This document shows, one piece after another, positions 1 to 64,000 of a stretch of DNA of 64,000 nt; position 1 is the stretch's first letter; each line of letters opens with the position of its first letter. The notes beneath the pieces are model-generated. The model saw only the letters and a list, made by a program, of their open reading frames with translations, did not search any database and was not told where the DNA came from. The translations under genes and the position numbers were made by a program. The stretch comes from Cladosporium sp. IMV 00045. Its lineage: Eukaryota; Ascomycota; Dothideomycetes; Cladosporiales; Cladosporiaceae. The stretch is from positions 62,001 to 126,000 of the forward strand of contig MSJI02000807.1 in NCBI GenBank assembly GCA_001931905.2, read 5' to 3'.

Positions 1-349
1 ACAACGATTCACCACGACTGTCCAGGAATACATGTTGTTGTTGGTATCGCTTGCTGGACGATTCGATTAGAAGTAAGGTACGGCACGGGACCGCCCGAAA
101 AATAGCGTCTGAGAAGTACCGCAGCCGTGATGAAATATTCCCTCCCCGCGCCAAGCCCAAGATTTGTCCGCCGCCTGTGGCAGTCACAGAATTGTGCGAA
201 AGAAGTGTCCAACGGCGTGTGCGTAGGAGAGAGATAGAGAGAAGCGCAGCGACGAGCATATCTACCACCACCACCACCCACGAGGCCGAATCGCGACCGC
301 AGTCCCCGTCCAACACCTCCGACAAACCGACCGCGCGCCGCCTTCAATC

Positions 350-1648
350 ATGCCTGGTCTCCCCAAGCTCTCCCTCGTTGAGGGCTCCTTCGAGGAACTC
401 GCCCTCGAGCTCGCCGTCTACATTGATGGCATGAAGGGCGAGAGCTCCACAATCGCCGCCGACATCACTCCCCTTCTCAAGGACCCGGAGCAGGAGGGAA
501 GACCACAGGAGAGCAACAAGGACGCCGTGCTGAAGAAGCTCGTGACTTCCAGCTCCGTCCTTAACAACGCCGCCGAGAGGGAACTGCAGGCCGCATACAA
601 CCTCCTCATCCACCTCGTTTCGCTCTCCGACGACCCCGAGACCTACCTCCCGCCTATCTGCAAGAACCTCACCCAGCCCATCCCCTCTTCTCCCGCGAAC
701 GGCACCGGAATCGCGCTCGGCATTTTGGGCTCCATCTTCAACACCATCGACCCCGACGATGAGACCCGCTACTACGTTCTCCTCGCTATTGTTGACATGA
801 TCAAGAAGTCTGGCAACTACGACACCCTTTCGCCGCAGCTCAAGAGCCTGGATGCGTGGATCGCGGAGTGGGAGCTGAACGGTGCCGAGCAGAGGAAGCT
901 TTACCTGGCCATTTCCGAGACCGCGACCGCCTGCAAGAACACTGAGGCGAGCTACACATACCTCCTCAAGGCGCTGAGGACCGTCCAGGATGATGCGTCT
1001 GGAAAGGAGGCTCACGATCTGTCCCTCAAGGCCCTCAAGGCCGCCCTTCAAAACGAGAAGCAGTTCGACTTCCAGGACCTCACTTCTCTTGACAGCATCC
1101 AGGCTCTCCGCAAGAGTGACCAGGCCTGGTCCGAGATCCTCGAGGTCTTCAGCGCCGAGAACTTTGAGGACTTCTCCGACTTCAAGGAGAACAACAGCTC
1201 TTTCATCGCCGACAACAACCTGAACGAGGATGCCCTGGACCGCAAGATGCGTCTGCTCACCCTCGCCTCGCTCTCCGCCCAGGCCTCACAGTCACGCACC
1301 CTCCCCTACGCCCAGATCGCCAAGTCTCTCAACGTGCCTTCCGAAGATGTCGAGATGTGGGTCATCGACTGCATCCGCTCCGGCCTCGTAGAGGGCAAGC
1401 TCAGCCAGCAGAAGCAGGAATTCCTCATCCACCGCAGCACCTACCGCGTGTTCGGCGAGAACCAATGGCGCGAGGTCGCCAGCAGACTGGAGAACTGGAG
1501 AAGCAGCCTGACCAACGTGCTGTCCGTCATCCGCACTCAGAAGGAGGATTTCATCCGGGAGAAGGAGGCCGAGCTCAACGCTCCCCAGAACGGCCAGGGA
1601 TACAGGCCTAACATGCGCCAGAGGAACGCGCCGGTCGAGGTGGAGTAA
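350..1648 (+). CDS. Eukaryotic translation initiation factor 3 subunit M (eIF3m)
   Basis: This 432-residue single-exon protein is recognised as eIF3m, a PCI-domain subunit of the eIF3 complex that helps load the 40S ribosome in the cytosol. The N-terminal two thirds are helical repeats. The PCI/winged-helix part lies around residues 290-390, where the family-typical run LPYAQIAKSLNVPSEDVEMW is visible, followed by a charged tail. The ATG at 350 follows an open leader and is the first methionine of the conserved N-terminus (MPGLPKLSLVEGSFEELA). Codons end strongly in C or G, as in the other core genes here. It converges on the receptor gene at 2144-3431. Identity is from family recognition; the length is normal for fungal eIF3m. 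Confidence 0.93.
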   Translation: MPGLPKLSLVEGSFEELALELAVYIDGMKGESSTIAADITPLLKDPEQEGRPQESNKDAVLKKLVTSSSVLNNAAERELQAAYNLLIHLVSLSDDPETYLPPICKNLTQPIPSSPANGTGIALGILGSIFNTIDPDDETRYYVLLAIVDMIKKSGNYDTLSPQLKSLDAWIAEWELNGAEQRKLYLAISETATACKNTEASYTYLLKALRTVQDDASGKEAHDLSLKALKAALQNEKQFDFQDLTSLDSIQALRKSDQAWSEILEVFSAENFEDFSDFKENNSSFIADNNLNEDALDRKMRLLTLASLSAQASQSRTLPYAQIAKSLNVPSEDVEMWVIDCIRSGLVEGKLSQQKQEFLIHRSTYRVFGENQWREVASRLENWRSSLTNVLSVIRTQKEDFIREKEAELNAPQNGQGYRPNMRQRNAPVEVE

Positions 1649-2143
1649 GCGTGTCATCTGTCGTCGTTGTTTGTTAGGGTTAATGGAGTCTTATGTTTGG
1701 GACAGCGGGAAGATGCATTGCAAGTTTATTACGGTTCCGCCGATGAGGGCTTGGCCGGGTTCTTTTGGTCGGTATACACGGGTCTCATCGCGCATGGCAT
1801 CTGAAAGACATTGATGATTCAATGAAAAAAGACATTATTCAGCTTTGTAAGATCTCTATTGCACGCTTGGTTTTCAATATGAAAAAAGTTTGGGATTTAT
1901 GCCTGGGGGCATGTTCTCGAAAGTGATATTGAAGTGGTATTTGAAGATTGAACTTCCATCCTATCAGCAACTGTGCAACTTCTGCCAGCTCACAACAGGA
2001 TCTGCGAGCTTGCTTACGTCCTATTAGAAACGGCCCTATCTGCTTTGCATTCTCGTGGCCTGATTATACTCCGACCCCTTTCCTTCCCAAAACAATTACC
2101 GCCTCTCACTTCTCAAATATTACATGCAGCTCTTCCTCATCCC
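1649..2143. other. Intergenic 3' regions of convergent genes
   Basis: About 495 nt lie between the convergent stops of the eIF3m gene and the receptor gene. The stretch is AT-richer than the flanking exons and holds only short open frames without recognisable protein character. I see 3' untranslated sequence and nothing else. Confidence 0.6.
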
Positions 2144-3431
2144 TCAAAACTTCTCACCCCTCGGATGCCTCAACAAACCCCACCACTCCTTAAGCATCTC
2201 AACCCGACAAAGCAACAAGAACGCTTCGACGCCCACAAACCCCAGAACGAAAAGCGTCGCGACCGCCAATCCCTCGGGCACAATAATGCTACCCGTGAGA
2301 TGCAAACACTTATTGCGATCCTGCGAGCTGATCAGACAGATGATCCAGGGGATGAGCTCGTCTGTGTTGGCGAATGCCTTCTTCTTGAGCTGATCGTCCG
2401 TCACGATGAACACGACGCAAATCATCGTCGTCGTGAAAATCGCCACGGCCACAATCGCCAGCGAGCGCCATTGCAGGGAGAGCGCTTCGTACACACGCCG
2501 GGCCGTAGCTCGAGCGGTGCGCGAGCGCGACGATCCGGTTAGGGAATCTGCCTGAGAGGTGTCGCCGCGGACGTGCAGGATGTTGGTCAGGTACACTTTG
2601 ATGCAGTAGCCGAACGTGCCGAGTTGCAGAAGACACGCCAGGGCGCCGAAACCCAGCAACCAACCCCAGTACGTCGCGATTGAGCCGACGTTGACGTGGC
2701 AATACCCTCCAAACCTGAAAGAAACTCCCGAGTGGGCCAGCGTGGCGGCCGTGAGGACGACGGTCACGACCAAAGCGGCGGCGTTGGCGATCCAGTAGCT
2801 GATCTTGCCCGGCACCCAGGCCCAGCAGATCTGCAGGTGCATGAAGAGGGCGCGGATGAGGACCCAGGTGACGAGGAAGAGGCCGCCGAAAGCGGCGAAG
2901 GCGCCGGAGAAAGCGCAGGTCAGACTGGACGACTGGCCGTGCGGTGTCACGGCGTCGAAGCACTGCTCTGGCTGGCGGGCGAGTGGGATCAGGAAGCCTA
3001 GCTCGAGCAGGATGAGGCCGACGAAGAGGACGATGTTGAGGTAGGCGCGCCGCGTGACATCGACGGGAAGCACGATGTAGGATATCAGCATGAAGCAGCT
3101 GAGGATCAGGCCGGCGACGTGGACCCATGCGGCGCCGTCGGCGTGCCGTTTGAATTTATTGGTGTACACCCAGTCGAACACTGGGCAGGGGATGCAACAG
3201 GAGGAGGCGTTGGCACCGATCTCCAACGGGTTTGGAGCGCAATTGCGGCCATCGAGGACTGTTCGGTTGTCTTGTTAGTTTGACCCATCTAGGAAGATCT
3301 CACACAGTCAGGTTGAACGCACATCCGCCCTTGTACGGGTACAGCGACTCGCCGATGAACGGGGCTGGACAGCCTCCGGCGTCGACATTTCCCAGGTTTG
3401 CCAGGAGCGTCAAAAGATCGGTGTTCGACAT
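2144..3431 (-). CDS. Frizzled/Smoothened-like seven-transmembrane receptor
   Basis: I assemble two exons, complement(2144..3258, 3323..3431), giving 407 residues. The intron (64 nt, donor GTGCGT, acceptor AACAG) restores the N-terminal run KGGFLDGRNCAPNP. Fungal members of the Frizzled/Smoothened membrane-region family have a Cys-rich ectodomain of the form CPxPF...GGxxxGRxC...CCxPCPxxxWVY, and that pattern is present over residues 20-70. Seven hydrophobic segments follow, with the family-typical stretches ALFMHLQICWAWV and HSGVSFRFGGYCH. The long loop before TM6 is Ser/Arg-rich. The inferred role is plasma-membrane signal reception; no ligand can be deduced. An alternative donor nearer the exon end (GTGTGA) breaks the frame, which is why GTGCGT was chosen. 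Confidence 0.85.
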
Positions 3432-3846
3432 CGCGAGGCCGATTTCGTGTGCAAAAGAAGCGAAATGCCACCGTGAATGGTAGGTATGTCATGTTTTGGT
3501 CGGGCTCCGGAGTCGGGCTGCTTGCAAACAAAGCAGAGCACATGGTTTGAAAAAGAATGCTCGGCGCAGGCGCATTCCGATGGGCCACATTCCAGTGTAT
3601 TCTCCACGGCGATGAGAGACCATGTTCGGAATAGGTGTGAGAGTGTCAGCATGATCCGGTGCGGTTTTTGGTGACATATCAAAGCCTGTCCCGTTACAAC
3701 ATCAGAAAAATGAGAACAAGATGAAATGATGACCATGGCCAGTAATCGTAATAATTCGTAATATTTCATGATATCTTACAGTACGCCATCAACCCTTTTA
3801 AATCAACAACGCCCTTCTCCCAAACCCCAGAACAAGATCGATCACT

Positions 3847-4232
3847 CTACTTGCTCTCCGCAGGACCCCTAGTGAACCTTTTTGACGAAAACTCATTAGC
3901 CTCTACCCCCCTCAACAAATCTTCGCATATCAAAGTCGAAACTCACTTGTTCCAAGCATCACCCAAAATCCCCGCTCCCCTAGGAATAGTCTGCTCCTCG
4001 AGACTGGCGCGGCGGGCAGCAGCGTTGTCGTTGCCCGGGTTGCGCTTCATGTCACTGATCTTGCTGAACAGCTTCTCGTCGGACTGAATTGGATGGGATT
4101 GTTAGTCGACGAGGTCATATAGAACCACGGCGTTTCGGCACGTGGCATTGAGATGATGATAAAAGGAACACTCACGGGACGACGCGTGCTGTCCTGGGCG
4201 GCGGAAGGAGAAGAGTTGTTGGTGGAGTTCAT
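3847..4232 (-). CDS. Conserved-type small protein, 71 residues, three exons
   Basis: Three short exons, complement(3847..3868, 3947..4083, 4176..4232), join in frame through introns of 78 and 92 nt with perfect GTGAGT donors. They give a 71-residue soluble protein: a Ser/Asn-rich start (MNSTNNSSPSAAQDS), a charged centre (DEKLFSKISDMKRNP, then AAARRASLEEQ) and a Gly/Trp tail (GILGDAWNK, then GPAESK). Small fungal proteins with the pattern 'LFxxLxxxKRNxxxxxAAARRxSxxEQ...GxxGxxWN' are familiar as conserved hypotheticals, but no function is known to me. It has no signal peptide or membrane segment. Without the second intron the frame would stop at an in-frame TGA formed by the donor itself, six codons shorter. 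It is tandem with pyruvate carboxylase on the same strand. Confidence 0.7.
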
Positions 4233-5310
4233 TGTGTATGATGATAGATCTTTTCGTGTATCGAAGTGTCGTGTGATGTGTTTAGTCGTATATGATATTG
4301 CAGGGATGTAACTGTGGAATTGTATGAGGGAAACAAAAGACAGAGTAAGAGCGACCAACCTACATTGATATACTGTACCTCGATCTCAATGACGAACCAC
4401 GATCAGCCCCCTCTTAATCCTCAGACCTCATCGATCCGCAGCGACCCCAAACGACGCGCAAGAAAAAGTCTCCTGGGAGGAGCAACAGCCCCAGAAGCTA
4501 TCGATCGAAAGGTAATAGTAAAGATGGAACAGGGCCGAACCAGGCCCCCAGCAGCCTCCTCTACTAATCCATCAAAGCAAGAAGCAGCGTCGAAGAGCAC
4601 GCAAAAGCCCCAGATCTCGCCCACCAGATCCTCTTGTGCCTGGATCGAAAAGCTTGAATGTCGTCTGCTGAGTCCCACCTCGTCGTCCGCCATTGGTCCC
4701 TCACCACGCCAGCGGCGTCGCCGCACCCGCATGCTGCGCGTTTTCGATTTGCTTCTGACAGAAGATCGCCCAAATGAGATCAACGACTGTGGCATGGAGA
4801 TCTGAGAGCAGAGAAGCTCGCCTAGGGCTCGATTCGTATCACATGCGTTTTGCGAACGGGGCGTTTGGGTGATGGTGCGACGATTTGGGGTCCAGATCTC
4901 CCTTGCTGAAAGAGGAGCAGGGTTTGGGAGTGATGTCATTAGACCAACGGGCGATTGATCAATGACACCTTGAAGCCAGACATGTTCGTGATACAGAAGA
5001 TGGCACGGATGGTTCTTTGGCACGATACGAAGCAATTGACAAATACACAAATAGAATCCACAGTCAAGGTCATTGAAGAAAAGTCTTTCTATTTCGATCA
5101 GGAGCTATCATCTCTCCGAGTGCGATAGGTTCAATCGCACCAACCGAAAATCGACATGAAAGCAAGCGCATTACTGAGAAAAAATCATTACATCGTTGGA
5201 AAGCAAGCAAACTCCCGGCTTTCCAAAATCCCTTTTACCCTTGACAAAAACGCCGTTGAAAAAGACACATGTCGAGCGTGGCTCTTGAGAACCGTAAGCT
5301 CTCACCGTAT
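4233..5310. other. Intergenic region between the small-protein gene and pyruvate carboxylase
   Basis: About 1.08 kb upstream of the 71-residue gene and downstream of the carboxylase stop. Open frames of up to about 200 codons exist on both strands, but they are Ser/Arg-rich and overlap each other without a recognisable domain. I interpret it as the promoter of the small gene plus the 3' region of the carboxylase. Confidence 0.5.
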
Positions 5311-8300
5311 CTACTTGACGATCTTGCAGACCAGGTCCTGGCTGTCGACGGAGTCGCCCTCCTTGACGCCGAGAGAACCGATCTTGCCAGAGTGAGGGGC
5401 GGAGATGACCATTTCCTGTGAAAAATAAATGTTAGCACATTGATCGATATTGGATTGTATAGCATCGTTAAACTCACCATCTTCATGGCGGAAAGGACAC
5501 CGATGGGGTCGCCCTTCTGAACCTCGCTGCCATCCTTGACGCGAACCTCGACGACAACACCAGACATGGGGGCGCCAACCTGGGAGCTGTCGGAGGTGTC
5601 GGCCTTGGGGCGGCTCTTGTTCTCGACAGCGGCGTGCTTGTCGTCGACCGTGACTTGGCGAACCTCTCCGTTCATCTCATAGAAGACCTCGCGTTGGCCA
5701 GTCTGGTCGCTAAGCGGGCCGATGGCAAGAAGCTTGAGGATGAGGACCTTGCCCTTCTCAAGCTCAACCTGGAACTCCTCGCCAATCTCGGGCCTGTTGA
5801 GGAAATACTTAGTCGGCAGGACGGAGAGATCACCGTACTTGGCAGTGAACTTCTTGTAGTCCTCGAACACCTTGGGGTACATGGCGTAGGAGGCAACGTC
5901 GCACTCGGAGCAGCCACCGTACTTCTCCTTGAGCGTCTTGCGGATGCCATCAAAGTCGAAGGGTGCGAGGTAGAGACCAGGACGCTTGTCCATCTTGCGG
6001 CGCTCACGAAGAGCCTGGGTGCGGAGAGGCTCAGGGAAGCCGCCATAGGGCTGGCCCATGAGACCCTCGAAGAACTCGAGGACCGAGGACGGGAAGTCAA
6101 GCTCGGGAGCCTTGCGGACAAGCTCCTCGGCGGTGAGGTTATTGGAGACCATGAACTGAGCCAGGTCACCAACGACCTTGGAGGTGGGGGTGACCTTGAC
6201 GATGTCGCCGAGAAGGTCGTTGGCCTGCTCGTAGGCCTTCTTGGTCTGCGCCCACTGAGCGCCAAGGCCCTGCTGGGAAGCCTGGAAGATCAGGTTGGTG
6301 AGCTGACCACCGGGAATCTCGTGCTCGTAAACCTCGGGGTCAGGGCCAGTGAGACCAGCCTCGAATGGCGAGTAAACGAGACGGACCTGAGCCCAGTAGC
6401 TGTCAATGGCGCGCAGGTGCTGCGGGCTAAGACCAGGGTCGTAGTCACCACCCTCAAGAGATGCAGTCAGAGCACCAATGGAAGGCTGCGAGGTCATGCC
6501 AGACATGCTGTCAGTGGCGGCATCAACGGCGTCAGCGCCAGCCTGGGCACATGCGACCATTGAGGCAACGCCGGTACCAGCGGAGTCGTGGGTGTGCACG
6601 TGAATCGGGAGGTCAGGGTACTTCTCCCTAATAGCACCAATAAGAAGAGTAGCGGCACGCGGCTTCAGTACACCTGCCATATCCTTGACTCCGAGAATGT
6701 GGGCTCCCATCTTCACAATCTTGTCGACAACGCTGAGGTAGTATTCGAGAGTGTACTTCTTCTCAGGGTTGAGCATGTCTCCACTGTAACACATCGTACC
6801 CTCCGCAATTGCGCCAGCCTTGAGAACGGCCTTGATACCGACCTCGAGCTGATCCACATCGTTCAAAGCGTCGAAGACACGGAAGATGTCCATACCATTC
6901 TTCTTAGCCTGCTCGCAGAAGTGGTAGATGGCGTTGTCGGGAAGGGAGGAGTAGGCAACACCGTTGGCGCCACGGAGAAGGCACTGGAAGGGGATGTTGG
7001 GCACGAGCTTCCTCATCTTGCGCAGACGGTCCCAGGGGTCCTCATACAAGAAACGCATGGCGACGTCGAAGGTAGCACCACCCCAGCACTCGAGAGCCCA
7101 GGCGTTGCTGAGAGCGTAGCTAGTCTCCTTGGCGATGTTGCAGAAGTCGACGGTGCGGACTCTGGTGGCGAGGAGCGACTGGTGGGCGTCGCGCCAGGTG
7201 GTGTCCATGATCAAACATCCCTTGTGTGCTCTTACTGCCTTGGCGAAGGCGTCGGGGCCCTGCTCGGTGATGATGTTCCTCCAGCCCTTAGTGCATGGGA
7301 CGGAGGTGTCGATGGCCTTGCCGCTGGCGTCGTTGAGAGTAGGCATAATGACATCGCCCTTGAACTTGGACTCGCCAATCTGGCCAGCAATCTGGCTGCC
7401 GTTGACGGCAAGGTCACCAAGGTAGGTGAGGAGCTTCTGAGCACGGTTCTGGCTGCCAATAAGCTTGAACAGCTCCGGGGTGTCGTCGATGAAGGTGGTC
7501 CAGCAGGTGCCGTCGATGAAAGTCTCGTGGGTGAGGAGGGAAGCGAGGAAAGGAATGTTGGTCTTGACACCACGGATACGGAACTCGACCAGAGCGCGAA
7601 GCATCTTTCTGCGAGCGATCTCGTAGGTGGAGCCCAAGCACGTGCACTTGACAAGCATGGAATCGTAGTGAGGGGTGATGATAGCACCCGCAAATCCGTT
7701 ACCACCGTCGAGACGCACACCGTTGCCACCGGCGGAGCGGTAGACCTCGATCTTGCCAGTGTCGGGCTTGAAGCCCTGGGAGGGGTCCTCAGTGGTGATA
7801 CGGCACTGGATGGCAAAGCCACGGGTAGTGATGCGGTCCTGGGTCAGACCAAGCTGCTCGAGCGAAGCACCGGCAGCAATCTGGATCTGAGCAGCGACAA
7901 TATCGATGCCAGTGATTTCCTCAGTGATGGTGTGCTCGACCTGGATACGAGGGTTGATCTCGATGAAGTAGTAGCGGTTCTCCTGGTCAACCAAGAACTC
8001 AGCAGTACCGGCGTTGCGGTAGTTGACAGACTTTGCGAGCTTGACGGCGTCGGCAAGAATGGCGTCTCTGGTCTCGACAGGGAGATCCTTGGCCGGAGCA
8101 AGCTCGACGACTTTCTGGTGTCTACGCTGGACGGAGCAGTCACGCTCGAAGAGGTGAACGACGTTGCCGTGGCTGTCACCGAGGAGCTGGACCTCAATGT
8201 GCTTAGGCTTGTGCAAGAAACGCTCGATGAAGACGGTACCGTTGCCGAAAGCAGACTTGGCCTCGGAGGTGGCACGCTCGAAGGAGTCTTTGAGCTCCTC

Positions 8301-9235
8301 CTGCTTCCACACAACACGCATACCACGTCCACCGCCACCGAAGGCGGCCTTGATGATGATGGGGAAGCCGTAGGTGTCGGTGAAGCTCTTGGCCTCCTCG
8401 AACTTCGCAACCGGGCCAGGGGTGCCGGGAACGACGGGAACCTCGCACTTGATAGCGAGATCACGGGCAGAGACCTTGTCACCGAGGTCTCTGATGGTCT
8501 CTGGGGTGGGACCGATCCAGATCAGACCAGATTCTTCCACCTTTTTCGCAAATTCGTAGTTTTCACTGAGGAAACCATAGCCGGGGTGGATGAGGTTGAC
8601 GCCTTGAAAGAATTGTTAGCAATTGTTTGTATTTATATTGATCCTCGCTGCGAAGGGTCCATTGGGTGCAAAATTAGGCCATCCACTTCAATGTAGTGTC
8701 TTAAAGAAGGAACGACCCAATTGCAACTGCCTCTTTGAACTCTCACCAGTGCAATCACACTGGTAATGTCCAGAGTATTCGATAGCACCACATTGGTTTC
8801 GTGAATACCACAAAATCGACAATGCAAACAAGAAAATTTAAGAAAAACCAACTCACCATGGTCAAGAGCGATCTTGATGATTTCGTCACCAGCCAAGTAG
8901 GCGGCGACAGGAGTGTACTGGCCACGCTTGCCAATCACGTAGGCCTCGTCGGCCTTTTGCCTGTGCATGCCCAGGCGATCCTCGTAGGAGAAGACGGCGA
9001 CGGTCTGGAGGGACAGCTCGTGGGCGGTACGGAAGATACGGATGGGGATCTCGCCGCGGTTGGCGACGAGGAGCTTGTTGAGGTGCATGATGCTGCTGTT
9101 GGCGCGCAGACGCGAGTGCACGGTGTTTGCGGTGTGGTGAGTCTCGCCGTGCTCGTCGGGCGTGCCGTACTCGTGGTGAGTGGCATGGTCGTTCATGATG
9201 TCCGCCCTGTTGGCGGCTGCGAGGTCGGAAGACAT
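5311..9235 (-). CDS. pyc: Pyruvate carboxylase
   Basis: Three exons, complement(5311..5415, 5478..8602, 8857..9235), encode 1,202 residues, the usual fungal length. The enzyme carboxylates pyruvate to oxaloacetate using bicarbonate, ATP and biotin. The biotin carboxylase domain (about 50-500) begins with NKLLVANRGEIPIRIFR and contains the glycine-rich ATP loop GGGGRGMR. The carboxyltransferase domain opens with MDTTWRDAHQSLLATRVRT (about 590 onward), and the biotinyl domain holds the AMKM motif, with the acceptor Lys at residue 1167. The last intron (62 nt) falls directly after that Met codon. No clear mitochondrial leader precedes the first domain, consistent with the cytosolic fungal enzyme. 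The first intron is long for this window (254 nt). The ATG at 9235 is the first methionine of the conserved acidic N-terminal extension. Confidence 0.97.
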
Positions 9236-12133
9236 GATTGTGCGGTGTTTGTGTGTGAAAGAAGGTGAAGGAGAGGGGGAGAGGGGAAGATATGAGTGGA
9301 ACGTCGAGGTTGTTTCAATCGACGTCGCTCTCAATGCCTCGGCAGGTCAATAGAGGTGACAACAAGACCAAGGCCAGCTTGTTGCGCCGAGATGCGCGTT
9401 TTGGAGGGAAGGAAGGGAGTTTGGAGGAGGAGGATGGATGTAGTGATTAGTGTGAGGGAGGAGGAAAAGCAAGAAATGGGAAAAGAAAGGCGAGAGGGCG
9501 TCCTGATATTGCTACCACCACCCGCGCATTTCGTTCTGCAGGCCAAAGGCTAAAGCTCGAGCTGGACAGCGTGAAATGTCTCGGTCCCGCCAAAAGCTGT
9601 CCCAATCCCCCCATGACGAAAGGTTAACCCGGAGGAGAGCCAGCACCCACCCACCAGACACTCAGACCTTCACTAACCCTCCACTACCCCCCAATCAGGC
9701 CTAGCACACGTGCCCCGCGCCCACGGGGTGAAGTGACAAGGCTGCTCCGACATATTCTCGTGGAAGGCTGCCAGGCTCGGGAAGAGTCGCAGAAAAGCAT
9801 GCGAGTCCACTCTCTTACTTCTATCAAGCCTCTCTGCACCCCGAAACGCTCTCTGTGGACATATACCATCTGCTCTCGAGTGTATTTCGTGCCTGTCGAA
9901 CGCTGGTATTACCACCAAGACGATCGCCAGCCCCGACGACTTACGCTGAGCCACCAACTGATGGTTGAGGACCAATCGCCCCACACGCAGCACACGCCCC
10001 GGAGAAAAAAAATCAACCACTGTCGCCCAGCACCGCATCACTGGCAGCGAGCCAGCAGAGATAACCAGCTGTTGCCAGCCAGCAGCGCGCCCACGCACGC
10101 CCTGCCGCCGGCCGGCTTTACGAAACGCTTTCTGGTTAAAGAGAGACTGCGAAATCCGGCCTGCTCGCGCCAGCACCGTAAGTATCGGTGCCCTTCCGAG
10201 CAGAGGCCGGCACAACCGGTGACTCGAATGGCCCTGCCCTGCTGTCTTCAGGGCTGGCCGGCTTTCTGTTACTCGCTGTTGTGACTCCTCCCTCTCCAAA
10301 GTCGTCCGTTTCCATTCATTCGGTCCTATCCATTTCCCAGGGCGTCGTACTCGCCCCTTGGCGTTCCCAAACAATCACACGCCCGCATGTATCCCGCCGC
10401 TGCATCCGCGATAGTCCCATGCGAGCGGTGAACTGTGATCAACCCATCCGCACCCAAAAGCCAAGAGTCGTTTGCGTGTTGCGACTTTTGCTTATCTCAA
10501 CCAATGTCTCTCATGAATAAGGCGATACTGTCACGATCGTCGCAGGGGGGCGAATCAATGCAGTTATAGACTTTCTGTTTGGAGATTATTATCCATGCTC
10601 CAATTTCTATCTCTCAGTAGTTTTGAACCATCGTCGCGACCACGTTCTCGTTATTTTTTTGTTGAACACACGAAGCCGTTTCGTCGTCGAACACACGCGT
10701 GCTTGCACAATTGCTGTCTATCTGCGATGATCACCAATCAACCCACTCCCATCTGATCGGTACCTATCATCATCATGCAACCACAAACACCCATCCCATC
10801 CCCCATCCGCTCTCACACATCCCGCACATCAAGCCACTTCGGCAACTGATAACCCGCCGCCTCGCATCCCAACTACAGCTGTGCAACAGTGCAGCCATCA
10901 ACACGAAACCTCACCTTTCCCTGCTCCATTGATCCGGACGCGTGATGATCGAGAGAAAGAGCAGGCAGGAAGAAAGAAAGTGGCGCGCCCACTTTATCCG
11001 GAAACATTACCAGCAGCATTGCCAACGCACATGATCACCATCGCGCGCCTTTTCGGCAACGAACGATATCGCGAATCGCTGCAAACGCATCCAGTCATCA
11101 ACGGTCGCATTACTCCCATAGGGCAGGACAAATCATCAATCATCAATCATCGATCAAACAAACGGAACTCCCCCCTCCAAAAAGGCAAGCTTCCGCGGGG
11201 TGCTCGCGCGCGTGAGCCTCGGTAACGCATGAAGCCTTCCTCCAAAAATTGATGGCACGAGAAAATCAAGGAAACAAACAAACACGGAAGAATTAATTCT
11301 CGTCATCTCGAATCTCGCACGCAGCCCGGGGGACCAAATGTCCGAAAACAACCATCCCAGGCACTATAGCGGACGGGCTCCGAGTTGCTCGCGCGCGCGC
11401 GGGAGATTCACGACCGAACTACTGTAAGGTTACTGTACCTCTGTGCTGTGGATTTGCGCGGGACCGCGGCCGATTGCCATCATGGTCTTTTCCTCTTTTT
11501 TGCAGTAATCAGAAATAATTCCACGCGCATCGCTTGCGCTTCCGGCACATGCATGCATGTACTCGCCTGGCGGTTGACCGAGGGTAAGTCAAGTGTCATC
11601 AAGCGATTTCCAGAGCGTCGGCGGCCTACCGCTTAGCACGAGAGCAGGTCGTCGTCGGAACAAGCACGATGTTGCTCGCGCGGCTGGGGTCGGCTCAGGG
11701 GAGAAGGTATAGCCATACAGGGCGCGAAGTTCTCGGTCTTCACGTACACATCTCACACTCAATCGGAGGGAGCACGAAAATAATGCGTGTTCTCGTAGGC
11801 GAGAGAAATCCACATCAGGTAGGGTTGTGTATTGTGAGAAGAAAGTGACGCATCGACGAGGCATTTAACGTAATGAGATATCGAGAAACTTGTAATTTGG
11901 GATTGCGATCAAAAAAGTCAAATGTAATTTCAAAGTCACTACCGTAATGTACAACGCTCCTGCAAGAAGAAAATCTGCTCAGAGGTCTGAGCGGCGCGCA
12001 CAGCATGTGTTTTCGTGTGCTTTTAAGCCGACTGTCCTCTAACCCATATCGCTCATACACGCGAATGATTCAACAACACAAATATCGACGGACTCGGTTG
12101 CCCGTCTTCAGGTCGGTCCAAGGAGAGAATTTT
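9236..12133. other. 2.9-kb gene-free region upstream of pyruvate carboxylase
   Basis: Nothing here reads as a convincing protein. Open frames of up to 233 codons are low in coding character and overlap on both strands. The stretch includes alternating GC runs (about 11390-11400), C-rich tracts and several ATC/CAT-rich blocks (10740-10860, 11130-11150). The simplest reading is a long promoter and 5' leader for the strongly expressed carboxylase plus the 3' region of clathrin. A non-coding RNA cannot be excluded. Confidence 0.45.
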
Positions 12134-15100
12134 TTATCTGAAGCCACCGTAGCCAGTCGCCTGAGGCATCATGCCGTTCATGTTGCCACCGTACATGCCA
12201 CCAGTCGCGGGCGCGCCAGTCTGCTGCGGGCCCTGAGTGAGCAGAAGTCTGCTCTGGCCGAGGATGGGGCCGTCGTCCTCCTGCTTTTGAGTAGAGACCT
12301 CACGAGCCTTGCGCTCTTCGTTGTCCTTGCGCAGAGTCTCGATGGCAGCTGCTTGCTGCGACATGTAGTTGATCATGAAGGGCATGGTGAAGTCGGAGAG
12401 GCCGTGGCGCCATGAGAGCTCCATGACGGTGTGCAGGGGAATGAGGTCGTAGCAAGCGTAAAGCATGCCGACGAAGCACTCCTTGCTGCCGATGTCGACG
12501 AACTATAGGGTAACACGTTAGCAAATGAAAGTGTAAAAAAGAAGAATGTTAGACTTACGTAGTTGACAAGCTCCTCGACGACCTCGGGCTTGCCTGAGAT
12601 GGCAGAGGTCTCGATAGCATCCTTGTACAGCTTGTCCTGCTTGGAGAGGGCGATGGATTTGTCCCAGCGCTTGTTCTTGCGGTAGATGCTGGCGGCAATC
12701 TGGCGGAAGAAGACGAGATCGTGCTTCTCCAGCCTCTGGGCCAGGGCAACGGCCTCGTAGTTGTCGTAGCTTTCCACACTGTCGCGGAGAGTCTTGTAGT
12801 CTTCCTCCTCGATGAGCAGATCGTTGATGGCATCGTTGACCGCACGCTTGTTCTGAGGCTGCACGTTGAGCAGGAAAGGCTTAATGAGCGGGATGTTGTC
12901 GGACTTCTCGAACATGCGCACAACGCGGTTAACGTCGATGCGAGGAGTGAGGGCCTGCAGCAGGTCCGTGATCAGGGAAGGCTGCTCTTGGAGGTAGAAG
13001 TTGAGGGCCTTGTAGTAGATCTCCAAGTTGGCGACCTTGACAATCGTCTCCTTGAAGCTTTGGTGCTCCCAAGCGTCCGCCGCACGCTCCATCATAGCCA
13101 GCGCGGCGTTGTCGTACTCGTCGTAGTGAGTGCTGTAAGTAAATGGTTAGTCTGGGTTGCTTTGTGGTGTTTCGTCAGCGCCTAAAAGACGTCCAGTCGT
13201 TATCCATGGTCCAGTGATGCTGCTTCAGATAAAGCAAGGGAAAGGTGGTGATTGTTGGTAGTGTCGGGCTCCTAAGAGGAGCTCGACGAAGCTGCTTCGA
13301 CAGCTGCTTTGTGAGCCTTGCCTTTGCGGTGCGCGCGCTCATTGCCAGGTGTTGAAAAAGCCTTTTGGCAGTATTTGCACCAGAATTTCTTCGCAGCAAG
13401 ATCCGCAGCGCGTCTGGCGGCTGCTCCGGGATTCTTGAGGACCTTCACCCTCGTAATGCCAGCGACTTTGTCTTGGTGTTTCTGCGTTTTGTAGTGGTTC
13501 TCAAGAGCATGATTGTCTTCAAAGGCGACGTTGCAGAGCTCACAGGCGAATTTGCGGAGTTTGACAGCCTTTGCGCCGGACTTTTTCTTGTATCCTTTGT
13601 TGGCGAGCTTTCCAGCAGCAGTCTGAGAAAAAACTTTGTTTCGGGCAGCAACTTGAGCAAGACGACGCTTTCTCTGTTCGGCGGCTTTTGCTTCGATTTC
13701 CTCTGCAGTGAGGCCCTTTTGCTCTCCGGGAATTTGTTCAGAGACAGAAACGTGCGAACAAGTGCCATCGTAGGGCAGATCTGTGAGGGACCAGGGACAA
13801 AGGCGCGGCATGCGGTAATCTTTCGAGCGAGATTGCATGGCCCAGAAGAGTATCGCGAAGGCGGCTTCAAGGGCGACAAACAGGACACGAAGCTTGTAGT
13901 ATTGTGAAGGTTTCGGAATGGAAGTCCAGCAGAGAAGTCCTTTGTGCGTAATTCTGTAGCCATCTTGCAACGAAGCTTTGACGAAGCGTGGCAGTTTGAT
14001 CTTCGACCGGTAGTTTCTAAAGCGTAATTTGACGCCGCGTTCTTTTTCCGTTCCGGATCCGACGTAGATCCTTGGGGGCGAACCCGGTCTCTGAAGCACA
14101 AGAAGGTAGACAGCCCAGAGCTTTTTCTTCTTCGTAGTGGGAAGTTTCTTCAAAAAGTCGATGGTGGGCGGATCCGCAGCCTGGAGAACATCCAACAAAC
14201 CAGGAGCAAAGACGACAGAAGATTCAACCAGGAGCTGTTCAATCGCTTCCTTGGTGGAGAGAACGATGCCGAAGACAGGGTTTTGAAGTTCGGCAGCCGA
14301 GAGAGAGAGCAGAGACCAGACGGTCATAACCGCGTACGCGATCATGTCGGCGGCCGTGAGGGCCATGATGGTATGGAAAGAGAGCGCAAATCGAATGAGT
14401 GATGAAGAAAGACCGAAATCCGAAGACAATTCGCAGAAAAAGCCCGACAGAGAACGACACCAGCCGACAGTTCGCAGAGAAAAGAGTCGAGAAAAGACCA
14501 GAAACCCAAGAGATGAGAAGTCCAAGGCCTCTGTTTACCTCCATCTTGAAGAAGGTATGAACAAGCGCCCAAGGAAGGACCGAGAAGTGTGGATGGAAAG
14601 ACCAACAAGAATCCATGGAAGGACCAGCTGAAATATTAGTAAAACAAGGAAAGAAATAAAAAAACTCACTAGAGAAAGACAAGCTCAGGCCAAAGATGAA
14701 CAGACTCGCAGGCAGCGAGACACTTGGGAATATTGAGACGACCCCAAAAGATGCGAACATGTTCCATGACACGCTCGGGACGGTATTTGGCAAAAGCCAC
14801 ACAGAGGGCAGTAAAGACGCCCATGTGGACTGAATCTGCACAAAATGTTAGTATAAAACAGTAGTAAAGAAAAGAAAAAAGCGATTGTAATTACCCAATC
14901 CAAGACCAGCCTCAAGCAGAGCGATCAGCTCGTCGAAGTAGCCGTTACGCTCGTACTGCTTGACAAGATCATCCAGCTCCTCTGCGTGGACGATGAGGTT
15001 GAGACCGCAAATTTGTGCGAGACGGAACTCCTTCTTAGCCACACAGGCCTCGTTGACCTGTTTCCAGACCTTGACGCTGTTTGCCTTGCGGGCGCATTCG

Positions 15101-18100
15101 ACAGCAGCTTGATAATCCTCGAGATGGACGAGAGTCGTTGCAAGCTTGGCCCAGTTGGAGATTGAGCTGAAGAAGATCTTGGCGGCCTCGTGGTAGCCCT
15201 CCTCGTAGGCCTTGTCACCAGACTCCTCGATGTTGGCCACATTGGTGGCGCGAAGGAAGTCTTCCAGCTCGTTGAGCTGATTGGTGCGAGCGAAGCAGAA
15301 TGCAAGAGCAGTATCGATAGGCGCCTCGCGGAGAGTCTTGCGAGCCATGCGGAGATACTTGATGAGGTCCTCGTCCTTGCCAGCGTGTGTGGCCGTCTCG
15401 ATGACCTCATTGTAGTTCGAGGGGTCCTGAGCCTTGATGTACGACTCAACAGAGTCGGTGACACGGAGACCGTCAAGCTGTGCCTTAGCCACCTTGCTCC
15501 ACACCTCAGGGAGATCAACCTGATCAGCGTACTCTTGGGCACGGTCGATGCTGACAACATGATCCACGAGAACGTTAGTAGCCTCCGCGTGGTTGTTGTC
15601 CTTCTTGTAGATCAGGAAAGCCTCCTCGTACATGCCGACCTCAATGCACTGTTGAGCAATATCCTCGGGACTGTAGGCATCGAGCTGCTGGATGTAGTTG
15701 GCGACACGGCCACGGTCAGACTTGGCAGCGGTCAACATAAGGAGGTTCTGCAGGTTGGAGTTGTCGCTGAAGGTAGTGGGCTCCAGAATGATCTTCTCCA
15801 AAAGCTCGATAAGCTCGACAGGCATGTCGGCATCGATGAAGGACTTCACAGCAATAGAAACGCGCTCGGGGTCATTGCTCTCAGGAACGGCAGTGGAGAT
15901 GACTTGGTCGACAAGCGAGCGTCTGTGGAGGTTGTTCTCGGAAAGCACGTAGGACCAGATCTCGGCGTCGGCACGCTCAATTAGATAACGAGCTTGCGCA
16001 CGGAACATGGAGTTCTCGTTCGTGATGCTGATCAGTTCAAGGTCATTCTGACCCTTGCTGTAGGCGATGAATGCCAAGTTGGGGTCGCGCTTTTCGCAGT
16101 ACTTGCCAACAGTGAGGGTGTCGTACATGTTGTTCTCCTTGAGGAACTTCTCGGGGTCGTTGTTGGAGTCGATGTAGATCTTCGCAAGTGCGTTGAAGAC
16201 AGCCTGCTGCTGGTTGCCAGAAGCCAAAGTGGCCTCAAGGAAAGGCAGAAGGAGCTTCAGGCGGTTACGCGACTCAACCTCCTGGACGAGCTCGTCGATG
16301 GGGATGCTCATCGGCGATACAGAGCTGAGCAGACCCTTGATGATGTTCTCGTCGCAGTCAACGTCAAGCAGACCACCGATGACGCCAGGAGTGCGTGCTG
16401 GGTTGACGCGCTGAACGTAGACCTCGATGGACTTGAATTGTTGGGCCTTGTACAGGTAGAGAACCAGGTCGTGAACGAAGTTGAAGCGGTCGCAAATGAT
16501 AATAAGTGGCAGCTGCTCGGTCAGGTTGGCCTCCTTCAGGAAATTCTTCACACGCTCGGGGTTAAGGCTGTTGGACTCGCGGCAGATGCGCTCGACTTCC
16601 TGCAGCTGACCCATCGTGGTGGCGGCTTCAATGTACTTGAAGGTAACATCCTCGTCTTCGGTGATGTTGACAATGCCACCGAGGTAGAAGTAGAGACCCT
16701 CAGCGGTGCGGTACTTCTCGAGCAGGTCAATGATCTTGGTAGGACCGAACAGATCGGAGTACTTCTTGGCGATGTTGATGACAGCTTGAAGGTTTTGGCG
16801 GATGTTGACCTTAAGCATCTCGTCAAGACACTCAAGAGCAAGCTCAACGGTAAGACGACCGAAGTAGTTCAGCAGGAACTCTTCAGGGATCTTGTCAGTC
16901 TGAACAATGCATCTCTTGATAGCGGCAGGGTCCTCGTAGTGCTCCAGAGCTCTGGTCAACAGGCCAGCGTTCTCGCAAAGCTGAGCAACGCGAGGCTTGT
17001 CGTAGTGGGAGAACATGTCGTTGCCAAGAATGGCGTCTGCAACCTGCGGAGCGTTCATAAGGTTCATCTCCAAGAGCCTGGTCTGCAGGTGTCCCTGCTC
17101 TGGCTGGTTGGCAGACAATACATCAAGCAGGAATGCAGTGGCCTGCTGGACCATGCCTTGAGACTGGAAGATGTCCACGGTGCGCTCGACGTCGATGAGG
17201 TTGATATCCTCCTTCGCAATGGCGGTCGCGAACTCGGCACCTTTCTCCGGGTTTACACGGACGATGTGCTGCAAAAGACCGTTGAAGTCCGGAGTGTAGC
17301 CAACGGAGCGAGAGTAGGGCAGGATGTCTTCGAAGTTGCCAGACTCAGCCATAGCGGCAATGACCTTTTGAGAAGCACCAGCCTGCTGGTAGATTTGTTT
17401 GGCGAGGTGAGCATCGTGAACGCGGACAAGATCACCAAGCTGCTCTGAGCATGCAAGCTTGGACTCATTCATCCATTTCTCGAGCAGGTGCTTGCGATTT
17501 TGCTGCAGAACTGGGCGAGCAAGTTCGAGAGTCTCGTGCTCGTTAAGCTTACCCTTGTCGAGCAGCATGCCGAAGTACTGCAGGATGACCGAGAGCTGAC
17601 CCTGCTGCTGCGGTACAGACTTGAACTTCTCGATCGTTTGCGGAGTGCGAAGGAAGCCTTGAGGCGAGTTCGCGGCAGTCTTAGCTGCAGACTGGTAGTC
17701 GCCAGAAGAAAGAAGTTGGTCGAAGCGCTGCTGGTAAAGCGAGTCCGCACCAGGCAAGCCGGCTCTTGATGCAAGCTTATACGCAAGCTCAGCGTTCTCT
17801 GGGTTTTGGAGGAGGTAAGGGATAAGGGTGGAGTCGTCCACGGAGACAGCAAGCACTTGACCCTTGCGGTTGACACCAACAATTCCAGATGAGTCGCCGT
17901 CGGGAGCAGTTGTGAAGATGGTGTCGCTAGAGATACGGTTCATGAAGATGGTGGTACCAGTCTCAAGATCGTAGAGGTGGATGAAGCCGTACTTGGTGAC
18001 CAGGTAGATGACCTTGTACTTGCTCGACACCTGCATGGCCACTGGGAAGTCGTTGGCGGCCTCCTGGGGGAAGTAGATGTCCACCGCGCGCTTCTGGAAC

Positions 18101-18932
18101 ACCGGGTTCGGTGCCTGGTGGTCAACCTCCACAATGTGCAGCTTCGCGCCGGTCGCTGTGCGGTTGGCGAAAGTGAAGAGCTTGGAGTCTGCAGGCGCAT
18201 CCTCGAGGCGCAGAGTGCCGAAAGCTGCAGCGTGACCCTCGATGGACTGGCTGATACCGCGATCGCGGGAGTACAGCTGCATGCTGCCCACAACGCGGTT
18301 GTTCTGCTGGGAGATGCCCACCACAACCATCCATTTCTCATCGTCGGCGACGCGGTAGTTGATGATCTGGCAGCCGGAAAGGTTCTGGTTGCGGTCGAAA
18401 ACTTTTGCCGGGGCAACTTGCGCAGGGTCGAAGATGTTCCAGTGGAAGACGCTAGTATCCGTGATGAGGCCAAGTGAGCTCTCGCTGAACCACTTCCAGT
18501 AAACCACATCCTCCGACATTGTTGCGCTCTTCAGCTTGCTCTTTTGTGCCAGGTCGAAAATCTGCAGCGTCTTGCCTCCGGCCTTGAGAGCGATGACCTG
18601 CTTGTTCCAATGCATTATGGCGCTGTCGGCCTTGATAGGCCTCTTCATGACATTGTTGCCATTCTTCAAGTCAACAATCAGCACCTCAGGCGAGGCGCTG
18701 CCCTCGGCCTGCTGCCTCACGCAGACATAGTGGTCGGATTCTAATGTACATGAGTTGAAACCTATCGATGCTGGCTGGTTCAGGCGTCAGCGAATGTTTG
18801 TTTTGGGCCGGAAGCCATTGGCGCATGTCGCGGCGCGGTGCATGCCGCCACAATTTTTGGACAACTCACCTGAACGCCGCACGAGGTCAAGGAAACCAGT
18901 TCTGTGAACTTAATAGGGAGCTGGGAAGCCAT
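12134..18932 (-). CDS. Clathrin heavy chain
   Basis: Five exons, complement(12134..12502, 12559..13132, 14670..14835, 14895..18774, 18870..18932), join without frame conflict to 1,683 residues, the normal size for clathrin heavy chain. The protein forms the triskelion leg of vesicle coats at the Golgi and plasma membrane. It starts MASQLPIKFTELVSLTS, has the N-terminal seven-blade propeller (about 1-330), then CHCR alpha-solenoid repeats to about 1,600, and a Gln/Gly/Met-rich tail with SRLLLTQGP. The third intron, after Tyr1370, is 1,537 nt long and contains a separate complete gene (13272-14366). The exon joint across it reads VFLY|THYDEYDNA, matching the conserved protein, so the host gene appears intact. 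The other introns are 95, 59 and 56 nt. Confidence 0.96.
13133..14669 (-). other. Giant (1,537-nt) intron of the clathrin heavy chain gene
   Basis: The donor GTGAGT starts at 14669 and the acceptor TTACAG ends at 13133, with a branch-like GACTAACC about 15 nt upstream of the acceptor. It is more than fifteen times longer than the other introns of this gene. A second complete set of signals lies just inside the 5' end: ACTAAT followed by TTTCAG ending at 14628, which would define a 42-nt intron. The body carries an intact nuclease-like gene on the same strand. Confidence 0.85.
13272..14366 (-). CDS. Intron-nested GIY-YIG nuclease-like protein with two C2H2 zinc fingers
   Basis: An uninterrupted 364-codon frame lies wholly inside a clathrin intron and reads on the same strand. 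Residues 84-119 fit the GIY-YIG core: the strand VYLLVL, then IYVGSGT (100-106), then an Arg-containing helix (R116 in RFRNY). A later helix with ALEAAF offers Glu167 as the possible metal-binding residue. A Lys/Arg-rich linker is followed by two U1-type C2H2 fingers, C275-C278-H291-H297 and C330-C333-H346-H352, both C-x2-C-x12-H-x5-H. The start at 14366 has a good context (ATCATGG) and is the first ATG in the frame. A nucleic-acid cutting or binding role is inferred from the domains; no target is known. The intact frame suggests selection or recent arrival. Confidence 0.75.
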   Translation of the reverse strand: MALTAADMIAYAVMTVWSLLSLSAAELQNPVFGIVLSTKEAIEQLLVESSVVFAPGLLDVLQAADPPTIDFLKKLPTTKKKKLWAVYLLVLQRPGSPPRIYVGSGTEKERGVKLRFRNYRSKIKLPRFVKASLQDGYRITHKGLLCWTSIPKPSQYYKLRVLFVALEAAFAILFWAMQSRSKDYRMPRLCPWSLTDLPYDGTCSHVSVSEQIPGEQKGLTAEEIEAKAAEQRKRRLAQVAARNKVFSQTAAGKLANKGYKKKSGAKAVKLRKFACELCNVAFEDNHALENHYKTQKHQDKVAGITRVKVLKNPGAAARRAADLAAKKFWCKYCQKAFSTPGNERAHRKGKAHKAAVEAASSSSS

Positions 18933-20415
18933 CTTGTTGTGGTTGTGGCGCGCTTGTTTGGCCTGCGTGCTACGTTTCCCCTTCTTAGAGCTCGCAGCCC
19001 TTGGCAGTGATGGATGCGGCACAAACCCTCAAGTCGCGAAATGAAGGTATCAAAGGAGCGAACGGGATTCGTGACGGCGTGGAAAGGAGGATGAGTTGAA
19101 GTTGTGGGTGAAGAGGATAGGAGAGAATCCGGTATAGAGGTATGGAGGGTGTATTGGACAACAGGCCGGAAGCTGACGTTGCTCTGGCTTCGACAGCTGG
19201 AGCGCCAAGGGACAATGAGGACCGTGCATCTATTGGTGTCTCTTCACAGGCCGCAACGTGATGGAATCGAGGCTGTCGACGATCAAATGCAAAAGATGTT
19301 TGCGAATGATCGGAATGCTTCTCTCAATCATGCACGTGCTCAGGATATCCAGTGGGTTTCATTCAGAATGGGGTTATTGCCTCAACTAAAGATCACCAGA
19401 CCGATCAAGTCAACCAAACAAAGGGTTTGGCTATAGCATATGTAGGCTGGTAAATGCCCATCAACACGACGATTGAAATGATGCGTGAGTATTTGCCAGT
19501 CCTCGTCACTCACACACGATACGTTCATCAGCCAATCTTCACTGTTGGACTTTTACCTGGCCCATCGGCGATACATCTTCATGTGAAAACGTCGTGCGAG
19601 CCCAACAACTACATGTAGACCTTACCTAAACACGACCGTTTGTAATATCGTCACGACACGTTGCAGGTATGATCACAAGCAAAAATACAATAGGGAATCC
19701 CAAGTCTACAGCCTTGAGTGACTCCGACGTTCGACTGCCTGGTCCCAAGCCGAACATGGCTGTAAATGAAGATTGATGACGATTATTACCGCAATCTATG
19801 CTGCCCAAAATCGGGTCGGGGCGGGAGCGTTGTCTCCTCGATTTGGAGCCGAGCATCTTCGAGGAGAAACAGGCTATCTAAATATCACGTGCATGACTGA
19901 TTGAAGGCGCGTCGAGATGGACCCAGAACATGTCTCGAATTGAAATAGGAGACTGAACAGAGTGGTAACAAGAAAAGGGCTACGTTCGACCAACATCTAT
20001 CATTTTAGTTTGATTTCCAGGGGTAATATAGCCCCCTCACGTGAAGTAAAGGCCATGTCAGGAGTTTATTATTGGCCACCGCGCGCTAGGAGTGAACTTC
20101 TCACACACGCAGCGGCCGCTAAAATCTTCTTGCAGATGAGAAGCCCGATGACGCTTAAGGCTGCCCCCACCAACATCTGATTCAATTTACAGACTCACAC
20201 ACACTCTCACACACACTCCTTTCCCCTCCCCTCCGACAACCTTCAACTCCTTGCACGCGCCCGCCGGTCTTTCTTCTCTTTCGCGCCTTTGCAGCCAAAC
20301 TTTTAACAAAGACCGCCTTCTCACCCACTTCGAAGCGACCCCGCGAGTGCCTTTGTGACTCAGCGCATATCCCTCACAACAATCCACAGCCCTTTTCGCA
20401 CAAACAACTGCAATC
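18933..20415. promoter_or_regulatory. Divergent intergenic region, clathrin and eIF3j
   Basis: About 1.48 kb separates two divergently transcribed core genes. Only short, unconvincing open frames occur. The 200 nt before the eIF3j start are pyrimidine-rich with CACAC and CTCC tracts (20190-20240), typical of filamentous-fungal promoters and leaders. Confidence 0.5.
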
Positions 20416-21292
20416 ATGGCACCCTCCGCCTGGGACGACGAGGAGTCCGGTAGCACCCCTCCCTCTTCCCCGCCGGCCGTTGCCGCTCGTCGCAACAAAT
20501 TCGACGACGAAGAAGATGACGGAGATGTTCTTGAGTCCTGGTCGGACGCCGAGGACAGCGAGGTCGAGCGCGAGAAGGCAAAGAAGGCCGAGGAGGCCAA
20601 GGCCAAAGCTGCCGCTGAGGCTGCAGCAAACAAGAAGAGCAAGGCTCAGCGCGTAGAGGAGAGGCGCCAGGAGAACATGCGCAAGAAGGCAGAGCTCGAC
20701 ATGGACGACAGCGACGAGGACGAGACCGAGGCCGAGAAGCGCGCGCGTCTTCGCGAGGAAGAGAAGGCTAGTGACCTTCGCAACGCAGAGGACATGTTTG
20801 GCAACATCGGCATTTCCAACAACCGTGGCGCGCCCAAGGCCGTCACTGTGCAGGAGACCGAAGACCCCGCCTCTGCCGTTGACCTCTCCGGCATGAAGCT
20901 CTTCAAACCCAGCACTCCGGCCGACTTCAAGAAGCTCAACGAGACCCTCACCGGCCTCCTCACCCAGCACTCCAAGAAGCCGCAGTACGCGCTCTTCATG
21001 CAGGACTTCGTGAAGCAGCTCGTCAAGGACCTCAACAGCGACCAGATCCGCAAGGTTGCCACCGGTCTGTCTACCATGAGCAACGAGAAGATGAAGGAGG
21101 AGAAGGCCGCTGAGAAGGGTGGCAAGAAGACCAAGGCCGCTAAGACCAAGCCCTCCGTGGTTGCGTCCAAGGACGTCAGCTCCAGGGCTGACACCATGGC
21201 CTACGACGACGGCCTTGACGAGTAAGTCTCCTCGAAACAACATGCCATATTGATTATCTTGCTAACACCCCCAAAGTGACGACTTTATGTGA
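20416..21292 (+). CDS. Eukaryotic translation initiation factor 3 subunit J (eIF3j/Hcr1)
   Basis: Two exons, join(20416..21221, 21277..21292), give 273 residues. The sequence has the eIF3j layout: an acidic, Trp-containing N-terminus (SAWDDEE, then VLESWSDAED), a long Ala/Lys/Glu helix, the central block LFKPSTPADFKKLNETL, and a basic C-terminal helix. It ends in the family-typical acidic DDDFM, and that end is supplied only after splicing a 55-nt intron into a 16-nt terminal exon. The protein is a loosely bound eIF3 subunit that acts in 40S recruitment and ribosome recycling. It is the second eIF3 subunit gene in the window, 19 kb from eIF3m. Codon bias is strongly GC-ending. Confidence 0.93.
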
Positions 21293-21684
21293 GCACCTCG
21301 CTTCATTCCACCTCCTTACCAATTGACCCCTCGGTATGGTCTCTCCCAACGAAGCCCCACCCAAACCTGAGGCGACATGGTACCAAACCCCCTTCCGAAA
21401 GTCCACAAACGAAACCCTCCATTCTCCACACGAGAAATATCACGAGGGCCCTCGACGCGGCATCAACTTCTTCCCACCAACGAAGAAGTTGCTTTTTCAA
21501 CTTTGATTGCATGGGGTTTCCAAGAGCGCGTTTTCTCCTCACGGGCATTAATTACCGACACAAAAAGGGCTTGTTTTACGGTTACGGATTTGTTCTTTTC
21601 TTGCTTCTTGCTGTTTTTTTCGGCGGGCGCCCTGTTACTCTGATAGGATGCTATGCTCAGGTAGTTTTGAACATTCAAGAGGCT

Positions 21685-23268
21685 TTATTGAGAAATCATG
21701 AGCATTTTACGGGTCCGTGCAATTTTTTCATTCTTTACTTTATTTTCCTGGACGATCCGCGCAAACGGTAGACCATCTCTTATACCGCAGACAGATAGAG
21801 ACTGAAAGTCAATGCTAATGAAATCCAGTCTCCCAAAGCACCAAAAACTCCGACAAAAGAAACGCTCCATTACATCGTCACGCCTCTGACTCAAGCTTTC
21901 GCCTTCTATAAGACTTCTTAACGCGTCGTCTTCAGGCACGTGGCACTCAACAAAACAACCCGTCGAAACACGTGAAATCTCCTCCGGAAGCCCAAAATCG
22001 GACCTAGAAGCAACAAAAGAGACCGTCGAGTGATGGCATACAGAAGTCTTTGCAAAAGCGAGTGGTACTGTTCGGGCGCCGTGACCTATCCGAAAAGTGG
22101 AGATTTGGGTCGACGAAGGGGGCGACTGATGGGCAGCACTGCGGCGGATACTGGGATCCGCGTGGATGAAGGGACCGTGTTTATCCAGCAAGATCGACAC
22201 GAGTTGGACCAACCAGGAGGTGGACATCTCATCGATCTAACATAGGCGGCGGCATCTTCAAACAACCAAAGGGCTACCTTGACAAACATGCAGTGCCAGC
22301 AAGTTCCAGACACCCCCAGATGAGAAAACAGAACGAGCAGTTTCATGCTCATCTGCCAACCTGGGTAAAACCTCGAACGATTGGATAAACGATCAAACTG
22401 CCCCAGAGGAAGCCACGATGCAGACCAGCCGCCGAGCGAACCCGACATCAGCCCAGCGAAAGTAGGCGCGAAAGCGCCAGGAGGCAAGGAGGCAGCCTTC
22501 AGGGGATCGAATTCAAGGAGAACAGCAATCAATGAGCCTGACGTTCGGTGCAACTCACAGACCGTGTAGGCGCCTCCGAAAGTAATCAAACGTGATGAAG
22601 TGGAAGTCGACTTGGAGGCGGGCTTCAACAGCTCCAGATCGTGGTACAGCCGAACAGAGTTTCTGAGCTTTTGGATATCGGTCATGCTCGGGTTCGCGTT
22701 CAGGTCTCTGATATCCTCCTCAAGAAACCTTGAGCCCGGAATCCTCGCCAGGATATTTCAGCCTCGCGAGGAGCCGACTAGAGTCGACGAGTATAAATTG
22801 CGAGCCACAGCAACTCCTCGAAGTGACCACGGCCTACTGGGCAATGCAAATGCGGCCGCAACAGGAATGTGACATTGAGTCGTAGACACAAGTGAGACAG
22901 CAGTGGCAAAACTTGATTCTTTGTAGAACATGAGTCCTAAGCCTCTGGTACTTACAGCGAGGTAGAGATGAATGGGGAGCTCAAGCGAGGAGGCCAACGC
23001 TTCGTCGCTAAGCTGTCCAATGGCATCCTTCATGGAATCCCAGTACATGAGGTCGTGTAACACACGTGACTTGTTTTCCACCAGTCACGGAACCCTCGTG
23101 CCACGGGATAACGGAATCTCGCTCGACTCGGTCATCAAGCAAAGATGTGCCAGAACTCGATACGGGTAACAACAATCGATCGTAAGCAATCTGATACCGC
23201 AGCATTACGACCCCTTCAGCCATGACTACATACAATTCCGCAAAGCTGACAAACCGAAAGCTAGCCAT
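21685..23268 (-). pseudogene. Uncharacterised protein gene with disrupted or unresolved structure
   Basis: Protein-like segments on the minus strand appear to be one gene. They start at the ATG at 23268 (MASFRFVSFAELY), shift frame near 23080 into HDLMYWDSMKDAIGQ, continue past an in-frame TGA near 22756 into GSRFLEEDIRDLN and LRNSVRLYHDLELL, and end at 21685. A 41-nt intron (22237-22277) joins the last two pieces cleanly. A GTAAGT donor follows LYLA near 22955, but no good partner acceptor was found. I do not recognise the family. The start lies only 43 nt from the stop of the regulator on the same strand. Either I have missed introns, or this is a decaying gene, or the assembly carries indels. 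Confidence 0.4.
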
Positions 23269-23311
23269 CCCTGGAGAATGAATATGCGCGATCGAATAAA
23301 GATCATCCTCA

Positions 23312-25365
23312 TCAACCAAGCATAGTCTGCCAGTTTTGTTCATGGGCTATTTGAAGCCAGTGGACGCGTGCATCGCCTCGATCAAGCCTTTCCCAAGCCT
23401 CCTTGATGATATCAAGAATCTGAAGTACCTGCTTCTGTGGGTATTTACGAGACAAAGCAAGCATCCGAGAGTCGACAAGGCCACGGCCTTCAAGTACCTT
23501 GTCGTGATGTGCATTCTGATGTTCTGGGGTCGAAGCGCCACTAGGTGTTCGTAACTGGCTTCCAGCAGATACCAAGACAAGCATGTGCATCCGACACGTT
23601 GCTGAGTGGATTGAGACGTCCTTTATGAGGTCAAGTGTGTGCAGAGCAATAGCGGACAGCCAGGAGTCTCGTCTTTCAGGAAATCCAGAGTTTCCGATGG
23701 GCTCTACAAAGTTGGGCTCAACAGAGGGAGGAAACGGCTCACCTCGATCTATTCGAGCGTCGAGCAGAGTCGGGACAATCATATAAAGCTCCAGAGGCCA
23801 ACAAATCGGTAAGCCTCGGCGGTACGGAGTAGGTCGATTTTGGGTGTGTATTTGTCACCATACTCCTCAATGTCTTCGATATCAGGCAGTCTAATAGACT
23901 GGAGAAGACGTTCCAGCGACCCTGACCACTGCTCGTCAATCTCATCCTTCGCAGATCTCTCCTGCGCGTAGGACTCCCCCATCATAGCCAGCCTGCTCAT
24001 GCGCCTTCGAAGAACCCGACCAACTTCTGCCAGCGCAAAGTGCAGTTCGGGAGCAACTCCGGTCCATGGGTGTGGTGACACAGACTCCCCTCTCCCGGGC
24101 ATCGGTGGATCAGGCGCACCGAAACCTGGAAATGGCATCATGGCCACAGGCTCGAAGAAGCTGGCGAGCATTTCCCAGTGCATGAATGCATCGAGATAAA
24201 ATTTCTCGTTTGGAAGAGGCGAGCTGGACTGTCTGTTGGATCGAAGATACATCTGAATCAGGTTTCGAGCGATGAACAGATACTGCAAACCAAGGTCAGA
24301 GGGCTGATGCCAGGCCGAGGAAAGGCCCAGCAGCAAACAACTCATCAGTACCTTGTCCAATGCGATCTTACCTGCGCGATATCTTCGTAGATCGATTTGG
24401 AGAGACTTCCACGATTGCATGCGTTTCATACGTCCAAGAGGTGCCATGTAGAGATAATGATTTGAGAGATGAGCGATAGCCATGCTCTGGATCGAAAGAT
24501 GGACAGTGGCGGAGTCCTTCCTTAGATCAGCCACAATGCTTCGAAAAGGGTTTCGGTCTGAGTCGAAGCAAGAATACAGCGCGCAGACTTCGGAAAAATA
24601 GTGTTGCACTAAATGCTCTTCTGAGAAGCGAGCAGTCTTTGAGGGTGTAGCTAAGCGATAAAATGCGCCTAGAAGGCTTCCGCTGTCCTTTCGCTCCGAG
24701 TCTTGATCTGAAGGCGTATTTGAGGGAACTTGCGCAGGATCGTTCAAGGGCGAAGCGTAGCTCCCTGAGCCTTCTGAAGCATGATGAGCATCACCATGCC
24801 ATGGCACTGGTAGAAGCGGAAGAGTGTATGGATCAAGGCCCATGGGCATCACCCGGCCTTCTACGCCTCCCATGCCAGTCAGAGGGTCATATGCTGCGAA
24901 AGGTGCTTGGCCAGAGCCGAAAATCTGGGCCATACTGTCAGGATTGAACTCTTCGTAACCGCCGAGTCCATAATTCATCCAGTCGAGTACCGCTGGGTCA
25001 TATTCCATTTGGCTAGGGGGCCAGGAATGCGTCGTAGGCGGGCCAGTCATTGCAGTCTCTTCCGGCTCAGGTGCTTGTTCGTCGTCTGGTGCTGATGCCA
25101 CATTTTGCTCGGTTGGCTTCGATTCCGGCGCAGACTTCGTCTCACTTTTTCGTCTTGATTTGGCCTTGCGTTCTTGAGAGGCCTCTCCAGCGTCGAATTT
25201 CTCATGTTTTCTTGACCATTTGAGCTGAGGTGTGAACCCCGGACACTCAGCGCCTGCATTCACACATACTTGACAAGCAGGCCGAGTTTCGTCGCACTTG
25301 AGCTTCTTTGTCTTACAGCGCTGGCAGCCGGTGTGGGATTTTGAAGAATTCAAAGTCCTCTTCAT
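23312..25365 (-). pseudogene. Zn2Cys6 transcription factor with a one-base frame break
   Basis: The N-terminus holds a complete Zn(II)2Cys6 binuclear cluster, C14-x2-C17-x6-C24-x6-C31-x2-C34-x6-C41, with the basic run KTKKLK between the second and third cysteines. A long linker and the fungal-specific regulatory domain follow. The first frame ends at 23779. Homology-like reading continues at once in another frame (TAEAYRFVGL | LELYMIVPTLLDARI) down to 23312, so one base appears to be missing in the GGCCTCTGG stretch at 23791-23800. No intron of workable size fits. Joined, the protein would be about 684 residues, the usual size. It may regulate the neighbouring oxidoreductase genes. Without RNA or read evidence I cannot tell mutation from assembly error. 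Confidence 0.75.
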
Positions 25366-26629
25366 GACGGTATTCGAAACAAATTCATCAGGTAAAGATG
25401 GCTCCTGTCACCAAATGTTGTTTGCCGGCGATGTTGTTCGTTGATGAGTGAGCGATACTCGGGCTATGAACAATCTCCGCAGCCTGAAGGGAAACGGTTT
25501 CCTGAAGAGGCAGCTTTTCCCACAACAATCTCTAGTAGTTGCTGGAACAAGTACATGATAAGCGCTTCAAGAGCACAGAAGTGACATTGTGATCAATTAG
25601 AGAATGTGTACGAGAGCATTCACAACTGCTGCTAGCAACGATTCAACACTATGCAAGATGTGTAGGCATATGAAGAGGAATAATAAAATATACCTTACAG
25701 AGAAGTCCGGAAGAATGCCCCCGAACGAGCCGATCCGTTTAGTTCCTTGGCTACCCGAACGATCAAGTCATGGTGACTGTCAAAATCTCACCCTACGCTT
25801 CGGTCACCCGGTACTACAGTCGCCTAGACCTTCTTCAAATCGCTTTCTCTACATATCCACATATGCCTACCTTATACAGTTCGAAAATGATCGTTACTTT
25901 GGCCCTACGGCATATGGTCGTAACTCGTGATAGTTGGCATGATCCATGCCATTTCGCTGAACCACCAACTGAAACCACCAAGGGCTAAAGTCAATGATCT
26001 GACGCCGGCAGGGCCTTTACTAAAGTTAAGGAATTTTCCAGAATGGCTCGCTCATCGACACAGTTGAGGCGCAACCTCACTCATGGAATGCTGGATTCGC
26101 TCTGGTTTCTTGAGGCAGGCAGTCTTCTGACCAAGGTGGCCATCGATGTGCGGAACGAGCTTCTCCTAACCAGACCACAAAATGACCCAAGCTAAGAGCC
26201 TTCCTCTTGCATCTGAAGACACAATCGCGAACTGCGATTGTGCTTCAAACGGTGCTGAGCGGACTACTTCGGTGCAGATCTTCTCAGAGGGACTACAACT
26301 AGCCCGTGGGGCTGGGACACGTCTGACGCACTGTCAATGCTTGCGTGGTAGACGCGCGATAACGTCTTATGGTGCATATGCCTCGAAGAGTAGAGATCTC
26401 TGCTGGCGGTATCACGGAGACCGGACCTCCATTGCATATCCACAAATTCGCCGCCGCAATCCCTTATTCTGGTACTTGCGAACTATGCGTTAGCTTATGC
26501 GATCATGGTGTGTGATACATCGCGCTAACGGCGGTGTATCGAACCTAGTTAAGATGCAGGGCTTCGTCACAAAGCTCCATCGTGAATAATAAGCCTTACG
26601 TGGAAGACGCTGTGTAAAACAACACCAAA
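25366..26629. promoter_or_regulatory. Divergent promoter region, regulator and DUF1254-like gene
   Basis: About 1.26 kb between a minus-strand regulator and a plus-strand secreted protein gene. Short frames only (up to 108 codons), none with recognisable domains. Base composition is clearly more AT-rich than around the core genes. Confidence 0.45.
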
Positions 26630-28084
26630 ATGCAGTTCTGCATTTATGGGACTTCGCTGCTACTTCTTGCCTTATCAGGCGTTTCCGCGATGCAGTACCA
26701 GAACACCATGACCGCCCAAAGCGCAACAGAACTCGCCCTGATCTACGCATACCCATTGCTCGCTTATCAAAAGGCCTTCTCAAGTTTATCGCCGCTCATC
26801 GGCGTGAATAACTTTGGACACTCCCGTCAACTTGCCACATCCACCAACCGACATGTGGTGAAACCTAACGTCGACACGCTCTACTCAACATCCATCTTCG
26901 ATGTCAGCAACCAGGACGTTATTGTCAAACTTCCTGCGATTCCGGAAGACCAATATGCTTTACTCTCATTCCACAGCTTATACGGCGACAATTTCGCGAT
27001 CGTGGATAGGCAGCATCTCGATCACACGAAAGCCTTTCGCCTCAGCTACCAGCAAGACGATTCGACAAGGGCAGCTGCGTACCATAATCCAGCTCACGAT
27101 GCTTCTGGAGAAGGACTGATTTCATCACCCACAACATTCGGTTTTGTCATGGTCCGCTGGCTAGTGAAAAGAGACAATCTTAGCGTCGTTCACTCCCTCC
27201 AGAATTCTACAACAATTGAAGTACTCCCCGGAACGAATGATGGCAATTTGCTCAACAGTCCGACAATTGACAACGTACAATGGAACAATAGCAACGTGTC
27301 GCCGGCGGAAGACGCATTGCGACTGCTTTGTCAAGTCGGAACTGCTAATCGACCCAAACCTGTCAAGGAGAATCTCACTATAGAAGAGGTTATGGAAAAG
27401 GCTGGGCTATGTGATGGCATCAAGACAACAAGCATCGATCTTGACGTTGTTAATAGTAACGCTTTGGCCTATGCAAAGACCGCAGGTCAAGAAGCTACGC
27501 AATGTCTGAACAATGGCTGGTCGGCAGTCAAAGCCAACCTCACAGGAAACTTTGGCCTGGACTACGGACTCCGGATGGAAATTGCATCGACTGGTTATCT
27601 TATGCTTCAGGCGCCATACGCCCTCTATCCAAGCTGGACTAACCGCACCGCCGCCCGGCCTATGGAAGGTCTACGCCTCGATCTCGGCCCTAACGAGTGT
27701 TACATCTATACTTTCTCAGGCAAGCCCAAGCTTCACGGACTTGGTTTTTGGAGTTTGACTGCTTACGATACTGATGGATATTTGATTGATAACTCACGCA
27801 ACGTCTATTCACTCGGCGATCGGAGTAACATCAGATATTCATCTGGCGAACCAGTGTACGGATCGGAAGCGGATGCAGAGCAGGATGCACCATTTCAGCT
27901 ATTGATCCAGCCGGCTGACGTTACGCCACCGTCGGACTGGACAGACAACTGGCTGCCTGGTCCCAGAGGCGGTGGGACAATTACCGCTCTACTGCGATGG
28001 TATAACGCTGACGAATCCTTGATGGATGGGTCATACCAATACCCCGTCGTTACGAAACAGGGCGCATACGAGTCCGTCGCTTAG
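26630..28084 (+). CDS. Secreted DUF1254/DUF1214-like protein
   Basis: This intact 484-residue protein begins with a signal peptide (hydrophobic core YGTSLLLLALSGVSA) and has many N-x-S/T sites. The first half matches the DUF1254 pattern: an Ala/Tyr-rich helix (LALIYAYPLLAYQKAF), then PNVDTLYSTSIFDVS and a Tyr/Phe-rich beta region. The second half has the DUF1214 features LGPNECYIYTF and GFWSLTAYDTDGYLIDN, ending in a WLPGPRGGG motif near the C-terminus. The biochemical activity of this family is not established; fungal members are often secreted and some sit in metabolite clusters. Codon use is less GC-ending than in the core genes. It converges on the acyltransferase with 169 nt between stops. 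Confidence 0.8.
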   Translation: MQFCIYGTSLLLLALSGVSAMQYQNTMTAQSATELALIYAYPLLAYQKAFSSLSPLIGVNNFGHSRQLATSTNRHVVKPNVDTLYSTSIFDVSNQDVIVKLPAIPEDQYALLSFHSLYGDNFAIVDRQHLDHTKAFRLSYQQDDSTRAAAYHNPAHDASGEGLISSPTTFGFVMVRWLVKRDNLSVVHSLQNSTTIEVLPGTNDGNLLNSPTIDNVQWNNSNVSPAEDALRLLCQVGTANRPKPVKENLTIEEVMEKAGLCDGIKTTSIDLDVVNSNALAYAKTAGQEATQCLNNGWSAVKANLTGNFGLDYGLRMEIASTGYLMLQAPYALYPSWTNRTAARPMEGLRLDLGPNECYIYTFSGKPKLHGLGFWSLTAYDTDGYLIDNSRNVYSLGDRSNIRYSSGEPVYGSEADAEQDAPFQLLIQPADVTPPSDWTDNWLPGPRGGGTITALLRWYNADESLMDGSYQYPVVTKQGAYESVA

Positions 28085-28253
28085 AACATGCAGGTTCACC
28101 ACGGACCAAATGGCTGTTTGTATAGTCTTAAGCGTTCCGGCTGAAAATCAAAAACGTTTGATCATCTATACGTAAATGTTGAATACCTTTTATGCGCTCG
28201 TTCCTGTGCATCTTCCAATTTGTAGTTGTGCTTTCGTCCAACAAGCTAATCAG

Positions 28254-29615
28254 CTATCCCAGATACTGTGCATACTTCGAAATTTGGCTATCTGCCTTCA
28301 GATGTGCCAAGTCTCCTTCATGTAGGCATGTGGTGACCATAATGTCCCCGCTCGGCATGGCCGGTAATGTGACCGTCAAAGATTCCATTAGCAGAAGACG
28401 AGTCAACCGAACTGCCTCCGCAACGCCCAATCCAAGCGAAAAGTCTAGATCGTACACAGGGATAGCTGCATACGAACTCAATACAACATCCCTCGGCCTA
28501 CCCACCTTAGCCAGGACTTTCAAGCAATTCTTGTCCGCGGTTCGTGAGAGTGTCGTTATCACCGAGCGCGTGTAATATGATACACTTGGCGATGTGGAAG
28601 TCAGCCTATCGCGCAGTGCCGACGCGACGACACCAAGTGGAAGCTCAGCAAGCTCTCCAAAAGAGTACTTGTGATAGAGCGTATTTTGAGCAAGGCCAGG
28701 GTATTCGGGTGGTATATCCAAAGTTCGACGCACATCTACGGCTCGTAACGCTGTAGACAAGTTGTCTGGGCTGACGCGGTGCAGACGTGCCCGGGCAATG
28801 GATTGCCATAGGAATGCAGACAAAGCGTCGTCTTTCGAAATATATTCTGAAGTGCGCGTGCTAGTAGCATTGGCCTTCAGCGCTGCAATTGAGGCGGACG
28901 AAAAAGAAAAGGTTGCCCAACGAATCTTTTTAGCCGCATCTTGGGCCTGCGTTGCAGTTGTTGCAGGTACCGGAACTAGAGGCGTTTGGTGAAAAAGCTC
29001 ATCCCCAGCCTGGTATGTCGCGTCCAGGAGTGGCAAGAGATCACGGCGAGGCATGTTGCCAATATTCAATTGTTGTTCGTCGAAGTTATCTCCACGGCAC
29101 GCTTGTGAAAACCAACGAATGATCTGGGCTTGCCCAGGCATGTCCATGGCAGAATGATTCCCGCTGAAAACGAGAACAAGGCCATCGGCCACTAGATTTG
29201 CTTGCACCAACAGTACGGCGTTGTCGATTTGTGGTTCCAATATCAGTGAGGAACGAGGTGCAAAGACATCCTCCTCCAACAAATGCATAGCAAAGCCGGA
29301 TCGCTTGAGCTTGTGAATGTCAGGAACAGACGGTGTGTTCCTATGATCCTTCAATATGATCTGAGGCTTCTTATGCCTTGACACTATCTTGTAGGTGCCC
29401 GTATCGTTCTTTGCCGGGTCGCTGCCTTCGTTGACTACCTTTCCAGCTATCCATGGAAAGTTTTCGACAAGTTTTTCGAGACCGTTCTGCAAAGTATAGA
29501 TGAGTTTCGAAGTGCTCTCATCTTCGGGTCGATCAAAGCACCATGCGATATTAGTTGCGAGTCGAGCCCATCCTGGCCGCTGCTCCAAGATGTTGAGGCA
29601 GTCATCTTGATTCAT
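28254..29615 (-). CDS. BAHD-type (trichothecene 3-O-acetyltransferase-like) acyltransferase
   Basis: A single exon encodes 453 residues with the layout of fungal BAHD-fold acyl-CoA-dependent transferases. The catalytic HxxxD motif is H154-S-A-M-D158. The usual structural DFGWG motif near the C-terminus is replaced by a diverged DFSLGLG at about residue 391. The N-terminus, with LEQRPGWARLATNI and a Pro/Asp region, fits the usual start of fungal members. The predicted reaction is transfer of an acyl group to a hydroxyl or amine of a small molecule; the substrate cannot be read from sequence. Neighbouring P450s could supply the hydroxyl. It is a cytosolic-type protein without a signal peptide. 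Confidence 0.8.
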   Translation of the reverse strand: MNQDDCLNILEQRPGWARLATNIAWCFDRPEDESTSKLIYTLQNGLEKLVENFPWIAGKVVNEGSDPAKNDTGTYKIVSRHKKPQIILKDHRNTPSVPDIHKLKRSGFAMHLLEEDVFAPRSSLILEPQIDNAVLLVQANLVADGLVLVFSGNHSAMDMPGQAQIIRWFSQACRGDNFDEQQLNIGNMPRRDLLPLLDATYQAGDELFHQTPLVPVPATTATQAQDAAKKIRWATFSFSSASIAALKANATSTRTSEYISKDDALSAFLWQSIARARLHRVSPDNLSTALRAVDVRRTLDIPPEYPGLAQNTLYHKYSFGELAELPLGVVASALRDRLTSTSPSVSYYTRSVITTLSRTADKNCLKVLAKVGRPRDVVLSSYAAIPVYDLDFSLGLGVAEAVRLTRLLLMESLTVTLPAMPSGDIMVTTCLHEGDLAHLKADSQISKYAQYLG

Positions 29616-30217
29616 AGTGTGGCTTTTGACGCGTGTCGATCACGGGCTGGACGTATATGTGGGAGTTCGCGTATGGAATCAGCTGTTCTCTCATAAACCA
29701 GCGGCCAACAGGTGCTATCCACAGCGGTGTAGTTTGACTTCCATAGGGCGTCAAATGGATAAAATGAAGCGCTAATGATGCAGCATGTGTACCTTATTTG
29801 AACACAAAACGCACGGTCCCATGATACGTGATCTTGTTCCCTTAATGCGAGTATTATGTGGATCCGACACCAGGAATGCCCTCAACGGAACCATCTACGC
29901 TCGTTCTATTGAAGCAGCCACGGCAGCCACGCGGTAGTTCTAGTACCCAGTGTGATCTATTCGAGGATCAAGCCATTATAAGAAGGATGCTATACTTAAG
30001 ATGTAGTCACCATTAAAAACAGCTGCAATGGACCAGGATTTACTCAAGTCTCTGGATGTGTCTCATATCGCTGCATCGGTATCGTCGTCTCAATGCCAAG
30101 TTGTGTCCTGCTCTATTGGCGCAATGGATAAGTACAAGACAGAGTAATTGCCACAAGTCTGTTGCGGTGAGTCTCCTCATAGTGTCTAACTTGGTCTGCC
30201 CAATGAGTGAACTGTCC
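29616..30217. promoter_or_regulatory. Intergenic region upstream of the acyltransferase
   Basis: About 600 nt between the acyltransferase start and the stop of the next minus-strand P450. It holds no convincing coding frame and probably carries the acyltransferase promoter and the P450 3' end. Confidence 0.45.
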
Positions 30218-32145
30218 CTATCGAAGCCTAACATCGAAAGTCGCCGTAACGCTAGGAATCGGGAACTCGTTTCTATCCAGCCCCTTCGGCTTCGATCCTT
30301 TCGCTTCAACTTGATAATTCACTAGCACATGTGCCAACATGATCTTCATCAAATGTGCGGCGAAGAAGCGACCAGGGCAAGCGTGGCGTCCATGGCCCCA
30401 AGCAAGAAAATTGTCGGCCGGCATTGACAAGCTGCTCTGCTTTCGTTGCAAATATGCCTCCGCGTCATCATTTGATCCAGGAACAGCGTAGCGGAAAGCA
30501 TTGTATCTTTCGCCTTCGTTGTAAGACTCCGAGTCTCGTTGGATGTGATGATTTGGTGCGGCTACTCTTACGCCTCTGGGAACATGGAAGCCGTCAAAGT
30601 CGACACCGTTTGGTGCAGTCACCTGCCACAGGTAAGTACATGCCACTGTAACCTTCGAAGAATCGATCGATCACTTACCATTCTGTGCATTCCTATCGTG
30701 CGTACGGATAGACGCATCGATTCTTTGATGGCGGAATCAACCAGGACTAGATCGTTCAGAGCAGCCTTGTTCAATTGTCCGCCATGGGCATTCAAAACGG
30801 TATCACACTCCTTACGAAGCTCGCCAACGAAGTCTGCAGCGTCTGGAGAATGGAACAAGTCAAGAAATGTGTTCGTGATAGCCTGTACACGAGTCAGATG
30901 GCCCATGAAGAGAAATTGTAAATGTTCTAATGTGAACTCACGATGCTGGTAGTATGGATGGCTACCATGTTCAACGCAAGAAGACGGCGGCAGATGATCT
31001 CGGTATCAAGGTCAATGAGTCTGCCCCTCTCAATGCTCTCCTCGATGATCCATTGTAGAGCATCGTTCTAATCGGAAACTCGTTAGCGTTAAATGCAACC
31101 AGATCTGTATCTGAGTAATCAAGACTCACATGGGCTACATGAGATGATCCTTGATTTTTTTGATGCTGCACTTCCGCCAGACGCTTTTTGATCACCGGTT
31201 CGGCTGCCTTTAAACAATCTGCGAAATGTTTTCTTGTAGCCGAAGTCAGCCAGGGAGCGGCAATGGGACGTAGCCACTTCGGTAGCATGTTGATGCGAGC
31301 CGCTGCCGTGAACAAAGCTAGTGTGTACTGCCATGACCCAGTCAAAAACTCGGCACTACGACCTACGCCAGCATGGTCAGCATCGGAATCGCAAATAGGA
31401 TCTAGTATACTCACAGAGTTCAACTCCAGAAAGCACACGATTTGCAGCTCTGCTGACAATCTTAATACAAGATCGATATACTGGAATCTTAGTGGTTTTG
31501 TCTTTCTCTGCACTCCAGTTCGAAGCAAATGCTGACGCTAATTCGCGATACAAGTCTTCGCTGAATGTCGGCAGCTTGCGGGTAAGTTGGCGTTTGACGA
31601 CCGAAAGGTGAATAGGATGCAGGTAAACTTCTGGACGGGATGTGTATGAATTGGCCAGTTGTTCCCAATGTATGATGTGAAGGTCGACCTCATCGTCTGA
31701 CTTCCTCACAAGCTCGCGGACTTGAGACGGGGGAAGAACGAGCACAGGATTGCCAGCGAACTTGGGTAGCACAAAGGGCATGCCATCCTTCGAGTACTAA
31801 TATTCGGAATACACGATCTTAGAGTTCATCTTACATTCGACAAAGCTTGCTTGTACGTACCTCCTGATAACATGTTTCCACGATCTCGCGAGTATGGCGA
31901 ATGGCCTCAATGCCGGCCCTTGTTTCTGGAAAGACATGTTTGCCCAAAATACCAGCCCATGGATGAGAAGCCCAGAACTTGCGTGAGGCTGAGTTACTGA
32001 TATAATTGATAAAAAAAATAGCGCAACAAACAGCCAACACAAGCAATGTCAGGACCACAGTGCGATGAAAACTGTCGTTCATATCCATGCCGCCCAGAAG
32101 CGGTGTTGTATGAGCATCCAGAGATGCCATTTCCTCGGTCGCCAT
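30218..32145 (-). CDS. Cytochrome P450 monooxygenase, six exons
   Basis: Six exons, complement(30218..30622, 30679..30882, 30942..31067, 31130..31362, 31415..31796, 31861..32145), join in frame to 544 residues. A single membrane anchor lies near residues 36-60 (VVLTLLVLAVCCAIFFINYI). The ExxR motif is in the helix IKESMRLS, and the haem loop is WGHGRHACPGRF with Cys492. The layout resembles fungal ent-kaurene-oxidase-like P450s (PKFAGNPVLVLPPSQVRELVRKS is cut by no intron), but I do not assign a family. Trp occupies the first position of the haem signature, where Phe is usual. All introns are 52-66 nt with good donors. An upstream in-frame ATG exists at 32172. The substrate is unknown; the context suggests small-molecule oxidation at the ER. 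Confidence 0.88.
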
Positions 32146-33620
32146 AATGCAAAGGCAATGTAGGAGCCTCAAAGATATCCCTTCATTGCGAAAGATGAGA
32201 AACCCTCACCTCTCACAGGCCGCACCCTCTTGACAAGCACACCGCCGGAAGCTTCGTGAGTCCCACCGAGCACACCGACGCCTTATTGAATGCACGTATC
32301 CACCAACATTTTGACTCTAGTCAGTTACATCTTATCGCTCAACGTCCTAATGCATCAAAACCATGTCGTATTCCAGCCCATGATGGCATAGAGGTGGGGA
32401 ATACGGAATTAGTCGCGAGCGTGCATATCAAGGCCCATCCGACGCTTTGGTTTTCGTTCCACGCGCGGTTGAAACGATCTGCAACGCATATGATGGACAC
32501 GCAACCACGCCAGCCGCGCAAGAATTCTGGAAAGGGAGACTGCCACACTGCAAGGAAGTCCCCGGATATTTCTTGGTCTAGGTAGCGTGCATGTGTTGAG
32601 CAGTCAACGCTCGGCCACATCGGCTCATGGATGAACTGAGTCGAGCAGTGTCAGCACCAAAAGTGGACTTATTACGACATTCTTTGCCCTTGCTGGCTAC
32701 ATGCTTTATGACAGCCACGTCGAAATTGGTTCCAATTATGTCAACGCTGCTGTTGTCACTGGAGCGATGGAGAAAACACACGCACTCTAAACGTATGCGA
32801 AAGGTGCTTAGTAGCGTATGGCACCAAAGGGTATTGGAAATTGCAACCCCTTGAACCAGGCTATTGGTACTTGAGGAGACGGAACGATCGCAGGGTCTTA
32901 TACAACCGCGATGCTATAGCTGAACCCAGAATGCGACAACATGGTGCCTCGTATACACGTACCAAGTCGCTCTAGAAACTAAAGAGAACGCTATCGAGGC
33001 CCAGTAATTGCTAAGACGATGACTTACTATGCGACGTTGGGAGAAGTTTTTCCAGCGAATTAGGTTCGCCGAGGAAAAAACTCTTTCGTGAACGGTGCTG
33101 TTTGCAACATTGAGCTATGTGTGTTGAGGCTCAAACATGCATGATGATGAGACAAATGGGTATTATTGATATTGGTGCATACGTAAGTGTGCCCGGCTCG
33201 AAGATCTGCCTGAAAGGCTCAAATGAATCCATGTGGGCTTGCATATAGATCCACCATTGCATTGCGCTTAACTGCAAAAGGAAAATGGATCTTTAGCGGG
33301 CGATCTTCTAGCATGCCGGGCGGTTACCGGCGCTAAACGTGACCCGTGCTGCGACCCGCCGTTATGGTTAGTTGACCCGGCTAGGACGTTGCCTCCTATA
33401 GGGCGCACCTGTTCCACCAGGTTGGTATTAGAACAAACTTCACGTTAATGCAGAGGATTTGATGATCGGACCGCAATGGTCTCGCGGTAACACGCATGGA
33501 CTTCATCCTATCTCTCAGACCTAGGGTCAGATGTGACCGCTCATAGCGCTCAAAGCGGTCTATGAAGGTCTTGCGATTCCTGCCATCGAATCGCTCTGTC
33601 CTAGTCTAACTGCACCAAAC
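32146..33620. promoter_or_regulatory. Divergent 1.5-kb region with a CGG-N3-CCG inverted site
   Basis: The region separates a minus-strand P450 from a plus-strand sulfotransferase-like gene. No coding frame is convincing. At 33321-33329 the sequence CGGTTACCG forms a perfect inverted CGG/CCG pair of the kind bound by Zn2Cys6 dimers, within a CCGG-rich patch (33316-33400). Its use by the nearby regulator is only a possibility. Confidence 0.4.
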
Positions 33621-34595
33621 ATGGCACAGCCAACGCATTTCGCAGATTACACGTGCGTAGTCACAGACATTGACAGGAAGCAATATGGCAAACGGACAGT
33701 GCCTATGAAGGTTTTGATGCTGGGTATGGGGAGGACAGCAACAGAATGTACGTCAAGTCCATCGACACAGTAATGCATTGGTCACTGATTAATCCCAACA
33801 GCAACAAGTGCAGCATTGCGTCTCCTGGGAATCAACGAGATGTACCACGGCTGGCAGCCGTTGTTTGAAAATCCTCGCGATAATGAGATGTGGATGGAAG
33901 CTATTGAGGCAAAGTTCGATGGCAAGGGCAAGCCTTACGGTCGTGCTGAGTTCGATAAGCTGCTGGGTCACTGTCAAGGTGTATCAGACATGCCCGCAAT
34001 CGTCTTCGCCGAAGAACTCATCGCCGCTTATCCTGAGGCGAAAGTGATTCTTACCCATCGAAACTTTGACACATGGTACAAGTATATTTCATGAACGCTA
34101 CCAGAGGACCGTTCGAACGTCGCTAATACATTCAGATCATGCATGGAAACCTGCGAACGCCGCTTTGCCCACCCGTTGACCAAAGGTCTGATTCCAATCA
34201 CCAATTTCCTTCGCATGCACAGCCGCTGGACTCGACCTGCATTCAAGCGTAGCTGGGAGATCCTCTTCGATGGCGATTTCACAAACAACGCCAAAGAAGG
34301 TTACGACCGCCATTATGAGCATGTTCGTTCTCTTGTGCCGAAAGACCGGCTCCTCGAATACAATGTAAAGGATGGATGGGCTCCATTGTGCAAGTTCCTC
34401 AACGTCGAACACCCTGGGTTCGAATTCCCAAGAGGAAACACGACAGAAACACTCAACAAACGCTTCGAAGCTGCCCTGAAGCTGACGTTGAAGGCGATTT
34501 TCAAGCGGCTGGCTTTCCTGGGAATCGGAACACTCGCTCTTGCATACGGCAGCATGTTTCTGTACGGACAGGGGCTGCTTGCGTGGCGAAGATAA
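33621..34595 (+). CDS. Sulfotransferase-fold protein (Sulfotransfer_4-like) with C-terminal membrane segment
   Basis: Three exons, join(33621..33747, 33802..34081, 34136..34595), give 288 residues. The first intron interrupts the P-loop-like PAPS-binding motif, which after splicing reads LGMGRTATESTSAALRLLGI. The second conserved element, VILTHRNFDTWYKS, resembles the 3'-phosphate-binding strand and is also completed by splicing. Conserved acidic patches include FAEELIAAYPEAKV. The C-terminus has a hydrophobic segment (LGIGTLALAYGSMFLYGQ) that probably anchors the protein. Fungi have many such proteins, often annotated as sulfotransferase or NAD-dependent epimerase-like, with little biochemistry. 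Sulfonation is therefore an inference. Donors are GTACGT and GTATAT, with introns of 54 nt each. Confidence 0.8.
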
Positions 34596-34772
34596 CAATG
34601 TAGAAAGCAATTCTGTTGCTGTGTACTTTGATCCATCTGCTGAGTTGTTTTACACGCATCTGATGAATGTGCCAAAATTGGGAACATAACATACCTGCAA
34701 GCATCAAGCGGTTTCTGTAATAAAATGTTTTCAATTCGATGTATAACAATCTAAGTAATGACAAGTGTTGAT

Positions 34773-36329
34773 TTATCTGTTCCTAAAATGCAAATGAACC
34801 CGGGCTCCATCAGCTGAAGTCATGGACAAGCCCAGCTCTTCTTTCCATGGCTCATCATCAGCAGCCGTCACATTCTCCAACTTCTGCATAAGACGAACGG
34901 TCACATAAGATGCCGTGTTGATGGCGAATTGGTAGCCCAGGCACATGCGAGGGCCAGCCAAGAATGGAATATATGTCCAGTTGGCGGGAGATCCCTCATC
35001 CCAACGCTCTGGGCGGAAGGTGTCTGCATCAGGGCCCCAGAACTCTTTCCGCCGGTGAAGGCAATAGAGAGGCACAAGCACCGTTGTTCCTTTCGCCAGA
35101 GCGATCGGAGAATGACCGTCTGGACCACCGCCGGCAGGCAGCGTGGTATCTCTAGCTGCAGCACGTAGACTCCATGGAATTGCTGGGTGGCATCGAAGCG
35201 ACTCGTTGATACAAGCCCTTAGGTAGGGCATCTGTCTGACGGCTTCGTTGTCAGGCACTGCACCTCCGAGAGTGTCAATTTCCGCTTTGAGCTTCAGCCA
35301 GACGCGCTGGTCTCGGGCGAGCATAAACCACAAATTACTGAGCAAGCTAGCTGTGCTGTCTCTTCCCGCTACAAGTAGATGTAGTGCACCTTTGTGAATA
35401 TCGTCGGCGTTGGTAGTACGCTCACAGATTTCGTCTAGGAAGTTCGATTGCTTAACGTCCGTAGCAGGCTTGTCATCTGAGCATGCTTTGCGTTCTTGCT
35501 TTCGTTTCAGCGCAACGTTGACGTAATGCTCAGCGAAGTTCCAAAGCAGCTTGGTATCTCGCCAGTACTGAGGCTGGGGACGCAGGCGATCTGCCCAGCC
35601 TAGAGCAAATTTCTCGACTGCTGCTCGCTGGGCTCTATCAAAAGCACCGGCGAGCTCTGGTTCGGGAGACACTTCAGAGCTCGATGCGAGTGTGTTGCTG
35701 CTGCAACCGAGCAAATGCGCTGTCGACGAATCCAGGGTGAGCCGAAAGAAGAGGTCCTGTAAATCCACGGCTTGGTCGTCGGATGGAAGATGCTGCTCAA
35801 AACGGTCGAAGTGCTCAGAGTAAATGGTCAGATCTTCCAGAGCTTTTCGATTGAAACTGGGCATCATGAGCTTGCGATGGAATTTCCAGAGAGAACCGTC
35901 GGCGGTCAGGACTCCTGGGCCCACCAAGCCATCGAGAGGGACCTTCCTCGCAGGGCTTGCAATGAAGTCCTCCCAGTTCGTCTTGAGTATAGCTTCGACA
36001 TTTGCCGGCTCGATAGTCGTAAGCTTGTTGACTCCCAGGACCTTAGATGTGTAGGTTTTCCCGTAATCGTCAAAGTTGTGTTGAAGCAGCTCCAAGTATT
36101 TGTGCTCTTTCTTCCAGCGCCAACTCTCGTAGATTGTGTCAATGCCAAACTTCCACCATTTCTGCCTTCTTTTTGGTGCTTCCAAACACTCATTCTTCAG
36201 CGCGAAATCACGGAGTCTGCGTGATCGCTCAAGGCGTTGAAATATCGCATAGCTGCAAAGGACGATAGCCAGCACGACGATGACGAGGTAGCGTGGCACT
36301 TCAGCCAAGTCCTTCGTGTGAGGAGCCAT
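34773..36329 (-). CDS. CYP52-like cytochrome P450 (alkane/fatty-acid hydroxylase type)
   Basis: This single-exon 518-residue P450 starts at the ATG at 36329, just before the membrane anchor VPRYLVIVVLAIVLCSYAIF; the frame stays open upstream, but that part lacks P450 character. It has the I-helix oxygen site AGRDST, the K-helix ESLR, the PERW region and the haem loop FLAGPRMCLG with Cys463. The run FGIDTIYESWRWKKEHKYLELLQ and the pattern around GPGVLTADGSLWKFHRKLM match CYP52-type enzymes, which typically hydroxylate terminal carbons of alkanes and fatty acids. The exact substrate is not deducible. It lies tail-to-tail with the sulfotransferase-like gene (177 nt) and head-to-head with the next P450. 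Confidence 0.9.
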   Translation of the reverse strand: MAPHTKDLAEVPRYLVIVVLAIVLCSYAIFQRLERSRRLRDFALKNECLEAPKRRQKWWKFGIDTIYESWRWKKEHKYLELLQHNFDDYGKTYTSKVLGVNKLTTIEPANVEAILKTNWEDFIASPARKVPLDGLVGPGVLTADGSLWKFHRKLMMPSFNRKALEDLTIYSEHFDRFEQHLPSDDQAVDLQDLFFRLTLDSSTAHLLGCSSNTLASSSEVSPEPELAGAFDRAQRAAVEKFALGWADRLRPQPQYWRDTKLLWNFAEHYVNVALKRKQERKACSDDKPATDVKQSNFLDEICERTTNADDIHKGALHLLVAGRDSTASLLSNLWFMLARDQRVWLKLKAEIDTLGGAVPDNEAVRQMPYLRACINESLRCHPAIPWSLRAAARDTTLPAGGGPDGHSPIALAKGTTVLVPLYCLHRRKEFWGPDADTFRPERWDEGSPANWTYIPFLAGPRMCLGYQFAINTASYVTVRLMQKLENVTAADDEPWKEELGLSMTSADGARVHLHFRNR

Positions 36330-36992
36330 TATTGCTTCGAGACGACTCTTAATATGCAAACGAATTGAAGTGGCCTTCCGTTTTGATGATTCGATCGGCG
36401 TCCAATTCGACTCACAAGATTCATGAACGCAAAGATAACAGATGGTATAGACCTTGAATCGGCCCTTACTACTACGATGGTCCAGGCGCTTGATCGACCA
36501 AACGGGTCGACTCAATGTGATCATCCAACCGCGTCGGGTTGAGGCTCTGGCGTCTGAGTCAATGATCCATAACATGTTCCACCACGCTCCTGGATACTAA
36601 CGGTGATTCGAGATCCGTTGTATACCCATAGCACTGTACCTCCTACTGGGTTGACCCTGATAGTCAAGCCGTTGCCATCTTGATGTGGAAAGTGGATGAG
36701 CCTAATGATCCGAGCGCAAAGTTTGTGTGGATCTCAAACAAAGCCCCACAGTCCGAGTATACGGGTCCAAAGGCAAAAATGCGGCGTTGATAGAGCTGCA
36801 GGGGTGGATTCACATGTGAAAATCAATGCTCATCGTTGCATGCAGTATGACGCCGGATCAACATGATTGACCGCTTCAAGCCCGAGCGTCCAGGCCGTAG
36901 AGGAATCGACGCAAGTAAAGGCACGATTCAGAGTCGCAGCTCCTTGCAGCATTCTTGCACCCTTTCTTCAACAGCAGCATTGAACGGAAGCT
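36330..36992. promoter_or_regulatory. Divergent promoter region between two P450 genes
   Basis: This 663-nt region separates two P450 genes transcribed away from each other, an arrangement that permits co-regulation. Loose CGG and CCG triplets occur, but I could not single out a site with confidence. Confidence 0.45.
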
Positions 36993-38603
36993 ATGCTCGT
37001 GGCAACGGCACTCGCGGTCACCGCACTACGCCTGGTGCAAGATGTTTACAACGACCAGGTGCAAGCAACGCCTACGTACGCAAGGCTGTTCCTTTACCTA
37101 GCCGCCATTTTATTTCCAATCTTCGCGACGTACCGAATCTTTCTTGCGAAATACTTCAGCCCAAACCGGCATCTTCCAACCGTACAGCAGGGTCCCGTTC
37201 TGAGGAGGCTTTTCAAGGAACCTAACAGCATCGATTTCTTGCGCTGGATTGAAGAGATACCCAACGATGGTTTGATTCGTTTCCACGGCGTTCTCAACGG
37301 CGAAAGGCTTCTAGTCACAACCACCGAGGGCACTAGAATAGTCCACGAAGGCGACACGAAGGACTTTCATCGCCCTCCAGCTGCTAAGGCAATTCTTACC
37401 AGGCTCACAGGCGGCGCCATATTCGCTGCCGAAGGACGCGAACATGCCGCTCAACGCAAAGAAATGGTGCCTGCGTTCAAGCATCGTCATCTGAAGGAGC
37501 TATACCCTACCTTCTGGTCGAAGACAGTAGAGCTGGTGCGCTCGCTACAGGCGCATCGTGAGACTGTTCCAGATGAGAGCGTCATCGAGATCGATGACTG
37601 GGTGTCTCGTGGTACCCTCGATGCCATCGCTCTCGCAGGCTTCGGTTTCGACTTCAACTCCATTGCGCAGCCGGGCTCGGAACTTGTACGCAAGTATCGT
37701 ACTGCCTTCCTCCCAGGCAAAAGCGCTGCAAGAATTCGCATTCTGGCCAACTTCGTGCCAATCAAGCTGCTATTCAGATTGCCCATGAAGAGGAACCGTG
37801 ACGCCAAAGCATGCATCGAGGCGATTCGCTCTGCAACTTACGATGTGGTTCACAGGCGAGCAAACGAAGCGCTTGCCGAAAAGCAGAAGCGTCAAGATAT
37901 TCTTAGCGTGATGCTAGAGTCGCCGCTCTTCCAAGGAAAGACCGATTTGATCGTGTCTCAATGTATGGCCTTGCTCGCAGCAGGCCATGAAGCATCAGCG
38001 TTAGCGCTTGGCTGGACTCTCTTCGAGCTGTCCAAGGATCACAAGCGCCAGCAGAAGCTTCGTGAAGAAGTTCGCGCAAATTTGCCATCGCCAGACTCTG
38101 GCATTTCCATCGACGCCAGCCAGGTGGACCGTTTGGAGTATCTGGAGGCTGTTGTGCAAGAATCACTACGCAAATGGGGCCCGGTTCCCCGCCAGACACG
38201 TGTGTCACCTCGTGACATGGCAGTCTCTGGTCATGTCGTGCCGAAGAATACTCCCCTCGTAGTGAGCTTCTATGCCATGAACAGGATGCAAGAGAACTGG
38301 GGCCCAGATGCGGGGGAGTTTGTGCCAGAAAGGTGGCTCGGGGGCAACAAGTCCCTCGGCGGCTCGAAGGACAGATTCTGCTTCTCAACATTCTCTCATG
38401 GCGCCAGAAGCTGCATCGGCCAGAGATTTGCGCATTACGAGGTCCTGGTCTTCTTGGCAGGTCTCGTGGGGGCATTCGAGTGGTCTTTCGTGAACAAAGA
38501 AGGGCTACCAAGAGGTACCGTCGAGGCTGACCATGACTCGACTGTTATGCTGAAGGTCGCCGGAGGACTGCAGCTCGCCGTGAAACCAGTCGACGGTTGG
38601 TGA
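36993..38603 (+). CDS. Cytochrome P450 monooxygenase, single exon
   Basis: The 536-residue protein has an N-terminal anchor (LFLYLAAILFPIFATYRIFL), the WxxxR-like region EGREHAAQRKEMVPAFKH, the I-helix LLAAGHEASALALGW, the K-helix ESLR with KWGPVPRQTR, the PERW motif and the haem loop FSHGARSCIG with Cys474. In the I-helix, AGHEAS replaces the common AGxDTT, as in many fungal P450s of CYP3-like clans. The ATG at 36993 directly precedes the anchor. It belongs to a different family from the two other P450s here. The substrate is unknown. It shares a divergent promoter region with the CYP52-like gene. Confidence 0.9.
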   Translation: MLVATALAVTALRLVQDVYNDQVQATPTYARLFLYLAAILFPIFATYRIFLAKYFSPNRHLPTVQQGPVLRRLFKEPNSIDFLRWIEEIPNDGLIRFHGVLNGERLLVTTTEGTRIVHEGDTKDFHRPPAAKAILTRLTGGAIFAAEGREHAAQRKEMVPAFKHRHLKELYPTFWSKTVELVRSLQAHRETVPDESVIEIDDWVSRGTLDAIALAGFGFDFNSIAQPGSELVRKYRTAFLPGKSAARIRILANFVPIKLLFRLPMKRNRDAKACIEAIRSATYDVVHRRANEALAEKQKRQDILSVMLESPLFQGKTDLIVSQCMALLAAGHEASALALGWTLFELSKDHKRQQKLREEVRANLPSPDSGISIDASQVDRLEYLEAVVQESLRKWGPVPRQTRVSPRDMAVSGHVVPKNTPLVVSFYAMNRMQENWGPDAGEFVPERWLGGNKSLGGSKDRFCFSTFSHGARSCIGQRFAHYEVLVFLAGLVGAFEWSFVNKEGLPRGTVEADHDSTVMLKVAGGLQLAVKPVDGW

Positions 38604-39020
38604 GCGTGAGACTCTTATCATGATTGCCAGTGGGACCTTGGCGGTGATATGGCAAGGCCAAGGTCGGAATAAAGCATAGATACCTGTGCAATGCAGGCCT
38701 GCCCACGCTTGGCCTCTGATAGCTTGTATGTATGCTCGATGTAACGTCGCCCAAATGATATCTTGATAAAGTGCAATGCAAGTTCCTTGGTATGTAGATA
38801 GGCGCCCCCTCATGTGGCCTGTGTTGTGTTCCCCATGCCGAACTTTGCTCTGCGGGGAAAAAAGATTCGTCCCGTGACTGCACATCATCACCCTTTCAGA
38901 TAAGGAACATGGCCTCGGCAAAGGAACATGTATCTGATACCAAGGACCTATTTAACAGCGGGGTTTTTCTCTGGCGTACTGAGTTGAGCCTCATCAATTG
39001 ATTTAGAATATCATTTCGAA
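38604..39020. promoter_or_regulatory. Intergenic region upstream of the MFS transporter
   Basis: This 417-nt stretch between two plus-strand genes has no coding character. It should hold the P450 3' end and the transporter promoter. Confidence 0.45.
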
Positions 39021-40520
39021 ATGGGTTTTTTCCATCGATTGCGAGTCGCTGTCTGGGGCGTGCCGCCAGATACTGCGGCGGAACGACGTTTATTGTTCAA
39101 GATTGATTTCTTCATCTTGACTTATGTCTGCCTCATGTACTGGGTCAATTACCTTGACAGAGCAAACTTGAACAATGCCTATGTCTCAGGCGCACGAGAG
39201 GATTTGAACTTCAAGGGCACCCAGCTCAACCAAATCAACACCATCTTTTACGGCGGCTATCTCCTGGGTACGTATTTACTAACATAGACTTGCGATTAAG
39301 CATTCTGGCTGACAAGCTCAATAACAGGTCAAGTTCCAAACAACTTAATATTGCAGAAGATTCGTCCTGGATTATGGCTCCCATTCACCTGCGTTGCTTG
39401 GGGCCTTCTGACACTTGGCACTGCTTTCGTCCACCATCCCTGGCAAATCATGGTCATCCGCTTCTTCCAGGGTATTTTCGAAGCCAGCTGCTTTGTTGGC
39501 GTACAATGGATTCTTGGATCCTGGTACAAGCCTGAAGAAATCGGCAAGCGCACGGCTATTTTCACCAGCTCAGGCCTTGTTGGCACGCTGTTCAGCGGCA
39601 TTATGCAGGGTGCAATTCACAAGAACCTCGACGGCGTTTCTGGATTTGCTGGCTGGCGGTGGCTTTTTGTCATCGATTCGCTGATAACTTTTCCAATTGC
39701 GGCCTATGGCTTTCTCTGTTTCCCGGACACCCCGACCAGCACCAAAGCAGCCTACTTCACCCCCGAAGAGCGCGTGCTCGCCGTCGAACGGCTTCCAGAA
39801 GTCGTGCTCAACCGCGGCCATCTGGGCATGAGTTTGATCCGCCGGGTAGTTTTGTCCTGGCAATGGTGGGCTTTTGTCCTTCTCTGGATCGCAAACTCCA
39901 ACACGGAGATGTACTCTTCCAACGCAATTTTCCAGCTGTTGCTGCAGTCGACTGGCGAATACTCGGTCGAGCAAACAAACTATATTCCGAGCTCCGTGAG
40001 CGGGATGGGTGTCGTTGCAACATTGACCCTCGGCTGGTACACGGACTGGGCGCCCTCACGCAGATGGCACGTTGGCGTCTTACTTTCCATCACCGCTATC
40101 GTTTCCGGCGCCCTGATGCTCGGTGCACCCACACGAGCCGCCAAGTTCGCTGCACTGATTCTCAATGGATGTCAATTCGCCGGCCAAACCGTCATGTTTG
40201 CTTGGGCCAACGATGTCTTGCGCAGCGACGATGCGCAGCGAGCCATTGTCATCGCAAGCATGAACATGTTCGCGCAAGCGTTCTATATGTTCTGGAGCAT
40301 TCTGTTTTACAACGCTGCACAAGCGCCAGATTGGTTCGCGGGCAACATTGCCATGATCGTCATGGGGGTCTGTTTGTTTGCGACGACAATGCTATGCTTC
40401 TATCTGCAGCGGAGAGACGCTGTCCTCCTCGGTGTTGTGAGCACAAGGCGGGGGCAGCAGGGCGACTCTAAGGATGCAACAGTGATTGGGGCAAAAGAAG
40501 ACGGCTCGATCAGCGCGTAG
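39021..40520 (+). CDS. MFS transporter, allantoate permease/anion:cation symporter family
   Basis: Two exons, join(39021..39267, 39328..40520), give 479 residues with about twelve hydrophobic segments. Hallmarks of the DAL5-like anion:cation symporter family are visible: KIDFFILTYVCLMYWVNYLDRANLNNAYVSG in the first segment region (interrupted by no intron), GTAFVHHPWQIMVIRFFQG, and the WYKPEEIGKR loop. The intron (60 nt, GTACGT...AACAG) restores GYLLGQVPNNLIL. Members import organic anions such as allantoate, pantothenate and nicotinate. Substrate specificity here is unknown. Uptake rather than drug export is the family's usual role, which argues for nutrient or metabolite uptake in this neighbourhood. 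Confidence 0.88.
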
Positions 40521-40637
40521 ATAAGACGACCAAGTCTTGTATTCCTGTGAATAGAAATCTACCCGTTCTTCAAACGCAGACGACCCCAGTGTCAGCAAGG
40601 TTTTGCAATCAGCTTAGAATCTTCAGAGAGAGACCTC

Positions 40638-42903
40638 TCAAAATCTCCTTTCGATCCCCTCCCCTTCCGCCAACGCCTTCTCCCTCTCCCTCTCCTTCTC
40701 CTCAGCAGCCAACTCTCTCAAAGCCTTCACATCGCCCCCACAAGCCTCAAACCACTTCGGATCGACGTTGCTGAGGGCCAAATACGGGCTACAGTCCGCA
40801 TTCGCAGGCCCCTTGCGGTTCTCGACAGTCCAGCCCAAGCCCAAAAACTCCCACGGGTTCTTGGAGAAGCTTGCAATGTCAAAGTCTTCGTAGCGCGGCA
40901 CGCCCAGCAGTTTCATGTAGTGGTTCGAGGAGCCGGGGTAGACGGCGTTGACGCGGCCGGTCGCGTTGTTCTTGTACCAGCTGCGGCAGCTGTCTTTCCA
41001 TACGGTGTGTTTCACCCATTCCTGTGTGAGAGGAGGGGAGACCAGTTAACATTTGGTAAGTGACGTTCATTCGAGGAGACGCATACCTGGACGTGTTCGT
41101 TAAACTGGTCTGTGATTTGCTGTTTCGGAGACCAGCTGCGCAGGTTCTCGTTTTGCATCTTCTTGATCCATTGAATTGCATACTCGCTGACTGTTTGCAA
41201 TGGGCCCATCACACTGCCATCTGTGATCTAGTTGTCAGCTTCACGTAATCAAACGCCAAACCGTCTGAGGGCGTTTGGCATACTGTAGGATTGTCAGCTA
41301 GAATTCAAGCAGAGAATGTACCGTCCGGTCGTCTCCAACTCACCTCTCCACCGGCCAACTAGGACCAATATACGTAATGAAGTTGGGCATGTCAGGCACA
41401 CAGACGCCCAAGTAGCCTTCAGGACAAACCTTCCATTTCTCAGCCAGATCGACGCCGTCTTTGCCCACGATCGGGAATCTTGGTCGGTAAGAGACGTCGA
41501 AGCCAGTGGCGCACACAATCGTGTCGACCTTTCTCTCCACGCCGTCTTCTCCGACAACGCCATCTTCCGTGCAGCTGACCACGGGCGTAAAGTGTACATC
41601 TACGTTCTCCTCTTGGATGGCGACCATGTATGGGTCGCCAGGCGTAATGCGTCGGCAGCCAACTCTGTTCAAAGGGAAAGGTCTCAATTAGTTGATCGTT
41701 TCAACCACTAGGTTTAATCCCATCTGCACTTACCCGAAGTTCGGCGTGAAGCCCTTCAGCAACCGCTCATCTTTGATAAACTCGGCCATGCGAGCCTTGA
41801 ACATCTCCTTCGCGGCATTCTGCGTCTCGGTGCCCTCGTAGAAAGCTCCCCAAAGACCATTGACCTGATCCTCGATATCCTTGGCGTGAGCGACAAGCGA
41901 CTTGGGATCATTGCGAAAAGTATCACGCTCCTCCTGCGAGTACTCCTTGTTTTGACCGTAGTTATTCGCGATCTGAACAAACCAAACGCCCGTGCGGACG
42001 AAGATGTCGATGTGTTTGGCATGCGGCTGCATGGTCGGCACGGTCTGAATGGACGATGCGCCGGAGCCGATGACTGCGACTCGGTCGTTGGCCCATTCCT
42101 CTTTCTGGTAGTCTTTGGGCCAGCGGGCGGTGTGGACGACTTTGCCCTTGAACTGGTCCTTCAAGCCGGGGATGTCCGGCCATTTGTAGTTGTTCAATAT
42201 GCCTGTGCCGTGCAATAACACATGGCAGTGGTCCTCAAACTCCCTCGGCTCTTGTCCCGGTTTCTGTTCGCGCAGCTTGACGAGCCATTCGCCTGTGTCT
42301 TCTTTCCAGTAACAGCCGATGACTTCCGTGTGGAATTGCATGTATTTCCTGAGGTCGAAGGTCTTCACGATCTTCTCCAGGTAGGCAAAAATGTCGGGCG
42401 ATTTGGAGAAGAATTGAGGCCAATCGGGATTCTGCGCTGCTATGTGAGCAAGTTTCCTCTCATCTGATGCAAATCACGCGATGCTCACCAAAGCCCAATT
42501 GTAAGTGTAGGCATGTGATGGAATATCACAAGCACAGCTACAAATGTCAGCTTATTGACAGACCACACTAGTAAGCTACCACCCACCCCGGGTATCTATT
42601 CTCCAGCCAAGTCCCTGTACAACGTCAGACAACCGTGGTAAGACCTGTGCAGGTCGAGGGGGTTTCCTTACCAGCGATCTCTTCGTTCTTTTCGTAAATG
42701 ACATGTTCAACGTTGCCGCACAACTTTTGAATCTCATACGCCATGAGAATGCCACTGACACCAGCACCGATGCTCAAGACCTTCAAGCGGCGGTTCTGGG
42801 GATCCATCCATGTGGCATCTTGCCTGATGTTGTAGCCCGACGAGCCCGGTTGGGAGTAGTCAATTTTGCCGCCAGCTGCGACTGCGTTGAGATCCGGCGC
42901 CAT
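40638..42903 (-). CDS. Baeyer-Villiger-type flavin monooxygenase
   Basis: Seven exons, complement(40638..41021, 41087..41213, 41344..41664, 41734..42431, 42489..42537, 42587..42614, 42672..42903), give 612 residues. Two exons are tiny (28 and 49 nt) and together encode [20 protein letters not shown], the conserved flavin-edge region. The FAD motif GAGVSG (46-51), the BVMO fingerprint [12 protein letters not shown] (from residue 197) and the NADPH motif GSGASS (from 225) are all present. Such enzymes insert oxygen next to a ketone to form esters or lactones. The junction between exons 5 and 6 is uncertain: acceptor GGCAG (exon start 41213) keeps the frame, giving WPVESVMGPL. Last residues are Glu/Lys/Arg-rich. 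It converges on the MFS gene with 117 nt between stops. Confidence 0.88.
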
Positions 42904-43619
42904 GATAGATCGATTCGAAGTGGTTCTATCAAGTAAGACACAATTGTTGAAGGGAGGTGATAGAGTTCATTAAAGGATCCCAGGTCATACTTATACTCAT
43001 GTCGCTTGCCCTAAGCAATTACGCGCAGCTCATACGAGCAAACAACTCCCTGTCATCGAACCTCGGCATTTTCAGCGGAAGAGATCATTGCGACCCCTCT
43101 CTTGATAGTCTAAGGTGCTGTATAAAGGTAACGGGGAAGGTGCTCGCATGCGAGGCATCGTAGCGAAGCTGGTGACAGAGTGGGGTTGAAGCGGGGTGGA
43201 TGTGACGGGAGCGCCATGTTCCGTTCACTACTCGACTGAAACTAACGAAATGTCATCTAATTGTCATGAGAGGATAGAGCTGCCACTTGCACTATCTTTT
43301 GTGCTGCTTGATGTCCGATTGGGGCGTTGAATTGCCGCCGAGTCTTATGCATTGGACATATCAGCACGACAGCCGACGAGCTTGAGGCATCCCTAGCTAT
43401 TGTGCCTCCGACCAGCCTGTTCTCACAACTGTCTCAAAAAAGGGAATCTTCAGCGCCGCGCTTACAGCGAGTCGGATTCCGTGTCTCCAAGAAAGTTGAG
43501 AGCCTGTTGATGACTTCTTGGCGCGTTGTAATCAAACATCGCCTCCATGACTGCCTGAGGACTGTGTGAAAGTTTTCATCGAGGTACTAGAGCACATGAA
43601 CGACGAAGATCCACTCGCT
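42904..43619. promoter_or_regulatory. Intergenic region upstream of the monooxygenase
   Basis: About 716 nt with no convincing coding frame, between the monooxygenase start and the HAD phosphatase stop. Confidence 0.45.
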
Positions 43620-44650
43620 TCAAGCAGCACTGACATGCCCTTCCTGCAGCCGCTCGAGAAGGTTCGCAATCTCCTCGAAGTCATTCGCCCACAGAAGACC
43701 GCCTGGCCCATCTTTAATGCATTGATCGGACCAGGAATTACAACTGCTGACGTGCCGAACTTCGTAACCGGTGCGAGTGAGCAGATCAGCCAGTTCCTTG
43801 GAACTCGAACTCATCGGGTCGTTCCTGACGCAAATACCTAGACCTGCTGCAAGTAGACATCTGAGATCTGTGGGCGAATCGCCCACGTAGACGTTTTGCA
43901 TGTCCTTTTGGTACGACGAGACAAGGTTGCGGTGCTTGTCGTCAGTGGTTCGAGTGCTCGAGGACCCGTCGCTGTTTATGCGACCAGATGCACCATCTGG
44001 GTTCTCGAGACCTTCCAAGTCATTGGCTGTGATCGTCATTCCTTCGATTACGGTACTGACTTCTGGATCGAGATTCGCACGGTGAGCAGCGTTTCTCATT
44101 GTTGCGCGGATGAATGTCTCGCTCCAATTGACACTGTTGATAGAAATGTGCAAACCAGGCTGGGTAGAGTCCGAACTATGACCAGGTTGATGGGGCCTAG
44201 ATTCCAGAAAAGCCTCTCCCACCCATTCCGAAAAGTAATCCGTTCATTCCGTAGTAACGAGTCTGATGCTCTCTGGATATCATCCTTGGTCACGTGGCGA
44301 AAGAAGCCCGATCCTTCGACTCTAGCGGCGCTGGCTGTTTCAACTTTCGCAAGACTCGTCAACCAGGCAATCTCTTCCCTGATGTCTTTGCGATCCTGTT
44401 GCTTCGGGAAATAATCCTGTTCGTGGGCTGTATAGTCATCCATCCATGCTGTTCCGAATCCCTTGAAAGTCTCGGATCCTGTGGGCTTTCTGCCTAGACG
44501 AACATCTCGAGCATCCGCAATGGCTCCATATGCAAACATCGTGTCTCTGTTTGTGATAGTTCCATCAAAGTCCAGCATGAGGTGGATCGGCAGTCGTTGT
44601 CCTGGTTTAGATGTTGCCATTGTGCGAAGGAGGGACGTACTCATTCCCAT
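43620..44650 (-). CDS. HAD-superfamily phosphatase (phosphoserine-phosphatase-like)
   Basis: The nucleophile motif is LMLDFDGTIT near residue 30, and the acidic motif IV is VYVGDSPTDLRCLLAAG near the C-terminus. Together they mark a HAD hydrolase that removes phosphate from a small molecule or other substrate. The coding sequence breaks frame near 44215. One model is a 47-nt intron, complement(43620..44175, 44223..44650), giving 327 residues. The other reads straight on as NGWEAFLESRPHQPG if two extra bases (AG in GAGAGG) are an insertion. The motif VNWSETFIRA follows in either case. The start at 44650 is the first ATG of a run of three; upstream frame remains open. The promoter is shared with the divergent succinate dehydrogenase gene. 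The physiological substrate is unknown. Confidence 0.72.
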
Positions 44651-45513
44651 GCGATGAACAACAGCCTGCAAAGATGTGATTATACTCCGGTTCGTGAGAG
44701 TCTGCGTACGGATCTGCTGGCACTTATTTTTGTTAACATGTGTTTGGTCGCATCCAAGAAGCCTGCCCTGCCTGACGGATGCACGAAGCATTGGCAAAAG
44801 TCAATGGGCTGGAGACGCTTAGTAGACATAATCGCTGTGCAATCATTGGCTGAGCAAGCGTCGCATTCGAACATGTCCCTACATCGACGAAGATAGATGT
44901 TTCGTGGCAACAGGTGAAAGTTGGCTTAGCAAAAGTGGCCCAGAAAATTGGACGAGTGCAACTCGTAGACCAATTCGATGAACGTCTCTTCATCTCGACA
45001 CAGATCAGCCCTTTTGCCTTCAGACGAGCGAGATCGTGTGTGAGATTTGTGAGATCGCCGCATTTCTCCGCGTATCTCCTCGCCACACATGCAATTCATC
45101 CCCACAAGGCGGACGAGCGGCGGCGGTCATCGGGAATGCTCATTCCCGGATTGAACGGGATGAATTAAAGAATAGAAACATACTCCTTGATCAAAATTGT
45201 TTTCTCCTAAGTCAATCGATTATCTGAATTTACATACAACCACAACACAAATACACTTCCAACTCGTCAACGTCAAGATTGCCTTTAAGCATCAAACACT
45301 CTTCGAATCACGCTTACCGAGGATTACGCTTAGGCTTCCGCTGATTGGCTGAATCGGGAAGAGCACTATTTGCCTCCGAGCTGCTCCATCATAGATCTCG
45401 CTCTCTCTCCATACATTTACCAACTCGCCGCCCGCGCCCTCGAAACCCCATAAACCACTACCAGCACCACTACCGCTCTCCACTCCACCACCTTTCGTTT
45501 CTCTACGCGCACC
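44651..45513. promoter_or_regulatory. Divergent region, HAD phosphatase and SDH iron-sulfur subunit
   Basis: About 860 nt between divergent starts. Short open frames of 84-117 codons on both strands lack known domains. The 150 nt before the SDH start are C/T-rich, with the ACCACC and CACC tracts common in leaders of strongly expressed fungal genes. Confidence 0.45.
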
Positions 45514-46522
45514 ATGGCTCTTCGTCTGGCATCCAGGCGCTTTGCGCCTCAGGTCTTCCGCCGTGGCATGGCCACCACCGTCGAGCACAGCAAGGGCGAG
45601 CCCATTTCCACCGCCGCCGAAGCCATGACCGCCTCTCGCCCTCCTGTCCCTGCCTCGAAGACCACCAACGTCAAGGAGCCTTCTCTCGACAAGGACGCCC
45701 TCAAGAAGACCTTCCAGATCTACCGATGGAACCCCGACGAGCCCACCAGCAAGCCGAAGATGCAGTCCTACACCCTCGACCTGAACAAGACCGGACCCAT
45801 GATGCTCGACGCGCTTATCAGGATCAAGAACGAGATCGACCCGACTCTTACTTTCAGGAGAAGCTGCAGAGAAGGCATTTGCGGTAGCTGCGCAATGAAC
45901 ATTGACGGTGTCAACACGCTGGCGTGCTTGTGTATGTGAAAACATTGGATGGCGGACATACACGGAACAAACCAGGCTAATACCTTTGGACAGGCCGCAT
46001 TCCCAGAGATGAGAAGACCGAGTCTCGCATCTACCCCCTCCCTCACACCTACGTTGTCAAGGACATCGTGCCCGACTTGACCCAGTTCTACAAGCAGTAC
46101 AAGTCTATTCAGCCCTACCTCCAGCGCGACTCACCACCCGAAGACGTAAGTCAAAGTCCAGAACTCTGCGCACCTACCATATATTAACAGCATATCAGGG
46201 CCGTGAGAACCGCCAGTCCAAGGAAGACCGCCGCAAGCTCGACGGTCTGTACGAGTGCATTCTGTGCGCCTGCTGCAGCACCTCATGCCCTTCATACTGG
46301 TGGAACAGCGAGGAGTACCTCGGCCCCGCCGTGCTCATGCAGTCATACCGCTGGATCGCCGACTCGCGTGACGAGAAGACCGCTCAGCGCATGGACGGCC
46401 TCAACAACAGCATGAGCTTGTACCGATGCCACACTATCCTGAACTGCAGCAGGACCTGCCCCAAGGGTCTCAACCCTGCTCTCGCCATTGCCGAGATCAA
46501 GAAGAGCATGGCCTTCACCTGA
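45514..46522 (+). CDS. sdhB: Succinate dehydrogenase iron-sulfur subunit (SDHB)
   Basis: Three exons, join(45514..45931, 45994..46145, 46199..46522), give 297 residues. The protein is the complex II subunit that passes electrons from FAD to ubiquinone in the mitochondrial inner membrane. An Arg-rich presequence (about 1-35) is present. The 2Fe-2S ligands are C118, C123, C126 and C138; the other clusters use C210, C213, C216, C220, C267, C273 and C277. The first intron (62 nt) falls two codons after Cys138. His268 in RCHTILNC and Pro221 in SCPSYWW, positions known from SDH-inhibitor work in fungi, carry the usual wild-type residues. Length and motifs are normal for fungal SDHB. Confidence 0.97.
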
Positions 46523-48598
46523 ATGCTCGTCACCAAACAGGGGTGTTAAAGAAATAAGGGTATTGGGGGAAACTGTTTTGTGTCATTGCATTTCGACAGT
46601 CGTTGGCGGTGCTTTTTTTGTAAATACTGTAAAATTCCAACTTGATTTCTTTGGGTTAATTGTCTCCTCTAGTCTCTGTTTTTTCTTTCTCAGTATCGAT
46701 ACCCATTCCGATCTTCCACTTTACCGCTAACGTGCTTGGCTTCTGCAGCTGCTGCCTCATGCATATTTGCCAGGCCATGAAAGCAAGGCAATTTCAGACG
46801 CAAGTATGCACTTCTCAAGTTCCGTCACACCATGGAAATGGACATGTGCCTGGTTCATACAGGCAAGGACCAAGCTCCGGCTACGGACGAGGTGTCAGGT
46901 GCCCAACACTGCATGCAATGCAAAGCAGTGATTAACAAAGCAGGTCGACTTCTGAGCTGAACCACCACATTTTCGACCGCTTGAGCAGGCAATTCAAATC
47001 GTCAGCTTCAGTGACTGGCGCATGGAGCGTCTGCTCTGATGCTGAACACCAACGAATGGATGGCCCATGTTGTCGGCCGACACCTGTCAATAATATTCGC
47101 GAGTGTACGTAAGCGGTACAAATTTAGACTTATCAAATTGGATCCCATCAAAGACTGCCGCAGCCGCCTGACTGCCGACATACAACCACAGTACGAATGC
47201 CAACAACAACGTTGACTGGATGGGAGACAGGCCTCACGTTGAACGCCACCTCTCGATGAACCTATTTTGGTGAGCAGTGAACTCATCATGAGCGAGGGTA
47301 AGCGACACGTCGTTGAGTTACCAAATCGAACCCTCAACAAAACAAATCGCCGCGCAGCCAGCCTAAAGCAGCAACGAGAGTACGGGAACCGTTCAACCAA
47401 AGTATCTAAAAATCGCCTCCGACTCAATGGCGCGCGCTAAAATTGCTTGAGCGGTAGAGACGACTGGAGTACGTCAACAGCGAGACGGAACATGTTTATT
47501 TCGGGACGAAGACTTGTATTTGTTGGATCTGAGATGTAAGAATCGATGTCCTCGACAGCTACCACTGGACCTAAGGAAATCTCACAAAGCGCCCGCTGGC
47601 AACTTCCGGCGGCCCTCAAGCGAGACGCCCGCTGCGTGCCATGAATCCTTGCATGCAGTCAGGTCTTGATGGTGACGCGCGACTAGATCTCGTATTATCG
47701 ACTTGATGTTTGGCTTTGGTAGATGGGAGCGAGTGTTGACGCCGTATGGAGGAGAAACAACTAGACCTAATCTTGGGGATGAAAATGTTAGAGCGTTTGG
47801 CAGTCTATATAAAACGACCGTCTACCTCATCGATAATCGGTTACTGATTCTAAACTACACTCAAACACTCGCCAATCCTCTTCCGCAGCTTTTCCAGAAC
47901 GTCGTCAGGCTGACCAACCAAACCCCACACGACACCAACCGCACACCAGTCGAGCCACGCCATCGGAAAGTGGATACTCTCCCAGCAATACATCTAGTCT
48001 TCTCACTACTGCTCCGGCAACGACAAGAGCCATACTATTGACTTTGAATCGGTCAAGCAGCACCCTCCTTCCGGTGAAAGAATTCACTTTGTTGCTGCAG
48101 GTGGAAGCATCCCATCGCCTGATCAACGCAACCCTCCTGTAAGCGCCAGGATCTCCAGCGCTTCCCCGTCGAATCACAAGACGCCGTCTCTGCAGCACAT
48201 TGTCGCCAAACACTCCCCTTACGGTAAGGCGGTCGACCAGTATATTGGGCCTGTCCGCCATTGGTTCCTGCTGCCGACTTGCTCTGCATCACAAACAGCG
48301 GCCCGAACGACATCAGTCTACGCGCCCGATGCAAGAATAGACGCCGCATTTTTCGTTTCTTCGCTGTGCTTTGCAGGTCCTTGGTGCAGCTTTCTTCCCA
48401 ATACCACTCTTGCTTCGACACACTCCTTCGGCCCTCCTTTAAGCCTTCATTCTCCTTCTTCCCGCCCCGGTTTTCTTCTCTTCTTCACCGGCAGTTTACC
48501 TTTGCCAGTCCCCAGGTCTTGGGTACCTTCTACCGTTCGCGTCCTGTGCTCTCTTGGTCATATCAGTCATTCATTCTTCGGTCAAGAACAACCTAATC
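46523..48598. other. 2.1-kb region without a recognised gene
   Basis: Downstream of SDHB and upstream of the low-complexity protein. Short frames only. The last 350 nt (about 48250-48598) are strongly pyrimidine-rich (CTTCTTC, CCTTC tracts), which suggests a long transcribed leader for the next gene. Confidence 0.45.
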
Positions 48599-49546
48599 AT
48601 GGCTTCAGCAACTGCCACTGCTACTATGGCCGCTGCCGGGTTCGACAAACGATCCACCTCTAGCGTCTCTTCTTCACTTCAGACGCCTGGCTCCGGTACA
48701 TTCCCATCAGAACTGAGAAGTCCCATGGTAGCCTCTCCGAGCCTTCTCAAGAAGGACGAGGCTCTGAAGACACCTATCACTCCACCATCTGCATACCTCG
48801 ATTTCCTCAAGAACATGCCTCCTGCTTTGATGAGCCCGTTGCCCACAGGCACCAGCAGCCACTTCAAGTTTCCGGACAAAGCCTCGAGCAAGATTTCTGA
48901 GATCGGTGCCGACAGACCAGTCCACAGCCCGGCCACCTCTCAACCAGCTCTTTCCCGTAATACTTCATTCGATTCAAACACTTCTTCATCTACTACATCG
49001 AATGAAAGCGTTGCTTCGCACAGCAGTGCAGGCAACACCACCCGCTCGAAGCCACGATCACCTCGAATCACCATCCCACCGTCTCCATTCGCCGTGCCTG
49101 CACCACGATCCTCTCGCACGCCTCGCAGACTTCAAATCCCACATTCACCCTTCACACCAGCATTGGGATCCGCACACTCAGTGCCTTCGCCATACTCCGG
49201 CACACCCCTCAGCGCCGCCCCGTGGAGTGCAACTTACTCGCCGCGCGACGCCGATCCAGACGCCAACGGCAAGCCAGGAAAGGTCAGTGTACGGCAAGTG
49301 GTCACTAGGACTGTGACGTACTGTCGCACACCACTCGAGCCCGCACCTAGAGGCAAGAGAAGAAAACTGGATGCGCCGGCGGCCGAGCCGTCTTCGTTGA
49401 GCTGCAAGCCATTAGACGCGGTGGATGAAGCATCGACTGAGAGGGATTCACCAGAGCCCGCTTCCGAGAACGAAGCTCAGGTCAAGAAAGAGGAATCCGA
49501 AGAGCCGACCGTCAGCGCAGCTTCCACTCCGCCCAAAGAAGAATGA
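48599..49546 (+). CDS. Low-complexity Ser/Pro/Thr-rich fungal protein
   Basis: The ATG at 48599 opens a 315-codon single exon. The protein is dominated by Ser, Pro, Thr and Ala. It has a short conserved-looking hydrophobic patch, ITPPSAYLDFLKNMPPALMSP (one residue more than needed, residues about 63-82), several SPRITIPPSPF and RRLQIPHSPF proline-directed phosphorylation-like repeats, a basic KRRKLD element that may serve in nuclear import, and an acidic Glu-rich tail. The 'TPxTPPxAYxxFLKxxxP' motif is familiar from poorly characterised ascomycete proteins, sometimes misnamed as glucosidases in databases; there is no enzyme domain here. Function is unknown. A regulatory or nuclear scaffold role is only a guess. 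Confidence 0.7.
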   Translation: MASATATATMAAAGFDKRSTSSVSSSLQTPGSGTFPSELRSPMVASPSLLKKDEALKTPITPPSAYLDFLKNMPPALMSPLPTGTSSHFKFPDKASSKISEIGADRPVHSPATSQPALSRNTSFDSNTSSSTTSNESVASHSSAGNTTRSKPRSPRITIPPSPFAVPAPRSSRTPRRLQIPHSPFTPALGSAHSVPSPYSGTPLSAAPWSATYSPRDADPDANGKPGKVSVRQVVTRTVTYCRTPLEPAPRGKRRKLDAPAAEPSSLSCKPLDAVDEASTERDSPEPASENEAQVKKEESEEPTVSAASTPPKEE

Positions 49547-50464
49547 CAAGTCCCACAGATAACTTACCAAACGACTCCTCAACAAACGAACGCTCTATTC
49601 CTCCAACGGATTCTCCAGCAACATCAAACTTTCACGATTGAACGAACGAACGATAAAACAAACAGACAAACGAACAGACCTCCCCAACAGCGTTGTTTCT
49701 TGACTTTCTCAAAGACGCCTGCGACAGCCTGGCGCTCGAGGCGCACGAGCGGTGTTCATCCGTTGACGAATTTTGACTGCTTTCTGCTCTCCATGCACTT
49801 GTTCTTTTCCTTGGCGTTCTTCCAGGCGGCTTGGTTCTTTTAGTACTATTGTTTCTGCGCGGTTAGTGGGCGGAAGTGGATATTGATCTCTTAGCGAGCA
49901 TAGGGCGGTGGTGTCGAGTATGCTATTCGGAGGCAGATTTATGAGAATACAATTTACCAAATTGAAATGAGAAAACTTGTCTTCTTTTGCTGCTGCTACG
50001 TACTATGATAACAGAAGTCTACCTCAGATATCGTGCAACTATGTTTGAGGACCACAACAGAAGGCAACAAGCAACCTAGGAACACACGTGTATAAGTCAA
50101 AGTGAGATTGACATCGCGCCTCCATACCTGGTGCCGTCATCGTGAAGTACCGTAGAATCGCAACTTCGGAGCGTTTTTCCAGGTCATGCATGGTGATCCA
50201 TTCGTAGCCAAATACCTGGACTGCACCAACACGCTCACATAAGCGTTGATATCCTCATTCTGAAACATGGCAACGTAAGGCTCAGACGCGTCAGAATATC
50301 TGTTGCATAGCTTTGGCCCCTGGTGAAGCGTACGGAACACCGCAGTGAATGACATGAGATCTATATCAAGAATAAGAAAACCGGCTCGCCACCCTCGCCA
50401 GGCGTCTCGCTCGCGCGCTGGATGAAGGATCGATTACTGTATGTACAACCAACACAACGCTTCG
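49547..50464. other. Intergenic region with no recognised feature
   Basis: About 920 nt downstream of the low-complexity gene. It includes AACGAACGA-type short tandem motifs (49640-49675) and short frames without domain character. I see nothing further. Confidence 0.4.
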
Positions 50465-50813
50465 TTAATTATGCGACAAATACAGCTGACGCACAACCAT
50501 TGCCTGTCGAATCTCTCCCTTGAACGCGAAGTTCAGAATCTCGCTCGCCACCACTGCACCGTGTGCGTTGTGAAGCTGGCTGGCTGTGGGCAAGCGTTAG
50601 AGCCATGAGTCCGTTGTTGGTAGGAGTAGAGTCGACTCACTGTGAGGTACTGGGCTCCGTAGTCACTGCCGGTGCTTGTGCATGCGGTTGTGAGGGCTGC
50701 GATGCGATGGCGGTCGGCGACGGGTCGCGTTTCCAGTGTGTGAATGGCTTTCTCGCTTCTGCTGTGGCGAGTAGGAAGAGGAATGCCAGTATTGAGAGGA
50801 GGATGGCCTTCAT
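50465..50813 (-). CDS. Small secreted protein, two exons, 95 residues
   Basis: The first exon, from the ATG at 50813, begins with a clean signal peptide (MKAILLSILAFLFLLATAEA). A basic patch (RKPFTHWKRD) and a Pro/Gln/Ser/Thr-rich linker follow. A perfect donor GTGAGT (50640) interrupts it. The second exon is joined as complement(50465..50579, 50641..50813), using the second of two acceptors four bases apart (CAGCCAG). It yields a coherent tail, HNAHGAVVASEILNFAFKG, ending at a TAA. The upstream acceptor would give a different, less protein-like tail. With no cysteines in the mature part it is not a classical disulfide-rich effector. Function is unknown. It is divergently transcribed from PRP28. 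Confidence 0.55.
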
Positions 50814-51286
50814 GGTTTTGAGTTGCCAACGCACAGGTCGAGATTGTCGTTCGTTGATTTTTGTTGACTAGATAACAGTTCCAGAGTTCTGATGTTATTC
50901 GGCTTCTGGAAGACAAGGCCTAAGAGCGGTGTTTCTTGATGCACGAAAGCGATGAAGTGACTGATCTCAAGGTGGCATTCATTCACAGCGGTGTGTCACG
51001 ATCATATAGTCTTTCCAAAACGTAGTAAATGCCGCGATGGTCTCACGTTCCCCCGCTCGGATGCCATGGCAAGCCTACCTACACGCGGTCAGGCGGTGCA
51101 TCTGAGTGATGGAAGAGGGCAGCGCCACTCTCTTTGTTGGCGATGACAGTCCCATAAATAGGTGAGTCGCCCAGGAGCTATCGAAACGATAGTCTGGCGG
51201 AGACAGGTCGGAGGCTAAAGCTTATGTGAAGCCGCCTCGGGTTACCTCAGCTCGCGTCAGGTGAGAATGCCAAGCTCGAGCTTCAC
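50814..51286. promoter_or_regulatory. Divergent promoter between the secreted protein and PRP28
   Basis: About 473 nt separate the two starts. No coding sequence is seen. It should hold promoters for both genes. Confidence 0.4.
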
Positions 51287-53713
51287 ATGTCACTTGTAAG
51301 AGGCGATCCTATGTTTGCGCCTGGCTCATCAACGACATCTAAACCAACGTCAACAACCAAGATGGGTGATTATAGGATACCCCCTCCGCCACCTCCACCA
51401 CCAGAGGATCTTCCTCCTCCACCACCGCCCCCAAGTGATGATATTATCCCTCCACCACCACCTCCGCCAACCACGACCACGAATGGACACGCCGAACTCG
51501 AGGAAGACCTGCAGCCCAATCTGAGGAAACGAAAACTGGGATGGGGCGCAAAACCTAAAGTTCAACCGCTTAGTGTCGAGGATCTTTTGGCAAAGAAGAA
51601 AGCCGCAGACGACGCCGCAGCGAAGCCAAAATTCTTGTCCAAGAAGGAGCGCGAAAGGATTGCGTTGGAGAAACGAGAGAAAGAAGCTGCTGCTGCAAAA
51701 GGCGCATCTGCTGGCAATGGCACATCCACTGCGGTCGCGAATGGTGCGAACGGCGCAAATGGACGTGCGAAAGAGCCCGCAAAAGCTGTACCAACGGGAC
51801 CGCGTTCTATGCCCACAGGACCACGAGCGATGCGCGCTCAGCCTTCTGCAGACCTCGCAAGCAAAGGCTATGACATGAAGCCTCCGCCAGCTCCCAAATC
51901 CGTATCGGTCGTAGATGGCCCACAATCGAAGAAACCTAAGGAGACCGAAGTGGAAGCCAATTTGACACGACAGCGCTATATGGGAGCAGACACGCAAGTT
52001 TCATCTTTCTCTGCGAAGAAGAAGAGGAAGCGGACTACAGAGAAGAAGTTCAACTTTGAATGGAACACGGAAGAGGACACTAGTCCGGATTACAACCCAC
52101 TGTACAACACTCGCGCCGAGACCAATTTCTTTGGACGTGGCAAGCTGGGCGGCTACACAGATGACATGACTGAGGAACAAGTGCGCAAATACGCCGCGTC
52201 TCTGGCAGAGCGCGATCCTGAAGCTGGTCCACAGCGTGCCGCGCAGATCCTGGAAATGGAGCGAAGGCGACGCGAAGAAGGAAGCAGGAACGGAATTGAC
52301 GTACACTGGAGCCAGAAGCCTTTGGAAAGAATGCGGGAGAGAGACTGGCGTATTTTCAAAGAAGATTTCAACATCGCCACCAAAGGCGGCAACATCCCCA
52401 ATCCTATGCGGAGCTGGAAGGAGTCTGGTTTGCCCAGCCGTATACTGGACATCGTGGACCAAGTGGGCTACAAAGAGCCTTCGGCTGTCCAAAGAGCTGG
52501 TATCCCTATCGCTCTGCAGTCTCGAGATCTTATCGGTGTCGCCGTCACCGGTTCCGGTAAGACTGCAGCTTTCTTGCTGCCTTTACTGGTTTACATCTCG
52601 GAACTACCAGCGTTGGATGAGTATACCAAAAACGACGGACCATATGCGATCATTCTGGCACCCACCCGTGAATTAGCACAACAGATTGAGATTGAAGCGA
52701 AGAAATTCGCCACACCGCTGGGCTTCAAGTGTGTTTCTCTTGTTGGTGGACACAGCATCGAAGAACAGTCGTACAACATGCGCGATGGCGCCGAGATTAT
52801 CATCGCCACGCCTGGTCGTCTTGTCGATTGTATCGAGCGCCGTGTCCTCGTGCTTAGTCAGTGCTGCTACATTATCATGGATGAGGCTGACCGTATGATC
52901 GATCTCGGATTTGAAGAGCCCGTGAACAAGATTCTCGATGCTCTCCCCGCGAGCAACGAGAAGCCCGACAACGAAGACGCGGAAAATCCGCTGGCGATGG
53001 CCCGCCATCTTGGCGGTAAGGATCGTTACAGACAGACAATGATGTACACGGCAACCATGCCTTCGGCCGTAGAACGCATTGCACGCAAGTATCTCCGGCG
53101 CCCAGCCATCGTTACTATCGGTAACGTTGGTGAGGCCGTTGATACCGTTGAGCAACGCGTCGAATTCGTGCAAGGCGAGGACAAGCGCAAGAGACGCCTG
53201 GCCGACATCCTCCACTCTCAAGAGTTCAAAGCGCCGATCATCGTCTTCGTCAACATTAAGCGAAACTGCGATGCTGTCGCACGCTATATCCAACGCATGG
53301 GCTACAGCTCCGTCACTCTGCACGGAAGCAAGACTCAAGACCAGCGTGAAGCAGCGCTTGCATCTCTGCGCAACGGCCACACTGAAGTGCTCGTGGCGAC
53401 CGATCTTGCAGGCCGTGGTATCGATGTGCCAGATGTCTCGCTCGTCGTCAACTTCAATATGGCCACCAACATCGAGAGCTACACGCATCGTATCGGACGT
53501 ACTGGTCGTGCTGGCAAGCAAGGTGTTGCGATCACCTTCTTGGGCAACGAGGACAACGATGTCATGTATGATCTCAAGCAGATGATTAGCAAGAGCTCGC
53601 TCTCTAGGGTGCCTGAGGAGCTGCGCAAGCATGAAGCCGCCCAGCAGAAGTCGACGAAGGGAAGGGGCAAGATTGAGGATAGTGGTGGTTTCGGTGGAAA
53701 GGGCGGTTGGTAA
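51287..53713 (+). CDS. PRP28: PRP28-type DEAD-box pre-mRNA splicing helicase
   Basis: This 808-residue single-exon protein is a spliceosomal DEAD-box ATPase of the Prp28/DDX23 class, which helps exchange U1 for U6 at the 5' splice site in the nucleus. The N-terminus has three polyproline runs (residues 32-62), then a Lys/Glu-rich coiled stretch and the Prp28-type block FEWNTEEDTSPDYNPLYN. The Q motif region precedes GSGKT (422-426), PTRELAQQ, TPGRL and DEAD (532-535). Motif III is TAT rather than SAT, followed by IGNVGEAVDTVEQRVEFV. The C-terminal domain has HRIGRTGRAGKQG. A second in-frame ATG at 51362 (MGDYRIPPPP) is a plausible alternative start; the upstream 25 residues look less conserved. 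Confidence 0.93.
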   Translation: MSLVRGDPMFAPGSSTTSKPTSTTKMGDYRIPPPPPPPPEDLPPPPPPPSDDIIPPPPPPPTTTTNGHAELEEDLQPNLRKRKLGWGAKPKVQPLSVEDLLAKKKAADDAAAKPKFLSKKERERIALEKREKEAAAAKGASAGNGTSTAVANGANGANGRAKEPAKAVPTGPRSMPTGPRAMRAQPSADLASKGYDMKPPPAPKSVSVVDGPQSKKPKETEVEANLTRQRYMGADTQVSSFSAKKKRKRTTEKKFNFEWNTEEDTSPDYNPLYNTRAETNFFGRGKLGGYTDDMTEEQVRKYAASLAERDPEAGPQRAAQILEMERRRREEGSRNGIDVHWSQKPLERMRERDWRIFKEDFNIATKGGNIPNPMRSWKESGLPSRILDIVDQVGYKEPSAVQRAGIPIALQSRDLIGVAVTGSGKTAAFLLPLLVYISELPALDEYTKNDGPYAIILAPTRELAQQIEIEAKKFATPLGFKCVSLVGGHSIEEQSYNMRDGAEIIIATPGRLVDCIERRVLVLSQCCYIIMDEADRMIDLGFEEPVNKILDALPASNEKPDNEDAENPLAMARHLGGKDRYRQTMMYTATMPSAVERIARKYLRRPAIVTIGNVGEAVDTVEQRVEFVQGEDKRKRRLADILHSQEFKAPIIVFVNIKRNCDAVARYIQRMGYSSVTLHGSKTQDQREAALASLRNGHTEVLVATDLAGRGIDVPDVSLVVNFNMATNIESYTHRIGRTGRAGKQGVAITFLGNEDNDVMYDLKQMISKSSLSRVPEELRKHEAAQQKSTKGRGKIEDSGGFGGKGGW

Positions 53714-54423
53714 ACACAAACTCCTCCAGCATGACTTGTCGTCGATTCACGGGTCTTACCTGTAATGATACGTAGCTCATTTCGAACAATCAGAAATGAC
53801 CATAGCGCGAACACCCATTCATCGTGAAACCCCAGCAACGTCTCTAACAACAAGATTAATCGAGTAAATTTTCGTTTTTCTGCCAGTATTATCATTACCC
53901 AGCGACGGCGCCCAATCCATGCCCTCTCGAGCGCCATCGCCTAAACCAACCCATCCATACATCTGCCTTACCCAACCACCGGCACTGTTCAGCCGAAAGT
54001 CAAGCGAGCTGTGTCCCGCTGCTATCTTGCTTGGTATACCACCCAATCCTGTCAACATGCCCTTGTTTTTGTTTCCCCCAACGCATCGCTAAACGTATTT
54101 TTTTGTTTCTTCTATGTGCAGTCCTTTTCGATGAGGCTTCGTTCCTCGAACATCATGCGTTGCGTAAGCCCTTTCGTACTCTGACAACATCCCGTTGGGT
54201 TTGAGAGGCTTCCATACTCGTGTTGTCCGGAACAGGTAGCCTTTCGTTTCGGGGTCTCTGAGCTCGGCAATAAGCGTCCTAGGCTGCCGCGGTTTGCTTG
54301 CTGCAAGAAAGCCTTCTTCTTTGGAGAATCCAAAAGCAAGCTGTTGATCAATCACTTCTGTCCGTTTCCTGCTTCCGTTCCTTTCATCAACGCGGAAAAC
54401 GCGTGGCTACTCGTTCAATCCTT
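53714..54423. other. Intergenic 3' regions of convergent genes
   Basis: About 710 nt between convergent stops. An 88-codon minus-strand frame (54089-54355) is open but has no recognisable domain, so I treat the region as untranslated. Confidence 0.45.
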
Positions 54424-55645
54424 TCAGATGCCTCCGAACGAGGCTGGCTGGATGGTAGCCCTGCGGCCCTGGATCAAGCGCTCCGTCTGCACGTACAGAC
54501 TGTCGAGATACTGCATGGCGCGAGGATCCTTCAAGATCTTCGCAACTTGCAAACCAGAGCTGATCAGCTGCAAGATGTTGCGGTCGTCCTTGAGAGGGCG
54601 CGACTGGTGCTTGGCCGCATGGCGCATCTCCAGGCTGTTCTCGAGAATTGTGATCAACTGCTTGATCTGGCCGTTGTACAGCACGCGAGCGGGGATGCGG
54701 CGCTTGGTCGCGAGGCGCTTGAGCAAGTACACCCACTCGGACCACTCGCGGTCGGCGGCGGTGCGGACGGGGCGCTTGTCCGGCTCGATAGGCACGGGAA
54801 ACTGGTATCGGGCGACGAAGTCGTAGCCGCACTGCGACAGTCGATCGTTGACCTTGGTCAGAATCTCGTCTTGTTCCTGTGCGTACAGCGTAATGGGCAG
54901 CTGCGGCAGATCCTCCTCTTTTGGCTCGTAGTCACCGTCTGCGGGCTTGTCGAGCAGCTGAGATGGGCCGTCGAACTCGTCGCGGTTGGATGGTCGGCGC
55001 TGAGGGTACGTCTTGCCGCTGCTGTGGAGACTCGTCGTGCTCGAGGCAGTCTCGCCGTAATAGGGCGGTATTGAGCTCATTCTAGTCGTCTCGGAGGGGC
55101 TGCGGGGAAGAGACTGCTGGGACCAATTGCTTTCCCATGGGCTGTAGGGCTGGTTATCGGCGGGTGATCTGGTGGAGGCAGGGAATTGACCCAGGCCCGG
55201 TGAGGCAGGCCACGGTGAAGGTTCCTGAAAGCCAGTGGTTCGTCTATTTGGCCACTCTGGGTCTGTTCCCCATCGTTGCGGCTGGTTGGTTGGGGTCTGG
55301 TTCTGGTATAATCGTTGTTCGGCGGCCATCAGGCCAGGTGGGTAGCTTTAGGGAAGATTAGCATGAGCCGTGGTACAACGTCGACGCCTTCATGTAGTTG
55401 AACGTACCTGACAGCCGGTGAAGGTCTTGTGGACGACCATGTGTCTGATCTGTCGGGCTGCTGGGGAAACCTTTGTCTAGAGAGACCATTGGTCAGCTGG
55501 CGAGGTCTGATATGCACGAGGATATAGGTGCACAAGCGTACTGTCTAGCGAAAGCCTCATCATATCTGCCGTATAGTGCACTGCCTCGACGAGGGTCGTT
55601 AGGCGCATAGCCTGTGGAAGACATGGAAGGTGGACCCGAAGCCAT
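54424..55645 (-). CDS. Conserved-type fungal protein of unknown function, three exons
   Basis: Three exons, complement(54424..55345, 55408..55476, 55542..55645), join in frame to 364 residues with introns of 62 and 65 nt. The N-terminal half is Ser/Pro/Gln-rich and probably disordered. The C-terminal half (from about residue 205) is a compact helical region: LPITLYAQEQDEILTKVNDR, a YDFVARYQFPVP segment, then WSEWVYLLKRLATKRRIPAR, YNGQIKQLITILENSLEMR and LQLISSGLQVAKILKD. There is no signal peptide or membrane segment. I know of similarly organised ascomycete hypotheticals but cannot assign a function. The first exon supplies the ATG (55645) with MASGPPSMSSTGY; the internal ATG at the start of the third exon is unlikely to be the true start. 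Confidence 0.72.
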
Positions 55646-58600
55646 ATCGAATGTGCAGGAGGGAGGAAAAGCTAAAAGAGAGCGAAAAGAGGCGTAAACG
55701 AAAGAATAAACAGTCGCGTGAGCCAGGCCCGAATGCAGAGTTTGCAAGTGAATCTGTAAGAATCTGTTCCTCACGAGTGAATGCCAGATCGCGAGGCTAT
55801 CGAGGAGAAAATGCGGCCTCGTGGTTAACTAGACTGTGAGAAAGGACGCCCCATCTCTCAAGGCTTGGGCAGTCCCCATAGGCTAGAGGTATAGCGATGC
55901 GCAAGGGAACCCTCCGACACCCCGAAGAAAAGCGATGGAGAGAAAAACGTTCGAACCCAACTGCTGCCCATTGCGTAGGTTCGGGTCTCGTGGCTTCCAT
56001 GCAAGGCACACTATGCGTCGATCTCTGCCTGGAAGACAGGCTAGGCGGATCTTGCACGCGCACAATACAGTAGTCCCAAACGACGCTATTCCAGCAAAGC
56101 TTTCGACAGCTGGGTCGTTGGTGGATATGGGGCAAGCAATCCTTGCCAGTTGGCAGCCGCAGGGTGGGTAAGACGAGACTGCAATCATCAAAAATCAGGA
56201 AGTAGTCCAAACAAGCGGCCGTTAGCTCTTTGGGTTCGGCGCCAGCAGCCGGGGCCTCTGCTAACGACGTCTCAATAGTCTCTGGCTTAAGCGCAGCCGA
56301 ATCACCGCAGTCAAGACTAGGTAGCTTTTCATCCTGGTCCGCCCTGCGAGTCTTCAACGGCATGTCTGCTATCGTCGGCAGGCAGACATTTGGAGCTTCT
56401 AACCGCCCAAAAGCGAGATCATCAGCCCTGTCGTGCCCTCGTCTAGACACCTGTCGACAGAAAACCCTTTCCCTTCTCATGCAGGATATAGGGTAGAGCG
56501 GGTCCCGAAATTTGGGCCTTGGATTTTGTGCGGATGTCAAAACGGGATAGCAAACTCAGTCTTTGACCGCCTGATGATTGGACATCACGATGATTCGGTT
56601 GCGGGGCACGGACAATGCTCGTAGGAATCAAGGAATCGCTGAGTATTGTTATCGAGAATTCCCCGGACCACTTTCGCGGGAAGGATTCTCCCTGTCTCGT
56701 TTCGTCTTGGTTGGCCATGTGGTTGTTCGCTTAGGGGAAGTCATGGATTGGTGGCTGGTGGCAGACACGAAGAAGTCGATCGGCGCAGGCTTCCCTGGCG
56801 TGTGAGATGCAGAACTATACAGGGTTTCGGGCAGAACTGCAGCTGTCACGCGGTCACAGCTGAGAGATAACCCAAGATTGCAAATGCCGGGCAGCTTAGC
56901 AGCTCGGCGACGACGAGGAAATGCCTGCGACCTTGGGCTTTGTGTTTGTGATCATCGAAATCCAACACGCAAAAAAGCCCAACGGTGGTGTCGAAATGCA
57001 GCACAACAGCACACCAAATGTCCCCGTTCTAACGCACAAAGCCTAATTCTGGCTTCTGAAGGCTTCAGTCTCGTCGACATGTCTCGGTTAGACACTCATA
57101 ATAGTCTTGCTTGATCTACCGGCATCTATCTTTTATTCCACTTTGTCTGGGGCCCATGTATAACGTTCCGAGCAAGTAGGCGAGACCGCGGGCAAGCGTT
57201 CCCTCAATGAGATCTAGCAGTATCATCCTGGTCGCAGTTGGCGAATGACAGCGTTTCCTCTCTTCCGGCATGTCACACCGGAGATTAAGGACATCAATCA
57301 AAGATTCAAGCTGACACCCACCCCCAGAAGCCCATGACTACTATTCGGCTGTCGAAGGCTTGCAGACCTCGGATCGTGGGGGAAATGAATGCTGAAAGCA
57401 TCCCGTCCGATTGAGTCGCATTCTGTCCCCTAAATCAGAGCGACAAAATAAGTATCTTCATGCTTGCCGAAAGTCACATTCCACCGATGTAAAGTTTCTT
57501 GATACGACATGCGACCATGGCGCAAGACGTGCGTACTATGCATGCATTCAAGGTGCAACATACCTTTTCACACACCAGTCCCGAATTGCGGTGAACCCAG
57601 GGGACTCGTGCTCCATGACTATCTCGCCGTCCTGTGAATCACAGGTAGTCGGGTGGTGTGCACGCAATCTGCTTTTCGAGGCCGTGCCGCTAAACCGCAA
57701 CAGCCGCGGAGTCGCCTCCGAACAGGCGCTGTCGTTCGATGCCGAAAGCGTTGTCTATGGCGCTTATCTCGCTATGTTCCTAATTTCTGGCTCCCTTTTT
57801 CCAGCAGACATCTGTAGCAGCCTTACCCGTAAATCCTGCCAAGAGTCACCAGCGTGTGGATAATTCGAAACGTGGCACCACAGACATGGTAGATTAGGGT
57901 GTGGGTAACTCTCCTAAATGACTTTGCAAGGTGGGCCGTTCACAGATCTCGCAATGTGCCGTATTTTTGCCAAGGTTCACAGGCAAAAGCCGGGCCCTAC
58001 CAGCTAGAAACGCGAATTCCTACGGAGCACCCGACGCGGTGAGAGCAGCTCGAGCAGCACCAGGGCACGATTTCGCGAAGTTCTGATATGCATCTGCCCA
58101 TCGTGTGGGTGCGGGAATTCGTTTCAGAAGGTGTGCTTCTCCCCACTCTCTTGCGTAGAGCTCCAAGATCCAAATGGATCAATGGCGCGTCTCGAGAATT
58201 CCTTTACCGCCAGCCAGACGGACGTGCATTGCTACACTTCGTAGAGCCTGGTCGTCCTTCGGCGTATCTGGCGGGCGCAGTCTCCTTTTGCTTAGCTTGG
58301 CATCTTGGTGGAAACCGTGTCTTCTCTCAACCGCTTGATCGGAAAAATCGACTCCACACACGGAACTCGGGAGAGATGAATGCAGACACGGGCCGAAAGT
58401 TGTCCTCCTACCCTACCATCACCCATGAATATACGATTCGGACAACCCCGGTCTGGCAGGGTGGGAGGAAGCCTAGGATCTACTACGCGAGTAAGGACGT
58501 CGTTGCGTTATTTGAAATCGCAACATACAAAGGCAGAATGACACCCCGCCCCAAAAATACGCCGTCATGTGTTTTTTTCAAGTTGTCCACGGGCTCATTT

Positions 58601-59255
58601 CCCCACATGAAGCGAAGTGAGGTCAAGTTTGAGCTCAAATGGGAGCAACAACACAAGGAAAGAGCAAGTGACGACAGACGTTTATTCCAAGCTCACTCTT
58701 CTTGACCCCACCTAAATATATGCGGCCTATCTGAAGGATATATTCGAATGCCGACGGTAACACTGCGCTATCAGCTCATACAACACAACTATATCAGGGA
58801 CACCTAATAAGCACTCCGGCGCACGCTACAGCCTCACCAATCCTGAAACCAAGTTACTCGGGGGAGACTTTCTAGCTGATGGCATGCAGCGTGACATAGC
58901 TCAACTGGCTCACAAGATCTCCGACATGCCAGTATCTCAGGTCGTTGCGCCTAATTGATGACATGACACGTTTACGTCAATTTGATGTGCGATTCTTCTG
59001 AGGAAGCCCATTTCATTCAACAAAACATACTCCTTGCTTAGCAAGTCAATCAAGTCCGTACAAACTGATCACTCAGCGCAGACCAGTCATGTAGCAAAAG
59101 CATCAAAACAATCGATCGAACTAGGCTATGGCGGTCACGAAAAGCAGAACTCCTCCATTGGGTATCAAAGTCACCCTCCTCACACTCTCCGTACTTGCAA
59201 ATGATCTCCTCACCAGTCTGTGGTCAAGTCTTTCACTCCCAACAAAGCATCCCTC
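55646..59255. other. 3.6-kb gene-poor region
   Basis: The longest stretch without a convincing gene. Open frames of up to about 250 codons (for example 55797-56540 minus, 58088-58705 plus) are low in protein character and overlap frames on the other strand. No transposon domain, terminal repeat or RNA gene was recognised by eye. It could contain non-coding transcripts or decayed sequence. Confidence 0.4.
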
Positions 59256-59739
59256 TTACTCCTTCTTGTGGCCAAGGCCGAGCGCATGCTTGCCCTTCTC
59301 AATAAGCCCAGGCTTCTCGTGCTCTTCCTCTCCCCTGCTGACAGAGCGCTCCTTCTTTTTCTTCTCCTCACCAGTGCCGAGGGTCATCTGGTTGCCCTCG
59401 CCGCCGCGACCCCAGTGGTAGGTGCCGGTTGCAGGCTGGTTGCTGTGGTGCGCCGGCGCGTCTACATCTTGCGCCAGGCGAGCGTTCGCGGCGCTGTCGT
59501 TGGAAACGATGTTGCCAGTGCCTGCGATCGTGTCAGTACGGGTACATCGCATGCGAAAAGAATATGGGCTAATGCGCACCGCCGCGGCCAGTGGTGTAGT
59601 TCTGTTGCTTGATGGTAGGTGTCTGGAGGTCCTTGGGGTCGACGCCCTCGTTCGGGTTGCCGCCCATGTTTCCTGCGCCGCCTCGGCCGTGCGACATGCT
59701 GCGGACAGTTCCTTCGTGTGCGGTGGGCTTGGTGGCCAT
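59256..59739 (-). CDS. DUF3602-type glycine-rich protein
   Basis: Two exons, complement(59256..59521, 59580..59739), give 141 residues. The intron (58 nt, donor GTGCGC) splits one of three GRGGxGN motifs: HGRGGAGN, TGRGGTGN (restored by splicing) and WGRGGEGN. These repeats are the mark of DUF3602 proteins in ascomycetes. The C-terminus is Lys/Glu-rich and ends in GKHALGLGHKKE. The protein is soluble and probably disordered; its function is unknown. It is divergent from the mitochondrial FMP32-like gene. Confidence 0.85.
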
Positions 59740-60479
59740 TGAATGCGATCGAATATGCAAGGCAAGGTTCGCGCGCAGAGGTGGGGGTGTTGTTCGCTTC
59801 TGGCTAGCAGGTATTGACACGTCGTTATCGCAGGGGTGCAGGTGGGATGCTTTTTGAGCTTGTCGCTCTCTTGGAGGTGGCTAGAGTGATAGAAAGATAA
59901 GGTGGAATGTCTTACGAGTATCGCTTGCCAAACCTTTGAGCCGTCAACCAACTCATCGCAAGCTGCCGAAGGTGGGTTGAGCAACGCCCAGATTTAGACG
60001 TCATCGCCGAGAAACTGGGCGCAGGAGCGCAGGACGAAGTGGCATGTTCACTGGAATCGCATAAGACTATTGGGCGAGACTGCCTGTACTGCCAAACAAG
60101 AAGCGACTTTCGTCGCAAACCACCGACGGTCAGTGCTCCGTTGTTGTTGATCATCATCATCAATTGTAGTGAAAAGTGTAAAGTCTAGTGTAAGAGCGAC
60201 AGATAGGCCACGCGCTGGTCATTGGTGTGAACTCCGACGATCTCCGCGCGCCCAGAGATGGCCTCAAACATCCGCGGGCAGGACGAGATAGCAGCCCGTA
60301 ATTAGTCACGTGATAAAGCATACACCTCACTCCCGTCCCTGTCCAACCAAACCCCGCGCTTAGCGGCGGCCTACTTGGGGGACATCTGAGAAACGTCGGC
60401 GCTGATAAGATCTAAATGTGACTACGACAATCAAGATCTCGACTGCATACCAAGACCTCAGGATCAGCAATCTACCAAA
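59740..60479. promoter_or_regulatory. Divergent promoter region, DUF3602 and FMP32-like genes
   Basis: 740 nt between divergent starts, with no coding sequence seen. TCACGTGA at 60306-60313 is a perfect palindrome with an E-box CACGTG core, of the type bound by bHLH regulators. Confidence 0.5.
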
Positions 60480-61286
60480 ATGGCAGCACCTTTAACCCTC
60501 CGCACTCTAGAGGCACTACCTCGTCTCTCGTGGACGGCTAGCGCGATTCGACCCTCAGCAGCCTTCACTCAACAGCCCTTCTTCCAACAACCCAAGTCCC
60601 AAACCTCCCCTTACAGAACGACAGCCACCTCAGCCATAGCAAGACAACGCTGGACCGCCCGCCGCACTCCCCAGCAGCAACACAACAATGTCAGCTCCCA
60701 CACCCAAACCTCGCGCGCCTTCTCCTCCACCCCCGCCCTAGCCAAAGACCACCACTTCGACACGCTGAAATTCGTGCAACGCCTGCAAGCCGAAGGCTTC
60801 AGCGAGGCGCAATCGGAAGCGATGATGAAAGTGCTCTCGGACGTGATTGAGGAATCCATCCAGAACCTGACGCGCACGATGGTGCTGCGCGAGGACCAGG
60901 AGAAGGCGACGTACACGCAAAAGGTGGACTTCGCCAAGCTGCGCTCGGAGCTGCTGAGCGCCGACAGCACCGAGTCGAGTCTGACGAGGGCGTCGCACGA
61001 GCGCCTGACCAACGACCTCGCCAAGCTCAATTCCAAGCTGCGCGACGAGGTGCAGCGCACGCAGTCGAGCGTGCGTCTGGATTTGAACTTGGAGAAGGGC
61101 AGGATTCGCGAGGAGGCGAATAGTCAAGATTTGAAGATCAAGGAGACGGAGACGAGGATTGAGCAGGAGACTGCGGCGCTCAGGGAGAGGTTGGAGGCGG
61201 TCAAGTTCAGCACGTTGCAGTGGCTTATGGGTGTGTGCACGGGTACCGCGGCGATTATTCTTGGTGTGTGGAGATTGTTGATGTGA
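60480..61286 (+). CDS. FMP32/MCUR1-family mitochondrial coiled-coil protein (DUF1640)
   Basis: This 268-residue single exon has a Ser/Thr/Arg/Gln-rich mitochondrial presequence of about 80 residues ending near RAFSSTPALAKD. The DUF1640 domain follows: FDTLKFVQRLQAEGFSEAQ, EAMMKVLSDVIEESI, a long heptad-rich coiled coil (about 130-240), and a C-terminal transmembrane segment with LMGVCTGTAAIILGVWRLL. Relatives (yeast Fmp32, animal MCUR1/CCDC90) are inner-membrane proteins linked to respiratory-complex assembly or calcium uptake regulation. The precise role in this fungus is inferred only from family. Codons are GC-ending. Confidence 0.9.
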   Translation: MAAPLTLRTLEALPRLSWTASAIRPSAAFTQQPFFQQPKSQTSPYRTTATSAIARQRWTARRTPQQQHNNVSSHTQTSRAFSSTPALAKDHHFDTLKFVQRLQAEGFSEAQSEAMMKVLSDVIEESIQNLTRTMVLREDQEKATYTQKVDFAKLRSELLSADSTESSLTRASHERLTNDLAKLNSKLRDEVQRTQSSVRLDLNLEKGRIREEANSQDLKIKETETRIEQETAALRERLEAVKFSTLQWLMGVCTGTAAIILGVWRLLM

Positions 61287-61576
61287 GGGAGATTGCATGA
61301 AAGGGAATGGAGCATGGCAGTAAAGTCAAGACAGACACAGCAGCATTCTCATTTGTTATTCTTAGGGCCGAAGAAACGTCCTCCATCGCATGCTTGGGTA
61401 CCATACACTGTGAGCCCTTGAACATCAACAAAAGAGACCAGACTCTCAATCATCCACAGTCCATCAATCCGGCCCTCAATCCGTCCATCCACTCGTCTTT
61501 CCCACGGCATCGAGCCTCGTGCGTGTATTCCGAGCGATGGGACAGCCACTCTTGCTTTGGGAGGTGGCAGTTGCTC

Positions 61577-62293
61577 TCAGGTTTGTGATGTGGCAGTCAT
61601 TTCCGCCATGTTTCCTCCGAATACCTCAAACGGCGCTGTGAGTGTCGACATTGGCGGCGCGCCCGTCTGCATGGGAGCCGCAGGGTTGACGGTCTGAGGA
61701 GGCACCGGAGAGATCCCTTTGCGCGCATCTTTACGGGCGTGGCGCCAGCGGTGCACCATGATTGCGCTGTATATCAGCTCCAAGACACTGGCGAATAGAA
61801 ACAGGGCCGAGGCTGCTCCGAATATGGGACCCAAAGTACCGTCGAGTAGCAAATACGGAGTAAACCTTGCGATTGCAGCAGCAAGCAAGATCTTGAAGAT
61901 GCTGGACACGAGCGCGAAGACCGGATGCAGTCTCTTGGCCCCGAACAAGACGATGTCGGCAGATGTGAAGAAGGAGGACAGCAGGATCAATCCAAGGGAC
62001 GCCTTGACCGCGAGAAGCACAGCTACTATCACAACTTCCGCAGGAATCTCGTCGCTGATGGAGGAAAACGCAGACGCGAGATCGCCACCGTCGAACGTTT
62101 TCCTGAAGATGATTGCAGAAGCTGTGCAGGCGGCAAGTGATATGGCTTGGGCAACCAAGATAGGAGCCAAGAGACCCTTCTTCCATCGGCCAGAGTAGTT
62201 GGTGGTTACGCCGTCCGCCGCGCCGTCCATAGTCTCCACTGCCGCACCAGAAGTCGGTGCCTTCGCGAAGGGCATGAAGCTGAGGCAATTCAT
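61577..62293 (-). CDS. Four-transmembrane fungal protein of unknown function
   Basis: The ATG at 62293 opens a 238-codon single exon. Four hydrophobic segments are clear: LAPILVAQAISLAACTASAI, VVIVAVLLAVKASLGLILL, VFALVSSIFKILLAAAIARF and ALFLFASVLELIYSAIM. The C-terminal tail is Pro/Thr/Met-rich and soluble, with the basic stretch HRWRHARKDARKG just after the last segment. The layout resembles small fungal integral membrane proteins of unknown role; I do not recognise a family. It converges on the FMP32-like gene with 290 nt between stops. Confidence 0.7.
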   Translation of the reverse strand: MNCLSFMPFAKAPTSGAAVETMDGAADGVTTNYSGRWKKGLLAPILVAQAISLAACTASAIIFRKTFDGGDLASAFSSISDEIPAEVVIVAVLLAVKASLGLILLSSFFTSADIVLFGAKRLHPVFALVSSIFKILLAAAIARFTPYLLLDGTLGPIFGAASALFLFASVLELIYSAIMVHRWRHARKDARKGISPVPPQTVNPAAPMQTGAPPMSTLTAPFEVFGGNMAEMTATSQT

Positions 62294-63620
62294 CGTGATG
62301 AGTGGAAGGCGTCGTAAAAGTTAGACGTGGATCGTGGACGTAGATCGTGAGGCTGCAAAGAACTGTCGTCGATTGATAATGGAAGGGCGATGATGATGAA
62401 GAATGGGTTGTGCTGATGTGAGTTCTGGTGGAGGGAAGAAGAAACGAGAGAGTGGGCGATGGCCGAGAAGTCATTCCAATATTGCTTGCACCTACCTCTT
62501 GCCATGCTGTATGGTTCTGGCAGTCACTGACTGGAGTTGCTGTCGTTATGGTTGAAGGAAGCGTCGAAGAGCGAGAAAGCACGCTCAAGTAGGACCATGG
62601 AGATATGGACCGGAAGGCACCGCTCGCCGCAGCAATCAGACGATGAACATATGAGCATCACATAGGACACACCTTATCCATTCCAGCAATTGAAGATGGC
62701 CTAAGTGAAGAGAACATGTGACTCTCCTGAGGCGCAACATTCGACGACATCTAGACCACTGAAGCTGAACTAGAGGATGCGCGATAAACAAGAGAAGACC
62801 GAAGCACGTACTCAACTGAAACTGAGGAAGAAATCTTCTCGGATTCGAGTATCGCTAGAGATATCGTGATGTTGACATACATCCTTCACGAGTCGGCAAC
62901 CGACATCAGACACGGGTTACGTGGGATCAACTCGATCCGGACGGCGGTTCTGCAGACCTACTCCACTCTCGCCTGGTCCAACGGTTCGTGGCGGTGAATG
63001 GTCAGTCCTGATAGACTCGTGAAGACTGTTCCATTGTGCTCGAAAGATACTGAACATGTCGCCGGAAACACTGGCTCACATTATTATCTAACAACTTGAA
63101 GAAATGATATCAGGAGTCAACAATGAGATCTTGACCGAGGCATCAGGTTGAAGACAGCGGTGGAGGGCACAAAGGGATGCGGCTGAACTCTAAAGAATGG
63201 TCAAAAGTCTATTTCTCAGCCTTTTGCTTCCTTCCGAATCATCACGACACAAGCTTCAAGTACCCTGAGGGATTTGTCTCACCGTATAGCACTTAATTGC
63301 TTCAGGGCTGTTTGTTACTGAAGCTCCGGTCGCAACCTCGCCATCCGCAATATACTCAACACGTCCCCAGGGGCATTCTCGCCACAGAGTGGGACCCCAA
63401 TGGTTCAAAGGCGTGCGTGGCCCTACGGCTGATAGGGCTGGACGGAGGGACGATCATCGTGGCAGAAACTCGGCCTCACCAAGGGCGGCGACGTCAGTGC
63501 TCTGGTTGCTGGGTAGTACGATTCGAATATAAAACTAGGTAGGGGAATCTTTGTGACTCTTGACATTCTGGTATACATCACACGCAAAAAGCACAACCTG
63601 AAACAGGAATTCTGAAGAAA
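62294..63620. other. Intergenic region at the right edge
   Basis: About 1.3 kb between divergent starts. No convincing coding frame was found. The sequence is moderately AT-rich with no evident repeat. Confidence 0.4.
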
Positions 63621-64000
63621 ATGTCTTTCCTTAACAAGCTGGAGAAGGGCTTCGAGGCTGTCAAGGAGAAGTACGAAGAGCACCAGCAGAAGCAGCACCA
63701 GCAGGAACAGCAGCAGCAGCAATCTCAGTATGGCCAAACAGCGGCCTCAGTACGGCAACCAGTACGACCAGCAACAATCCCAATACGGCCAACAACAGCA
63801 AGGCTACGACCGCCCTCCCCCTCCCCCACCCCAAGGAGGCTACTCCCAGCAGCAGCAATCCTACAACTCTCCAGGCCAAAACGTCAACGGCCCCTTCGAA
63901 GTCGCCTTCAACGGCAAGAAAATCCCCGCCGAGCGCAAGAGCTGCACCTCCGGCTGCAAGCCGCTGATGCTGTGGACGCACGGCGCGGGCGGCGGACTGC
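63621..64000 (+). CDS. Gln/Tyr-rich protein, cut by the window end and with an apparent frame break
   Basis: The ATG at 63621 starts MSFLNKLEKGFEAVKEKYEE, followed by a Gln-rich stretch. The Gln/Tyr repeat (SQYGQ) then continues only in another frame (RPQYGNQYDQQQ, QYGQQQQGYDRPPPPPPQGG) through to NGPFEVAFNGKKIPAERKS and the window edge. One extra A in the AAA run at 63736-63738 would explain it, since removing it makes QYGQQRPQYGN. An intron is not possible in so short a space. The product would be a prion-like, Gln/Pro-rich adaptor type protein, but its main domain lies beyond the window, so no function is assigned. Confidence 0.55.
   Translation, partial: MSFLNKLEKGFEAVKEKYEEHQQKQHQQEQQQQQSQYGQTAASVRQPVRPATIPIRPTTARLRPPSPSPTPRRLLPAAAILQLSRPKRQRPLRSRLQRQENPRRAQELHLRLQAADAVDARRGRRT

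Follow-up and report, generated by a model that had tools for sequence, protein, structure and literature searches.

The window, by which we mean the whole stretch of 64,000 nucleotides analysed here, contains the gene for clathrin heavy chain (CHC) on the minus strand. One of its introns harbours a complete open reading frame (ORF) of 364 amino acids on the same strand, as the sequence-only reading had claimed, and the plus-strand reading of this interval (13272..14366) is broken by stops. The features of the locus are the following:

14895..18648, minus strand: CHC main exon (host gene), with Pfam domains Clathrin and Clathrin_propel
14836..14894, minus strand: 59-nt CHC intron; codon usage upstream of it is normal, and the atypical tract described below ends at or inside it
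14670..14835, minus strand: CHC exon directly 5' of the nuclease intron, a candidate for co-conversion on codon usage
14669..13133, minus strand: CHC intron with the nuclease gene, 1,537 nt, GTGAGT...TTACAG
14631..14669, minus strand: 5' end of this intron, GTGAGT...CTAATATTT, also present at the HSP70 nuclease intron
13272..14366, minus strand: 364-aa ORF, predicted GIY-YIG nuclease with C-terminal zinc fingers (structure prediction, alignment, Pfam)
13746..14123, minus strand: predicted GIY-YIG fold, residues 82-207 (Y87, Y101, G103, R115, E167)
13473..13553, minus strand: zinc finger 1, residues 272-298 (Pfam zf-C2H2_jaz)
13296..13391, minus strand: zinc finger 2, residues 326-357 (Pfam zf-U1)
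13133..13150, minus strand: intron 3' end, branch-site-like CTAAC and 3' splice site CTAACCATTTACTTACAG

The 1,537-nt intron separates the exon ending in ...HLWPELVFLY from the one continuing with (Y)THYDEYDNAALAMMERA, and the CHC introns flanking it measure 59 nt (14894..14836) and 56 nt. The ATG of the nuclease gene lies 303 nt 3' of the 5' splice site and its stop codon 139 nt 5' of the 3' splice site. After intron removal, the CHC exon model, taken from 18648 on, reads as 1,620 open codons up to the stop. The 49.9-Mb assembly containing the window yielded a single CHC locus, and with only one gene whose frame is otherwise open the long intron would have to leave the transcript for clathrin to be produced. 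Both this intron and a second nuclease intron in an HSP70 gene begin with GTGAGT and carry CTAAC 12-13 nt before the AG (13 nt before the intron end in clathrin), typical spliceosomal donor and acceptor signals, and the two loci (L001 and L002, clathrin and HSP70) gave no group I or group II intron match in Rfam at E<=1. A tRNA scan of the 64-kb window returned no tRNA. ATGs upstream of the nuclease start are present at both loci (two and six), which makes translation of the nuclease from the host transcript unlikely. A 173-aa ORF at 14239-14760 was also observed to overlap the leader of the clathrin nuclease gene and, together with the upstream ATGs, may limit nuclease translation from the clathrin transcript.

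Above the Pfam cut-offs, the 364-aa protein yielded C2H2/U1-type fingers only (residues 272-298 and 326-357), so that assignment of the nuclease domain needed structure prediction. The full-length model gave a weak result in the structure search (Foldseek) and a model of the core helped; on this basis the protein is predicted to have a GIY-YIG fold. Sequence searches for this domain, comprising Pfam on the whole protein and 45 members, Pfam on seven cores, PHROGs on three cores and PDB by sequence, returned chiefly zinc fingers or nothing, and none of the seven core sequences matched the Pfam GIY-YIG profile at E<=10. Conservation within the family was pronounced for Y87, Y101, G103 and Glu167 (invariant in 45 of 45 aligned sequences) as well as R115 (43 of 45), and the Tyr...Tyr-x-Gly motif was found in 54 of 56 family proteins, the two lacking it including P0051, which comes from the same species as P0049. 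The GIY-YIG-like fold and the two U1-type C2H2 fingers proposed from the letters alone are borne out by these data, and the candidate Glu167 is among the invariant residues. In Pfam, no reverse transcriptase domain was detected in the 364-aa protein, which fills 1,095 of the 1,537 nt of the intron; the remaining ORFs of at least 100 aa in the intron overlap the nuclease ORF, the scan for reverse transcriptase having covered the nuclease protein alone. A Penelope-like element, a retroelement with a reverse transcriptase beside its GIY-YIG domain, was rejected for the 364-aa protein on these grounds.

Protein searches retrieved 55 relatives, in line with the suggestion of a dispersed family. Of the 51 matches in the first search, one was the window's own protein and most lacked context, and the longer-protein search gave four, all of them fused to host genes. 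Seven of the 55 could be placed as fused gene models, five of which came from searches restricted by design to long proteins and therefore represent a biased sample; the other 48 had no readable location. All eight relatives with a readable place, namely the HSP70 copy and the seven fused models, lie between exons of conserved genes, which agrees with the expectation of intronic homologues for the part of the family that could be placed. Host exons are present on both sides in P0056 only, and on one side in the other six models. The fused models are:

P0049: ends in ATP synthase beta (EYFRDEEGQDVLLF...), fused to the host exon
P0024: ends in the DED1 C terminus, fused to the host exon
P0052: Meristemomyces frigidus, clathrin
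P0053: Elsinoe australis, pyruvate carboxylase
P0054: Cosmosporella, aconitase
P0055: Elasticomyces elasticus, aconitase
P0056: Lachnellula arida, DED1 (from the third search, with P0054 as query)

Family members thus occur between exons of six different host genes (clathrin, HSP70, ATP2, DED1, pyruvate carboxylase and aconitase). The transition of P0052 to clathrin, at IHYDEFDNAALAMMERA, coincides with the junction of the intron in the window, so that the clathrin junction is reused in two fungi, the nine placed copies being too few for a statistic. Alignment to solved host proteins put the breaks at GAIVEY/ and ANACG/ (aconitase), RQIER/GCDLLVATPGR (DED1), GAIIT/ (pyruvate carboxylase) and /EYFRDEEG (ATP2), where the junctions of fused models stem from automatic annotation and are possibly off by some codons. 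Conservation in these alignments is strong for the sites in aconitase and ATP2 and the first one in DED1, and no more than moderate for those in pyruvate carboxylase and P0024 (the second DED1 site). A tree of 56 cores (57 were recovered, P0045 being left out as too short) united neither the two clathrin copies nor the four Elasticomyces copies and rejected neither grouping, and hence proves neither orthology nor transfer. The name 'cpa2' on P0017, P0030 and P0033 was discounted as host-gene evidence since it may be a transferred label. Elasticomyces elasticus contains several very divergent members (P0049, P0051, P0055 and P0017, the first two closely similar to each other), which shows that several lineages can coexist in a single species, and P0045 from the yeast-lineage ascomycete Lipomyces kononenkoae hints at a wide distribution. 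Outside these genomes, 18 stretches in IMG/VR and four in GTDB contigs matched the single pattern used, and none was confirmed as a relative.

In the genome of the window itself, protein searches with four different members as queries revealed two clear family loci, clathrin and contig C890, further matches being weak (E 0.007 or worse). Each copy gave one DNA match in the assembly, these counts being lower bounds. The C890 nuclease, 348 aa long from its likely start, sits in an intron on the same strand as its host, a gene recognised as HSP70 by visual inspection of the sequence. On this scaffold the middle of HSP70 is present twice across a gap of 20 N, and the two versions differ in the intron they carry at exactly the same position:

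L002 1350-3023 (C890): HSP70 nuclease intron, 1,674 nt
L002 3514-3570 (C890): intron of the empty counterpart, 57 nt

The 5' part of HSP70 is found on the empty side only and the 3' part on the full side only, as would be expected if an assembler had strung together the two alleles of a single locus, which suggests that the sequenced sample held both the full and the empty allele. A natural empty site, for which a comparison had been proposed, is hence available at this sister locus; for clathrin, an allele without the element was not detected. Full and empty versions differ by 13 mismatches over 470 exon bases, seven of which fall within the last 16 bases of the upstream exon (P ~8e-8, with the boundary chosen after seeing the data), so that 448 of 454 positions are identical outside this tract. 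The tract encodes KRKNKR versus KRKNKK, four of the seven changes being synonymous and the other three making up one K-to-R codon. The duplicated stretch being separated by exactly 20 N and both versions being partial would also fit a mis-join of paralogues, which we consider improbable given the complementary distribution of the 5' and 3' parts on this scaffold, the near-identity outside the tract and the second-best assembly match of 76% to the downstream exon, the only part searched in this way; even a paralogue would count as an empty site.

Copying of exon sequence from an outside template during intron homing (co-conversion) predicts a foreign-looking 5' exon, and the seven HSP70 changes prompted a look at the corresponding clathrin exon. 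This 166-nt exon (14670..14835) had a codon adaptation of 0.45; the 1,457 other windows of clathrin, with reference codons taken from CHC itself, all lay at 0.645 or above. Nor was any of 2,415 host windows from clathrin, pyruvate carboxylase and HSP70 as atypical, and the exon fitted the codon choice of the nuclease gene with 0.242 log units per codon versus a host maximum of 0.069; codon windows overlap and the counts are not independent. In an earlier count, 66 of 2,121 host windows scored no higher than the exon, with an untrimmed pyruvate carboxylase control, and this was put down to that ORF overrunning its last coding exon; for the final leave-one-out control, the tail past the last coding exon was cut, and clathrin exon 3 and HSP70 were added. 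Codon usage is normal from the first codons of the CHC exon downstream of the nuclease intron. The atypical exon aligns gap-free to animal clathrin, its 54 codons being in frame with nuclease-like usage. At both loci, sequence that appears foreign by base and codon comparison and preserves the protein is accordingly located in the 5' exon and not in the 3' exon.

PMC5378118 describes co-conversion tracts for self-splicing introns, in which case the template must originate outside the population, and names mutagenic (error-prone) repair as an alternative for SNP clusters beside mobile introns. That error-prone break repair or splicing constraints, rather than copying of a foreign template, produced the exon differences is quite unlikely in our case, as the HSP70 changes are confined to synonymous positions and one K-to-R codon, and the clathrin exon stays in frame with nuclease-like usage and aligns to animal clathrin gap-free. 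A different possibility is that the nuclease gene alone is mobile and drops into existing introns as safe harbours, the intron itself being immobile. The resident 57-nt intron at the exact HSP70 position points in this direction, as does the intron at the same position in an HSP70-family paralogue on C496, and the 3' ends of the nuclease introns show generic branch and acceptor signals only. At its 5' end, the HSP70 nuclease intron resembles the clathrin nuclease intron (score 34) more than the resident HSP70 intron (score 14), which speaks for movement of the intron, while scores of 20 and 24 against ordinary clathrin introns weaken the contrast, and the ordinary 59-nt clathrin intron reached an equally high 34 against the clathrin nuclease intron. 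The similarity between the two nuclease introns was attained by six of 5000 shuffles; their shared 5'-end pattern occurs at two places in the assembly, both of them nuclease introns (control 0), with one to two chance matches expected under an estimate assuming uniform bases and the pattern having been chosen after seeing both. The shared 5' ends are hence taken as supporting evidence only. In clathrin the motif is followed by CAG and resembles a complete mini-intron. In the HSP70 copy the stop codon of the nuclease lies inside the branch site, which was dismissed as a family rule with only four of 56 proteins ending in LD or DI.

Weighing further against movement of the gene alone, the HSP70 change reaches into the upstream exon, and in the closest own-genome aconitase (88%) neither of the two positions used in other species is interrupted, an intron being located four codons after the second; the pyruvate carboxylase gene next to clathrin (5235-8321) is likewise empty and intronless at the site occupied in the Elsinoe australis model. 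An aconitase paralogue (62%) has an intron at the second position. The two own paralogues (L034 near 2773; L036 near 1999) differ in the presence of an intron after VLANACG, the nuclease fusion site in the Elasticomyces elasticus model. Given the resident HSP70 intron and these intronless sites, the family may target junctions that already have an intron as well as junctions without one, unless annotation errors or intron losses account for the pattern, and movement of the gene alone appears unlikely. Still less can be said for a domesticated or ordinary nuclear gene that became nested in an intron by chance and is no longer mobile. The intact ORF, with its predicted activity, would suit such a gene, and two of the 56 proteins lack the motif; the spread over six host genes, the HSP70 full/empty pair and the co-conversion-like flanks render it highly improbable. 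The exon tracts, read as co-conversion, favour homing over domestication, and the predicted fold, the placed relatives and the HSP70 empty site lend support to the proposal of the sequence-only reading, a nuclear intron-homing element or a domesticated nuclease.

We consider it likely, with a probability of about three in four, that the clathrin intron is a spliceosomal homing intron, that is, a nuclear intron removed by the spliceosome and carrying its own GIY-YIG homing endonuclease gene. What was observed comprises the conserved residues, the six host genes, the empty site and the 5'-biased exon differences, along with the predicted fold. From these we infer DNA cleavage, break-repair homing, horizontal transfer, splicing as one unit and expression from a leader promoter. 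Expression of the nuclease would start within the intron, probably at a promoter of its own in the 303-nt leader. Its zinc fingers and other parts would bind the conserved sequence of the exon/intron boundary in an element-free allele, and the GIY-YIG domain, judging from fold and residues, would cut there. Repair of the break from the element-bearing allele would copy the whole intron and a stretch of the upstream exon, for which the HSP70 empty site and the foreign-looking 5' exons at both loci provide support. Removal of the intron by the spliceosome would keep the essential host gene functional, as the single open-frame clathrin gene requires. With conserved housekeeping targets the element could pass from one species to another, and the alteration of the upstream exon may shield the element-bearing allele from its own nuclease.

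The closest known systems are viral. According to PMC12768974, mirusvirus shintrons are GT-AG spliceosomal introns with GIY-YIG, HNH, VSR-like or PD-(D/E)XK endonuclease genes, such endonucleases were previously unseen with spliceosomal introns, and laboratory cultures are yet to be established for mechanistic work. By description, the two systems agree in that conserved genes harbour the endonuclease-bearing introns and that these introns lack group I/II signatures. The shintrons reside in giant-virus genomes, mostly in virion genes, whereas here a cellular 49.9-Mb assembly and housekeeping genes are concerned, with a zinc-finger GIY-YIG family (unconfirmed in IMG/VR by the one-pattern scan), an empty site and co-conversion-like exons. 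Because of its location in this assembly, the clathrin intron is filed as a cellular, fungal counterpart of spliceosomal homing introns and not as a mirusvirus shintron. The faustovirus capsid gene (PMC6247863) similarly has introns with GIY-YIG ORFs in an essential gene, mixing group I and potentially spliceosomal introns, and differs in its non-canonical splice sites, several group I introns and giant-virus genome. Introner-like elements of fungi are mentioned in PMC11889510.

Group I GIY-YIG homing endonucleases such as I-TevI share with the 364-aa protein the fold and the kind and order of key residues, which we take to be equivalent. I-TevI also has a zinc-binding module after its nuclease domain, as in the 364-aa protein; unlike I-TevI-type systems, the fungal introns have no self-splicing signature, classical C2H2/U1-type fingers and no Pfam-level sequence similarity. 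A group I intron was rejected, the conserved ribozyme core being absent from the Rfam results. Group I introns with His-Cys homing endonuclease genes reportedly occur in nuclear rDNA and likewise combine such a gene with a nuclear intron, in their case with rDNA as location, a group I ribozyme and a different nuclease family. Introners are mobile spliceosomal introns in fungi that occur as numerous short copies similar to each other; the nuclease-encoding copies found here are single and divergent, and with one DNA match each, as a lower bound, an introner was rejected. No cellular spliceosomal homing intron was found in the literature searched (titles and abstract starts, with subscription papers and preprints largely outside it).

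These findings suggest that introns in the nucleus are able to act as selfish mobile DNA. Whether ascomycete nuclear genomes contain active, horizontally moving spliceosomal homing introns in essential genes, acting as natural homing drives in which a co-converted, recoded upstream exon immunises the element's own allele and introns are planted at uninterrupted sites, is in our view evenly poised. Many ascomycetes are culturable, which makes the idea of spliceosomal homing directly testable. If true, spliceosomal homing introns would extend from giant viruses to a cellular genome, and nuclear introns would be mobile at the DNA level, a proposition that the empty site and the exon tracts make testable. 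It would also offer an explanation of how introns can be gained and transferred at conserved positions, and would give homing drives a counterpart in nature, located in housekeeping genes.
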